DNA from: Syntrophobacterales bacterium
Lineage (GTDB): Bacteria > Desulfobacterota > Desulfobaccia > Desulfobaccales > 0-14-0-80-60-11
Reading direction: 5' to 3'
Assembly (NCBI GenBank): GCA_020060385.1
Contig: JAGVAH010000101.1
Coordinates: forward strand, 1 to 52,961
DNA length: 52,961 nt
Under the pieces are notes generated by a model. The model was not told where the DNA came from. It saw only the letters and a list, made by a program, of their open reading frames with translations, and did not search any database. Positions within the stretch are counted from its first letter, which is position 1; each line of letters begins with the position of its first letter. Of this stretch, positions 1 to 52,961 are shown piece by piece. The translations under genes were made by a program, and so were the position numbers.

Positions 1-678
1 CCGGAATCTCCTGTCTGTTTGATAGGTTACGCCAAACCCATTCTAACAGATTCCCAGGATTTTTCGGGCCTTTTTTAATCAGTTAACCGGACACAAATGC
101 TCTGAATTCGCTGAAGGGAAACCCGAAGTACCTATCTCGATAGCAGTGGTCCTAATGCAGGTGCTGCTTGTCAATGGAGCAGTAGCTAGGGCCGGTATTT
201 CAGAAGGTGACTTCGGTGATGTAAGCGGGTGTTCCCCATCCCTCCTGCAGTTCTGCCCAAGTGCGGGTGATCGAACTTTCCACCTTGGAGATGGAAGACT
301 CACTATCTTCCCCGTAATGGGTACTGCTCTTATAAATGCACATCGCTTCTCAACGCGACCGCCAAGGGGATGCCGCCTGGCAGTTGATCAAACTTTATTG
401 GATAAAACTATCCCTTCCGGAGTTATCATAACCTATTCGGAGCAAGACCTCTTGATCGTCGATTGGGTGCACACAAGGACATCGATCATGGAAAGCATTT
501 TTGCCAAGACATGACTTCCGCTGCTCACATCGGAGGAGATAGAAAGGAAGCTAATTTCATACGTCCACAGGACAGGCGACCTTGGCAAAACTGATTGGGG
601 AAGTAACTCCCTGTCGATGAACGGCTGCAACGGTGCTGGCGAGCCGACGGGTTAACAGAAAACGGAAAACAGAAAACC
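1..678. other. Stretch without a convincing gene
   Basis: No frame here has a ribosome-binding site together with a recognisable protein. A plus-strand open frame at 146-514 (122 codons) has no Shine-Dalgarno sequence and a product resembling nothing I know, so I do not call it. The stretch is less GC-rich than the genes that follow. It ends in three heptamer repeats at 656-676, just beyond the stop codon of the minus-strand phosphorylase-like gene. Confidence 0.5.
656..676 (+). repeat. Heptanucleotide tandem repeat, 3 units of CRGAAAA
   Basis: Units are CAGAAAA, CGGAAAA, CAGAAAA. The same heptamer recurs at 16303-16330 and, reversed, at 34357-34391, with a close variant at 15778-15805. Confidence 0.8.
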
Positions 679-1476
679 TTAAATTAAGGGCAACAACACT
701 TGCAGCGCCGCGGCCAGCCGCCTGGCAGCCAATCTGCCCCGGCGCCAGAGATGGAGCATGGGCCCCAACCGCCGGGGGTCTGCGGCCAGCCAGCCCAGGG
801 CTTGGGACAGGCCCGGGCCGTATCCCGGCTCCCACCCTTCCCTCAGGAAATCGGGGATCTCCTCGCCGGCCGCATCGGTGATGACCCGCAAGGCCAGAAA
901 GGGGATTTCTGCATCCTTGGCCGCCGCGGCCACGGCCGCGGTCTCCAGGTCCAATACCGGCTGCGCCAGCCGCCGCAACGGCTCCCCCTGTCGCTCCTTA
1001 TGGATGATGCCCGCAGTGGAGACGAAACTGCCGGCGGCCCCCGGCACTCCCGCCGCCTCCAGGCCCCCGGCCAGCTCCTCCAGGGGCCGGGGCGGAGCCG
1101 GGGCCTCCACCTCCTCCAGGCTGCCGGTTTCCGGATCGTAGCGCCAGAAGGACGCCCCCAGGACCAGCTGGCCGGGGGCCAATCCCGGGAGCAGGCCCCC
1201 TCCGAACCCCAGGGAGACCATAATCTCCGGCTGCCACAGCCCGATGATCTGCCACGCGGCCTGCCGGGCAGCTTCTTCCCCCATCCCGGTCAGGGCCAGC
1301 CCTCCCCTCCCCTCCCCCGCCTGGAACTCCCAGGCCGGCAGCCCCCCGGCTGCCAGGGGCCGGGCCCTGCCTGCCCGCAAAAAAGGCCGCACTTCCAAGG
1401 AAAGCGCGGCCAACAGGGCCAGATGGACCCGGAGGGCGCCGGCGCTCCCGGGTCGACCTCCAGCTAGTAAAGCCAT
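679..1476 (-). CDS. Nucleoside phosphorylase-superfamily protein (MTA/SAH nucleosidase or hopanoid-associated phosphorylase-like)
   Basis: The 265-residue protein has features of the purine/uridine phosphorylase fold. These are an N-terminal beta strand with LLAALSLEVRPFL, a glycine-rich strand GFGGGLLPGLAPGQLVLG, and a C-terminal VLDLETAAVAAAA followed by IPFLALRVITDAAGEEIPDF. The last part matches the conserved segment where an acidic residue binds the nucleoside ribose in MTA/SAH nucleosidases. Related proteins occur in hopanoid loci (HpnG), but nothing here confirms that substrate. The ATG overlaps the TGA of the upstream membrane-protein gene by one base (TGATG), so translation is probably coupled; a TTG one codon earlier is possible. 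Substrate is unknown; the superfamily call is fairly secure. Confidence 0.7.
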   Translation of the reverse strand: MALLAGGRPGSAGALRVHLALLAALSLEVRPFLRAGRARPLAAGGLPAWEFQAGEGRGGLALTGMGEEAARQAAWQIIGLWQPEIMVSLGFGGGLLPGLAPGQLVLGASFWRYDPETGSLEEVEAPAPPRPLEELAGGLEAAGVPGAAGSFVSTAGIIHKERQGEPLRRLAQPVLDLETAAVAAAAKDAEIPFLALRVITDAAGEEIPDFLREGWEPGYGPGLSQALGWLAADPRRLGPMLHLWRRGRLAARRLAAALQVLLPLI

Positions 1477-2207
1477 CAAGGCTTGGGGGCAGGCAGGCGG
1501 GATCTGCCCTGGTTCTCGGGAAGAATCACTTCCGGTTCAGTAACATCTGCAGTGCCCACCTGGCGGGGACGACGCCAGCGCCGCCCCTGCACCAGCATAT
1601 TCCCGTCCTTATAGAGTACCGTGCGGTCATCCAGGATGATCAGGCCGAATTTGTCGGAAATCTGGGAATAGTATTGATATTTCATATTTTTCTGGTTGAG
1701 GCGGTATTTAAAGAACAGAAAGAACAATAGGTAAATGACCACTATGGCCCCTAATCCTGCCAGGGCGTAACTTAAGAAGAGGAAAGTATTATAGCCCAGG
1801 GAACTCAGCCAGGCCATAATGTAGTTCATATTGTAGAGGGCAAAGATAGTCACCAGCAACAGGAACAGGATGCCCAGGTAAGGCAGACGCCGAATTTGCC
1901 GTATCAGGACGTCCAGTTGGTTTCCGGTCTCCTCCTCCTGGACCTTGGCAGGCTTCTCTCCCAGAAAATGGTTGAATCCGGTGACGATGATGCCCATCAA
2001 AAAGGTGAAGACAATGGGAAAGGCAAAGGCCACAAAGACGTATTCCGCCCAGGGGAAGGGCGTGTAGACGCGGTGATATTTATCATCCGTGGCCCAGAGG
2101 ACCACGACGATGAAGATCACGATCTCCAAGATACCGATCAGCTTGAGATAATCGAAGAAAAGCTTCTTGCGGTCGGTCTTACTGAAATAATCAGCGATTT
2201 TGGGCAT
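1476..2207 (-). CDS. Four-helix integral membrane protein of unknown function
   Basis: The 243-residue protein begins MPKIADYFSKTDRKKLFFDY. It has four strongly hydrophobic segments at about residues 23-40, 54-75, 108-135 and 140-170. A charged cytoplasmic-looking tail of about 70 residues follows, rich in basic and aromatic residues, and ends with prolines. I do not recognise a family. It is the first gene of a two-gene unit with the phosphorylase-like gene downstream (one-base overlap). Its upstream flank (2208-2567) has no other gene. Confidence 0.65.
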   Translation of the reverse strand: MPKIADYFSKTDRKKLFFDYLKLIGILEIVIFIVVVLWATDDKYHRVYTPFPWAEYVFVAFAFPIVFTFLMGIIVTGFNHFLGEKPAKVQEEETGNQLDVLIRQIRRLPYLGILFLLLVTIFALYNMNYIMAWLSSLGYNTFLFLSYALAGLGAIVVIYLLFFLFFKYRLNQKNMKYQYYSQISDKFGLIILDDRTVLYKDGNMLVQGRRWRRPRQVGTADVTEPEVILPENQGRSRLPAPKP

Positions 2208-2567
2208 AAAAAACTTCCCTCGCCGCGGTTGGTCCTGGTGAACAAGTTAACAATAAAACCCGCCCGGGTCAATCTTTTTCTCAGAACGTCCCGGGACTCT
2301 ATCTTTCCCAAGTGGCCAGGGCCCCTGGCCGGAGAGGTCCCGCAGCTGCCTCACCTGCATGTCGCTATTAAACGGCCCGGACATAAATAAGTACGAAAGA
2401 AACCCGGAGGAATGCTGGCAGGAAGCGGCGGTCCTGGAAATTTGGAGTAAGCCCAGGGCCCCCCTCCCCTTGGGAAGAGGCGGGGCCGGCTTAACGGAAA
2501 AAGGGATTACCCCCGGTGTCCTCCCCAGCCGCGGCCATAAGGGACAAAGGCGCGGTGCTGTTGCGGC
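2208..2567. other. Intergenic stretch, no gene seen
   Basis: Between the membrane-protein gene and the RRM remnant. Short open frames exist, but none has both a ribosome-binding site and protein-like composition. It probably contains the promoter for the leftward membrane-protein/phosphorylase unit. Confidence 0.4.
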
Positions 2568-2805
2568 CTAGCTCCATTTAACTTTTAGGGTGCGGCCTGC
2601 CACCTTCCGGCCATTAATCAGGGAAATGGCCTTCTTCAGTCTCCCCTTTGCCGGATATCTACACCAAAGGGAAGACGGGGTTGGCCCGGGTGGCGGTCAG
2701 TGATGGTTTCGGCCGATATGGCCTCCCTGGCTTTGAAAAAACAGCCTATAGGTCTTGTGCGGTCAGGAGCCAGGGCAAGTTGCCCACATACAATTTCAGG
2801 TCATC
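2568..2805 (-). pseudogene. Decayed RRM-type RNA-binding protein gene
   Basis: Read on the minus strand, three frames in succession give pieces of one bacterial RRM protein. First comes LYVGNLPWLLTAQDL followed by a TAG stop (RNP-2 strand, family consensus LYVGNLPW). Next is EAISAETITDRHPGQPRLPF, where the family has a GEV.SA..ITDR.TGRSRGF-type RNP-1 region. Last is LKKAISLINGRKVAGRTLKV ending KWS and TAG, which matches the usual AI..LNG....GR.L.V end. One nonsense codon and at least two frame changes mean it cannot be translated whole. It lies downstream of the cold-shock gene and a small basic-protein gene on the same strand. Confidence 0.7.
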
Positions 2806-2845
2806 AGTTCCCCGGGTTGATGGGGACCCTGGGAGGCCAGCCTGC

Positions 2846-3001
2846 TTAACCTTCAGCCTGTTTCTCTTCCGTCTCTGGCGCTACTTCCGGGGCTTCCTGG
2901 CCTTTTTTCTGGCGGCGCTTCATCTTTTCTTCGCTCTTCTTTTTGCGGGCAATCTCCTTGGCCCGCTTTTCCTGCCCGTAGTTGCTACGGCGTCGCGCCA
3001 T
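2846..3001 (-). CDS. Small highly basic protein (MARRRSNYG family), 51 aa
   Basis: The protein starts MARRRSNYGQEKRAKEIARK and is almost entirely Lys, Arg, Glu and Gln, ending in an acidic tail. Small proteins of this kind with an RRRSNYG start are, to my recollection, widespread in Desulfobacterota and have no known function. Composition suggests nucleic-acid or ribosome association. I place the start at 3001 because GGAGGCGG lies just upstream with good spacing; a longer frame to 3139 has no such site and a non-protein-like extension. It lies between csp and the RRM remnant on the same strand, so it may be part of an RNA-binding gene group. Confidence 0.75.
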   Translation of the reverse strand: MARRRSNYGQEKRAKEIARKKKSEEKMKRRQKKGQEAPEVAPETEEKQAEG

Positions 3002-3168
3002 GTTACCGCCTCCATCAAGCGAAGAGTTGGCTGGGGGTAAAGAGGCCAGGCTCAACGGGGGTCCTGCCGCCCGTCTCCCCTGGCCTCTTCCCTCGAGAGA
3101 TTCTAGCGCCTGAGCACCTCCCGTAACCTCCCGAACCACCAGTATTCCCGGATTTCCTCCATCAGGGG

Positions 3169-3378
3169 TTAACGCCCGATTTTGACCACGTTTTGAGCCT
3201 GGAGACCCTTGGCGCCCTGGACTACCTCGAACTCCACCAGTTGATCTTCTTGCAGCGAGCGGAAGCCTTCTCCCTGGATGGCGCTATGGTGCACAAAGAC
3301 ATCGGGGCCGTCTTCCCGGGAGATAAATCCAAAACCTTTCGCATCATTAAACCACTTCACCCGACCTTGAACCTTCAT
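3169..3378 (-). CDS. csp: Cold-shock protein, CspA family
   Basis: This is a 69-residue single cold-shock domain starting [20 protein letters not shown]. It has the RNP-1 motif KGFGFI and an RNP-2 version VFVHHSAI, and the usual closing segment QAQNVVKIG. Cold-shock proteins bind single-stranded RNA and DNA and act as RNA chaperones and antiterminators. The length is typical. The start has an AGGAGGA Shine-Dalgarno just upstream. A leader of roughly 155 nt separates a plausible promoter (3540-3568) from the start and contains an intrinsic terminator (3448-3482). Csp-controlled attenuation of its own transcript is therefore possible. Confidence 0.95.
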
Positions 3379-3447
3379 TAACCACTATCCTCCTCAAAGA
3401 TGGTGAAACAAGCCTCCCCCGAAGGCAGGCCTTGAAAACAGCCAGAC

Positions 3448-3482
3448 AAAAAAAAGCGGAACGGTGAAAGCATACCGTTCCG
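3448..3482 (-). terminator. Intrinsic terminator inside the csp leader
   Basis: On the minus strand, CGGAACGGT pairs with ACCGTTCCG across an 8-nt loop, and eight T follow directly. This is a textbook rho-independent terminator. It lies after the likely csp promoter and before the csp start codon, so it is either an attenuator of csp or the end of an RNA of roughly 80 nt. A second inverted repeat (CAGGGC...GCCCTG) lies just 5' of it in the same leader. Confidence 0.75.
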
Positions 3483-3539
3483 ATTCCTGTTCAGGGCCAG
3501 GCACCGCCCTGCTTTCAGTCTGACATGCTATCAGGATTT

Positions 3540-3568
3540 TAGATAACAGTAAAAATTCTCAATGTCAA
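3540..3568 (-). promoter_or_regulatory. Likely sigma-70 promoter of csp or its leader RNA
   Basis: The minus strand reads TTGACA (3563-3568), a 17-bp spacer and TATCTA (3540-3545). The -35 is perfect and the -10 is weak. Predicted start of transcription is near 3533, about 155 nt before the csp start codon. Confidence 0.5.
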
Positions 3569-3881
3569 TTTAATATAGTTGTTATCGGTTCAAACCCATT
3601 ATTTCTTCAAAGAAGCATCCCCATCATTTTACTGTACTCCCCACCGCTTTAAACCCCCGGGGATAGTCTGAAGCTCCCCGGGACCATCTCCGGCTATTTC
3701 ACCTGCCCCCAGGGCCCAGGCGCGCCGGCGTCGCCTCTGGGTCTCTCTTTCTGGCCGTCCAGGCTCTCCACCAGCCTCTGGGCCTTGGAGCCTGATAAGC
3801 TTCCCTGCCCCCAGATTGCCAATAATGCCTAATTAAGTTGTTAGCTTTGGCTTCCAGAGCTTAAATCCCGGAAAATTTCTG

Positions 3882-3912
3882 TTGACAAAAATACCTTACC
3901 GGGGTATGGTAT
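3882..3912 (+). promoter_or_regulatory. Promoter with overlapping CsoR/CstR-type operator
   Basis: TTGACA (3882-3887), a 17-bp spacer and TATGGT (3905-3910) form a good sigma-70 promoter. A palindrome from 3891 to 3912, with outer arms ATACC/GGTAT and inner arms TACC/GGTA around a GC-rich centre, covers the spacer and the -10. Operators of CsoR, RcnR and CstR repressors have this form (ATACC with G/C-rich centre and GGTAT). A bound repressor would block RNA polymerase. The leader from here to the regulator's start is about 100 nt. Confidence 0.75.
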
Positions 3913-4010
3913 TTCACACGCGCCCTTCCTTAAACTCACTTCGGTGGAATTTGCCAGGGAGGACACTGCGGGGATAACCTCCAACCATCTACTAGCCGCC
4001 AGAGGTGAGC

Positions 4011-4307
4011 ATGTATCCGCCAGACGACCTGAAACAGCAGATGCAGCGCAATATCCAATCCCGGCTAAAAAAGATCGAAGGCCAGATCCGGGGTCTCCAG
4101 GGCATGATTGCCGCGGACAAGGAATGCGAACAGATCCTGGTGCAGGCGAAGGCTGCGCAATCCGCCTTGAAAGCGGTCTGCAAATTGATTCTGAAGACTT
4201 ACCTGATCCGCTGCTATGCAGGCGGTGCTGAGGTCCAGTCTCCCGAAGATATCTTGCGGAACCTGGACCAGGCGGTGGAGGTGCTCTCCAGGTTCATTGA
4301 CGGTTAA
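4011..4307 (+). CDS. CsoR/RcnR/CstR-family repressor, CstR-like (two Cys, no metal His)
   Basis: This 98-residue all-helical DUF156-type regulator contains RLKKIEGQIRGLQGMI and a helix with AAQSALKAVCKLIL. In copper sensor CsoR, the ligands are Cys, His 25 residues later and Cys 29 residues later. Here Cys39 and Cys68 keep the 29-residue spacing, but the intermediate position is Tyr64. A Cys pair without the His is the pattern of CstR, which senses persulfide/polysulfide by Cys-Cys crosslinking. I infer a reactive-sulfur (possibly selenium) sensor rather than a copper sensor. The ATG at 4011 has AGAGG upstream; a GTG at 4005 is the alternative. Its operator lies over its own promoter. The next gene encodes a sulfur-carrier-like protein, which supports the reading. 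Confidence 0.85.
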   Translation: MYPPDDLKQQMQRNIQSRLKKIEGQIRGLQGMIAADKECEQILVQAKAAQSALKAVCKLILKTYLIRCYAGGAEVQSPEDILRNLDQAVEVLSRFIDG

Positions 4308-4534
4308 CCGGCCCCGGGCCTGTTATTTACGGATACGTCCTAAGTAGTTCCGGCTGGTGATGTCCAACCGCATATACCCCGGCGGGTTTTGGTGCCGGCC
4401 TTCTTGTGGGGGTTTTCGCTGCTTTTGCCGCATTAGCTTCTGGGCCTTGTCGCCTGGCCTTGCGTTTACATGAGCCATGGTTAAAGTGTGGGTGGGCAAA
4501 TCCATAATCCACCGACCAGAAAGGAGGATAGGCT
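4308..4534 (+). other. Gap between the repressor gene and the DsrE-like gene
   Basis: There is no open frame with protein-like content. An imperfect second operator-like sequence (ATACCCC...GGGTTT, about 4374-4389) is visible but weak. An internal promoter cannot be excluded. A strong AAGGAGG at 4521-4527 serves the downstream start. Confidence 0.4.
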
Positions 4535-4897
4535 ATGTCTAAGTTTCTTTTCATTATCAGCAAAGGGTTGGAAAGCTCAGGCAGCGCCACCCGGGCCCTG
4601 CAGTTCGCCAGCCTGGCTGCGGAAAAAGGGGAGCACGTGGAGGTCTTCCTCATCGACGATGCGGTGCACTGGGCCCAGGTGGGCATGGCCGAAGGCATCC
4701 GCTCCACCACCGGTGAGGTCATGAAGGACTTCCTGGACCAGCTCACCGGGCGTAACTGCCCCCTCCACGCCTGTAAAGCCTGAGCGGACAAACGTCTCAT
4801 CGGTCCCGATGAGATCATTCCCGGCGCGCAGATTTCCACGGCCCCGGCCCTGGTGGGCATGATGACCAGCCCGGAGTATAGGGTGTTTAATTTTTAA
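4535..4897 (+). CDS. DsrE-family protein with predicted selenocysteine (in-frame TGA, CxxU)
   Basis: Translation from ATG 4535 (AAGGAGG, 7-nt gap) gives MSKFLFIISKGLESSGSATR and reaches TGA at codon 83 (4781-4783). The same frame continues for 37 sense codons (ADKRLIGPDEIIPGAQISTA onwards) to TAA at 4895-4897, which overlaps the ribosome-binding site of the next gene. The whole 120-residue product has the length and fold pattern of DsrE/TusD-like sulfur relay proteins, while a stop at codon 83 would remove the C-terminal third. The TGA replaces the second Cys of the family's CxxC site, giving Cys80-Lys-Ala-Sec83; Cys75 is a further thiol. A SECIS-like hairpin follows (4795-4814). The protein is cytosolic with no signal peptide, and likely carries or reduces persulfide-type sulfur. 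Database pipelines will probably truncate it at 4783. Confidence 0.85.
4795..4814 (+). other. Predicted bacterial SECIS element of the DsrE-like gene
   Basis: A 7-bp stem (4795-4801 with 4808-4814) encloses GGUCCC, in which an extra G-C pair can leave a GUCC tetraloop. The loop GGUC begins 18 nt after the TGA. From memory this is the same sequence and spacing as in the E. coli fdhF SECIS (GGUCU, 18 nt), where the G and U contact SelB. The hairpin lies inside the coding sequence, as bacterial SECIS elements do. Confidence 0.8.
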
Positions 4898-4909
4898 GGA
4901 GTGGTGGCC

Positions 4910-7453
4910 ATGAAGAAAAACCTGGGGCTTGTTTTGGCAGCCCTGGCTACGGGGTTGGCGCTGTTCTTGCCGGCAGCGCTCCAGGCCAAGACCAGAACCT
5001 GCGTGCCGTTTTACTTGAAGACCGAGGACGGCAAGACCATCAATCCCTTGAGCGGCGAAAACGCCGACCAACCATACAGCCCCCGCCAGACCTGCGGCGC
5101 CTGCCACGACTACGGGAAAATCACCCAGGGTTACCACTTCCAGCAGGGCTGGAACCGGATCAAGGACGACTTCAATAAAAAGAAGCCCTGGGTCCTGTCC
5201 GACGGCATGATGGGGAAGTTCTGACCCCCCTCTTTTCGCCAGTTGGCGAAAAAGCACAATAATAACCCGGACGAAATCGATCTCACTCCCTTCGCCTTTA
5301 CCGCCGCGGGCGACCCCAAGACCCCGGGAGTGCCGGGTTGCGGCGGCTGCCATCCCGGGGGCGGCGGCCTGGAGTTTGACCGGGACGGCCAGCGCTATGA
5401 CCAGCGCCTCAAGGCCGACCCCGCCTTGGCCCAAAGCCTGGATGGGGATTATTACCAGAGCAAATGGGACAAAACCGGGGTGGTGGAGGCCGACTGTTTT
5501 ATCTGCCACCTGCCGGGCTACAATTTCAAAGAACGCAATATCCAGCTGCAATCCTTGAACTTTAAGTGGGCCACGGTCGCGGCTTCGGGCATCGGCCTGG
5601 TGAGCGGCCTCGTCAAGGCCGGCCAGCTGCCCAAAGTGCTTTACAACAAGCGCCTCTTTAATGAGGACGGCAAGGTGGTCCTGGACCTGGCTTATCCTCC
5701 CCCTGCGGAGAACTGCGTCTTCTGCCACGGCATGTCGGACATGAAGAAGCGGGGTTTCTCCTGGAACGACCGGATCAATCCTGACATCCATAACTTGCAG
5801 GGCCTGAATTGCGCCCATTGCCACCCCGCCATCGAAGATAAGAAACTGAAGATCACCAAAGAAATGCATAACTTCGCCAAAGGGCAGGAGTTCGTCTCCA
5901 CCGTGGCGGACGACCTGGACAACACCATCAAGACTTGCAAAGAGTGTCATGAACAAGGATACATGGGCGCCACCCGGCCCCGGCACCTGTCCATCAGGCC
6001 CAACCACCTGGACAAGATGGCCTGCGAAGTCTGCCATATCCCCGCCCTGCACCGCGCGGCCTTCGAGGGCTTTGACGTCACCACCGGCCAGATGGTGAAC
6101 TACCCCAAACTGGGCGCCAAGAAGATCGGCGCGGAGTTTACCTGGGGACCGGCCTTCCAGAGAGATGAACATGGCAAGCTGTGGCCGGTGAACCGGTTCA
6201 ATTCGGTGTTCTTTACCAACCAGGATAAGGACGGCATTAACTATCCCTTGTTCGCCCGGGAATTAAAGAAGGGGTATGACAAGGCCAAAGCCCAGCTTAA
6301 GCCCAAGAACCCCATGAAGCCGGAAGTGCACACGCCGGCCCAGATCAAGATCATGCTGGCCACTTTTGCGGAAACCTTGAAGGGCAACCAGCGCTTCCGG
6401 CAGATCAAACCGTACTACCACAAGGGCGGCAAGATGTACTTCTTAAATGGCCAGCGCGAGGTGGTGAGCGCCCCGGACGCCACCTGGGCCGGCCATATTG
6501 AGGGCTTCAACATCAATCACAACGTGGCCCCGGTGAGCCTGGCCTTAGGCGCCAACGGCTGCGGCGACTGCCACGCGGATAAGGCCCACATGTTCAAGGG
6601 CCAGATCGTCACCGACATGTTCGGGCCCGCCGGCAAACCGGTGACCGTCTCCGCTGGCCGGCTCTTCGGCTGCCAGCCCTGGGCCTTCACCCTTAACCAG
6701 ATTCACCAGCTCTACCTGACGCCCTACGTGAGCGGGCTGATCCTGCTCCTGGTCTTTGTCCTGGTGCTCCATTACACCGGGCAGGGCCCCAAGGTGGCGG
6801 ACTTCTATGCCGCGCCCGGGGAAATCCAGCGATTCAGCCTGGCGGAGCGCTGGACCCACCTGTTCCGCCTCACCACCTTCCTGATCCTCACCTTTACCGG
6901 TTACATCTTCTTCTACAACAATGTCTCCATGCTGCGGATGTTTTTCTCTTCCCAGAACTCTGCGGTCATCATTCACTGGTTGGCTGGCCTCATCTTTGTG
7001 GCCGCATCCATCGTCAGCCTCTGTCTCTGGTATAAGGACGCCAAGTTTGTGGCCTATGATCAGGAATGGCTGAAAAAGCGCGGCGGCTATATCGGCGGCC
7101 AGGAAGTGGAGGTCCCCGCGGGACGCCTCAACGCCGGCCAGAAGATCTTCTTCTGGCTGACCCTGGTCCTCTCTCTGATCATGGGAGTGACCGGCATTCT
7201 GCTCATCTTCAAGAACAGTTTGCCCTTGACCCTCAACTGTTTCCTGTCCACGGTCCACGGTTTCGTGGCCATCATCTTCGTGGCCGCGGTCATCGCCCAC
7301 GCCTACCTGGGCACCATCGCCAACCCCGGGACCTGGAGCGCCATGGTGGACGGCAAGGTGAGCCGGTTGTGGGCCAAGAAGCACCACTCGGAATGGTATA
7401 AGGAGTACATAGCCGGCAAGGATCAGGAAGAGAGCGACTCAGGGAGCGAATAA
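4910..7453 (+). CDS. Octahaem cytochrome c / cytochrome b fusion (CbcL-like) with predicted selenocysteine
   Basis: From ATG 4910 (AAGGAG 8 nt upstream) the frame starts with a signal peptide (MKKNLGLVLAALATGLALFL). It meets TGA at codon 105 (5222-5224) and continues unbroken to TAA at 7451-7453, giving 847 residues. CxxCH haem motifs begin at residues 62, 144, 196, 269, 301, 343, 372 and 551; the first lies before the TGA and seven after. A membrane domain of five helices (about 597-625, 651-672, 685-708, 746-768, 780-800) contains His in WTHLFRL, IIHWLAG, TVHGFVA and IAHAYLG. It ends like the formate dehydrogenase gamma subunit (YLGTIANPGTWSAMVDGKVS). Multihaem c plus FdnI/HydC-type b is the architecture of Geobacter CbcL, an inner-membrane quinol oxidase passing electrons to the periplasm. 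The Sec lies in GKF-Sec-PPSFRQLAKK. A SECIS-like hairpin follows. Its redox partner is unknown. Confidence 0.85.
5233..5252 (+). other. Predicted bacterial SECIS element of the cytochrome gene
   Basis: An 8-bp stem UUUUCGCC/GGCGAAAA closes an AGUU loop. The loop G is 18 nt after the TGA at 5222-5224, and the loop carries the GU dinucleotide expected for SelB binding. The stem is less GC-rich than in the DsrE-like gene, but the position is nearly identical. Confidence 0.7.
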
Positions 7454-7505
7454 AACCCGGGAATTAGGCAGAGTGTGGCAACAAATATAACTGGAAAGAC
7501 CGGCC

Positions 7506-7591
7506 CTTACCCCCCTTTCCTGAAGGGGGGTAAGGGGGGATTTATAAGCATTTAAATCCCCCTAAATCCCCCTTTTTCAAAGGGGGACTTA
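7506..7591 (+). repeat. GC-rich double-hairpin intergenic repeat, copy A
   Basis: CTTACCCCCCTT pairs with AAGGGGGGTAAG. A central GATTTATAAGC and a second hairpin (TCCCCCTTTTTCAAAGGGGGA) follow, then CTT. The same layout and orientation recur at 8911-8996. Copies lie on either side of the histidine kinase gene. This copy is just beyond the cytochrome stop codon and may act as its transcription end. Confidence 0.75.
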
Positions 7592-7664
7592 ACCGGCCTC
7601 ATGCAGCTCTCCGGCCCTGATTTAGGTCATCGTTTCCAGGAAATAAAGAGCCACTGGTCAGGGA

Positions 7665-8756
7665 TTACCGCTGATAAGTCTCCGGAGTCTCCCGGGGCAG
7701 GGTGAAATAAAAGACCGCGCCTTGTCCCGGGGGGCTCTCCACCCAGATGCGGCCGCCGTGGGCGTCGATAATGCGCTTGACCGTGGCCAGGCCCATGCCG
7801 AAGCCCCTCTCCTTTTCCGCGTCCGCACCCCGGTAATAGATTTCAAAGAGATGGGGCAGGTCTTCCGGGGCAATGCCGGGTCCCTGGTCCTTGACGGCAA
7901 AGAGCACTTCCTGCCCCCGGTCCTGGACCTCCAGGGACACGGTGGACCGGGGCGGCGAGTATTTGATGGCGTTTTCCAGCAGATTTTCCAGGGTCCGCCG
8001 GAACAGCAGGGGATCCGCCTGGATCACCTGCACCTCCTGGGGGTAATCCGTCTCCAGGACTATGCCCTTGGCCTCCGCCAGGGGTTGCAGCAGGGCCAAC
8101 ACCTCCTGGCATTCCCTCTCCACCTGCAGGGCGCTGGGCAAGGGGGTGAGAAGGTGGAGGTCCAGGCGGACGAATTCCAGAAAATTGTTGATGAGCTTCT
8201 CCAGGCGCCCCATCTCCCGGTCAATGGTCTCCAGATAGGCCATCTGCCCCTCGGTCAAGGGACCGGCCTTACCCTGGCGCAGGCGCCGCACCAGACCGGC
8301 CATGCCCACCACCGGCGTCTTCAGGTCGTGGGCGAACATATTCACCAGGTGCCGCCGTTCTTTTTCCAGGCGTTTGATGGAGGACAGGTCCCGGAAGATG
8401 ACCACCTCCCCCAGGATGGCCCCGCCCTTTTTCTTCAGGGGAAAGGCGCTGAGCATCACCGGTACCGGCTCTTTCTGGCGGTTGAGAACGGTCAGCTCCT
8501 GGGGCTCCACCTCCTGGCCCCGCATTGCTGCCTTGAGGGGACAGTCTTCCCGGTCCCTTTCCGGCGCCAGGACCTCCAGGACCGGGCGGCCCAGGGCCTC
8601 TTCCCGGCTGGAGCCGCTGATGGCTGCGGCCGCGGGGTTGAAGTCCGTCACCCGCCCTTCCCGGTCCATGATAATGAGTCCGGCCGGGGCCTTGTCAATG
8701 ATCACCCGGGCCCATTCCGAGGCTTGCGGCAATCCCTGGACTTCTTTCTTGGCCAT
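7665..8756 (-). CDS. Cytosolic PAS-domain sensor histidine kinase
   Basis: The 363-residue protein has a PAS domain at about residues 14-125 (AGLIIMDREGRVTDFNPAAA; an unpaired Cys72). A HisKA helix carries the phospho-accepting His143 in FAHDLKTP. The HATPase domain has an N box (NLLENAIKYSP), G1 (DQGPGIAPEDL) and G2 (GFGMGLATVKRIIDAHGG). There are no membrane segments, so it probably senses a cytosolic or redox signal. I choose the start at 8756 because GGAGGTGATC lies upstream; an open extension to 8873 lacks a site. No response regulator is adjacent, so its partner is elsewhere. A GC-rich repeat flanks each end of the gene. Confidence 0.9.
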   Translation of the reverse strand: MAKKEVQGLPQASEWARVIIDKAPAGLIIMDREGRVTDFNPAAAAISGSSREEALGRPVLEVLAPERDREDCPLKAAMRGQEVEPQELTVLNRQKEPVPVMLSAFPLKKKGGAILGEVVIFRDLSSIKRLEKERRHLVNMFAHDLKTPVVGMAGLVRRLRQGKAGPLTEGQMAYLETIDREMGRLEKLINNFLEFVRLDLHLLTPLPSALQVERECQEVLALLQPLAEAKGIVLETDYPQEVQVIQADPLLFRRTLENLLENAIKYSPPRSTVSLEVQDRGQEVLFAVKDQGPGIAPEDLPHLFEIYYRGADAEKERGFGMGLATVKRIIDAHGGRIWVESPPGQGAVFYFTLPRETPETYQR

Positions 8757-9171
8757 CTTCCCTTGATCACCTCCCCGGGCTGATATTGCCTTTTTAGCAG
8801 GTTTTACCGCAACTAACAATCCGCGGCCCGCGGTTCTACTAGAAGTCATTTCAAAATCTACTTCCAGAGTCAATTTTTATAAACCAGGATGCGGTTAAAG
8901 AGGGACGAATTCCCCCCCTTTGTAAAAGGGGGGTGGGGATGATTTATAAGCGCTTGAAAATCCTCCTAAATTCCAATTTTTTAAAGGGGGACTTAAAAGC
9001 AGTCCCCAAACCCTATTGCCAGCCGATAGCTTAATTGTAGCCCGATTAGGTTTTGAAATAGATACTATTCCTGGCCCCCCCTGCCCTGCTCCGGCCCTGA
9101 TTTCTCCGTAATATCCCTTGGCCTTACCACCGGTTTATGTTAATAATTGCAGAGCTTGTGAGGTAAAGTAC
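8757..9171. other. Divergent intergenic region between kinase gene and gltX
   Basis: It contains the kinase ribosome-binding site (8763-8775), repeat copy B (8911-8996) and the upstream flank of gltX. No additional gene is evident. Promoters for both divergent genes should lie here, but I could not fix them. Confidence 0.5.
8911..8996 (+). repeat. GC-rich double-hairpin intergenic repeat, copy B
   Basis: This is a diverged copy of 7506-7591 in the same orientation: TCCCCCCCTTTGT/AAAAGGGGGG hairpin, then GATTTATAAGCGCTT, then a weaker second hairpin ending AAAGGGGGACTTAA. Confidence 0.7.
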
Positions 9172-10575
9172 ATGACCGTAGTACGCACCCGGTTTTCCCC
9201 CAGCCCCACCGGTTCCCTGCATCTGGGCGGCACCCGCACCGCCCTGTTCAACTGGCTCTTCGCCCGCCACCACCAGGGCGTCTTTATCCTGCGTATCGAG
9301 GATACCGACCGGGAACGCTCCGAAGAGCGTTATGTCCGGGAAATTAAGGAGAGCATGCTCTGGCTGGGCCTGGACTGGGACGAAGGCCCCTACTTCCAAT
9401 CCGCACGCCTGCCCCTCTACCGGGAATATATCCAGCGCCTCCTGGATCAGGGCGAGGCCTATTATTGCGACTGCGATCCCGCCGACCTGGAGACCCGCCG
9501 CCAGGAGGCCCTGGCCCGGGGGGATAAGCCCAAATACGACGGCCGCTGCCGGGAGCTGGGGCTCAAGCCCGGACCCAACACCGCGGTGCGTTTCAAAACC
9601 CCCTTGACCGGCACCACCAACTGGCACGACCGGGGCAAAGGCCCCATCGCCTTTGACAACCGGGAACTGGACGACCTGGTGATCCAGCGGGCCGACGGCA
9701 TCCCCACTTACAACTTCGCGGTGGTGGTGGACGACATCACCATGGGGGTGACCCACGTCATCCGGGGGGAGGACCACATCCCCAACACCCCCAGGCAGAT
9801 CCTCATCTATCAGGCCCTGGGCGCGGCCCTGCCGGAGTTCGCACACATGACCGTGACCCTGGCCCCGGGGGGAGGCAAACTCTCCAAGCGCCGGGGGGCC
9901 ATCCCCATCCTGGACTACCGGGAGCGGGGGTATCTGCCCCAGGCCCTGGTCAACTACATGGTGCGCTTGGGCTGGGCCCACGGCGACCAGGAGATCTTCA
10001 GCCGGGAGGAGTTGATTAAGTATTTCTCCCTGGAACACATGAGCAAGTCTCCCGGGGTGTACGACGAAGAAAAGCTCCTGTGGCTCAATGCCCACTACAT
10101 CAAGGAGACGCCGCTGCCCGAGCTGGCCGGGCTGCTGCAGCCCTTCCTGGAGCGCCTGGGCATTGCTGCCAAAGACCTTAACTACCTGGCCCGGGTGGCG
10201 GGCACGCTAAACACCCGGAGCAAAACCCTGGTGGAGATGGCGGACCAAGCCCGCTTCTATTTCCAGGACCCCCGGCCCTACGAGGAAAAGGGGGCCCGGA
10301 AATTTCTCACCCCCGAGAGCGCGGTCCACCTGGAGGAAATCAAAAAACGCCTGGAGGCCCTGGCCGAGTTCTCCGAGGCGGCCCTGAACCAGCTCTTTCA
10401 GGATTTGACCACCGAGACCGGCCTGAAAATGGTGCAACTGGCTCAGCCCGTGCGCTTGGCCCTCACCGGCAAGACCGTGAGCCCCGGCCTCTTCGACATA
10501 ATTATTATTTTAGGTAAGGAAGAAGTCCTAAAAAGGTTGAATCTGGCCCTGGATTTCATTTATAAGAAGCAATAA
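9172..10575 (+). CDS. gltX: Glutamyl-tRNA synthetase
   Basis: This 467-residue class I synthetase charges tRNA-Glu. The HIGH-type signature is in FSPSPTGSLHLGGTRTALFN near the start, and the KMSKS-type loop is KLSKRRGA from residue 236. The helical anticodon-binding half follows, with a normal total length. I choose ATG 9172 because the protein begins MTVVRTRFSPSPTG as in the family and AGGTAAAG lies upstream; an in-frame TTG at 9118 adds unrelated residues. Discriminating versus non-discriminating specificity cannot be told from the sequence by eye. Confidence 0.97.
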   Translation: MTVVRTRFSPSPTGSLHLGGTRTALFNWLFARHHQGVFILRIEDTDRERSEERYVREIKESMLWLGLDWDEGPYFQSARLPLYREYIQRLLDQGEAYYCDCDPADLETRRQEALARGDKPKYDGRCRELGLKPGPNTAVRFKTPLTGTTNWHDRGKGPIAFDNRELDDLVIQRADGIPTYNFAVVVDDITMGVTHVIRGEDHIPNTPRQILIYQALGAALPEFAHMTVTLAPGGGKLSKRRGAIPILDYRERGYLPQALVNYMVRLGWAHGDQEIFSREELIKYFSLEHMSKSPGVYDEEKLLWLNAHYIKETPLPELAGLLQPFLERLGIAAKDLNYLARVAGTLNTRSKTLVEMADQARFYFQDPRPYEEKGARKFLTPESAVHLEEIKKRLEALAEFSEAALNQLFQDLTTETGLKMVQLAQPVRLALTGKTVSPGLFDIIIILGKEEVLKRLNLALDFIYKKQ

Positions 10576-10629
10576 GAACATAAAAGACTAAAAACGCTTA
10601 GCCCCATAATTTGCAAGGAGGTTTGGAAT

Positions 10630-10845
10630 ATGGCCCATCATGCCGAACATCATAGCCACGAAACGATGCCGGCCTACCGGAAAAAACAGGGATTGCTCTG
10701 TGTATTAGTCTTCCTCTGCATCGGCGTGGCCTTCTGGAGCGGCAGCGCCGCGGTGGCCGTCCTCTCCATTATGGCCGCCTGCGGCATCTGCTTCTGGGCT
10801 GCGTCCATGGAACCGGAAAGAGCCCCGGACGAACACCATCATTGA
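10630..10845 (+). CDS. Small His-rich two-helix membrane protein, 71 aa
   Basis: The protein starts MAHHAEHHSHETMPAYRKKQ and ends in EHHH. Between these are two hydrophobic segments (about 21-38 and 41-58). The strong AAGGAGG upstream (10615-10621) supports it as real. His-rich ends might bind metal, but that is a guess. It follows gltX by 54 bp on the same strand. No family recognised. Confidence 0.7.
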   Translation: MAHHAEHHSHETMPAYRKKQGLLCVLVFLCIGVAFWSGSAAVAVLSIMAACGICFWAASMEPERAPDEHHH

Positions 10846-10874
10846 AAATAGGGGAAAGGGGGAAAAGGTTAAAC

Positions 10875-10926
10875 GGGGAAAAGGATTGTAGAATCAACTT
10901 CTTCTTTCCCTTTTTCCCTTTTCCCC
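10875..10926. repeat. Polypurine/polypyrimidine inverted repeat
   Basis: GGGGAAAAGG (10875-10884) is complementary to CCTTTTCCCC (10917-10926). More G/A-rich and C/T-rich sequence extends both arms imperfectly. It lies between the His-rich small gene and the formyltransferase-like gene and could serve as a weak terminator for the former. Confidence 0.5.
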
Positions 10927-10963
10927 TCTTCCCCTTTGCACCCATCCCCATCGGAGGGAAGCC

Positions 10964-11881
10964 ATGCGTATTGCCTTGATCGGTCAAGCGGGTTTTGGGG
11001 TGGAGGTCTTAAAGGGTCTACTGAAGCAGGGTCAGGAGGTGGTGGGGGTTTTTTGCCCGCCGGACCGGGGGGGCAAGGCCGATCCCCTGAAAGAGGCCGC
11101 GGTGCAAGGAGGCGTGCCGGTCTTTCAGCCCGCGCACATGCGGGATGACGACGCCTATGAGCAGATGGCCCAGCTCAAAGCCGATTTAGGGGTCCTGGCC
11201 TTTGTCACCGACATTGTGCCGGCCCGGGTCTTTGACGCCCCCAAACAGGGGTCCATCTGTTACCATCCCTCCATCTTGCCCAGATACCGGGGCGCGTCCG
11301 CCATCAACTGGGCGGTGATCAACGGCGAGACCGAAACCGGCCTCACCATCTTCTGGGTGGATAAGGGGATTGACACCGGGGAGATCCTCCTCCAGAAAAA
11401 GGTAGCCATCGGCCCGGATGAGACCACCGGCGCGGTCTATTTCGATAAGCTCTTCCCCATGGGAGTGCAGGCGGTGTTGGAAGCCGTTGACCTGGTGGCC
11501 CAAGGCCAGGCTCCTCGCATCGTGCAGGACCACTCGCAGGCCACCTACGATCCCCCCTGCGACGAGAAGGTGGCGGGCCTCGATTGGAGCAAACCCGCCA
11601 GGGCAGTCTATAATTTCATCCGGGGCTGCGATCCCCAGCCCGGGGCTACCACCACCTTCCGGGGGGAAAAGGTGAAATTTTATAACGCCGCCTTTAGCAG
11701 CGACGCGCCTGCGGCCCCGGCCGGAGAGATTCTGGAAGTAGGTGATAAGGGCCTGAAGGTGGCGGCCAACGGCGGCGCGCTCTTGATCACCCGCTTCCGC
11801 ACCAAGGAATTGGGCAAGGTGAAGGCCCCGGATTTTATCGCCGCTAAGAAGCCCCAGGTGGGGGAAAAGTTTGGGGCTTGA
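10964..11881 (+). CDS. 10-formyltetrahydrofolate hydrolase/formyltransferase-like protein (ALDH1L1 N-domain type)
   Basis: This 305-residue formyltransferase-fold protein starts MRIALIGQAGFGVEVLKGLL and carries CYHPSILPRYRGASAINWAV and TIFWVDKGIDTGEILLQKKV. In the family the His of the HPS segment and the Asp of DTG are catalytic. The RGASAINW version and the DWSKPARAVYNFIRGCDPQPGA C-domain resemble the hydrolase domain of animal 10-formyl-THF dehydrogenase more than methionyl-tRNA formyltransferase (RGAAPIQ). It has no aldehyde dehydrogenase half. It could release formate from, or transfer formyl from, 10-formyl-THF. Ribosome-binding site GGAGGGAAG precedes the start. Naming it fmt would be unsafe. 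Confidence 0.8.
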   Translation: MRIALIGQAGFGVEVLKGLLKQGQEVVGVFCPPDRGGKADPLKEAAVQGGVPVFQPAHMRDDDAYEQMAQLKADLGVLAFVTDIVPARVFDAPKQGSICYHPSILPRYRGASAINWAVINGETETGLTIFWVDKGIDTGEILLQKKVAIGPDETTGAVYFDKLFPMGVQAVLEAVDLVAQGQAPRIVQDHSQATYDPPCDEKVAGLDWSKPARAVYNFIRGCDPQPGATTTFRGEKVKFYNAAFSSDAPAAPAGEILEVGDKGLKVAANGGALLITRFRTKELGKVKAPDFIAAKKPQVGEKFGA

Positions 11882-11900
11882 TCTAACATTCAGTTGAATA

Positions 11901-12188
11901 ATGGAATGCCAGGAATTAATCTTTAGCCAGCATGCTGTGCAAAGAATGTTTGCGCGCGGCATTTCCACTTCTGATATTAGGTTCGTTATCGAGTCAGGAG
12001 AAATTGTCTCCACATACCCAAATGACCTGCCCTTTCCCAGCTTTCTGATCTTAAGTTGGATAAAGAACCAACCTGTTCATGTGGTCTTGGCTCTGGATGA
12101 AAAAACCCAAAAATGTTATATAATTACTACGTATTTTCCTGACCCGGCAATTTGGAGCTCTGACTTTAGAAACAAGAGGCCACAATGA
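11901..12188 (+). CDS. DUF4258-type protein, probable toxin of a toxin-antitoxin pair
   Basis: The 95-residue protein starts MECQELIFSQHAVQRMFARG and has the pattern H-A-x-x-R-M-x-x-R-G-I, typical of DUF4258 and related small RNase-like toxins. A later strand PVHVVLALDEKTQKCYIITT and an ending TYFPDPAIW resemble the family's ....V.T.Y.PD...W end. The stop overlaps the start of the zinc-finger gene by four bases (ATGA). Toxic activity is inferred from family and pairing. Confidence 0.8.
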   Translation: MECQELIFSQHAVQRMFARGISTSDIRFVIESGEIVSTYPNDLPFPSFLILSWIKNQPVHVVLALDEKTQKCYIITTYFPDPAIWSSDFRNKRPQ

Positions 12189-12409
12189 ATTGCGTCATCT
12201 GTAGGCAAGGAGATACCGCGCCCGGAAAGGTGACTGTAACCTTACAGCGAGGGGAAACCACCATTGTCTTTAAAGAAGTGCCTGCCGATGTCTGCCGAAA
12301 TTGCGGCGAATTTTATCTCTCTGAAGCAGTGACCCAAAAATTGCTCAACCGCGCCGAGGAGGCGGTTAAAAACGGCGCAGAACTAGAAATTTTGCGGTAC
12401 GCAGCCTAA
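12185..12409 (+). CDS. YgiT-type zinc-finger protein, probable antitoxin
   Basis: The 74-residue protein has CVIC near the start and CRNCGEF at about residues 37-43, giving the CxxC...CxxC zinc site of YgiT/MqsA N-domains. It lacks the C-terminal helix-turn-helix of MqsA, so it may bind toxin without classical DNA binding. It overlaps the DUF4258 gene by four bases and is probably co-translated with it. Confidence 0.8.
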   Translation: MNCVICRQGDTAPGKVTVTLQRGETTIVFKEVPADVCRNCGEFYLSEAVTQKLLNRAEEAVKNGAELEILRYAA

Positions 12410-12437
12410 GGAAACCTCTTCAGGTTTTTTTACCTTA

Positions 12438-12465
12438 AACTTTAAACCCGGAACTTTGAACTTTT
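12438..12465 (+). repeat. Heptanucleotide repeat, four AACNNNN units
   Basis: Units AACTTTA, AACCCGG, AACTTTG and AACTTTT follow each other with exact 7-bp spacing between the antitoxin gene and the next gene. Confidence 0.55.
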
Positions 12466-12517
12466 TTGCCATCCGCCCGATATAAAAGGCATCCTACTTT
12501 TTCATGGAGGCCGGAAG

Positions 12518-13036
12518 ATGGAGTTACCTCAAGGCATTTCCCGGATCATGGAGGTGTCCAGCCAGAGCAGCACCGAGGAGCTGGAACGGGTGGGGGCAGC
12601 CTTGGCCGCGGCCAGAAATCAAGTGCGTGAAGCCCTCCAGGACCTGACCGGGCCGCAGATGGAGGATATCATCCACAAGCTGGAAAGGGGAGGCTCCTTG
12701 ACGCCGGAAGAGCAGGACTATATCCGCTCCTGGATCATCGGCGACGCGGAAAGCTACACCCGGGTGGAAAATCACCTCCAGGCCTGGCTCCAGGAATTCA
12801 AGGCCCTGCAGAGCCAAGTGGCCAGTTATGAAGGCCAGGAAATCTCGGTCCAGGTCCTGTTGAACCTCCACGCCGTCCTGGAGGATGCGGTGCGGGTGGC
12901 CTCCAATATCGAGACCTTCCTGGAAAAGAAAGAAAGAATAGAGCGCTTTAACAAAAGCATCCAGGACCTCGATCGCAAAGAAGCCCCCTTCATCATCGAC
13001 ATCTTGAAGAGGCAATTGATGTCCGAGGAGATCTAA
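12518..13036 (+). CDS. Hypothetical helical (coiled-coil) protein, 172 aa
   Basis: The protein starts MELPQGISRIMEVSSQSSTE and is rich in Glu, Gln and Leu, with predicted long helices and no signal peptide or membrane segment. A short region LERGGSLTPEEQDYIRSWII looks like a compact helical turn. GGAGG lies 8 nt upstream. The next gene, a membrane protein, starts 23 bp downstream and may be partnered. No family recognised. Confidence 0.65.
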   Translation: MELPQGISRIMEVSSQSSTEELERVGAALAAARNQVREALQDLTGPQMEDIIHKLERGGSLTPEEQDYIRSWIIGDAESYTRVENHLQAWLQEFKALQSQVASYEGQEISVQVLLNLHAVLEDAVRVASNIETFLEKKERIERFNKSIQDLDRKEAPFIIDILKRQLMSEEI

Positions 13037-13059
13037 GCCGCTCGGGCTGCCTGCCAGGT

Positions 13060-13584
13060 ATGGTCGCCAAAAAACTTTCCATGGGTCAAGTTTCCCGGGC
13101 AATGCTGCAGAAGCAGTTTCAGATCACCAATTACATCGGCCTGGTGATGATCGGGTCGGTCTTTATCTTTGCCTTTCTGGTGTTAGCCATTGACCATGGC
13201 TACTTTTCCTTCCTGGAAAGCGCCAACCCGACAGTAGACGCGGTAGTTGCAACTAAAATTAGGTATTTATTTATTTTCATATCTTTTGTTTTTTTTGTGA
13301 TCATTAAATTTATGAAAAATATTATTCTTAGATTTTTGCAAAAACAATATGCCAACTCTTTATATCCTGTAGTATTACGTCTCTTTGCTTTTACCCTCCT
13401 GGTCTTCGGTCTCTGTGAAACCATCTCCATCTATGGACTCGTCCTTTTCATTTTATCCAGGAATCCTAACGACTTCTTCATTTTTATGGCCATATCCCTG
13501 CTTTATTTCTATCTCTTCTATCCCAAATATGAAGATTGGGAAAAAATCTTTAATCAAGAGTTGCAGGGAAATCCATCTCCCTGA
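13060..13584 (+). CDS. Four-helix membrane protein of unknown function
   Basis: The 174-residue protein has four hydrophobic segments (about 23-45, 65-84, 103-131 and 137-155). The middle of the gene is clearly AT-richer than its ends, partly through Phe/Ile codons. An internal ATG at 13081 could be the true start, as the Shine-Dalgarno for 13060 is weak. It is probably in one unit with the coiled-coil gene upstream. No family recognised. Confidence 0.6.
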   Translation: MVAKKLSMGQVSRAMLQKQFQITNYIGLVMIGSVFIFAFLVLAIDHGYFSFLESANPTVDAVVATKIRYLFIFISFVFFVIIKFMKNIILRFLQKQYANSLYPVVLRLFAFTLLVFGLCETISIYGLVLFILSRNPNDFFIFMAISLLYFYLFYPKYEDWEKIFNQELQGNPSP

Positions 13585-13610
13585 AAATTCTTTAACGTCA
13601 CTGGTTCTCC

Positions 13611-14459
13611 ATGAAAAAAATCGGCATCTTCTACCATCCTTCCTTCAGCCGCAAGAGCTACATGACCATCGGCAACCGCCTCCGGGACTTTCCCGAGGCC
13701 TTGGATCATCTCCTAAAAAAACCCAACGTCCGCCTCTATGAGTGCCCCCGGGTCTCCCAGGAATTGCTCCTTAAGGTCCACGCCCCGGAAATGATCCCCA
13801 TGGTGGCCCATGACGCTTTCTGCTCCACGGCCTATGAGTCCGCGGGGGGCGTGGTGGCGGGCATGGAGGCCCTGGCCCAAGGGGAGATCGACCGGGCCTT
13901 TTGTTTTATCGGCGCGGGGGGCCACCACTCCGGCTACCAGCAGTTCTGGGGGGCCTGTTGTTTTAACGACGTGGTCCTGGCCCTGACCCACGTCCGGGAA
14001 ATCAGCCCTTGGCGGCGCCTGGCCATCGTGGACACCGACGCCCACCACGGGGACGGCACCCGCCAGCTGGTGAAAAACGACCCGGAGGTCCTGCACCTCT
14101 GTTTCTGCGGCGACGACTACCGCTCCGCAGACGGCACCAAGGTGGACGTGGACGTCTACCGCCTGGCCTATACCCAATCCCCCGACTCCCAATACGTGGA
14201 CCTGGTGCGGCAGCACCTGCCCTTGATCCCTCCCTTTAAGCCCGATCTCCTCCTCTGGTACTACGGCTTCGACACCCACGCGGACGACTACGGCTCCCTG
14301 GGGCTGAGCCTCGAACCCTTCTTCCAGATCTGCGACCTGATGATCCAGGCCGCGGCGGAGATGCACGTCCCCCTGCAAGTGGTCCTGGGGGGCGGCTCGC
14401 TCCCCTATCTGGCCACCCGCACCATCCCGGAAATCATCAAGAGATTGGCGGAGGGGTAA
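13611..14459 (+). CDS. Histone deacetylase-family zinc hydrolase
   Basis: This 282-residue protein has arginase/deacetylase-fold motifs. GAGGHHSGYQQFWGACCFND contains the His-His pair and the FND turn. IVDTDAHHGDGTRQ has the Asp-x-His zinc ligands, and LLLWYYGFDTHADDYGSLGL supplies the second Asp ligand region. Bacterial members deacetylate small amines, acetoin-related or polyamine-like substrates, or lysine side chains; the substrate here is unknown. The length is slightly short (families usually 300 or more) but the metal ligands are present. Confidence 0.88.
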   Translation: MKKIGIFYHPSFSRKSYMTIGNRLRDFPEALDHLLKKPNVRLYECPRVSQELLLKVHAPEMIPMVAHDAFCSTAYESAGGVVAGMEALAQGEIDRAFCFIGAGGHHSGYQQFWGACCFNDVVLALTHVREISPWRRLAIVDTDAHHGDGTRQLVKNDPEVLHLCFCGDDYRSADGTKVDVDVYRLAYTQSPDSQYVDLVRQHLPLIPPFKPDLLLWYYGFDTHADDYGSLGLSLEPFFQICDLMIQAAAEMHVPLQVVLGGGSLPYLATRTIPEIIKRLAEG

Positions 14460-14698
14460 AAGGGGAATTTCCCAGAGCCCGCATATCTTGCAGGCACCGG
14501 GCTCCATAGTCGCCTCGAAGCCCCTTTAATCCCCGGCAATTCATTGCCTTCCCCTGGTTTTTCCTTTATAATTAAAAGTAATTGGGGCATCCCACCTGAC
14601 TTACAGTTCCAGATGAAAATAACCAGACTGAACGGGGGCATAGCGACCCGGAAGACTGCCTGGCAGCCCCGAGGGGCACCCAGGTTTGAGATAAGACC

Positions 14699-15772
14699 AT
14701 GTTTTTAGCGCGACTGGAAACCATAGAACACCAATTTGAGGACCTGGAGCAGAGGTTGACCCATCCCGAGGTCATCCGGGACCAGGAGCTTTATCAGAAG
14801 TCCCGGAAGGAGCACGCGGAACTGGCCCCCCTGGTCCAGACCTTCCGCCGCTACCGCCAGGTGCAGAAGGAGTTGGAGGGCAGCCAGGCCTTGCTCCAGG
14901 AGGAGGCGGAGGAGGAACTGAAGGCCCTGGCCCGGGAGGAGATAGAGAGCCTTAAAGGGCAAGCCGGGGCCCTGGAGGAGGAACTGCGCCTGCTCCTGCT
15001 CCCCAAGGACCCCAATGACGAGAAGAACGTCCTCCTGGAGATCCGGGCGGGCACCGGGGGGGAGGAGGCGGCCCTCTTCGTGGCCGATCTCTTCCGCATG
15101 TACAGCCGCCTGGCGGAGCGCCACCGCTGGAAGGTGGAGGTGCTGAGCCATTCCCCCAGCGGCATGGGCGGCTTAAAGGAAATCATCGCCTCCATCTCCG
15201 GGGACCGGGTGTACAGCCGCCTCAAGTATGAAAGCGGGGTGCACCGGGTGCAACGGGTGCCGGTGACCGAATCCCAGGGCCGCATCCACACCTCCGCGGT
15301 GACCGTGGCCATTTTGCCGGAAGCCGAGGAAGTGGACGTGCAGATCAACCCCGAGGAGTTGCGCATCGACGTCTTCCGGTCCTCCGGGCCGGGGGGCCAA
15401 AGCGTGAACACCACAGATTCCGCAGTGCGGGTCACCCATCTCCCCACCGGCTTGGTGGTCTCCTGCCAGGACGAGAAATCCCAGCACAAAAACAAGGCCA
15501 AGGCCCTGAAGGTGCTCCGTTCCCGGCTGCTGGACCTGAAACAGCAGGAGCAGCACCAGCAGATCGCCCAGGAGCGCAAGACCCAGGTGGGCACGGGAGA
15601 TCGCAGCGAACGCATCCGCACCTATAATTTTCCCCAGAGCCGCATCACCGACCACCGCATCGGCTTCAGTTACCACGGCCTGAAGATGGAAGCCGCGCTG
15701 GACGGGGAACTGGATGAAATCATCCAGGCCTTAACCACCCACCACCGCACCCTGGCGCTGCAACAGGCGTAA
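14699..15772 (+). CDS. prfA: Peptide chain release factor 1
   Basis: The 357-residue protein contains the GGQ motif at residues 232-234 within [20 protein letters not shown]. It also has the RF1-type codon-recognition segment [22 protein letters not shown]1 ends translation at UAA and UAG. Length is normal. The prmC gene that methylates the GGQ glutamine follows downstream, the usual pairing. Confidence 0.97.
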
Positions 15773-15777
15773 GATTG

Positions 15778-15805
15778 TTTTCAGTTTTCAGTTTTCGGTT
15801 TTCGG
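15778..15805 (+). repeat. Heptanucleotide tandem repeat, 4 units TTTTCRG
   Basis: TTTTCAG twice then TTTTCGG twice, beginning six bases after the prfA stop codon. A short hairpin (CACAGCC...GGCTGTG, 15829-15848) follows. Confidence 0.8.
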
Positions 15806-15960
15806 TTACGAAAACTTCCAAGGGGTAGCACAGCCTTTCCAGGCTGTGCGGATTTGCGCGGCAGGCGAGACGCCCCCCCGACGTTCACCTTTTCGCGATT
15901 TACAGGTGCCCCTACGGCCCATGAGGAGTGCTCTAACAATTGTCTGCAAACAAAACCGGC

Positions 15961-16854
15961 ATGGGGCATCCTCAATGGACCATCCTGGAGATCCTGAGGT
16001 GGACCGCCAGGCACTTCCAGGAGAAGGAAGTCTCGGAGCCCCGGACTTCTGCGGAAGTGCTCCTGGCCCACGCCCTGAACGTAACCCGCCTGGACCTTTA
16101 CCTGCGCCATGACCAGCCCCTCACCGCCGAAGAGCTGGCCCGGTTCAAGACCTTGGTCTTGCGCCGCCGGACCGGGGAGCCGGTGGCCTACATTACCGGC
16201 CATAAGGAGTTCTGGTCTTTAGATTTCAAAGTCACCCCTGCGGTCTTGATCCCCCGCCCGGAAACGGAAATCCTGGTGTCCTCAGTCCTGGAAGTCGTTT
16301 CACAGAAAACAGAAAACAGAAAACAGAAAACCAGCACTTACTGGGGTCTGGAAGTGGGCGTGGGGGCCGGCGCGGTGATCGTCGCCCTGGCCCGGGAGTT
16401 GCCCCAGGTGCGCTGGGTGGGCGTTGATATTTCCGCCCCGGCCCTGGCGGTGGCCCGGGAAAATGCCGCCCGCCACGAGGCCGGGGACCGGATTTCCCTC
16501 CTCCGGGGCGATCTGCTGGCCGCGCTTCAGCCCGGGCCCCGCTTCCATTTGCTGGTGGCCAACCTTCCTTACGTGCCCCGGCCGGTTTGGGAGGACTTGC
16601 CTAAAGACATCAAGGAATTTGAACCCCGGGCCGCGCTTTTGGGGGGAGAGGACGGCTTAGACCTGATCAGACCCCTGGTCCAGGCGGCGCCGGCCATTTT
16701 GCACCCCGGGGGCTGGCTGGCCCTGGAGGTGGGGGAGGGCCTGGCCCCCAAGGTTGCGGCATTAATGGAAGCTGTCGGGGAATATGAGCGAATAGAGAAG
16801 ATCCCGGACTACCTGGGAATCCAGCGGGTCGTGCGCGGCCGCCGCCGGGAATAA
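15961..16854 (+). CDS. prmC: Peptide chain release factor N5-glutamine methyltransferase
   Basis: The protein has the helical N-domain (WTILEILRWTARHFQEKEVS), IPRPETEILV, a SAM-binding LEVGVGAGAVIVALA and catalytic-motif NLPY at residues 201-204. It methylates the GGQ glutamine of RF1/RF2. Two oddities are visible. The usual NPPY is NLPY. Four tandem CAGAAAA heptamers (16303-16330) lie in the coding sequence and add a linker reading SQKTENRKQKTS between the two domains. The start is uncertain: ATG 15961 fits the family N-terminus; TTG 15940 has a GAGGAG about 12 nt upstream. Total length (297 residues from 15961) is near normal. Confidence 0.9.
   Translation: MGHPQWTILEILRWTARHFQEKEVSEPRTSAEVLLAHALNVTRLDLYLRHDQPLTAEELARFKTLVLRRRTGEPVAYITGHKEFWSLDFKVTPAVLIPRPETEILVSSVLEVVSQKTENRKQKTSTYWGLEVGVGAGAVIVALARELPQVRWVGVDISAPALAVARENAARHEAGDRISLLRGDLLAALQPGPRFHLLVANLPYVPRPVWEDLPKDIKEFEPRAALLGGEDGLDLIRPLVQAAPAILHPGGWLALEVGEGLAPKVAALMEAVGEYERIEKIPDYLGIQRVVRGRRRE
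16303..16330 (+). repeat. Heptanucleotide tandem repeat inside prmC, 4 units CAGAAAA
   Basis: Four perfect units (28 bp) lie in the interdomain linker of prmC. Gain or loss of one unit would shift the frame, since 7 is not a multiple of 3. Confidence 0.85.
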
Positions 16855-16943
16855 AAATGACTCATTTGGCGCTTACACCTTAACTCAGTATGCCGCTAGC
16901 TCTGCCGCTACCTGGAAATTATGAGCCGGGGTCGATAATCCCC

Positions 16944-17159
16944 TTAGAAAGTTGATTCTTTTTTGAGGATAAAGGCGCTTTCATCCTGCTTGATGGAGTT
17001 TTGGTCCCAGGTTTTCCAGCTCACCCCGCCTTGAATCCGCAGGCGTTCTATCTTTCCATCTTCATACTGCGTTTCCTGCAAGATTCCAGCGCAACCCACC
17101 GCCCCCAGCAGCAGCGCCAACACTAAACCCAGCCACCATTGATGCTTCCGGCTCTCCAT
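16944..17159 (-). CDS. Small lipoprotein, 71 aa
   Basis: The protein starts MESRKHQWWLGLVLALLLGA, followed by VGC. This is an n-region, hydrophobic core and lipobox with Cys at residue 23. The mature part of about 49 residues contains QYEDGKIERLRIQGGVSWKT. A GGAGGGGGAGG sequence upstream supports the start. It is predicted to be lipid-anchored in the envelope. No family recognised. It lies downstream of leuC on the same strand, about 260 bp away, and is probably separately transcribed. Confidence 0.7.
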   Translation of the reverse strand: MESRKHQWWLGLVLALLLGAVGCAGILQETQYEDGKIERLRIQGGVSWKTWDQNSIKQDESAFILKKESTF

Positions 17160-17420
17160 GTCTTCCTCCCCCTCCTGTTATCCCTGGAGTGTTGGTGGAG
17201 GTTAAATTAAAGCCGGCCTGCCGCCTTATCGGGCTCGGGGTTGGCCCATTGCCGGGCCGCAGCATTTATCCCCGCCCCTATGTGGGGGTGAGCCAAGAAA
17301 CCGGAACTACAGTCGAAAACCCGTGCGGAGACCTTACCATTATGCATGTTACCAAACTCTTTATCAAAAACGCAACTATTTTTAAGGCCTCAAACAAACA
17401 AGGAAAATTTCCTTGCCGGC

Positions 17421-18686
17421 TTATAAATCCTCCGGGCCGCAGATGCGCCCGGCCACCGCCGCAGCCGCAGCCACCGCGGGGTTGGCCAGATAGACCTGGG
17501 ATTGGGGATGGCCCATGCGCCCGGTGAAATTGCGATTGGTGGTGGCAATGGCCACTTCCCCGGCGGCTAGAATTCCCATGTGCCCCCCCAGGCAGGGACC
17601 GCAGGTGGGGGGGCTGATGACCGCGCCCGCATCCATGAAGATGGTAAAAAGGCCCTCGTCCATGGCCTGGCGGTAGATTAAAGGGGTGGCGGGAATGACG
17701 ATGAGGCGCACGCCCTTGAAGACCTTCCGTCCCTTCAAGACTCGGGCGGCCAGGCGCAGGTCTTCCAGGCGGCCGTTGGTGCAGGAGCCGATCACCGCCT
17801 GGTCGATATGCACGTGCCTTATCTGGGAGAGGGGCCGGACATTGCTGGGCAACGAGGGGAACGCCACTTGCGGCTCCATGCCGTTCACGTCGTAGGTCTT
17901 CTCCTGCAGATACACCGCGTCCGGGTCGCTGGCATACACCTTGTAAGGCCGCAAAGTCCTACCCTTAACGTACTCCAGGGTCACCTCATCCGGGGCGATG
18001 ATGCCGTTTTTGGCCCCGGCCTCCACCGCCATGTTGGCCATGGATAAACGCCCGTCCATGTCCAGGCCCCGGATGGCCTCCCCGGTGAATTCCATGGCCC
18101 GGTAGTTGGCGCCGTCCACGCCGATGTCGCCGATGGTCATGAGAATCAGATCCTTGCCGGTGACCCAGGGGGGCAGCTTGCCAGTATAGACAAAGCGCAT
18201 GGACTCCGGCACTTTGAGCCAGCACTCCCCGGTGATCATGGCCGCGGCCAGATCCGTGGAACCCACCCCGGAGGCAAAGGCTCCCAGGGCTCCGTACGTG
18301 CAGGTATGGCTGTCCGCGCCCACGATCAGGTCGCCGGGACCGACGATGCCTTTCTCCGGCAGCAGGGCGTGCTCCACCCCCATTTCACCGCCGTCATAGA
18401 AGTGGGTGAGATTCTGCTCCTTGGCAAAATTCCTGAGGATCTGGCAGTGGTGGGCGGAGGCGATGTCCTTGTTGGGCGCGAAGTGGTCGTTCACCAGCAC
18501 CACCCGTTCCTTATCGAAGACCTGCTTGGCCTTGGCTTTGTGGAAATCCCTGATGGCCAGAGGCGCGGTGATGTCGTTCCCCAGGGCGATGTCCACCTGG
18601 GCCAGGATCAACTCGCCAGATTCTACATAATCTTTGCCGCAGTGCGCGGCGAGAATTTTTTGGGTTATGGTTTGTGGTTTTGCCAT
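17421..18686 (-). CDS. leuC: 3-isopropylmalate dehydratase large subunit (LeuC/HacA type)
   Basis: The 421-residue aconitase-family protein has the three cluster cysteines in VIGSCTNGRLEDL and SPPTCGPCLGG, and substrate loops NDHFAPNKDI and GADSHTCTYGALGAFASGVG. It isomerises 2- to 3-isopropylmalate in leucine synthesis with a small LeuD subunit. The shorter two-subunit bacterial/archaeal type is about this long. No leuD or leuB follows in the window: the next gene downstream is a small lipoprotein. A paralogue role (homoaconitase, citramalate route) is possible, but the leuA neighbour favours leucine. GGAGTGATAA precedes the start. Confidence 0.93.
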   Translation of the reverse strand: MAKPQTITQKILAAHCGKDYVESGELILAQVDIALGNDITAPLAIRDFHKAKAKQVFDKERVVLVNDHFAPNKDIASAHHCQILRNFAKEQNLTHFYDGGEMGVEHALLPEKGIVGPGDLIVGADSHTCTYGALGAFASGVGSTDLAAAMITGECWLKVPESMRFVYTGKLPPWVTGKDLILMTIGDIGVDGANYRAMEFTGEAIRGLDMDGRLSMANMAVEAGAKNGIIAPDEVTLEYVKGRTLRPYKVYASDPDAVYLQEKTYDVNGMEPQVAFPSLPSNVRPLSQIRHVHIDQAVIGSCTNGRLEDLRLAARVLKGRKVFKGVRLIVIPATPLIYRQAMDEGLFTIFMDAGAVISPPTCGPCLGGHMGILAAGEVAIATTNRNFTGRMGHPQSQVYLANPAVAAAAAVAGRICGPEDL

Positions 18687-18701
18687 TTATCACTCCGTTC
18701 A

Positions 18702-18729
18702 AGCTATCAGCTGTCAGCTATCAGCTGTC
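18702..18729 (+). repeat. Heptanucleotide tandem repeat, 4 units AGCTRTC
   Basis: AGCTATC and AGCTGTC alternate twice, directly upstream of the leuC ribosome-binding site. Confidence 0.8.
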
Positions 18730-18797
18730 AGCTTAAGATTTATTTTGTTGTTTCCGCAGGGCGGGCATGTCCACCCCACCTTACTGGAAAACCTGTG

Positions 18798-18962
18798 TTA
18801 TAACTTTCGAACCATCTCCATTGTAAGTAGCTCAGCGTGTGCAAGTCTTACTGCCTCGTTGAATTCAAATTGCGCTTTTCTAATTTTCTCCAAGTTTTCT
18901 TGTTTTTTTAAAAACAAATTCTTCAGTAATTGAAATAGAATTTTTTCTTTATCTGCCACCAC
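18798..18962 (-). CDS. Short AT-rich open frame, possible small gene or broken end of the neighbour
   Basis: From GTG 18962 it encodes about 54 residues rich in Lys, Leu, Glu and Phe (ILFQLLKNLFLKKQENLEKI), helical in character. It is in the same frame as the upstream 114-residue gene and separated from it by a single TAA (18984-18986). It may therefore be the detached C-terminal end of one protein. No clear ribosome-binding site is visible. Confidence 0.3.
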   Translation of the reverse strand: MVADKEKILFQLLKNLFLKKQENLEKIRKAQFEFNEAVRLAHAELLTMEMVRKL

Positions 18963-18983
18963 CGCTCGGTGGATTTCAATGAA

Positions 18984-19328
18984 TTAGATATAAATTTTTA
19001 TTTCCCAATTTAAATATTGCAATCGATATACTGTTTGCTTAATTTCCCCGTTTATCGTTTTATCTTCTTCTTCCCAACCCTCATTTTTTTGATGATTAAT
19101 TTGTTCTAATTGATATACCTTAGTAATTAATTCACTGACAGCAGTGTTGTATTCATGTGCAACATTTAAGAACTTGCCTGCCCACCAGCTTTGCCAATCT
19201 TCTTCTTTTGCGAGGGCTATCTTACTCTTCTCTAAACGTTTGTTGATAATAATTCCGATAATTACTATAACCAATGGTGTCAAAAATGATGCCACAAGTT
19301 TCAATATTTCTACTGTGCTGGTTTCCAT
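18984..19328 (-). CDS. AT-rich single-helix membrane protein, 114 aa
   Basis: From ATG 19328 the protein starts METSTVEILKLVASFLTPLV, with one N-terminal membrane helix (about 7-28). A helical cytoplasmic-like domain follows with EEDWQSWWAGKFLNVAHEYN. GAGGG lies upstream. An open extension to 19544 runs through repeat DNA and is not credible. Base composition is far more AT-rich than the surrounding leu genes, suggesting acquisition. It interrupts the leuA-leuC pair. Confidence 0.55.
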   Translation of the reverse strand: METSTVEILKLVASFLTPLVIVIIGIIINKRLEKSKIALAKEEDWQSWWAGKFLNVAHEYNTAVSELITKVYQLEQINHQKNEGWEEEDKTINGEIKQTVYRLQYLNWEIKIYI

Positions 19329-19642
19329 TGGCTCATAGCCCTCGGCTACCAATAAATTACGAAAAGACGCTAAGAGCGGATGTCCCGCCAGTCTTTTCTC
19401 CCTCCCCCTTGATGGGGGAGGGCCGGGGTGGGGGTGGCGTCTTTGGGCCGATTGCAGCCTCCTGGCCCAAGCCGCCCCCCTCCCCCCAACCCCCTCCCGC
19501 CGTGGGGAGGGGGAGAAATGCAGGGTGGGCACGGCCCTGCGCATATGCCGCCCAAACTTGCATATTGGTGGGCAATGCCCACCCTACATTTTTCCACATT
19601 TTTCTGCTCACTGCTCACTGCTTACTGCTCACTGCTCACTGC
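19329..19642. other. Repeat-filled gap between the AT-rich gene and leuA
   Basis: It contains G/C-rich inverted sequence (about 19396-19520, CTCCCTCCCCCTTGATGGGG and a matching CCCTCCCGCCGTGGGGAGGG). It also has palindromes GGGTGGGCACGGCCCTG and GTGGGCAATGCCCAC, and the heptamer array next to leuA. No gene is evident. Confidence 0.6.
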
Positions 19643-19646
19643 TCAC
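19605..19646 (+). repeat. Heptanucleotide tandem repeat, 6 units TGCTCAC
   Basis: Six units (one is TGCTTAC) run into the last codons of leuA on the minus strand: the leuA stop codon (19643-19645) lies in the last unit. Confidence 0.85.
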
Positions 19647-21193
19647 AGTTCTTCCGGCTTCCCCTTTTTCGGCCCCATCTCCTTGGAGAATTTCAGGCGG
19701 TTCAGGCCGTTGATATAGGCCCGGGCGCTGGCGGTGACCACGTCCGGATCCACCCCCTGGCCGGTGACGATCTGCCCCTCTTCCTCCAGGCGCACGGACA
19801 CCTCCCCCAGGGCCTCGGTGCCGCCGGTGATGGAACTCACCGCGAATTTGAGGAGCTTGCACTTGGACTGGGCCAGATGGGTGATGGCCCGGTACGCGGC
19901 GTCGATGGGCCCGTCCCCGAAGGTGGAGAAGGACTTGACCTCACCGGCCACCTCCATCTTGATGTTGGCGTTGGGTTTGACCGTGGTGCCGGTGAGGACC
20001 ACCAGTTCCAGGAGCTTGAAGTGCTCGGGCACCGACTTGTAAATCACCTCGGTTTCCACCAGGCTCACCAGGTCCTCGTCAAAGACCGTCTTTTTCCGGT
20101 CCGCCAGGTCCTTGAAGCGGTAAAAGACCCGGTTCAATTCGTCGTCCCCCAGGTAGAAGCCCATATCCTGGAGCTTCTTCTTGAAGGCGTGGCGTCCCGA
20201 GAGCTTGCCCAGGGGCAGGGTGCTTTTCTTGATGCCCACCGTGGTGGGGGTCATGATCTCGAAGGTGCTGGCCTCCTTGAGGACCGCGTCCTGGTGGATG
20301 CCGGACTCGTGGGCAAAGGCGTTGGCCCCCACAATGGCCTTGTTGGGCTGCACCACCACCCCGGTGAGTTTGCTCACCAGGCGGCTGGTGGGGTAGATGT
20401 ACTGGGTGACGATGTCCGTGTAATAATCGAACAGGTCCTTGCGGGTGGCCAGGGCCATGACCACCTCTTCCATGGAGGCGTTCCCGGCCCGCTCGCCGAT
20501 GCCGTTGATGGTCACCTCCACCTGGCGGGCGCCGTTCCTGATGGCGGCCAGGGTGTTGGCCACCGCCAGCCCCAGGTCGTTGTGGCAGTGTACGGAGATC
20601 ACCGCCTTATGGATGTTGGGGATGTGCTCCATCAGGTACTTGATCTTGGCCCCGAACTCCTCGGGGATGCCGTAGCCCACGGTGTCCGGGAAGTTCAGGG
20701 TCTTGGCCCCCGCGTCGATGGCCGCAGTGAACACCTGGGCCACGTAGGCCAGATCGCTCCGGGAGGCGTCCATGGCCGAGAACTCCACGTTGGAAGTATA
20801 GCGGGCCGCGTGCTTCACCGCGGCCGCGGCCATCTCCAGGACCTCTTCCCGGGTCTTTTTCATCTGGTACTTCAGATGATTGTCGGAGGTGGAGATGAAG
20901 GTGTGGATGCGGGGCTGGGTGGCCTCTTTAACGGCCTCCCAGGCCGCGTCGATATCCTTCTCGTAGGCCCGGCAGAGGCCCGCGATCTGGGGGGTGCGGA
21001 TGGCCCGGGCCACCGCGCGCACGGCCTCGAAATCGCCCCGGGAAGCAAAGGGAAAGCCGGCCTCAATGACGTCCACGTTGAGGAGTTCCAGGCTCCGGGC
21101 GATCTGGAGCTTTTCGTCCACATTGAGGCTGGCCCCGGGAGTCTGCTCCCCGTCCCGGAGCGTGGTATCAAAGATGATGACTTTTTCTGGCAT
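19643..21193 (-). CDS. leuA: 2-isopropylmalate synthase
   Basis: The 516-residue protein has a TIM-barrel start ([19 protein letters not shown]), metal-binding [14 protein letters not shown], the flexible [16 protein letters not shown] and a C-terminal regulatory domain with [20 protein letters not shown]. It condenses acetyl-CoA with 2-oxoisovalerate to commit carbon to leucine; the C-domain normally binds leucine for feedback control. AAGGAG precedes the start. Length is typical. Citramalate synthase is the main alternative, but overall layout and neighbours (ilv and leuC) favour LeuA. Confidence 0.94.
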
Positions 21194-21678
21194 AAGGCTC
21201 TCCTTGTCCCTTGGGGGGACTTATACCATTTTCCCCTGGGAAAACGCGGCATCGTCGGGGCGGACCCACCTGTCCGCCCTTAGCGCCTCGTAGTGTCCTT
21301 TCTCCTTCAGGGCACACGCGAGTGCCCCCCTACGGGGAAACGGCTCTTAGGGAAGCAACGGCATTATATCACCGTCAGCTTCAAAAAGAAGCAGTTAAAA
21401 CAATATCATGGCCTAATTGTGTGAGGGAATAAAGTATGCCTGCCTAGGCAGGCAGCAGCAGAACCAGGGCCAGGCCCTGGTGGGCGGAAACTAAAGAGCG
21501 GTGAGTGGGTGAAGTAGTCATGAGCTTACGCTTAATATCAAGTTAATTAATATTATATGAATTTTAATCGGATAGAAAGGGGAAAATGATTACTTCTAAA
21601 TTTTCTGGTCGTGGATGTCTGCACCTTGCCCACCAACTCTTCCAAACCCCAGCCTTACTGATTTATCCGCACCATATC
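21194..21678. other. Intergenic region with palindromes, no gene
   Basis: It holds several short palindromes: GGGCGGACCCACCTGTCCGC (about 21258-21280), GGGCACACGCGAGTGCCC (21310-21327) and TGCCTGCCTAGGCAGGCA (about 21436-21453). An AT-rich stretch lies near 21540-21600. The break in the leu/pss cluster here suggests leuA may have its own promoter, but I could not fix one. Confidence 0.5.
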
Positions 21679-22890
21679 TCAAATTGAAAATGCCTTTAAC
21701 CCATAAAGCATCAACCCGGTTAGCCCCCCGCCCAGCACCAGCCAGAAAGAGTTCAAGCGAAAGCGGATAAGCAGAACGGCGCTCCCTATTGCTAATAAGG
21801 TGGTGGGAAGATCGATAACCGCTTCCCGCCCCAGGCGCCAGGTGACCACCGCCATGAGGGATAGGGAAGCCACCACGACGCCGTCCAGGAAGGCTCCGGC
21901 AATTGGCGATTTTCTGAGGCGCGGGACCAGGGGGCCGCTGCTCGCCACAAAGAAAAAGGCCGGGAGAAAGATTCCTGCCGTGGCGATCAGGGCACCAGGG
22001 AATCCGCCCAGCAAATAACCGATAAAGGTCGCAGTGGTAAAGACCGGACCAGGGGTTACCTGACCCACCGCCGTGGCGTCCAAGAGTTGGGTGGCGGTCA
22101 GCCAATGCCAGTTTTGGACCAAATCCGCCTGCAGAAAGGCCAGAAGCACGTAGCCGCTGCCAAAAAGGATGGAGCCGATTTTGCAAAAAAAGAGAAACAG
22201 TGGGAGCAAGCCAAACTGGACCTTGGCGGCAGTTGGCAGGCGCATGACCAAATAAGCCCCTGCCAGGAAGCCGCCCACCAGGATGGTCATGATCAGCAGT
22301 GCCCGCAAATTGCCTTTCGATTCATGGTTCAGTCCTTGCCGCCATCCCGCCAGAATGCCGGCTCCCAGAAGGATCGCCAGCTCATCGCCGCCAAGAAAAT
22401 TCAAGGCCGCAGCCAGGATAGCCAATATTCCCAGATACTTCGATTTTATGGCGGCGCCGCCCAAACCCCAGAGGGCCTGGATGATAATGGCGATGACCAC
22501 CGGTTTAACCCCATAAAGGAGCCAGGAGACTTCCGGCCATTGCTGAAACCGCACATAGGCCCAGGCGAACGCCAGGACTATGACCATGGCCGGGATGATG
22601 AAGCTTACCCCGGCCACTACCAATCCGGCCCAACCGCCTCGCAGAAAACCGATATGGATCGCCATCTCCGTCGAATTGGGGCCGGGAATGAGGTTGGTAG
22701 CGCCCAGCAGGTCGAGAAATTTTTCCCGGGTGAGCCAGCCCCGCCGCCGCACCACCTCATCCTCCATCATGGCGATATGGGCCGCAGGACCGCCGAAGGC
22801 TGTGGTCCCCAGGCGCAAGAATAGCAACGCCAACTCGAGCAAGAGGTTTTTTCCAGGTATATCCGTTCGACTCAGATGAGGCTCAGTCAT
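21679..22890 (-). CDS. chrA: Chromate transporter, long-chain CHR family
   Basis: The 403-residue membrane protein has two homologous halves of about five to six helices. The first carries FLRLGTTAFGGPAAHIAMME and LGATNLIPGPNSTEMAIHIG. The second has FCKIGSILFGSGYVLLAFLQ and DATAVGQVTPGPVFTTATFI. The paired FGGP/GPxxTE and FGSG/TPGP motifs are the family's hallmark. Members export chromate or related oxyanions; sulfate may be the physiological analogue. It stands between pssA and leuA in a biosynthetic cluster where it has no obvious partner. Confidence 0.9.
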   Translation of the reverse strand: MTEPHLSRTDIPGKNLLLELALLFLRLGTTAFGGPAAHIAMMEDEVVRRRGWLTREKFLDLLGATNLIPGPNSTEMAIHIGFLRGGWAGLVVAGVSFIIPAMVIVLAFAWAYVRFQQWPEVSWLLYGVKPVVIAIIIQALWGLGGAAIKSKYLGILAILAAALNFLGGDELAILLGAGILAGWRQGLNHESKGNLRALLIMTILVGGFLAGAYLVMRLPTAAKVQFGLLPLFLFFCKIGSILFGSGYVLLAFLQADLVQNWHWLTATQLLDATAVGQVTPGPVFTTATFIGYLLGGFPGALIATAGIFLPAFFFVASSGPLVPRLRKSPIAGAFLDGVVVASLSLMAVVTWRLGREAVIDLPTTLLAIGSAVLLIRFRLNSFWLVLGGGLTGLMLYGLKAFSI

Positions 22891-23005
22891 ATATCCATGG
22901 GCTTAGTATCTTCTGGGAAAAAGTAACTAAGGGGGTAGGAGGGATGGCAGTGGTGGGAGGGGCAGGGAGTTCAGGCCCCGGGCCCCTCCCCAATTTTTTC
23001 CTTCT

Positions 23006-23794
23006 TCACGGCCCCGTGGGTTTGGGGGCCGGCTCCTCCTCCGGCTTTTCCTGTGGGCTGGGCTTGCGGTAGTAGATGTAGGAGCTGATGCCCCCCGAGA
23101 TCGCATAGACGCACATGAGGGGGAAGCCCATGAGTTCCGGCGCGGTGGCCACCGCCACGAAGAGGAGCACCGCGGCCACCAGGGTCTGGAAGGGATGGCG
23201 CTTGAAGAGCTCCACCTTCTTGAAGCTGAAGTATTTGATATTGCTGACCATCAGGAAAGAGAGCACATAGATCATCACCAGGATGTACCTGTGCTTCTCC
23301 GGGGCCCATTCGCCGATCTCGTAGTAAAAGGCGATGGAGGTGGCGATGACCATGGCGGCCGCGGGAATGGGAAAGCCGTTGAAGTAGCGGGGATCCATGG
23401 AGCCGGTCTGGACGTTGAACCGGGCCAGCCGCAGGGCCCCGCAGACCACGAAGAGGAAGGCCGCCACCCAGCCGAATTGTTTGAAGGGCTTCAGGGCCCA
23501 GAGATAGACCAGGACCGCGGGGGCCACCCCGAAGGAGACCAGGTCGGCCAGGGAATCGTATTGCACCCCGAAGCTGGAGGTGCTGTGGGTCATGCGGGCG
23601 ATGCGGCCATCCAGGCCGTCCAGGATCAGGGCCACAAAGATGGCCCAGGCCGCGGCCAGGAAGCGGCCGTCCATGGCCGCGACGATGGCATAAAAGCCTG
23701 CAAACAGGCTGGCGGAGGTGATCAGGTTGGGGAGGAGATAGACTCCCCGGAAACGGCGCCGGTCCCTTTTTTTCCGTCTTCTGCGAAAAGCCAT
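23006..23794 (-). CDS. pssA: CDP-diacylglycerol-serine O-phosphatidyltransferase
   Basis: The 262-residue CDP-alcohol phosphatidyltransferase has the signature DGLDGRIARMTHSTSSFGVQ continuing YDSLADLVSFG, i.e. the D-G-x2-A-R-x8-G-x3-D-x3-D motif with metal-binding aspartates. About seven hydrophobic segments follow. It makes phosphatidylserine at the inner membrane. The next gene in the transcript order upstream is psd, which decarboxylates its product. A Lys/Arg-rich start (MAFRRRRKKRDRRRF) suits a cytoplasmic N-terminus. Confidence 0.93.
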   Translation of the reverse strand: MAFRRRRKKRDRRRFRGVYLLPNLITSASLFAGFYAIVAAMDGRFLAAAWAIFVALILDGLDGRIARMTHSTSSFGVQYDSLADLVSFGVAPAVLVYLWALKPFKQFGWVAAFLFVVCGALRLARFNVQTGSMDPRYFNGFPIPAAAMVIATSIAFYYEIGEWAPEKHRYILVMIYVLSFLMVSNIKYFSFKKVELFKRHPFQTLVAAVLLFVAVATAPELMGFPLMCVYAISGGISSYIYYRKPSPQEKPEEEPAPKPTGP

Positions 23795-23843
23795 AGCTTT
23801 TTCCCGTGCTGCTACGGCAGGGGGCCCTTGCCGTCCCTACCGC

Positions 23844-24521
23844 TCAGGCGGCATCCAACCACCAGCGGGCCAGGATGCTGCTGCCGGCCTGGACCCGGTC
23901 TCCCACCTTGACCTGAACTTCCGCGCCCAGGGGCAGGTAGACGTCCACCCGGGAGCCGAAGCAGATCAGGCCCAGGCGTTCCCCCCGGGCCAGCTCTTGT
24001 CCAGACTTTATATAAGAGATGATGCGCCGGGCCAGGAGTCCGGCGATTTGCACCACCAGCAGCCGCTGGTCCCCTTCCCCATCCAGCAGGGTGACCTGTT
24101 GTTCGTTGGCCTGGGACGCCTCCGGGCGCTGCGCGGCCTTAAAACCTCCCGGCTGATGGGTGCTGGAAACCACGGTCCCCGCCACCGGGGAGCGGTTCAC
24201 GTGGACGTCGAACACGTTCATGAAGATCCCCACCCGGCGCATGGGCCGTCCCAGGAATTTCCCTTCCTGGACTTCATCCAGGACGACCACCTTGCCGTCC
24301 GCGGGGGAGACGATCAGGCCCGGTTCCTGGGGCACAGACCGCTCCGGGTCCCGGAAGAAGTAAGCGAAAAATCCGGCTCCCAGCAATCCCAGGAGAGCCA
24401 GCCAGGTGGAATTCAAGGCGAGGCCCAGGAGAAAGACTCCGGCCGCGGGGAGGATGAAGCGATATCCGGGAGAGGCGATAAGTCCTTGTTTTTCAACGGG
24501 TGCTTGCATAGGTGTTTTCAT
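23844..24521 (-). CDS. psd: Phosphatidylserine decarboxylase, short pyruvoyl type
   Basis: The 225-residue protein has an N-terminal hydrophobic region (FILPAAGVFLLGLALNSTWL), FMNVFDVHVNRSPVAGTV, and the autocleavage site GLICFGSRVDVYLP near the C-terminus. There, cleavage between Gly and Ser makes the pyruvoyl group. The short form with GS rather than LGST is the usual archaeal/proteobacterial PSD-A type. It converts phosphatidylserine to phosphatidylethanolamine. It lies between ilvC and pssA, an arrangement frequent in Desulfobacterota. Confidence 0.93.
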   Translation of the reverse strand: MKTPMQAPVEKQGLIASPGYRFILPAAGVFLLGLALNSTWLALLGLLGAGFFAYFFRDPERSVPQEPGLIVSPADGKVVVLDEVQEGKFLGRPMRRVGIFMNVFDVHVNRSPVAGTVVSSTHQPGGFKAAQRPEASQANEQQVTLLDGEGDQRLLVVQIAGLLARRIISYIKSGQELARGERLGLICFGSRVDVYLPLGAEVQVKVGDRVQAGSSILARWWLDAA

Positions 24522-24561
24522 CCTTATCCTGGTTAAAAGAAAATTGAAGAGTTAAAATGCA

Positions 24562-25548
24562 TTACTTCTTCAGCCAACCCATCATGGACCGCAGTTTCTT
24601 CCCCACCTCTTCGATGGGATGGGCCGCTTCCTGCCGCCTTAAGGCATTGAAGACCGGACGCCGGGCCTGGTTTTCCAGGATCCACTCCCGGGCGAACTCG
24701 CCGGTCTGCACCTCATAGAGAATCTGGCGCATCTCTTCCCGGGTCTCCTCGGTGATGATGCGGTGGCCCCGGGTGTAGTCCCCGAACTCCGCGGTGTCGG
24801 ACACGGAGTAGCGCATATAGCTGATGCCGCCCTGGTAGAAGAGGTCGACGATGAGCTTGAGCTCATGGAGGCACTCGAAGTAGGCGATTTCCGGGGCGTA
24901 GCCCGCTTCCACCAGGGTGTCGAAGCCGGCCTTCACCAGTTCCGAGACCCCGCCGCAGAGCACCGCCTGTTCCCCGAAGAGGTCCGTTTCCGTCTCTTCC
25001 CTGAAAGTGGTCTCCAGGACTCCGGCTCGGGTGGCGCCGATGCCCTTGGCATAGGCCAACGCGGTTTTCAGAGCCTTACCCGAGGCGTCCTGGTGAATGG
25101 CCACCAGGGAAGGCACGCCTGCGCCCTTCTCATATTCGCTGCGCACCAGATGGCCCGGGCCCTTGGGGGCCACCATGACCACGTCCACGTCCGGGCCGGG
25201 CGTGATCTGGCCGAAATGGATGTTGAAACCATGGGAGAACAGGAGGGTCTTGCCGCCCATGTGGGGCTTCAGGTCGTTCTCATAGAGCTGGGCCTGGACG
25301 TGGTCCTGGGTGAGAATCTGCACCACCTGGGCCTTCTGGGCCGCGTCCGCGGCGGACACCGGCTTGAAGCCGTACTTCTTGGCGGCCTCATAGTTGTCCG
25401 TGCCCGGCATCTCGGCCACCAGCACGTCCACCCCGGAATCCCGCAAATTCAGGGCCTGGGCGTGGCCCTGGGAGCCGAAGCCGATGATGGCCACCTTTTT
25501 GCCTTTAAGGACCTTTAAATCCGCATCCTTGTCATAGTAGATTTTCAT
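24562..25548 (-). CDS. ilvC: Ketol-acid reductoisomerase
   Basis: The 328-residue class I enzyme starts [20 protein letters not shown], with the NADPH-binding [20 protein letters not shown]. Mg-binding acidic residues are in the C-domain ([20 protein letters not shown]) together with [20 protein letters not shown]. It makes 2,3-dihydroxy acids for Val, Ile and Leu. I take ATG 25548 because GGAAGGACAG precedes it; an open extension to 25590 is unlikely. Confidence 0.96.
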
Positions 25549-25586
25549 AGCTGTCCTTCCACGCAAGAAATTATAGTCATTCATTA

Positions 25587-26558
25587 TCACTTGAATTCTA
25601 AATTAATAAAAGGCTTTAATACTCGTTCGACATAAGCATTATCATCTTCCTCAATCCAACTATATATGTTTCCAATATCATTATTCAGATCAACGGCACA
25701 AATAGACATAAGACACATAACATCCTGATAGTTATCAACATTTTTATCTTTATCATATCCTATCGCCAGCATTGCCCTGTAATAAGCTACAATTACCGCA
25801 TGCCACATAATTGAGCAAGAATAAATACTAAGAAGCCCATCTTCTAATATCCTTCTACGTATTACTGTCATGCGAACCCTTAATATTGCAAAATATAACG
25901 TGATCAATATTATCATAATGGCTATTGTCATAACAATATATTTTTCTTTAAAATACATCTCTATAGCTGTTATTATAAGTGGAGCTAATGATAAAAACGC
26001 AACAATATGAAGAACAATAAACATATTTACTAAATACGAACCTGCATGCCATGAAGCTTTTTCTGCTAACATTTTCTTAGGTTCGAACCATCTATATTTA
26101 CATCCAGGGCGGTTTTCATTGAGATTTGCTATTTTCCAAAAGCCTGTAATATAAATATTTTCGTAAGTTGTTGCTTGTACTATCCGCCATGCAAGCATGG
26201 CTTCTTCCCATCCTGTATTAAACATAAATTCTTTACGTTTATTATGGACTTGACTATTTAATCTGCCTAACTGCTCTAAATATAATTGAAAGCCATGGTT
26301 TCGATTTGCACCAGAATATTTATGGATTCCAATCCTTGTGACAGCTAACACCAAAATAACTAATAATATACAGGAAAATCCTAAGTAAGGATTTTCCTTT
26401 TGAAACTTTATGATAAGACATAAGAGTGCGGTATTAAATGCCAAAACTGTAAATGAATATTGGGTAAAGCAATTTTTGAGTTTCCAAGCTTCATCACGAA
26501 GAAATTCAATGAATTTTTCCTTCCAGGAAAAAAATCCATCCATATTCTTGCAATTCAT
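25587..26558 (-). CDS. AT-rich membrane protein of unknown function inserted between ilvN and ilvC
   Basis: From ATG 26558 the 323-residue protein begins [20 protein letters not shown]. Two helices follow at about 40-60 and 65-82, then a soluble part with [20 protein letters not shown]. Two more helices are at about 177-200 and 208-230. The C-terminal domain ends [20 protein letters not shown]. Codon use is strongly A/T-biased against the GC-rich ilv genes around it, a sign of recent acquisition. GGAGTGGAG precedes the chosen start; an upstream extension to 26642 reads poorly. I recognise no family. Confidence 0.65.
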
Positions 26559-26646
26559 TAAAACTCCACTCCAAAGCCCCGATACGAGGTCCCGGGAAGG
26601 GTTGGCGGAGGATAGAATACTGGCCCCCCCTCCTCCAACCACTTCC

Positions 26647-27135
26647 TCAATCCTTCTTCGGCCTCTGGATGGCCAGGGTGCCGCTGCGCACCACGTCCAG
26701 GATGCCGTGGTTTTTCAGCAGGCCCAGCACCGCCCCGATCTTTTCGTGGTTGCCGGTGATCTCCAGGGAATAGGTATTGGGGCTGACGTCCACCACCCGG
26801 CAGCGGAAGATGTCGGCGATGCGCAGGACCTCGGCCCGGGACTTGTCTTCCGCCTTCACGGTGACCAGGGCCATCTCCCGTTCCACGTGTTCCTTTTCGC
26901 TTAAGTCCACCACGGTGATGACGTTGATGAGCTTGTGCAACTGCTTGATGATCTGCTCGGTGATCTGCTCATCCCCGGTGGAGACGATGGTGATGCGGGA
27001 GACCTGGGGGTCCATGGTCTCGGCCACGCACAGGCTCTCAATATTGAAGCCCCGGCCGGAAAAGAGACCGGTGACCCGGGAGAGGACTCCGGGAGTATTA
27101 TCCACCCAAACTGAGATCGTATGTCGCGGTTCCAT
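26647..27135 (-). CDS. ilvN: Acetolactate synthase small (regulatory) subunit
   Basis: The 162-residue protein has an N-terminal ACT domain (TISVWVDNTPGVLSRVTGLF then SGRGFNIESLCVAE) and a C-terminal ACT-like domain. It activates IlvB and confers valine feedback inhibition. It lies 10 bp downstream of ilvB with GGAGGGGAG before the start. Size is the normal two-domain bacterial form. Confidence 0.95.
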   Translation of the reverse strand: MEPRHTISVWVDNTPGVLSRVTGLFSGRGFNIESLCVAETMDPQVSRITIVSTGDEQITEQIIKQLHKLINVITVVDLSEKEHVEREMALVTVKAEDKSRAEVLRIADIFRCRVVDVSPNTYSLEITGNHEKIGAVLGLLKNHGILDVVRSGTLAIQRPKKD

Positions 27136-27145
27136 CTCTCCCCTC

Positions 27146-28836
<1,691 letters not shown>

Positions 28837-28837
<1 letters not shown>

Positions 28838-29070
28838 TATGCGCTTTCCTTCTGACGGTATTTGGCCAGTATCTGCTCTATCTTATCGCGGCCGGCCAGT
28901 TTGAGCTTCTGGAGACGTTTCCGCTCCATGCTCTCCGCGGCGGTGAGGTAAGGACGGCGATTGAATTCCTCCAGGCGCCGTTCAAATTCCTGGTGTTCCT
29001 CCAGGTAGCGCTTTAATTCGGGGTCCTGCTCCTGCCACTGGGCAATGATTTCCAAATCCTGTCTTTCCAT
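28837..29070 (-). CDS. DUF465/YdcH-family small coiled-coil protein
   Basis: The 77-residue protein has [12 protein letters not shown]-like [20 protein letters not shown], and [20 protein letters not shown] then [10 protein letters not shown]. This is the DUF465 pattern of a short Lys-rich helical hairpin. The function of the family is unknown. Its placement as the first gene of the ilv operon, overlapping ilvB, suggests translational coupling. A promoter lies about 40 bp upstream. Confidence 0.9.
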
Positions 29071-29111
29071 GGTTTGCCTCTGGCCTTGATTTTCTCAAAC
29101 TGGAATAGAAA

Positions 29112-29140
29112 ATGCTAAAATAATGTGAGAAATTTGTCAA
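29112..29140 (-). promoter_or_regulatory. Sigma-70-type promoter of the DUF465-ilv operon
   Basis: The minus strand reads TTGACA (29135-29140), a 17-bp spacer and TAGCAT (29112-29117). The predicted start is near 29105, leaving a leader of only about 35 nt. That leaves no room for a leader-peptide attenuator or T-box. Confidence 0.65.
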
Positions 29141-29209
29141 TTGCAGGGCGTCCCCCCCTCAAAAAAAGCTTACCTTTTGGCAGACTGCTCACCCTGCAGA
29201 CAACGCGCC

Positions 29210-29237
29210 AAAAAAAACAGGGCCGCATGCGGCCCTG
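29210..29237 (-). terminator. Intrinsic terminator of the micro-gene
   Basis: A perfect 20-nt palindrome (arms CAGGGCCG/CGGCCCTG, 29218-29237) is followed on the minus strand by eight T. It separates the micro-gene from the ilv promoter. Confidence 0.85.
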
Positions 29238-29272
29238 CCTGGGAATCTCGGTTACGGGGGTGCTGCTATTTC

Positions 29273-29395
29273 CTAAAAGGTCCTCCTCCACCCCACCGGA
29301 GCCGAAACCGACAGGCAGGCCGCGGCGCCTACAGCTACGCCGGCTACCACCAGCAGCAACCCAGTCTCACTCCTGCAGGTATGCAGATGTGCCAT
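29273..29395 (-). CDS. Micro-protein with one hydrophobic segment, 40 aa
   Basis: ATG 29395 opens a 40-codon frame: MAHLHTCRSETG, then LLLVVAGVAVGAAACLSV, ending VGWRRTF. The 18-residue hydrophobic stretch could span a membrane, and two Cys are present. The ribosome-binding site is weak (AAAGGTCTGAG). The argument for a gene is its setting: a strong promoter 33 bp upstream (29428-29456) and a strong terminator 35 bp downstream (29210-29237) define a transcript of about 210 nt. It could instead be a small RNA. Confidence 0.5.
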   Translation of the reverse strand: MAHLHTCRSETGLLLVVAGVAVGAAACLSVSAPVGWRRTF

Positions 29396-29427
29396 GCTCA
29401 GACCTTTTTAACTGAATCAATGCTCGT

Positions 29428-29456
29428 TTAATATCTTAATCAAAAAAAACTGTCAA
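29428..29456 (-). promoter_or_regulatory. Sigma-70-type promoter of the micro-gene/small RNA
   Basis: TTGACA (29451-29456), a 17-bp spacer rich in T, and TATTAA (29428-29433) on the minus strand. Confidence 0.65.
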
Positions 29457-29465
29457 GAATTTCCC

Positions 29466-29492
29466 AAAAAAAGCCGTACATTTCTGTACGGC
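29466..29492 (-). terminator. Intrinsic terminator upstream of the micro-gene
   Basis: GCCGTACA pairs with TGTACGGC across GAAA, and seven T follow on the minus strand. It would stop transcription entering from the DUF3108 genes and insulates the micro-gene promoter that follows ten bases later. Confidence 0.85.
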
Positions 29493-29647
29493 TTCTGTCG
29501 ACCACAGCCAGGCGGGACTGCCACCCCCGCATCCTTCTCCTTCCAGTCGCAAAGCTTGTGGAGGGCCGGAGGCAGATTTTCCGGTCATCGGGCTGTGTCA
29601 ATTATCTAGTAATCATCTTTTTGCCTCCAGTCAAGGGGGATGAGGCC

Positions 29648-29833
29648 ATGCCCGCAGCAAGATCAACCTGGCCCGAAGGCCAGAATCCCTTTCTGCCCCC
29701 GGTCTGCCGGGCCTGCCCCTGGCAGGAACTGCCCCGGGGAGATGCCGGGGATTGCCTGAATTTCAAGAAACTTCTCTGCCGCCTGGAACCGGCCGCGATC
29801 CTGGAACGCTTTTTCCACGATCAGGGCCTCTAG
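29648..29833 (+). CDS. Small Cys-containing protein, 61 aa
   Basis: From ATG 29648 the protein reads MPAARSTWPEGQNPFLPPVC, then RACPWQE and GDCLNFKKLLCRL. Four Cys in a CxxC-type arrangement (C20-x2-C23, C36, C44) could bind a metal. GGGGATGAGG precedes the start. It lies alone between leftward units. No family recognised; it may be a short conserved anaerobe protein or spurious. Confidence 0.45.
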   Translation: MPAARSTWPEGQNPFLPPVCRACPWQELPRGDAGDCLNFKKLLCRLEPAAILERFFHDQGL

Positions 29834-29905
29834 GCAGTGGCAAAGGGGAACTAATACCAGGGCCCCAGGTCCCTATCCCCCGGACCTTCTTGGAGGTTGC
29901 GCAAG

Positions 29906-30784
29906 TCACTTCTGAAATGCCATTTTTCCCTGCTCAGGGGAGAGTATCTCCTTTAAGGGGCGGTTCAAGGTCTTGCTCTCCGGCAGGATGGTCCCCTCCA
30001 CCTTCCCCACCAGCCGCACCCTGGTCCAGGCCTGGATGGGGGACCATTTGTCATCAAAGTAGACGAACACCACCCCTCGCTCATCGTCAAAGACCCGGTT
30101 GATGATGGACACCATGACCTTGCGGCCCTTTTGCTCCTGGGAGCCGATGCGCACCGTGATTTCTTCCGGATGGGGGTAGGGAATACCCGTGGCCTTCAGG
30201 GTCTCCCCTTCCTTGGGCGGTCCCATGGCCCCCAGGCGGAAATTGTAAAATGCGCTCAAGGGATCGTAGATGGGCTCCTTCTTTAAGGCCGTGTGCCACT
30301 TGCGCCGCATGCCCTTGCCTTCGTGGAAGGTCCATAACTCCAGCCGGCCCCGGTCATAATCGAAACGGTATTCCTTAAGACCCCGCTTGCCCCGCTTCCT
30401 GGTTTCTTCCCTGTAGATCAAGGGGACCAGGCGGCCGTCCCGCCAGGCCATCTCCGTGTAAAAACGGTCCCGGCGCTGGCCGCTGATGATCTTCAGCAGT
30501 CCCAGGGGCTCCACCCACAGATCCGCCTGGTAACGTCCCCCGCCCAGGCTTTTGAGGGTGATCCCGGCCCGGGCCGCGCCGCCGATAACCCAGGCGGTCA
30601 CCCGGTATTGCAAATCCTCCAGCAACTGCCCTGGGGCTTTGGCGACCGGCGCGGCCGCGGCCGCCAACAAAAACCCCGCCTCCAGGGCCAGGGCTGCGGC
30701 CAGCGCGAGGAAGGCCAGCCGCGCTAATCTGTAGCCCCTGCCCCCCCCTGCCCCAGTCTTTGGCAAGCCCTTCATAAATTCCAA
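29906..30784 (-). CDS. DUF3108-family exported protein, paralogue 1
   Basis: The 292-residue protein has an N-terminal signal/anchor (LARLAFLALAAALALEAGFL). A beta-rich domain follows, with LEDLQYRVTAWVIGGAARAG, YDPLSAFYNFRLGAMGP and WTRVRLVGKVEGTILPE. The Y-D-P-L-S-x-F-Y-x-x-R segment is typical of DUF3108. The family is exported, with no known function (LPS or envelope links have been proposed for some). It is a paralogue of the next upstream gene, sharing YDP..FYN.RLGAMG and the ending WxRV. Probably co-transcribed with it. Confidence 0.8.
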   Translation of the reverse strand: MEFMKGLPKTGAGGGRGYRLARLAFLALAAALALEAGFLLAAAAAPVAKAPGQLLEDLQYRVTAWVIGGAARAGITLKSLGGGRYQADLWVEPLGLLKIISGQRRDRFYTEMAWRDGRLVPLIYREETRKRGKRGLKEYRFDYDRGRLELWTFHEGKGMRRKWHTALKKEPIYDPLSAFYNFRLGAMGPPKEGETLKATGIPYPHPEEITVRIGSQEQKGRKVMVSIINRVFDDERGVVFVYFDDKWSPIQAWTRVRLVGKVEGTILPESKTLNRPLKEILSPEQGKMAFQK

Positions 30785-30884
30785 AGCACCATCCAGAGAT
30801 TATAATCCCAAATTTTTGAGGCCCATCCTCTCGGTGGGGAGAGGGGAATTTATCAAGATCATATCCGGGTTTGGCCGGAGCGGG

Positions 30885-31691
30885 CTAGTTGCTGCCGGCC
30901 CCTTGAGGCCGCGACAGTTGCGGCCCGCGGAAAAATCCGTCTTTCCTGATCTCCCCGGGGTTCAGCAATTCCCCGGAGAGTTTGGCGAAGCCCAACACCC
31001 TCATCCAGGCAATTTGCGGCACCTTTTGGGGGGTAAGGAACAGAAAATACGGGCCGTAGGCAGAGGCGCCCCCCTTGGTTTTTACGTCCAGCATGACCTT
31101 CCAGCCCTGCCCGGTCTGGGGGCCCAGGGTAACGACCATCTCCCGGGGCTCGGGATTGGGGATGGCGGCCACCCTCAGGATCTGGCCTGGCTGCAAGGCA
31201 CCCATGGCCCCCAGGCGCACATTGTAAAACAAGGTGAAGGGGTCATAGACGGGTTTCTTCAAAGGGCCTTGCCATTCCAGGGCCGCTTCCTGGCCCCCCA
31301 CTCCCCGCCAGCACTCCAGGAGCCCCCGGGTGTAATGGAAGCGGTATTCCTTAAAAACGCGCTGACCCTTAATCTCAAAGGCCTCCAGAAAGATCAGGGG
31401 CTTAAGACGTCCCTCCTCCAGGGCCATTTCCGTCTCATAGCGCTCCGGCAGCCAGGGGTTCAGGAGCTTCCAGGCCCCCTGGGCCGCGCCGGTAACCTCC
31501 GCCCGGAAGCGGCCCGGCTCCACCCGGAATAATCGCAGATGCACCCGGGCCACATCCTTTAAAACTCCCAGGTCTACCCGGTATTCCAAATCTTCCAGGA
31601 GAATGGGGGCCGCCGCCCCGGCCCACACCCTTCCCCAGGACCCCAGACCCACAGCCAGGCAAAGGGCCAAGACCCCAAGGAACCGCCTCAT
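30885..31691 (-). CDS. DUF3108-family exported protein, paralogue 2
   Basis: The 268-residue protein has the signal peptide MRRFLGVLALCLAVGLGSWG followed by RVWAGA. The mature region (LLEDLEYRVDLGVLKDVARV; YDPFTLFYNVRLGAMGALQP; IAWMRVLGFAKLSGELL) matches its downstream neighbour segment by segment, so the pair arose by duplication. Its ATG overlaps the stop of the J-domain gene by four bases. Function unknown; location periplasm or envelope. Confidence 0.8.
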   Translation of the reverse strand: MRRFLGVLALCLAVGLGSWGRVWAGAAAPILLEDLEYRVDLGVLKDVARVHLRLFRVEPGRFRAEVTGAAQGAWKLLNPWLPERYETEMALEEGRLKPLIFLEAFEIKGQRVFKEYRFHYTRGLLECWRGVGGQEAALEWQGPLKKPVYDPFTLFYNVRLGAMGALQPGQILRVAAIPNPEPREMVVTLGPQTGQGWKVMLDVKTKGGASAYGPYFLFLTPQKVPQIAWMRVLGFAKLSGELLNPGEIRKDGFFRGPQLSRPQGAGSN

Positions 31692-32005
31692 TCCTGATCA
31701 TCCTCCGGATCGGCGGGGGGCGGGGGGCTCCAGACCCCGGAGGCGAAGCGGTTGTGCCACCACTGCTGGAGATCCTCCGGAGCCGACTTCTCCACCAGTT
31801 CAAAACGATAGGCGTCGATGAATTGGACGATGCGCTGGTAGGCCAAATTTATCTGCTGCATCTTTTCCCGGTATTCTTTTTCCCTGCCCCCGGGGGCCCG
31901 GTCGGGATGCCAGCGCCGGGCGGCGCGGCGATACGCGGCCCGGATCTCCTTGCGGGTGGCGGCAAGATCCAGACCCAGCAATCCCCGGGCTTCCTCCAAA
32001 GTCAT
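31688..32005 (-). CDS. J-domain protein (DnaJ-like)
   Basis: The 105-residue protein is little more than a J domain: LGLDLAATRKEIRAAYRRAA, RRWHPDRAPGG with HPD at residues 33-35, and the closing helix INLAYQRIVQFI. The HPD loop stimulates the ATPase of a DnaK partner. The tail is short, proline-rich and acidic. It has no zinc or substrate-binding domain, so it probably directs DnaK to a particular client. Overlap with the DUF3108 gene suggests a joint envelope-protein role. Confidence 0.88.
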   Translation of the reverse strand: MTLEEARGLLGLDLAATRKEIRAAYRRAARRWHPDRAPGGREKEYREKMQQINLAYQRIVQFIDAYRFELVEKSAPEDLQQWWHNRFASGVWSPPPPADPEDDQE

Positions 32006-32155
32006 GGCTTATTATAAAGGAAACTGCCCGGTTTCGCCAACTGGGGCATCCCTTCACTTTTCCCGAGGACATCCGCGGTCATGATCTCTTGTCAACTCCG
32101 CAGGCGCATGTTAATTTATTAGTCTCATATCAAACTTAAAGGGGAACCCGGTTTC

Positions 32156-32707
32156 ATGACCCCCAAGAAAAACCTAGCCATGCCCGGGAAGGAAGTGGAT
32201 CGCACCCTGGAGCGCCTTACCAAAGAGATCCTGACCCGCCACCAAAACCTGGATGATCTGGTGCTGGTGGGCATCCGCACCGGCGGGGCCTTTCTGGCCC
32301 AGCGCCTGGCGGAAAAGATCAGCCGGCATACCTCCCAGCCGGTGCGGGTGGGAGTATTGGATATCACCCTCTACCGGGATGATTGGACCCAGCTCAGCCA
32401 CAAGCCCCTGGTGGGGAAAACGGAACTCCCGGGCTCCATCGACGACCGGGAGGTGCTGCTGGTGGATGACGTCTTGTTCACCGGCCGTACGGTGCGGGCC
32501 GCGCTGGACGCCCTCATCGACTATGGGCGGCCCCGGCGCATTGAGCTGGCGGTGCTGGTGGACCGGGGCGGCCGGGAACTCCCCATTCACGCGGATTATA
32601 CCGGCCGGACGGTGAAACTCTCCCCGGCCCAAAGGGTGAACGTCTATCTCCAGGAAATGGGGCGGGCCGATGAAGTGGCCATCGAGTCCGGGCCCCCGGA
32701 TAGGTAA
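32156..32707 (+). CDS. pyrR: PyrR bifunctional regulator / uracil phosphoribosyltransferase
   Basis: The 183-residue type I phosphoribosyltransferase has VGIRTGGAFLAQRLAEKI, ITLYRDDWTQL, the PRPP loop VLLVDDVLFTGRTVRAALDA and the family ending RVNVYLQEMGRADEV. In Bacillus PyrR binds pyr mRNA and attenuates transcription in response to UMP, and also makes UMP from uracil. Here no pyr genes follow, so RNA control, if any, acts elsewhere. It reads into the next gene (one-base overlap). A weak promoter (TTGTCA near 32092) may serve it. Confidence 0.93.
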   Translation: MTPKKNLAMPGKEVDRTLERLTKEILTRHQNLDDLVLVGIRTGGAFLAQRLAEKISRHTSQPVRVGVLDITLYRDDWTQLSHKPLVGKTELPGSIDDREVLLVDDVLFTGRTVRAALDALIDYGRPRRIELAVLVDRGGRELPIHADYTGRTVKLSPAQRVNVYLQEMGRADEVAIESGPPDR

Positions 32708-33948
32708 TGGCAGGCAAGCAGAAAAAAGGTTCAACCCGGGCGCCGGGGCTGTCCCCACTGGCCCCGGACAGGGCCGCGGCGCTCCAAGACCTGGTGGCGC
32801 AGCTGGCCGCAGCCCTGGACGGGGACCAGGACCTGGAAACCCTGAAAGGGATGGTGGCCGGCCAGAGCAGCGATCAGACCTGGGACCTGCATCTCCTGGG
32901 GGCCCTGGCCAGTATTCCCCATCCCGGGGTTCCCGTTCTTTTGGCTGCGCTTTTTGGGGCCAGTCAAGATAAACCCCGGCGCAAGGCCCTGAAAAAGGCC
33001 CTCCACCTCCTGCAAACCCGGGGAGTGCCAGTGGCCCCGGACCTCCTGCCCCGGGAGGAGGCCGCCCCCCGCCAGGCCCCGGGTCGGGCTGCGGCCCTGG
33101 CTTATGTCTCCCAGGTCCTGGGCAACGGCGAACGCTACGTCATCCTGGAGGGTTCCAAAGAGGCCCTGGGCGGCAACTTCCTGGTGGCCCGGGTCAGCGA
33201 CCGGGAAGGCATCCAGGAATGCCATCTTTTGTCCCTCAAGAGCCGGCAACGCCAGGAATTCTGGGACCACTTCCGGGGGCAGGGGCTGGCGGAGTGGGCC
33301 ACCCCACCTCCGACCTACGCCGTGCGCCTCCTGGAGGAGGCCGACGCCTTAAAACCCGGAGCCGCAGGCAGCAGCAGCTACAGCTCCTTGAAGTCCAGGA
33401 TCTGGCAGGAATGGGGGCGGCCGGAGGAAACCCCGGATTTAGAAACCTTCCTGCCCCCTTTGCCCCCCCCGGAACAGAGCCGCTTACTGGACCAATCCCA
33501 GAGCCTGGCGCAGCACCCCCTGTTCCTCTCCTGGCTGCCGGGTCTGGATGAGCTCACCCCCTGGTTGAACAAGATCCGTGACATCCAGGAGAGCCCCCTG
33601 GTCCTGTCCGAGCAGCAGCGCCAGGCCCGGGTGGGAGACGTGGTGGAAGAAGCCGCCGGCGCCCTTTACCCCCTGGAGAGCCGGGATTTATGGGGCCGCC
33701 GCCTCCTGGAGATGGCTTATTTCCTGGACCTCCGGGGACAGCAGGCGGAGGCCCGGATGGCCCAGGCCGCGGCCCGGGATCTGGCCGCGCCTGCCCGGGG
33801 CCCCCTGGCCGGGGAGAACCCCTTTCTCCAAGCCCTGGTCTGGCAGAGTCTGAAGATGGCCTGGGAGTTTCTGGAAAAGACCCAGAAGGAAGCCACCTCC
33901 TCCCCTCTGCTGGCCCCGCCCACGGAATCCTTGCTCATCCGGAGGTGA
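32707..33948 (+). CDS. Hypothetical protein, 413 aa, helical, Gln/Leu-rich
   Basis: The ATG overlaps the pyrR stop (TAATG). The N-terminal third (ALQDLVAQLAAALDGDQDLE) and a HEAT-like stretch (LHLLGALASIPHPGVPVLLA continuing to LKKALHLLQTRG) suggest helical repeats. A middle beta-rich part contains VILEGSKEALGGNFLVARVS. The C-terminal third is helical. No signal peptide or membrane segment. I do not recognise the family. It is co-directional with pyrR and the YjbQ gene, so the three may be one operon. Confidence 0.7.
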   Translation: MAGKQKKGSTRAPGLSPLAPDRAAALQDLVAQLAAALDGDQDLETLKGMVAGQSSDQTWDLHLLGALASIPHPGVPVLLAALFGASQDKPRRKALKKALHLLQTRGVPVAPDLLPREEAAPRQAPGRAAALAYVSQVLGNGERYVILEGSKEALGGNFLVARVSDREGIQECHLLSLKSRQRQEFWDHFRGQGLAEWATPPPTYAVRLLEEADALKPGAAGSSSYSSLKSRIWQEWGRPEETPDLETFLPPLPPPEQSRLLDQSQSLAQHPLFLSWLPGLDELTPWLNKIRDIQESPLVLSEQQRQARVGDVVEEAAGALYPLESRDLWGRRLLEMAYFLDLRGQQAEARMAQAAARDLAAPARGPLAGENPFLQALVWQSLKMAWEFLEKTQKEATSSPLLAPPTESLLIRR

Positions 33949-33950
33949 TC

Positions 33951-34349
33951 ATGCTCCAGACCTTGACCGTGAAGACCAACACTCGCACCGAACTCCTGGA
34001 CCTGACCTCCCAGATCCAGGAAGTGGTGCGGCAGAGCGGCGTGAGCGAAGGATTGTGCCATATTTTCGTGCCCCATACCACCGCGGCGGTGACTATCAAT
34101 GAGAACGCTGACCCCGCGGTGAAGGCCGATATCCTCATGGTCTTGAACAAGATCATCAGCGAACAGGAGCCTTACCGTCACCAGGAGGGCAATTCCCCGG
34201 CCCATATCAAGACCTCCCTTATGGGCCCCCAGATCACCCTGTTCGTGAGCAAGGGCCGCCTGGTGCTGGGCACCTGGCAGGGCCTCTTCTTCTGCGAATT
34301 TGACGGGCCCCGCTCCCGCCGCCTGCACGTAAAAGTGGTGGAGGGGTAA
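33951..34349 (+). CDS. YjbQ/UPF0047-family protein
   Basis: The 132-residue protein has the family pattern: VKTNTRTELLDLTSQIQEVV, CHIFVPHTTAAVTINENADP, HIKTSLMGPQITLFVSKGRL and LGTWQGLFFCEFDGPRSRRL. Conserved His residues sit in VPHTT and AHIK. E. coli YjbQ has weak thiamine-phosphate synthase activity; the physiological role is unsettled. The start is chosen at 33951, directly after GGAGGTGATC. It follows the 413-residue gene with two bases between stop and start. Confidence 0.92.
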   Translation: MLQTLTVKTNTRTELLDLTSQIQEVVRQSGVSEGLCHIFVPHTTAAVTINENADPAVKADILMVLNKIISEQEPYRHQEGNSPAHIKTSLMGPQITLFVSKGRLVLGTWQGLFFCEFDGPRSRRLHVKVVEG

Positions 34350-34356
34350 GAGATAG

Positions 34357-34391
34357 TTTTCTGTTTTCTGTTTTCTGTTTTCTGTTTTCTG
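34357..34391 (+). repeat. Heptanucleotide tandem repeat, 5 units TTTTCTG
   Basis: Five perfect units just beyond the YjbQ stop codon. Reverse complement of the CAGAAAA array inside prmC. Confidence 0.9.
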
Positions 34392-34523
34392 TTTTTGTAT
34401 AGTTTGATTTCAAGTGATTGCAGGCTTTAGCCTGCGCCCCATGAACCACCCCCCTGGCCGTATCCTTTGGAAAGGCAGGCAGGCCGGATATTATCGCCCT
34501 TACCCCGGCAGGATCTTGGCAAA

Positions 34524-35681
34524 ATGAACCCGGGCCAGGAAATCCAAAAGTCAAACTGGTTTCAACAGAACCCCAAGAAAACCCTGGTGCTGTTCACCGG
34601 CTTGGTCATTCTTCTCATCGTCTTCGCCGCGGAAAAGATCCTGCAATTTTATAACCACCGTCACGGCGTCTTCCTGGAGACCGAGTCCAGGCACATCCGG
34701 CTGAAGGAATACCGGCCCCTGACCAGGTTGCTGCTCCCCTTCCCCCGGGGCCACCAGCCCTTCACTGAGCACGTTTTCACTAAGAAATACCCGATCCGCG
34801 TGGATCGAGACGGGTTCATCATGCCCTCCCGGAAGTATGCTCACCCGGACCTGAGCCTCGTTTTTTTGGGGGGGTCCACCACCGAGTGTCTGTTCGTGGA
34901 TGAATCAAGCCGCTTCCCTTTCCTGGTGGGCACGATCCTGGAGAAAGAAACCGGCCAGAAGGTCAATTCTTATAACGCCGGTATGTCCGGCAACAATAGC
35001 CTGAATTGTATCGACATCCTGGTGAACAAGGTGATCCCCTTACAGCCCCGGGTGGTGGTGTTCATGGAGAATATCAACGAGTTGAGCACCCTGCTCTATG
35101 AAGGCACCTATTGGAATAAAAACACCAGCCGCTCGCCCCTCGAGATTTTGCAGAAAACGAAGATGGTGGGCAAGCTCTTGAAAGAGATCTGCATTCCCAA
35201 TCTCAATTATGCCTATAGGAATTTGAAATCCTGGTTATCTCAGGGGGAGGAAGATGAATTCGCCCCCATCCGGGGGAAGAAACTGCAGGTGGATCAGGCC
35301 CGACTCAACCGGGAATTTGCCATGAACTTGCAGGTCATCATCGACATCTGCAAGGCCAGGAAGATAGTGCCGGTGCTCATGACCCAGGCCAACCGCATCA
35401 CCGCCAAGCCGGACCCGGTGGTCACGGCCTACGTGGGCCGTTTCGGCCGGGACGCGGGCCTCGGTTACCAGGAATTCAAAGAGCTCTACGACTCCTTCAA
35501 CGCCACCATCAGGCGGCTGGGCCGGGAGAATCAGGTGCTGGTCATTGATCTGGCCGCGACGGTTCCCCCGGACAAGAAATATCTTTACGACATGGTGCAT
35601 TTTAGCGATGCGGGCTCGCAATACGCCGCGGGCCTCATCGCCGCCAAGTTGAAAACTATTATCGCCTCACCGCCACGATAA
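34524..35681 (+). CDS. Membrane-anchored SGNH/GDSL-like hydrolase
   Basis: The 385-residue protein has one N-terminal helix (TLVLFTGLVILLIVFAAEKI). The extracytoplasmic domain contains SGNH blocks: LVFLGGSTTECLFVD (Ser of block I in GGST), NAGMSGNNSLN (block II Gly/Asn), MENINEL (block III-like) and YLYDMVHFSDAGSQYAA (block V Asp-x-x-His). This points to an esterase or O-acetyl transferase/esterase acting on surface glycans. I take ATG 34524; the upstream extension to 34467 is intergenic. The gene is isolated from the pyrR group by a repeat. Confidence 0.75.
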   Translation: MNPGQEIQKSNWFQQNPKKTLVLFTGLVILLIVFAAEKILQFYNHRHGVFLETESRHIRLKEYRPLTRLLLPFPRGHQPFTEHVFTKKYPIRVDRDGFIMPSRKYAHPDLSLVFLGGSTTECLFVDESSRFPFLVGTILEKETGQKVNSYNAGMSGNNSLNCIDILVNKVIPLQPRVVVFMENINELSTLLYEGTYWNKNTSRSPLEILQKTKMVGKLLKEICIPNLNYAYRNLKSWLSQGEEDEFAPIRGKKLQVDQARLNREFAMNLQVIIDICKARKIVPVLMTQANRITAKPDPVVTAYVGRFGRDAGLGYQEFKELYDSFNATIRRLGRENQVLVIDLAATVPPDKKYLYDMVHFSDAGSQYAAGLIAAKLKTIIASPPR

Positions 35682-35737
35682 TTTACGCAACCGGGGTTGT
35701 TAACCGAAAACAAATAATAAAAACTTAAATTTACCTT

Positions 35738-37429
35738 ATGGAATATTTTTCCGAAGTCCGTCTGGCCGGGTTCTCTCTGGCAGCCATCAAACAGGGCGCA
35801 GCCATCCGGGATCGCCAGGTCCTGAAGGATTTTCTGGAATACGTCCATATCCAGCAAGGTCTGCTGGCTCCTTACGGCCCCCGCTATCCCCTCATCGAAT
35901 TCCGGGAGCTGCTCCCTTCCTTTGAAAAGAATTTTGCCGAGTACCGCTATCTGCCCAGCTTCAGCATGGTGGCCTTCAACCGGCCCCTGGCCTACCAGGA
36001 AGAGATCTTTCAGTTCGATCTCCTCCATCCCCTGGAGGAGGGCCGGAAACGGGCGGCCCGGGAAAATCTGGACAAAATCACCCCCCATCTGGACCGGGAC
36101 CTGCGGCCCACCTTTAAACAGCTCTTTGCCGGCAAAGACCTCACCGACCTGGCCCATTACCAGGAGTTGACGGAATTTCTCTTTCACATGGACCGGGCCC
36201 AGGTGATCGCCCGGGACGGGGCCGGTGATTTCCGCCTCCTGGGGGTTTACGGCTCCTTTCCTTCGGACCTGGATACCGAACTCAAGACCTTCGGCCGCCG
36301 TCTGGGCAAGTTTAAGAAGCTGGACAGCGCCATCTATGAAAAGGAACGGGAATTCGTCTACCAGTTTCTCATGGAGCTTTACGGCTTTCCCATCGCCGCG
36401 GAAAGGCGCACCTCCGCGGCCCTCTTCGCCCGGAAGTTGAGCCGTCTCAAAGAACAGTACCTCATTAAGGTTCTGGGTTGCTCGGACCGCACCATTACCA
36501 GCCTGTCGGGATTTGAGCAGAAGAGGTATCCCCTGGTGGAAAAAGTGGCCTTGATTTCTCTCCCCCGGAGCATCAGCAATGCCGCGCCCCATCTGCGGGA
36601 GCAGGGATTTTATGTGGATCCCCGGCGGCGGGTGGTCATCCTCAAGGTGACCTACCAGCAGCACAAATACAACCGCTTCAATGTCCTGGAGGACCGGGCC
36701 CTGGGATTGGTGAAACAGGAGATCATCCACCCCGTGCACGGGGGCCGGGACACCAGCCTGAACATCCTAAAGGACACCAAGCGCTTCCTGAAGGAGCTCA
36801 CCGACATCGTCCGGGGGGAACACCGGGGCACCATCTCTTATCAGCGCGCCGAACTCCTCACTTCCACCAAGACCCATGAAGAGCGTCTCAAGTTTCTTTC
36901 CGCCTGGCTGGCCAAAAACCAGCGGCGCCTGGGGACTTACAGCCAGGAATCCTTTCACGCGGCCAAAAAATTGTTGAACAGCTACCTGCTCAACCGGGAC
37001 AACCGGGAGGTCTTTGCCAAACACCCGGAGTTGCACCGGGAGGTGGTGCAACGCCTGTCCTACGTCTCCCAGGCCCATCAGCTGCAAACCCTGGAAAAGC
37101 TGGCCCAAAAGAATGGCCCGCACCTGGGCCCCACCCGGCGGCTGGAAGAGGCCCTGGCCTTCCTGGAGGATAAAAAGGAAGAGTTGCCCTATTTCTATCC
37201 CGACCTCTTTGATAAATGCGCCAACTTGTGGGAGCAGATCCGGGCCTACCCCTACTTTAAGGGGCTGGCCGCCCGGCCGCAGCCCCCGGAGACCCCCTTC
37301 CGGCGGCGGGTGTGGCAGATGCTGCTCCGGGGTCAGGAACTGACCCGGGAATTGGGGGAGCAACACCGCCAGGTGCATGCCGCAGCCGACCGGGGCACCC
37401 CTTTCCCGGTGCTGACCTCGAAAAAATGA
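35738..37429 (+). CDS. Large hypothetical protein, 563 aa, soluble, helical
   Basis: The protein starts MEYFSEVRLAGFSLAAIKQG and has no signal peptide or membrane segment. It is rich in Arg, Lys, Leu, Phe and Tyr, with stretches such as FKKLDSAIYEKEREFVYQFL, AERRTSAALFARKLSRLKEQ and LTSTKTHEERLKFLSAWLAK. One His-rich part (VKQEIIHPVHGGRDTSLNIL) stands out. I recognise no domain. It follows the SGNH gene by 56 bp; co-transcription is likely. Confidence 0.7.
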   Translation: MEYFSEVRLAGFSLAAIKQGAAIRDRQVLKDFLEYVHIQQGLLAPYGPRYPLIEFRELLPSFEKNFAEYRYLPSFSMVAFNRPLAYQEEIFQFDLLHPLEEGRKRAARENLDKITPHLDRDLRPTFKQLFAGKDLTDLAHYQELTEFLFHMDRAQVIARDGAGDFRLLGVYGSFPSDLDTELKTFGRRLGKFKKLDSAIYEKEREFVYQFLMELYGFPIAAERRTSAALFARKLSRLKEQYLIKVLGCSDRTITSLSGFEQKRYPLVEKVALISLPRSISNAAPHLREQGFYVDPRRRVVILKVTYQQHKYNRFNVLEDRALGLVKQEIIHPVHGGRDTSLNILKDTKRFLKELTDIVRGEHRGTISYQRAELLTSTKTHEERLKFLSAWLAKNQRRLGTYSQESFHAAKKLLNSYLLNRDNREVFAKHPELHREVVQRLSYVSQAHQLQTLEKLAQKNGPHLGPTRRLEEALAFLEDKKEELPYFYPDLFDKCANLWEQIRAYPYFKGLAARPQPPETPFRRRVWQMLLRGQELTRELGEQHRQVHAAADRGTPFPVLTSKK

Positions 37430-37951
37430 TGTGGCTGCCAACTTACAGCCGTAAGCTAACAAGATTGGGCAGATGCCGGCTGCATGCTAAACTCGTTGCC
37501 AAAAGTCTTTTCTACCCCCCCTCACCTTAGCCCTCTACCCCCGCTGGGGGGAGAGGGGATAAGAGGACAGAACTTTTGGTAAATGCTATATTTTTTGCAG
37601 TTCTGGAGGCATTCCCTACCCGGTATCCTCAACTGACTAGCCCTTGGCTCCATTGACCACACCTTTAACTGAAAACTTCTTGCAACTACGGCGGGACAGG
37701 TCGCCATCACCGCTTGGGGCCGGATTGGGGTCCATTATAGGTTTCCTCCTCCGGAGACATCGGCTGGCCAGGGGGTGGCAGGCCAATAACCGGTAAACAG
37801 ATACATTTTGAGGGACAGGTGTGCTATTCTGGCTCCGTTCCCCGCAGATGTTTGGCCCGAAACGGCAGAGACCATCCCGGGGTTGAACCTGACAGGAAAG
37901 TTCCAGCGCCATTTTTTGACCTTGGTGCTCAAGGATGCGGCGTAATCCCCC
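37430..37951. other. Intergenic region with a GC-rich repeat, no gene
   Basis: Beyond the repeat at 37496-37567, I see no coding sequence. It includes an AT-rich stretch with a possible promoter near 37580-37600, and an expected control region for the SulP gene. No known riboswitch pattern was recognised. Confidence 0.5.
37496..37567 (+). repeat. GC-rich hairpin repeat, copy 1
   Basis: It begins TTGCCAAAAGTCTTTTC, passes through CCCCCCTCACC and a hairpin CCCCCGCTGGGGGGAGAGG, and ends GGATAAGAGGA. A near-identical copy in the same orientation is at 52889-52961. Confidence 0.85.
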
Positions 37952-39697
37952 ATGACTAACCCGTTGACCGCGCAATCCCAGTCCACCCAGGCCCGTCTGT
38001 GGCACTTTTTTCCCATCCTCCGTTGGCTTCCCGCCTACCAGTCCCAATGGTTCCGGGCCGACCTCTATGCCGGTCTCACCCTCTGGGGGATGCTGGTGCC
38101 CGAGGCCATTGCCTACGCGGGGATGGCAGGTGCGCCGCCCCAGGCCGGGCTTTACACTTTGCTGGCTTCTCTGGCGGCCTACGTGGTCTTGGGCACCAGC
38201 CGGCAGCTGGTCTGCGCGGCCACCTCCTCCTCGTCCATCATGATGGCCGCGGTGGTCGCGCCCCTGGCCCTGGCGGCGCCCCATAAATACGGCGTCTTGC
38301 TGGTGGCCCTGGTGCTGCTGGTGGGGCTGTTTTTCCTGGTGTGCGGTCTGTTGCGCCTGGGGTTTGTGGCTTCTTTCATGTCCAAGCCGGTGATGACCGG
38401 CTTCGTCTGCGGGTTGGCCATCTACATCGCCGTCAGCCAGGCCGGGAAGATCCTGGGATTGCCCCGGGGCCCCGGGGATACCCTGCAGCAGGCCTGGCAC
38501 CTGCTGACCCACCTGCAGCAAGGAAACTGGGCCACCTGCGCCGTGGGCCTGGGGGCCCTGGCCCTGCTCTTCGGACTGGAACGGGTGGCCCCCCGGGTGC
38601 CCGCGGCCTTGCTGGTCATGATCCTGGGAATCGCCGCCGCCAGCTTCTGCGGTCTGGCCGGCCGATGCGGCGTGCAGGTGGTGGGCCTGATACCCGGCGG
38701 GCTCCCCGGGATGTCCCTGCCCTCAGTCAGCGCCGCCGAGCTGCTGGCCTTGCTGCCGGGCGCTCTGGGCGTCACCCTGGTTACCTTCTCCCAAGCCCTG
38801 GGCACGTCCCAGGCCTTTGCCGCCCGGCATGGCTATGAGATCGATACCAACCAGGAATTAGTGGCCATGGGCGTGGCCAACCTGGGGTCCGGTTTGCTGG
38901 GGGGCCTGGTGAACGGCGGCAGCATGTCCTCCACGGCCGTCAATGACCGGGCCGGAGCCCAGACGCAGGTCTCCCAGATCGTGGCCTCAGGGATGGCGCT
39001 GGTCACGGTCCTGGCGCTGATGCCCCTGTTCCACAACCTGCCGGAGGCCGTGCTGGGGGCCGTGGTCATTCACGCGGTGGCGCGGCTGCTGAAGGTGGGG
39101 GAATTGTGGCGCTTCTACCGGTGGCAGCGGGGCGAGTTCTGGCTGGCCTTGGTGGCCCTGCTGGGGGTGCTAGCCATCGATATTTTGCCCGGCTTGTTGC
39201 TGGCGGTGCTGCTGTCCTTGTGGCGCCTCATCTGGCGGGCCAGCCACCTGTCCATCTCACTCCTGGGGCAGGTGCCGGGCCAGATGGCGGTCTACGGCAA
39301 TCTGCGGCACCACCCGGAATACCGGCCCATTGAGGGCCTGGCCATCCTGCGGCCCGCTGGCCCCCTGTTTTTCGCCAATGCCCAGCAACTGCGGGACGAG
39401 GTGCAGGCCTTGCTGCACCACCAGCCACCCCCCGCGGCCATCCTCCTGGACCTGCACGCCAACCCCAGTCTGGACCTCACCACCTTGGACATACTCTGGG
39501 GATTGCTGGCCGAGGCCCGGCAGGCAGGGGTGGAACTCCTGTTTGCCGAGTTGGCGGCCCCGGTGCGCGACCTGTTTTCCCGCTCCGGCCTCCTGGCGGC
39601 AGTGGGAGAAGCCCGGTTCTTCCGCACCCTGGACGAAGCGGTGCAAGATTACCTGGGCCGCCACGGGCCCGCGGCAGAAGTGATTGACAAGTATTAG
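37952..39697 (+). CDS. SulP-family anion transporter with STAS domain
   Basis: The 581-residue protein has an N-terminal membrane domain of about 12 hydrophobic segments: DLYAGLTLWGMLVPEAIAYA, GTSRQLVCAATSSSSIMMAA and NLGSGLLGGLVNGGSMSSTA. The STAS domain from about residue 450 contains AILLDLHANPSLDLTTLDIL. SulP proteins move sulfate, bicarbonate or other anions with Na+ or H+. The family's N-terminal PxAxAY (here PEAIAYA) and NxxGG-type segments are present. Which anion is carried cannot be told by eye. It is the first gene before the acetate/glycogen block. Confidence 0.93.
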   Translation: MTNPLTAQSQSTQARLWHFFPILRWLPAYQSQWFRADLYAGLTLWGMLVPEAIAYAGMAGAPPQAGLYTLLASLAAYVVLGTSRQLVCAATSSSSIMMAAVVAPLALAAPHKYGVLLVALVLLVGLFFLVCGLLRLGFVASFMSKPVMTGFVCGLAIYIAVSQAGKILGLPRGPGDTLQQAWHLLTHLQQGNWATCAVGLGALALLFGLERVAPRVPAALLVMILGIAAASFCGLAGRCGVQVVGLIPGGLPGMSLPSVSAAELLALLPGALGVTLVTFSQALGTSQAFAARHGYEIDTNQELVAMGVANLGSGLLGGLVNGGSMSSTAVNDRAGAQTQVSQIVASGMALVTVLALMPLFHNLPEAVLGAVVIHAVARLLKVGELWRFYRWQRGEFWLALVALLGVLAIDILPGLLLAVLLSLWRLIWRASHLSISLLGQVPGQMAVYGNLRHHPEYRPIEGLAILRPAGPLFFANAQQLRDEVQALLHHQPPPAAILLDLHANPSLDLTTLDILWGLLAEARQAGVELLFAELAAPVRDLFSRSGLLAAVGEARFFRTLDEAVQDYLGRHGPAAEVIDKY

Positions 39698-40258
39698 GGA
39701 TAGGGTGTCTACCAGGAGAAGGAGGGTTTCCTAAAGCGCCAGGCAGAAAGCGCCTGGACGGTCACGGCGAGCCCACATCCCGGCCGGCGGCCAGGCCTCG
39801 CCACTCAGGGCCCCGGGAGATATGGCCGAAAAAACCAATTGAAAAAGACATCCCAAAGACTTAGTATGAAAAATGGAACACCTCTAGCTGATATCTGACT
39901 GTCAACAATAATATCTTTCTCAAAATAAATCCCTTGCAAGAAGTTTTGTGGTCCAGGGGGGACAAAATGAACCCCAGGGAAGCATTTTTTGCAACACTTG
40001 TCACCTCTTCATAATTCTTTTCTAACTGGCCTACCCTGGGGTAAGGGACTACCCGGTCAGCAAAGGCCAAAAGCGGTGCTTTCTTCCTCGTGCAGTCCCA
40101 CCAAGGTCCGGGCGGTCCCAATCAACCAGGCCATCAAGATATCCGGGGAAACGCCGCAAAATACATGGTCACCAAGGAGATGGAACGCCAAAGCACATCC
40201 ATGGGGAGAATGAAGGTCTGATTGGCTAAGTTACCGTCATGAAAAGGAGGAGTAAGGG
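39698..40258. other. Intergenic region, no gene seen
   Basis: The right half has short open stretches resembling degraded coding sequence but nothing I can name. A possible promoter (TTGCAA, 17 bp, TAATTC near 39989-40017) and the AAGGAGGAG before the phosphoketolase remnant lie here. Confidence 0.45.
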
Positions 40259-41053
40259 ATGACGACTCCCGCCCAGCAGCCCCTGGCAGTTCCAGGAAAC
40301 GAGAGCATTAGCCCTTACGGGCCGGCCCGGGCGACGATCCCAGGGACCCCCCTGAGCCCGGAGGAGCTGCGCCAGATCGACGCCTACTGGCAAGCCAGCC
40401 TCTACCTCTGCCTGGGCATGTTGTCCCTCCTGGACAACCCGCTGCTCCGGGAGCCCCTCCAACTAAAGCATATCAAGCCGCGGCTCTTAGGCCACTGGGG
40501 TTCGGATGCGGGCCAGTGCTTCACTTATATCCATTTCAACCGGCTGATCAACAAGTACGGCCTGAACGCCATCTATATCTCCGGCCCGGGGCACGGCGCG
40601 CCGTCCGTCTTGTCCCAGGCGTACCTCGAGGGAACCTACTCCGAGATCTACCCGGACAAGAGCCAAGACCTGGCCGGGATGCAACGCTTCTTCAAGCAGT
40701 TCTCCTTCCCCGGCGGCATCGGCAGCCACGCCACTCCGGAAACCCCCGGCAGTATCCACGAAGGAGGCGAGTTGGGTTACAGCCTCTCCTACGCCTATGG
40801 CACGGTCTTCGACCACCCGGACCTGATTACCCTGGTGATGGTGGGGGACGGCGAATCCGAGACCGGCCCCCTGGCCACCAGCTGGCACAGCAACAAGTTC
40901 CTCAACCCCATCACCGACGGCGCCACCAATCCGGCCCACCTGCAGTTGCTGGAAGCGTGGCTGCGCAGATATAAGCCGGAGGAGCGTTTTGACGCGAAGG
41001 AGCGGCTGATCCACGAGTTGCAGGCCCTGGCCCCCCGGGGAACCGGCGCATGA
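40259..41053 (+). pseudogene. xfp: Truncated phosphoketolase (XFP) with internal deletion
   Basis: The 264-codon frame reads as a phosphoketolase start: [60 protein letters not shown], and the thiamine-diphosphate site [20 protein letters not shown]. After FLNPITDGA it jumps to [20 protein letters not shown], a segment that in full enzymes (about 800 residues) lies roughly 150-200 residues later. It then stops at LAPRGTGA. Thus an internal piece and the whole C-terminal half are missing. A good ribosome-binding site remains. It lacks the pyrimidine-binding domain, so it should be inactive, although a short protein may be made. Confidence 0.88.
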
Positions 41054-41215
41054 GCGAGGGACGGACCCGGACACTGCCCCAGCCTGCCCCTGGCCGCTTG
41101 GTTGATGGTAGGTTTAACCGGAGGATGATGCACCTTTCTTTCCCTGGCCAGCAACCGATACTATCAGCTTCTCCCTCAATACTTAGTATCTTCATAAACC
41201 AAGAGGAACGTGCCC

Positions 41216-43714
41216 ATGACCATTGATCTGATCTCCAGTGAGGCGGCGCAGCAGCAAAGCGCCGCAGAACTGTGCGCCACCCTCGCCACTTCCCCCCAGG
41301 GACTCTCCAGCGAGGAGGCCCAAAGCCGTCTGGCCCAATTTGGCCCCAATGCCCTGGAAGAAAAGAAAGTCAACCCCCTCTTAAAATTCCTTGGGTATTT
41401 CTGGGGGCCCATTCCCTGGATGATCGAAGTCGCGGCCATCCTCTCGGGTGTGGTCCAGCACTGGGACGATTTCACCATCATTATGATCCTGCTGATTTTC
41501 AACGCCCTGGTGGGTTTCTGGCAGGAATATAAGGCCGCCAATGCCCTGGAGGCCCTGAAAAAGGAACTGGCCCTGAACGCCCGGGTGCTGCGGGACGGCA
41601 AATGGCAGGAAATTCCTTCGGCCCAGCTGGTCCCGGGGGATATTATCCGCCTCCGCCTGGGGGATATCATTCCCGGGGACGTCAAACTGATGGAGGGCGA
41701 ATTTCTCAGTGTGGACCAGTCCGCGTTGACCGGAGAATCCTTGCCGGTGAGTAAAAAGGCGGGAGATATCGCCTACTCCGGCTCGGTGGCCAAACAGGGG
41801 GAAATGGTGGCCCTGGTCACCGGCACCGGCGCCAACACCTTCTTCGGCCGCACCGCCAAGCTGGTGCAGGAAGCCGGAGCAGCCTCCCACTTCCAGAAGG
41901 CGGTTCTGCAAATCGGGGATTACCTGATTTACCTGAGCCTGGGGTTGGTGACGGTGCTCATCCTGGTGCAACTGGAGCGGGGGGACCATCTTTTGACCCT
42001 CATCCAGTTCGCCCTGATCCTAACGGTGGCTTCCATTCCCGTGGCCTTGCCCGCGGTGCTGTCGGTGACCATGGCGGTGGGGGCCCTGGCCCTGTCCAAG
42101 ATGAAGGCCATTGTCACCCGTCTGGAATCCATTGAAGAGATGGCCGGGGTGGACATCCTGTGTTCGGACAAGACCGGCACCCTGACCCTCAATCAGCTGA
42201 CCTTGGGGGAGCCGGTAACCTTCGCGGCTCAAGATAAACAGGAATTGGTCTTGTGGGGGTCCCTGGCCTCCAAAGAGGAGGACCGGGACCCCATCGATCT
42301 GGCGGTGTTGGCCGGCCTGGCAGATAAACAGGCCCTGGCGGCCTACAGCCAGACCCAATTTAGGCCTTTCGATCCGGTGGGCAAAAGAACGGAAAGCACC
42401 CTTGAGGATGGAGAAAATCATACCTTTAAGGCCACCAAAGGCGCACCCCAAGTTATTATGGGCCTGTGCCACCTGGACCCGGAAACTTCCGCCCAGGCCC
42501 AGAAGGTGGTGGATGATCTAGCGGCCAAAGGATACCGCACCCTGGGAGTGGCGCGGTCCGCCAACACCGGCCCCTGGCAGTTCTTAGGCATCTTGCCTCT
42601 GTTTGATCCTCCCCGGGAGGATTCCCAGGAGACCATTGCCGAGGCCCGGCGGCACGGGGTCCAGGTGAAGATGGTCACCGGGGATAACGTGGCCATCGCC
42701 CGGGAGATCTCCCAGCACCTGGGCCTGGGCACCAACATTAAGCCGGCTTCCCAATTGCTTAAAGAAGGCGCGGATATCTCCAAACTGGAGGGGGCGGCGG
42801 CGGCGGCCATCGAGGCTGCGGACGGCTATGCGGAAGTCTTCCCGGAACACAAATATGGCATTGTCCGGGCCTTGCAGTCCCGGGGTCACATCACCGGCAT
42901 GACCGGGGACGGGGTCAACGACGCCCCGGCCATCAAGCAGGCCGATGTGGGCATTGCCGTGAGCGGGGCCACGGATGCGGCCCGGGCCGCGGCCGACCTG
43001 GTGCTCACCGCGCCCGGCTTGTCGGTGATAGTGAAGGCGGTGGAGGAGGCCCGCCGCATCTTCGAGCGCATGAACAGTTATGCCATCTACCGCATCGTCG
43101 AGACCATCCGCATCATGTTTTTCGTGGTTCTGGCCATGGTCTTCTATAACTTTTATCCCATCACGGCCATCATGATCATCCTGCTGGCCCTCTTCAATGA
43201 TGCCCCCATCATGGCCATTGCCTTTGACAACACCATGGTGGACCCCGAGCCGGTCAAGTGGAACATGCGCCGGGTGTTGACCATCTCCACCGTCCTGGGG
43301 CTCATCGGCGTGGCGGAAACCTTCCTGATCCTGATTATTGCCAAGAATTGGCTCAAATTTGACATCCCTGAGATCCAGAGCTTTATTTTCCTCAAGTTGG
43401 CGGTGGCCGGACATCTTACCCTCTTCGTGGCCCGCACCCCCCGCATGTTTTTGCGCAGGCCCTGGCCCGCGCCGGTTCTTCTCTGGTCGGCCATTGTCAC
43501 CAAGGTCCTGGCCACCTTGTTCGTGGTTTATCCCTTCGGCCTCATTACCCCCATCTCCTGGGAGGCGGTGGGGATCATCTGGGCCTACTGCCTCGCCTGG
43601 ATTTTCATTGAAGATCTGGCTAAATTAGCGGTTTTGAGGCATCTGGAGATGAGGGGCCAGCGCCATCTAACCTTCCTGCAGCTGGCAAAAAGATGGCTCG
43701 ACCCCTATAGGTAG
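41216..43714 (+). CDS. P3A-type plasma-membrane proton ATPase
   Basis: The 832-residue P-type ATPase has actuator motif VDQSALTGESLPVSKKAGD, PVALPAVLSV in the fourth membrane helix (P3A signature), phosphorylation site CSDKTGTLT with Asp318, and hinge MVTGDNVAIAREI plus MTGDGVNDAPAIKQADVGIA. It has ten membrane segments and no metal-binding N-domain. It pumps H+ outward using ATP, or in some bacteria other monovalent cations. The ATG 41216 is preferred (AGAGGAA, 7 nt) over GTG 41210. Lying directly before acetate kinase, it would consume ATP from acetyl phosphate to drive proton extrusion. Confidence 0.93.
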   Translation: MTIDLISSEAAQQQSAAELCATLATSPQGLSSEEAQSRLAQFGPNALEEKKVNPLLKFLGYFWGPIPWMIEVAAILSGVVQHWDDFTIIMILLIFNALVGFWQEYKAANALEALKKELALNARVLRDGKWQEIPSAQLVPGDIIRLRLGDIIPGDVKLMEGEFLSVDQSALTGESLPVSKKAGDIAYSGSVAKQGEMVALVTGTGANTFFGRTAKLVQEAGAASHFQKAVLQIGDYLIYLSLGLVTVLILVQLERGDHLLTLIQFALILTVASIPVALPAVLSVTMAVGALALSKMKAIVTRLESIEEMAGVDILCSDKTGTLTLNQLTLGEPVTFAAQDKQELVLWGSLASKEEDRDPIDLAVLAGLADKQALAAYSQTQFRPFDPVGKRTESTLEDGENHTFKATKGAPQVIMGLCHLDPETSAQAQKVVDDLAAKGYRTLGVARSANTGPWQFLGILPLFDPPREDSQETIAEARRHGVQVKMVTGDNVAIAREISQHLGLGTNIKPASQLLKEGADISKLEGAAAAAIEAADGYAEVFPEHKYGIVRALQSRGHITGMTGDGVNDAPAIKQADVGIAVSGATDAARAAADLVLTAPGLSVIVKAVEEARRIFERMNSYAIYRIVETIRIMFFVVLAMVFYNFYPITAIMIILLALFNDAPIMAIAFDNTMVDPEPVKWNMRRVLTISTVLGLIGVAETFLILIIAKNWLKFDIPEIQSFIFLKLAVAGHLTLFVARTPRMFLRRPWPAPVLLWSAIVTKVLATLFVVYPFGLITPISWEAVGIIWAYCLAWIFIEDLAKLAVLRHLEMRGQRHLTFLQLAKRWLDPYR

Positions 43715-43746
43715 GGGAGAAGCGCTGCGCAGGGACTACCGGGATT

Positions 43747-44931
43747 ATGGGACCAGACCCCCACATTTTGACCATTAACAGCGGTTCTTCCAGCATCAAG
43801 TTTTCCCTGTATGGGCTGGGGGCCACCGAATCCCTGATTTTGCAAGGGGAATTGGCCAGGATCGGGGCGCCCCCCGGCTCCTTTCAGGCCCGGGATCATG
43901 GGGGGCAGCAACTTATCGCCCGGGAATTGGACCTGCCGGACCATGATGCGGCCTGGAAAACTCTCTTTGCCTGGCTTAAGGGCCATGAAATCGGCTGGGA
44001 GCTCCATGCCATAGGCCACCGGCTGGTGTATGGGGGCAGGGACCACGTGCAGCCCCAAAAGGTGTCCCCCACCCTGCTGGCAGACTTACAGATCCTGATG
44101 CCCCTGGCCCCCGACCACCTGCCCCATGAAATTAAGGGGCTGGAGGCGGTTCCCCGGTATTTTCCGGACCTGCCCCAGGTGGTCTGTTTCGACACGGCCT
44201 TCCACCAGCGCATGCCGGAAGTGGCCCAAAGGTATGCCCTGCCCGGGTCTCTGGCAAAAGAGGGCTTGCAGCGTTATGGCTTCCACGGGTTTTCCTACGA
44301 ATACCTGACCCAGGAGTTGAGCCGGGAGTTGGGTGGACCGGAGGCCCCCGGCAAGATGATTATCGCCCATCTGGGCAACGGCGCCAGCATGGCGGCCATC
44401 GAGGGCGGCCGCAGCCTGGAGACCACCATGGGTCTGACCCCGGCGGGGGGTCTGGTGATGAGCACCCGGGCGGGGGACCTGGACCCGGGAGCGATCCTCT
44501 ATCTGCTCCAGGAAAAAGGCCTGACCCCGGAGGCGGTCAATCATTTAATCAATCATGAAGCGGGCCTCTTGGGCATCTCGGGCCGCAGCGGGGATATGCA
44601 TGACCTCCTGGCCCAAGAGGATACCAACCCCCGCGCGGCCCTGGCCGTGGAGCTTTTCTGTTATCAGGCCCGGAAATTCATCGGCGCCCTGGCCGCGGTC
44701 CTGGGGGGGCTGGACACCCTGGTCTTTGCGGGGGGCATCGGCGAGCATGCCGCCCCCATCCGGGCCCGCATCTGTGGGCCCCTGAAATTTCTGGGCCTGG
44801 ATCTGGACCCGGACTTGAATCAGGGCCGGGGACCGGTTATATCCAAAGAAGGGAGCCCGGTCACCGTGCGGGTCATGAAGACCAACGAAGAACTAATGAT
44901 CGCCAGGCATACCCGGGACCTCATGGGCTGA
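43747..44931 (+). CDS. ackA: Acetate kinase
   Basis: The 394-residue ASKHA-fold kinase has the N-terminal ILTINSGSSSIKFSLYGL, substrate-binding VVCFDTAFHQRMPEVAQRYA, QRYGFHGFSYEYLTQELSRE, nucleotide motif AHLGNGASMAAIEGGRSLET and FAGGIGEHAAPIRARICGPL. It interconverts acetyl phosphate + ADP with acetate + ATP. Beside a phosphoketolase this would complete an ATP-forming branch; here that gene is a remnant. The length is typical. Butyrate/propionate kinase is less likely. Confidence 0.94.
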   Translation: MGPDPHILTINSGSSSIKFSLYGLGATESLILQGELARIGAPPGSFQARDHGGQQLIARELDLPDHDAAWKTLFAWLKGHEIGWELHAIGHRLVYGGRDHVQPQKVSPTLLADLQILMPLAPDHLPHEIKGLEAVPRYFPDLPQVVCFDTAFHQRMPEVAQRYALPGSLAKEGLQRYGFHGFSYEYLTQELSRELGGPEAPGKMIIAHLGNGASMAAIEGGRSLETTMGLTPAGGLVMSTRAGDLDPGAILYLLQEKGLTPEAVNHLINHEAGLLGISGRSGDMHDLLAQEDTNPRAALAVELFCYQARKFIGALAAVLGGLDTLVFAGGIGEHAAPIRARICGPLKFLGLDLDPDLNQGRGPVISKEGSPVTVRVMKTNEELMIARHTRDLMG

Positions 44932-45077
44932 CCCCCAGGGGCCGGTAATTACCTATTTTGGTAATCCCGGTTATCCGGCGTTAGGCCCCCATGACCCCAT
45001 TGCTTTCTGGGAGAGGATCTCTGGTAACTGCTGCTCTTTACCAAACTAACGGGAAAGGCTATGCCAGGAGAGGTTAC

Positions 45078-47603
45078 ATGACCAAGCCCATCTTTCCCCA
45101 CGAACTCCGCAGTTTTGCCGGCACGGCTGAACTCGTGGAGCTGGCCCTCAACCTGCGATGGTCCTGGGATCACAGCGCGGACGACCTCTGGCGGGCCCTG
45201 GCCCCGGAATTGTGGGACCTCACCCGCAACCCCTGGATCATTCTCCAAACCGTGGCCCCGGCCAAGCTGAAGGAGGTGGCCGCCACCCCCCAATTCCGCA
45301 AGCGCCTGAAAGAGCTGGCCCAGGAGAGAAAGACGTTGCGCAAAACCGCGGCCTGGTTTCAGAGGGCTTATGCCCGGGCCGGGCTGACCGCGGTGGCCTA
45401 TTTCAGCATGGAGTTCATGCTGGGGGAGGCCCTGCCCATATATTCCGGGGGCCTGGGCAACGTCGCCGGCGACCAGCTCAAGGCCGCCAGTGATCTGGGC
45501 GTGCCGGTGGTGGGGGTGGGGCTGTTGTACCAGGAGGGATACTTCCGCCAGGCCCTGGCCGCGGACGGTTCCCAGTTGGCCCTTTATCCCATTAATGATC
45601 CGGTGCAACTGCAGATCACCCCGGCCCGGGACGCCAGCGGCGCCTGGGTCCGGCTGCAAATCCATCTCCCCGCGAACCCGGTGTGGGTGCGCGCCTGGGA
45701 GGCGCAAGTGGGCCGGGGGAAATTATATCTCCTGGACTTGAACGATCCGGAAAATCCGCCCCTTATCCGGGGCATCACCAATGAATTGTATGGGGGCGGC
45801 CTGGAGATGCGCCTTACCCAGGAACTGGTGCTGGGCATCGGCGGCTGGCGTCTCTTAAGGGCCCTGGGGCTCAATCCGGAAGTCTGCCACCTTAACGAAG
45901 GCCACGCCGCGTTTGCCATCCTGGAGAGGACCGCGGATTTCCGGCGGGAGACCGGGCAACCCTTCGAAGTGGCCCTCCAGGTGACCCGGGCCGGGAATCT
46001 CTTCACCACTCATACGCCGGTGGCCGCGGGTTTTGATCGCTTTCCGCCGCAGTTGATGCAGCAGTTTCTGGGAAATTACGCGGAGAAGCAACTGGGCCTG
46101 GCCTTTGGCGACCTGATGGCCTTGGGACGGCAAAATCCCCGGGACGACCAGGAACCTTTTAATATGGCTTATCTGGCCCTGCGGGGCAGCGGCGCGGTCA
46201 ACGGCGTCAGCCAGTTGCACGGGCAGGTGAGCCGGAGCATCTTCCGACCTCTGTTCCCCCGCTGGCCCCAGGAGGAGGTGCCCATTGGCCACGTCACCAA
46301 CGGCATCCATGTGGCCACCTGGGATTCCCAGCCCTCAGACGAGTTATGGACCAGGCATTGCGGCCAAGAACGCTGGCTGGGGGAGACGGACCGGGTGGAG
46401 GAAGCCATCAGGGAGGTGCCCGACCAGGAACTCTGGGCCATGCGCCAGGCCTCCCGGCAGGCCCTGGTGGACTATGCCCGTGAGCGTTATGCCCAACAAC
46501 TGGCAGCTGCCGGGGCCTCTCCGGAGGAAATCGCCCAGGCCGGACAGATCCTTGATCCCCAGGCCTTAACCCTGGGTTTCGCGCGGCGGTTTGCCACTTA
46601 CAAGCGTCCCACTTTGCTGCTCCACCACCCGGAGCGCCTCATCCGCCTCTTGACGGACCCCCGCCGCCCCGTGCAGCTCCTCATCGCGGGCAAGGCCCAC
46701 CCCGCGGATCAATGGGGGCGGGAGATGATCCGCCAATGGGTGCAATTCACCCGGCGTCCCGAGGTGCAAGGCCGGGTGGTCTTTTTGAGCGATTACGACA
46801 TGCTGTTGACCGAGCAGCTGGTGGGCGGGGTCGATGTCTGGATCAACAACCCCCGCCGCCCCTGGGAGGCCTGCGGCACCAGCGGCATGAAGGTGCTGGC
46901 CAACGGCGGCCTCAACCTCTCTGAACTGGACGGCTGGTGGGCGGAAGCCTACAGCCCCCAGGTGGGCTGGGCCCTGGGGGACGGCCAGGAGCACGGCGAC
47001 GACCCCCACTGGGATGCCGCAGAGGCGGGAGCGTTGTATGCCATTCTGGAGGACGAGGTGGTTCCGGCCTTTTACGCCCGGGATGCCCGGGGCCTGCCCA
47101 CCGAGTGGCTCGCCAAGATGCGGGAAAGCATGGCCACCCTCACGGCCCACTTCTCCGCCAACCGGGCCGTCCGCCAATACACCCACGAATACTATCTGCC
47201 TCGGGCCGCGGCCTATGGGGTCCGCGCCCGGAACCAGGGCGCCCTGGGAAGCAGCCAGGAGAACTGGCGGCGGCGGCTGGAGCAGGCCTGGCCGACCCTG
47301 GCCTTTGGGGGCCTGAAGGTCGAAACCCTGAATGGACAGCATCATTTCCAGGTGGAAGTGATGCTCGGCCAGGTTGATCCCGGGGCGGTGCAGGTGGAAT
47401 TATTCGCCGAGGAGCCCGGAGGCCGGGTCTATCGGCAGCCCATGGAACGGGGGGAGAGGCTGCCGGACCGGGAGGGGGGCTACCTCTTTACCGCGCTGGC
47501 GCCGGCGACGCGGCCCCCCGGCGATTTCACCCCCCGCCTCGTCCCTTATTTTGCCGACGTCGCCGTGCCCCTGGAAATACCCCTAATTCTTTGGCACCAC
47601 TAA
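45078..47603 (+). CDS. glgP: Alpha-glucan (glycogen) phosphorylase, GT35
   Basis: The 841-residue protein has a DUF3417-type N-terminus (RSFAGTAELVELALNLRWSW) and AYFSMEFMLGEALPIYSGGL. The pyridoxal-phosphate Lys is predicted as Lys605 in CGTSGMKVLANGGLN. The shorter archaeal/bacterial GlgP type lacks long allosteric N-terminal extensions. It releases glucose-1-phosphate from glycogen or maltodextrin. ATG 45078 is chosen because AGGAGAGG precedes it; an extension to 44991 is unlikely. Its product feeds the phosphoglucomutase 19 bp downstream. Confidence 0.92.
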   Translation: MTKPIFPHELRSFAGTAELVELALNLRWSWDHSADDLWRALAPELWDLTRNPWIILQTVAPAKLKEVAATPQFRKRLKELAQERKTLRKTAAWFQRAYARAGLTAVAYFSMEFMLGEALPIYSGGLGNVAGDQLKAASDLGVPVVGVGLLYQEGYFRQALAADGSQLALYPINDPVQLQITPARDASGAWVRLQIHLPANPVWVRAWEAQVGRGKLYLLDLNDPENPPLIRGITNELYGGGLEMRLTQELVLGIGGWRLLRALGLNPEVCHLNEGHAAFAILERTADFRRETGQPFEVALQVTRAGNLFTTHTPVAAGFDRFPPQLMQQFLGNYAEKQLGLAFGDLMALGRQNPRDDQEPFNMAYLALRGSGAVNGVSQLHGQVSRSIFRPLFPRWPQEEVPIGHVTNGIHVATWDSQPSDELWTRHCGQERWLGETDRVEEAIREVPDQELWAMRQASRQALVDYARERYAQQLAAAGASPEEIAQAGQILDPQALTLGFARRFATYKRPTLLLHHPERLIRLLTDPRRPVQLLIAGKAHPADQWGREMIRQWVQFTRRPEVQGRVVFLSDYDMLLTEQLVGGVDVWINNPRRPWEACGTSGMKVLANGGLNLSELDGWWAEAYSPQVGWALGDGQEHGDDPHWDAAEAGALYAILEDEVVPAFYARDARGLPTEWLAKMRESMATLTAHFSANRAVRQYTHEYYLPRAAAYGVRARNQGALGSSQENWRRRLEQAWPTLAFGGLKVETLNGQHHFQVEVMLGQVDPGAVQVELFAEEPGGRVYRQPMERGERLPDREGGYLFTALAPATRPPGDFTPRLVPYFADVAVPLEIPLILWHH

Positions 47604-47621
47604 TTGCCCCGGAGGTAGCAG

Positions 47622-49268
47622 ATGAGCCTTTCCCCTTATGCCGGGAAACCCGCCGAACCCTGGATGTTGACCAATATCCCCCGGCTGGTCACCGCCTACT
47701 ACGTAAATACCCCCGATCCCGTCGACCCTGCGCAGCGGGTGGCCTTCGGCACCTCCGGCCATCGGGGCTCGTCCCTGGACCATTCCTTCAACGAGGCCCA
47801 TATCCTGGCCATCACCCAGGCCATCTGTCTCTATCGCCAGCAGGCAGGCATCGACGGGCCCCTTTTCCTGGGCATTGATACCCACGGCCTGTCGGAGCCG
47901 GCCTGTGCCAGCGCCTTGGAAGTCCTGGCGGCCAACTCCGTTAATGTCATGGTGGATGCCGACGATGGCTTCACCCCCACCCCGGTGGTCTCCCACGCGA
48001 TTCTCACCTATAACCGGGGGCGCAGCCAGGGCCTGGCCGACGGCATCGTCATTACGCCCTCCCACAACCCCCCCCGCTCCGGCGGCTTTAAATACAACCC
48101 GCCCCACGGCGGCCCCGCGGACACCCAGGTGACCAAGTGGATCGAAGAGCGGGCCAACGCCTTCCTGGCCGGCGGCCTTCAGGGGGTGGCGAGAATCCCC
48201 TATGAGCGGGCCCGGAAAGCCCCCACCACCCACAAGCACGGCTTCCTGGACGCCTATGTGGGCGATCTCCCGGCGGTGGTGGATATGCAGGTTATTCAAG
48301 ACAGCCAGGTGCACCTGGGGGTGGATCCCCTGGGCGGCACCAGCCTGGCCTATTATGAGGCCCTGGCCGCCCGCTACCGCCTGAATCTGGAGGTGGTGAA
48401 TCAGCGGGTGGACCCCACCTTCCAGTTCATGACCGTGGATTGGGACGGGCAGATCCGCATGGACCCCTCTTCGGTTTACGCCATGGCCAGCATGATCGAC
48501 CTCAAGGATCGCTTCCAAGTGGCCTTTGCCAACGACACCGATGCCGACCGCCACGGGATCGTCAGCCGCAGCCAGGGGTTGATGCCCCCCAACAACTACC
48601 TGGCCGTGGCCATCGCCTACTTATTTGCCCACCGGCCCCAGTGGCCCGAGACGGCGGCGGTGGGCAAGACCCTGGTGAGCAGCGGCATGATCGACCGGGT
48701 GGCCGCCAAGATGAACCGCAAGCTGGTGGAAGTGCCGGTGGGGTTCAAGTGGTTCGTGGAGGGACTCATGGACGGCTCCCTGGGCTTCGGCGGGGAGGAG
48801 AGCGCGGGCGCCACCTTCTTGCGCCGGGACGGCAGCGTCTGGACCACGGATAAAGATGGAATCATTCCCGCTCTCCTGGCCGCGGAGATCACCGCCCGCA
48901 CGGGCCAGGACCCGGGGGAGCGCTACCGGGACCTGACCGGGGAGTTCGGCACCCCCTACTACACCAGGATCGACGCGGCCGCCACCCCCGAGCAGAAAGC
49001 CCGGCTGGCCAAGTTGTCCCCTGCCGCGGTCAAGGAAGGGGAACTGGCCGGCGAGCCCATCACCGCCAAGCTGACCAACGCCCCGGGAAATGACGCCCCC
49101 ATCGGCGGCCTCAAAGTGGTGGCCGCCAACGGCTGGTTCGCGGCCCGGCCCTCCGGCACCGAGGACATCTATAAGATCTACGGGGAAAGCTTCAAAGACC
49201 AGGCCCATCTGCAGGCCATCGTGGAAGAGGCCCAACGCATGGTGCACAACGCCCTGGCCGGTTCCTAG
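47622..49268 (+). CDS. pgm: Alpha-D-glucose phosphoglucomutase
   Basis: The 548-residue enzyme has [20 protein letters not shown], phosphoserine loop [20 protein letters not shown] with Ser147, metal-binding [15 protein letters not shown], sugar-binding [17 protein letters not shown] and phosphate-binding [15 protein letters not shown]. It converts glucose-1-phosphate to glucose-6-phosphate. It lies between glgP and pgi with short gaps and GGAGG before the start, so the three form one glycogen-use operon. Confidence 0.95.
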
Positions 49269-49296
49269 GCCGCCACGGAGAGAAAGGAGCACGCTC

Positions 49297-50940
49297 ATGA
49301 CCGCCGCCATCGCCCCCCTCACCGCCCGCCCGGCCTGGCAGGCCCTGAAGGCCCATCATCAGCAGATCCGGGAGGTGCATCTGCAGCAACTCTTCGCCGA
49401 CGATCCCCAGCGGGGGGAGCGCCTGACCCTGGAGGCCGCGGGGCTCTATCTGGATTACTCCAAGAATCGCATCACCGACGAGACTGTCAAGCTGCTCCTG
49501 CAACTGGCCCGGGAGTCCGGCCTGGGGGAGCGCATCGACGCCATGTTCCGGGGTGAAAAGATCAATGTCACAGAGAAGCGCGCGGTTTTGCACGTGGCCC
49601 TGCGGACTCCCCAAGGGGCGTCCATCGTCGTGGACGGGGAAAATGTGGTGCCCCAGGTCCACGCGGTCTTGGCCAAGATGGCGGAGTTTGCCCAGCGCAT
49701 CCGCCGGGGCGACTGGCGGGGGCATACGGGCAAGCCCATCAAAAATGTCATCAACATTGGCATCGGCGGCTCCGACCTGGGGCCGGTGATGGCTTATGAG
49801 GCCTTGAAGCACTACAGTGAGCGGGCCCTGACCTTCCGGTTCGTCTCCAATATCGATGGCACCGACTTCGCAGAGGCGGTCCGCGATCTGGACCCCGGGG
49901 AAACCCTCTTCATCATTTCCTCCAAGACCTTCACCACCCTGGAGACCATGACCAACGCCCACACGGCCCGGGACTGGTTCTTGGCCGGCCTGGGGGGTGA
50001 GGTGAAAGCGGTGGCCCGGCATTTTGTGGCGGTCTCCACGAATACTGAAAAAGTGCGAGAGTTCGGGATCGATACCGCCAACATGTTCGAGTTCTGGGAT
50101 TGGGTCGGGGGGCGCTATTCCCTGGATTCGGCCATTGGCCTGTCCACCATGCTGGCCATCGGCCCGGATAACTTCCAGGCCATGCTGTCTGGCTTCCACC
50201 AGATGGACGAGCACTTCCGCACCGCTCCCTTCGAAGCCAACCTGCCGGTGCTCCTGGGCCTTTTGGGCCTCTGGTATAACGACTTCTTCGGGGCCCAGAC
50301 CGTCGCGGTCTTGCCGTACGAGCAATACCTCAAGCGCTTTCCCGCCTATCTGCAGCAGCTGACCATGGAGAGCAACGGCAAACAGGTGACCCTGGAGGGG
50401 ACCGCAGTGGACTACCAGACCGGCCCCATTTACTGGGGGGAGCCGGGGACCAACGGCCAGCACTCCTTCTACCAGTTGATCCACCAAGGGACCCGGCTGA
50501 TTCCCTGCGACTTCATCGCCTTTGCCCAGCCCCTCAACCCCTTGGGCCGGCACCACGATATGCTCCTGGCCAACGTCTTGGCCCAGACCGAAGCCCTGGC
50601 CTTCGGCAAGGCGCCGGAGCAGGTGCAGGCCGAGGGCACCCCGGATTGGCTCGCGCCCCACCGGGTCTTTTTGGGCAACCGCCCCTCCAACACCATCCTG
50701 GCGGCGCGCCTTACTCCGGAGACCCTGGGCAAGCTCGTGGCCCTCTATGAACACAGCGTCTTCACCCAGGGGACCATCTGGGGCATCAACTCCTTTGACC
50801 AGTGGGGGGTGGAACTGGGCAAGGCCCTGGCCCAGCGCATCATCCCGGAGTTGGAGAGCCGGGAGGAACCCCGGCTCGCCCATGACAGCTCCACCAACGC
50901 CCTGATCCGCCGCTACCGGCGGCTCAAGGGGGCCCCCTAA
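49297..50940 (+). CDS. pgi: Glucose-6-phosphate isomerase
   Basis: The 547-residue enzyme contains [60 protein letters not shown] and the C-terminal [20 protein letters not shown], which carries a catalytic-region Lys/Glu set. It interconverts glucose-6- and fructose-6-phosphate. Length is as in E. coli. The start at 49297 has AAAGGAG upstream; the open frame continues back into pgm but that part is not real. It ends the carbon-storage operon. Confidence 0.96.
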
Positions 50941-50944
50941 GGAC

Positions 50945-50978
50945 CAGGGCGTTCCCTGGGGGGTGGGGAAACGCCCTG
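50945..50978 (+). terminator. Hairpin after pgi (possible terminator)
   Basis: CAGGGCGTTCCC pairs with GGGAAACGCCCTG (one bulged A) directly beyond the pgi stop. There is no T tract, so it may be a weak terminator or an mRNA-end stabiliser between the convergent pgi and degP genes. Confidence 0.45.
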
Positions 50979-51084
50979 ATTCTGGGGGTGCAGACCTCGC
51001 TGCCCCGGCCAGGGGCTCAATTACCGCCTCCCGGCTATCCGAGGTGCGACCGGTGGGTAACCGGCCGCCCCGGGCCCTTTGCCC

Positions 51085-52587
51085 TTACCCCTGCTGCTCC
51101 AGGGGCACGAAAAACTTGCCGTTATCCCTTTCCACCAGGAGCAATAGCCGGTCCTGGTCCTTAGACCGCTTGATCTTCTCCAGGACGTCCTGCACGGAGC
51201 CCACCGGCTGGCGGTTGACCTCCAAAATGAGGTCCCCCCGCTGCATACCGGCTTCATCCGCCCGGCTTCCCGGCTCGATGCCCGCCACCACCACCCCCTT
51301 TTCCTCCTTAAGGTGGTAACGCTGCGCGATCTGGGGAGTCACGTCCCGGAGCTGCAGGCCCCACTTGCCCGCGGCCGGATGCGCCGGCTTGGCCGCAGCC
51401 GTCTTCTCTCCGGGGAGCTGCCCCACTTTTAAGGAGAGCTTGCGTTCCTGGCCCTGGCGGAGAATGGTGACCGTGGCCTCCTGATTAACCGGGGTGGCCG
51501 CCACCAGCGCGGGCAAATGGTGGCTATCCTCCACCGCCATGCCGTTAAAGGCAATGATCACGTCACCCCGCTTGATGCCGCCCTGGTCCGCAGGGCCGCC
51601 GGGGACCACATCGGCCACCAGTGCGCCTTTGCGGTCTTTAAGGTGCATGGCCTTGGCCAGCTCCGGGGTGATGGACTGGATGTTGACACCCAGGTATCCC
51701 CGGGTCACTTCGCCCTTGGCAATCAATTGGGGCACCAGGGGCTTGGCGGTATTCACCGGAATGGCAAAGCCGATGCCCTGCCCCTGGGCGACGATGGCGG
51801 TGTTGATGCCCACCAGCTCCCCTTGCAGGTTCAGGAGAGCGCCCCCGGAGTTCCCGGGGTTGATGGACGCATCCGTCTGGATGAAGTCGTCGTAAGGGCC
51901 GGCGCCGATGACCCGCCCTTTGGCGCTGACGATGCCGCAGGTCACCGTGTTGTTCAAGCCGAAGGGGTTGCCGATGGCCACCACCCAATCACCCACCTGC
52001 AATTGGTCGGAGTTCCCCATGGCGACCGCGGGGAAAGACCCTGAAGATTTAATCTTGAGAACCGCCAGATCCGTTTTGGGGTCCCTGCCCACCACTTTGG
52101 CCTTATACTCCTTTTGATCGGCCAGGGTGACGGTCACCTCTTTGGCCCCTTCCACCACATGATTGTTGGTGAGGACATAGCCGTCCTGGCTGATGATCAC
52201 CCCCGAGCCCGCGCCCTGGGCCCGGTAGTTTTTGGGCATCCGGGGCATTTCTTGAAAAAACTTCTTGAACATGTCCCCGAAGGGACCCTCGGGAATCTCC
52301 AGCTGCGGCTGCTCCAGGCCCACCTTTTCCACCTTGACCACCTTGATGTTGACCACCGAGGGGCTCAGTCTTTTGGTCAGGGCGGCCAGGGAACCGGGCC
52401 GGGCCGCGGGGGCGGCCAGCGTCTCTGGAGTGGCGGCCGTCAGGGTTTGGGCCACCGAGGGGCGGGTCCAGTTGATGCCTGAGGCCACCACCAGGCCGAT
52501 CACCAGGCAAGAAGCGGCCAGGGTAGTGAGGGAAACCACCTTGAAATATCTGGTTTCCAGAATTTGTTTCCATCTGCTGCTGCGCAT
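51085..52587 (-). CDS. degP: DegP/HtrA (Do) family periplasmic serine protease
   Basis: The 500-residue protein has an N-terminal helix/signal anchor (VVSLTTLAASCLVIGLVVAS). Catalytic triad His143 (LTNNHVVEGA), Asp173 (TDLAVLKI) and Ser247 (NPGNSGGALL) lie in a trypsin-like domain. Two PDZ domains follow (RGYLGVNIQSITPELAKAMH; GVVVAGIEPGSRADEAGMQR). It degrades or refolds damaged envelope proteins. I prefer ATG 52587, which has AAAGGAGG six bases upstream; ATG 52593 would touch that site. Three 11-bp direct repeats lie about 180 bp upstream, suggesting response-regulator control. Confidence 0.94.
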   Translation of the reverse strand: MRSSRWKQILETRYFKVVSLTTLAASCLVIGLVVASGINWTRPSVAQTLTAATPETLAAPAARPGSLAALTKRLSPSVVNIKVVKVEKVGLEQPQLEIPEGPFGDMFKKFFQEMPRMPKNYRAQGAGSGVIISQDGYVLTNNHVVEGAKEVTVTLADQKEYKAKVVGRDPKTDLAVLKIKSSGSFPAVAMGNSDQLQVGDWVVAIGNPFGLNNTVTCGIVSAKGRVIGAGPYDDFIQTDASINPGNSGGALLNLQGELVGINTAIVAQGQGIGFAIPVNTAKPLVPQLIAKGEVTRGYLGVNIQSITPELAKAMHLKDRKGALVADVVPGGPADQGGIKRGDVIIAFNGMAVEDSHHLPALVAATPVNQEATVTILRQGQERKLSLKVGQLPGEKTAAAKPAHPAAGKWGLQLRDVTPQIAQRYHLKEEKGVVVAGIEPGSRADEAGMQRGDLILEVNRQPVGSVQDVLEKIKRSKDQDRLLLLVERDNGKFFVPLEQQG

Positions 52588-52766
52588 CTTCATCCTCCTT
52601 TGAGGCTTCCCCGGGTTTTTATGGCAACTGGCAATCTAAAAGCATTTTTTTCGTAGGGGCGAACCTAGTGTTCGCCCGGCCACACAGGGCTTGTTGATTA
52701 CCAGAGGGTAATAGGTCGTCCCGGCTCGGGACCGGGCTACCTGACAGTTGGTATTCAAATAACCAG

Positions 52767-52799
52767 GGAAGATTAAAGGAAGATTAAGGGAAGATTAAG
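52767..52799. promoter_or_regulatory. Three 11-bp direct repeats GGAAGATTAAR, possible operator
   Basis: Units GGAAGATTAAA, GGAAGATTAAG and GGAAGATTAAG are contiguous with exact 11-bp period, about one helical turn. Such spacing is typical of direct-repeat sites of OmpR/PhoB-family response regulators. The nearest gene transcribed away from it is degP. Confidence 0.5.
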
Positions 52800-52888
52800 A
52801 TTTTCTAATTTTTGAAAAAAAAGGAGGTGGAAGCAAAGTTGTCCGCCAGGATTTTTAGGAAAGCGTCGGTTAATTGATACTATACTGG

Positions 52889-52961
52889 TTGCCAAAAGTT
52901 TTTTCCGCCCCCCCTCACCCTAACCCTCTCCCCCCGCTGGGGGGAGAGGGGATAAGAGGAA
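52889..52961 (+). repeat. GC-rich hairpin repeat, copy 2 (reaches window edge)
   Basis: TTGCCAAAAGTTTTTTC, CCCCCCTCACCC, hairpin CCCCCCGCTGGGGGGAGAGG and GGATAAGAGGA: the counterpart of 37496-37567. It may continue beyond the window. Confidence 0.85.

Follow-up and report, generated by a model that had tools for sequence, protein, structure and literature searches.

A predicted selenocysteine in a membrane-anchored octahaem cytochrome related to octahaem tetrathionate reductase

We conclude with high confidence, from sequence comparison, that a gene in the window analysed here (the whole stretch of 52,961 nucleotides) encodes a selenoprotein. Its in-frame TGA at codon 105 would specify selenocysteine (Sec) in a protein of sulfate-reducing-type bacteria that joins an octahaem c-type domain to a dihaem cytochrome b. 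The octahaem half is distantly related to octahaem tetrathionate reductase (OTR; Shewanella oneidensis, PDB 1sp3; TIGR04315). We propose, with a probability of about 0.5, that the protein is a membrane-anchored, quinone-linked periplasmic oxidoreductase in which Sec-105 would act on a sulfur substrate near a Lys-ligated haem. The finding adds a widespread respiratory selenoprotein family whose genes are cut in two by standard annotation, with Sec next to haem chemistry and to a quinone module in organisms respiring sulfur compounds.

The reading frame comprises 847 codons plus a stop, and the TGA is the sole internal stop in its translation (Table 1). ORF calling under table 11 yields two ORFs of 107 and 736 amino acids, the second without the N-terminal signal, as the earlier note had anticipated for standard pipelines. 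The shorter ORF carries an N-terminal hydrophobic segment and the haem motif C62GACH. The longer one carries seven CxxCH motifs, beginning at Cys-144, Cys-196, Cys-269, Cys-301, Cys-343, Cys-372, and Cys-551. Five long membrane helices are present in the structural model (residues 590–625, 644–668, 682–711, 742–766, and 773–804). The layout proposed earlier, with a signal peptide and the first haem before the TGA and seven haems and five helices behind it, is seen in both frame and model. Purifying selection acts on either side of the TGA (dN about 0.07–0.23, dS about 0.44–2).

Table 1. Positions of the cytochrome gene, its parts, and neighbouring features in the window
Feature	Position	Strand	Basis
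CsoR/RcnR-family repressor	4011..4304	+	Pfam PF02583, E=6.7e-20 on 4005-4304
DsrE-family gene; second in-frame TGA 4781-4783 = residue 83, CxxU (CKAUADKR); probable selenoprotein	4535..4897	+	PF02635, E=5.4e-19
bSECIS-like hairpin of DsrE gene	4795..4816	+	-16.6 kcal/mol in 54 nt
Predicted Sec octahaem c / dihaem b cytochrome gene, TGA read through	4910..7453	+	Translation, orthologue comparison
Signal peptide, residues 1-26	4910..4987	+	Predicted by eye; low-confidence linker at residues 21-29 in model
OTR-like octahaem c domain, residues 28-588	4991..6673	+	Profile and model comparison
Haem c motif 1, C62GACH	5093..5107	+	Translation; invariant in alignment
UGA, predicted Sec-105	5222..5224	+	Orthologues all TGA; sister clade Cys; other clades Ile, Ser, Gln, or Thr
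bSECIS-like hairpin, arms 5233-5240 and 5245-5252, apical loop AGUU 5241-5244	5233..5252	+	Folding, covariation
Haem c motif 2, C144GGCH; predicted catalytic haem	5339..5353	+	Aligned with OTR haem 2
Haem c motif 3, C196FICH	5495..5509	+	Alignment
Haem c motif 4, C269VFCH	5714..5728	+	Alignment
D277 to K280	5738..5749	+	D277 aligned with OTR Asp150 position, K280 with Lys153
Haem c motif 5, C301AHCH	5810..5824	+	Alignment
Haem c motif 6, C343KECH	5936..5950	+	Alignment
Haem c motif 7, C372EVCH	6023..6037	+	Alignment
Haem c motif 8, C551GDCH	6560..6574	+	Alignment
FdnI-type dihaem cytochrome b domain, residues 641-845; ligands H650, H689, H783, H797	6830..7444	+	1kqf_C, TIGR01583, Foldseek

We compared homologues over the segment GKF-x-PPSFRQL, a check that the earlier note had suggested, and found Sec and Cys forms as well as Ser, Ile, Thr, and Gln. 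TGA occupies codon 105 in 13 of 13 orthologues (70–88% identity), which stem from related genomes of several genera and two families of the order. A wider scan with one genome per species returned 80 loci. At the aligned site, TGA recurs in several phyla: it is found in the isolates Ammonifex thiophilus, Desulfoluna limicola, Desulfoprunum benzoelyticum, and Desulfothermus okinawensis, and also in metagenome-assembled genomes labelled Eisenbacteria, Thermoflexales, and Deferribacteres. Further Sec homologues, more remote and belonging to other families of the phylum, share the motif (GKWUPPSARQLA, GAWUPPSYRQLA). Site 105 is Cys in a large sister clade (GGNWCSPAPLYRQL), forming a Cys/Sec pair, and the remaining clades have Ile, Thr, Ser, or Gln, which indicates that residue 105 is non-essential to the fold. 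An octahaem-domain tree that leaves out the columns of the site requires at least five changes of the Sec label, pointing to repeated Sec/Cys exchange. A genuine stop codon or a sequencing error at the TGA, with the halves being separate genes or a pseudogene, as mechanical splitting of the frame would have it, is very improbable. The codon is TGA in independent genomes, with neither TAA nor TAG among the homologues examined, homologues have Cys in its place, and selection is purifying on both sides. Two objections raised with the original proposal, a sequencing error at the triplet and homologues split there into two proteins, failed on this comparison: the TGA is conserved across genomes, and the homologues are unsplit.

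The hairpin downstream of the TGA has its stem start 8 nt and its apical loop 16 nt past the triplet. A SECIS-like hairpin had been placed 18 nt downstream; the hairpin itself is borne out and covaries, and that distance fits its apical loop, not its stem start. The AGUU loop has a G within its first two positions, as expected of a bSECIS hairpin. Compared with shuffles, the hairpin has a mean z-score of -1.65 in the 25 Sec forms, -0.17 in Cys forms, and -0.42 in the others. Pairing holds for 88.6% of cells across 20 distinct Sec sequences, two-sided changes occur in four of seven pairs, and the covariation score is reached by none of 500 shuffles. The Leu in the loop is encoded by TTG or TTA in each of the 25 Sec forms, two codons that make up 16.5% of the Leu codons of these genes, and the loop Gln codon is CAG in all 25; the counts come from related sequences and are not independent. 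At the loop codons, CTG, CTC, and CAA appear as well in the Cys and remaining forms. An Rfam gathering scan returned neither SECIS nor any other RNA family. Elsewhere in the window, TGA read-throughs with hairpins resemble chance frames, the DsrE gene excepted.

The machinery for Sec insertion, whose absence would have spoken against the proposal, is present: selA, selB, selC, and selD are all in the genome, SelD carries a TGA of its own and is Sec-containing, and the tRNA-Sec match scores 78 bits. In genome G000, contigs 30 and 134 (L001, L002) hold two equal-score tRNA-Sec matches, each at a contig end, which probably represent one gene at an assembly break. A tRNA-Sec-like match was obtained in all compared genomes and passed the cut-off in 53 of 59, and co-occurrence thus adds little.

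We compared the octahaem domain with OTR at the level of profiles and of models. The family profile matches 1sp3 with E=1e-4, and hhalign against 20 TIGR04315 proteins gives 99.4% (E=9e-22) over haems 4–7; haems 1–3 align in order with those of OTR in the profile alignment. With the AlphaFold2 model of the domain (pLDDT 89.3, pTM 0.86), Foldseek found 1sp3 as the only significant PDB match (E=1.6e-5, 559 columns), at modest TM-scores of 0.37–0.46. This match emerged with the octahaem domain alone; the full-length model in Foldseek, and the single sequence searched against the PDB, yielded FdnI and nothing else. The two proteins are alike in overall fold by Foldseek, in having eight c haems in the same order, and in placing a Cys/Sec site between haems 1 and 2, and they differ in the membrane cytochrome b that is fused to the octahaem domain here. 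Membership in TIGR04315 was rejected, as the protein scores 19 bits and its homologues 35–54 bits against a curated cut-off of 375. Over the octahaem domain, none of the NCBIfam models rose above its cut-off. Lys-153 of OTR, a haem ligand in 1sp3, aligns with Lys-280, a residue kept in 42 of 44 rows. Together with six invariant or near-invariant spare histidines (76, 294, 320, 359, 366, and 537), Lys-280 accounts for seven of the eight sixth ligands of the c haems.

The membrane half is, judged by its sequence and model, an FdnI-type dihaem cytochrome b with all four His ligands present. It matches 1kqf_C with E=4.5e-22, the FdnI residues His-18, His-57, His-155, and His-169 aligning with His-650, His-689, His-783, and His-797. 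TIGR01583 is matched by the C-terminal domain only, with 134.9 bits (cut-off 115.85), and the full-length model finds 1kqf_C in Foldseek with E=3.9e-9. The likeness to FdnI, the γ subunit of formate dehydrogenase-N, lies in the cytochrome b domain and its four haem b histidines, but here the b domain is fused to an octahaem domain. No FdnG/FdnH-like genes were found among the immediate neighbours scanned.

Sec-105 forms part of the motif GK[FWY]UxPSxRQL, which characterizes the octahaem-cytochrome b family. Its place is the haem 1–haem 2 loop, which in OTR holds Cys-64, reportedly a pocket residue and not a ligand according to the 1sp3 work. In the TIGR04315 and octahaem-cytochrome b families alike, the Sec/Cys site is found between haems 1 and 2, past a conserved histidine (here His-76). 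We offer a shared origin of Sec-105 and Cys-64 as a hypothesis only, since Sec-105 precedes haem 2 by 39 residues and Cys-64 by about 10, and since profile alignment of the haem 1–3 block leaves the two unpaired. The family makes it testable whether Sec replaces Cys-64 of OTR and what selenium contributes there. A catalytic residue near the Lys-ligated haem is the role that fits Sec-105 best.

The protein had been described as CbcL-type. CbcL, MtrH, and MtoC combine an N-terminal multihaem c domain with a HydC/FdnI-like dihaem cytochrome b (PMC6295460, PMC9129911), and CbcL of Geobacter sulfurreducens has nine bis-His c haems and six membrane helices (PMC9129911). In this architecture our protein indeed corresponds, but the identity does not hold against the published description of CbcL. 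Our protein has eight CxxCH motifs, six conserved spare histidines, and one haem that is probably Lys-ligated, its model contains five helices rather than six, its c domain is OTR-like, and no Sec is reported in CbcL of G. sulfurreducens. The author of the earlier note knew of no described Sec in a CbcL-type cytochrome. This is upheld for the present family and motif, which are absent from the 119 families of a 2026 selenoprotein catalogue (PMC13188914), but not for Sec multihaem cytochromes in general, as ExtKL and a TIGR04315 octahaem cytochrome are catalogued, the latter from GenBank annotation only (PMC13188914). We found no description of an octahaem-cytochrome b selenoprotein in the open-access literature, and one may exist elsewhere. 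ExtKL (NF040886) shares with the window protein a multihaem c-type nature, one Sec, and the phylum, and it is encoded beside a homologue in one genome (G044); it differs in having five haems and its Sec in a GHxxPDGU motif past the last haem. Membership in ExtKL was rejected, as the NF040886 profile matched neither the window protein nor anything in its genome. The GHxxPDGU Sec of ExtKL-family loci (L160, L163–L168) occupies a position unrelated to site 105.

The cytochrome gene is preceded by a CsoR-like repressor gene and a DsrE-family gene, in this order, and is followed by a histidine kinase gene on the opposite strand. The DsrE-family gene probably encodes a selenoprotein in its own right: many relatives have CKACADKR, and Sec is found in G000, G003, and G007, again forming Cys/Sec pairs. 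The 2026 catalogue lists a DsrE-like family as UxxC (PMC13188914), which has PF02635 and a single Sec in common with the window gene, but in the opposite order, with Sec first there and second (CxxU) here. UxxC forms are represented in our compared set by L056 and L057. In several genera, a DsrE gene lies immediately next to the cytochrome gene, on one side or the other; outside the order, none was found beside it. The CsoR-like protein keeps two cysteines (KECEQ, LIRC), has Thr at the position of the copper-binding His of CsoR, and falls below the cut-offs for RicR/RcnR/FrmR models; its gene adjoins the cytochrome in the window genome only. Its sequence is compatible with a CstR-type persulfide sensor, which it possibly is (for background on CstR, see PMC10318464). 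The linked Sec-DsrE gene and CstR-like repressor suggest sulfane-sulfur chemistry. A conserved neighbourhood was sought and not found outside the order, where neighbours are mixed: a Hdr/FlpD-like cluster in Ammonifex, porin and thioredoxin/DsbD genes at L121, and a porin-like Alginate_exp gene at both L121 and L084. On contig 10 of G044 (63850–67840; L023, L165), a Sec octahaem-cytochrome b gene adjoins a Sec ExtKL gene.

In the oxidoreductase that we propose, UGA-105 would be decoded as Sec by means of the following hairpin and SelABCD. Electrons would pass between menaquinone near the cytoplasmic face and a catalytic c haem by way of both b haems and the c-haem chain; the alignment of Lys-280 with OTR Lys-153 predicts this catalytic haem to be Lys-ligated. 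Sec-105 would most likely serve as a selenolate nucleophile or redox residue toward a sulfur (or selenium) substrate in the pocket, with polysulfide, tetrathionate, thiosulfate, or a persulfide as candidates, and either direction, reductase or oxidase, would fit. We favour sulfur compounds because DsrE is encoded beside the cytochrome in several genera, with Cys/Sec pairs of its own. As a more tentative proposal, Sec may act at the catalytic haem as a selenolate ligand or nucleophile in several phyla, repeatedly gained and lost, which would constitute a haem-selenium site not described biochemically.

Other roles have to be weighed against this one. The protein could be an electron conduit from quinol to an extracellular acceptor, as in CbcL, with Sec having a structural or redox-tuning role and no substrate chemistry. 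The shared architecture (PMC6295460), the ExtKL gene, of extracellular-electron-transfer type, adjoining the G044 homologue, and the porin-like neighbours of L121 and L084 agree with such a role. We nevertheless consider it unlikely, as the c domain is OTR-like and spends 560 residues on eight haems, with Lys conserved at the ligand position of the OTR catalytic haem, and the haems of CbcL are all bis-His. The ligand count would allow Sec-105 to be itself the axial selenolate ligand of a c haem, since one sixth ligand is left over once the six spare histidines and Lys-280 are assigned. This is improbable, given that clades with Ile, Thr, Ser, or Gln at site 105 keep the six histidines and nearly always Lys-280, and given the pocket location reported for Cys-64 of OTR. 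A reductase detoxifying selenite, tellurite, or another oxyanion, finally, is suggested by ExtKL and ExtI, which have been connected with the reduction of selenite and tellurite in Geobacter (PMC5877670), and by the ExtKL gene adjoining one homologue. However, no ExtH-S genes lie beside the window gene and the linked DsrE points to sulfur, which makes a detoxifying role quite improbable. The reading that we prefer thus remains the quinone-linked oxidoreductase acting on sulfur compounds.

Some loci of the wider comparison deserve mention in their own right. In a mostly Desulfobacteraceae clade (L075, L077, L080–L083, L124), Ile or Thr stands at the Sec position and the haem ligands are kept; the function of this clade has probably shifted. 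At L119 (4790–6904), the cytochrome frame continues, where the contig ends, into sequence resembling rpoC. This contig may be a chimeric assembly, and its planctomycete label was therefore given no weight. Many TIGR04315 proteins of the phylum carry a TGA in NNF[C/U], aligned to Cys-64 of 1sp3 (NNFU loci L141, L144, L145, L149, L151, L154, L155, L157, and L158). This shows where Sec is located within the related TIGR04315 family, for which the 2026 catalogue gives an octahaem cytochrome without a motif (PMC13188914).
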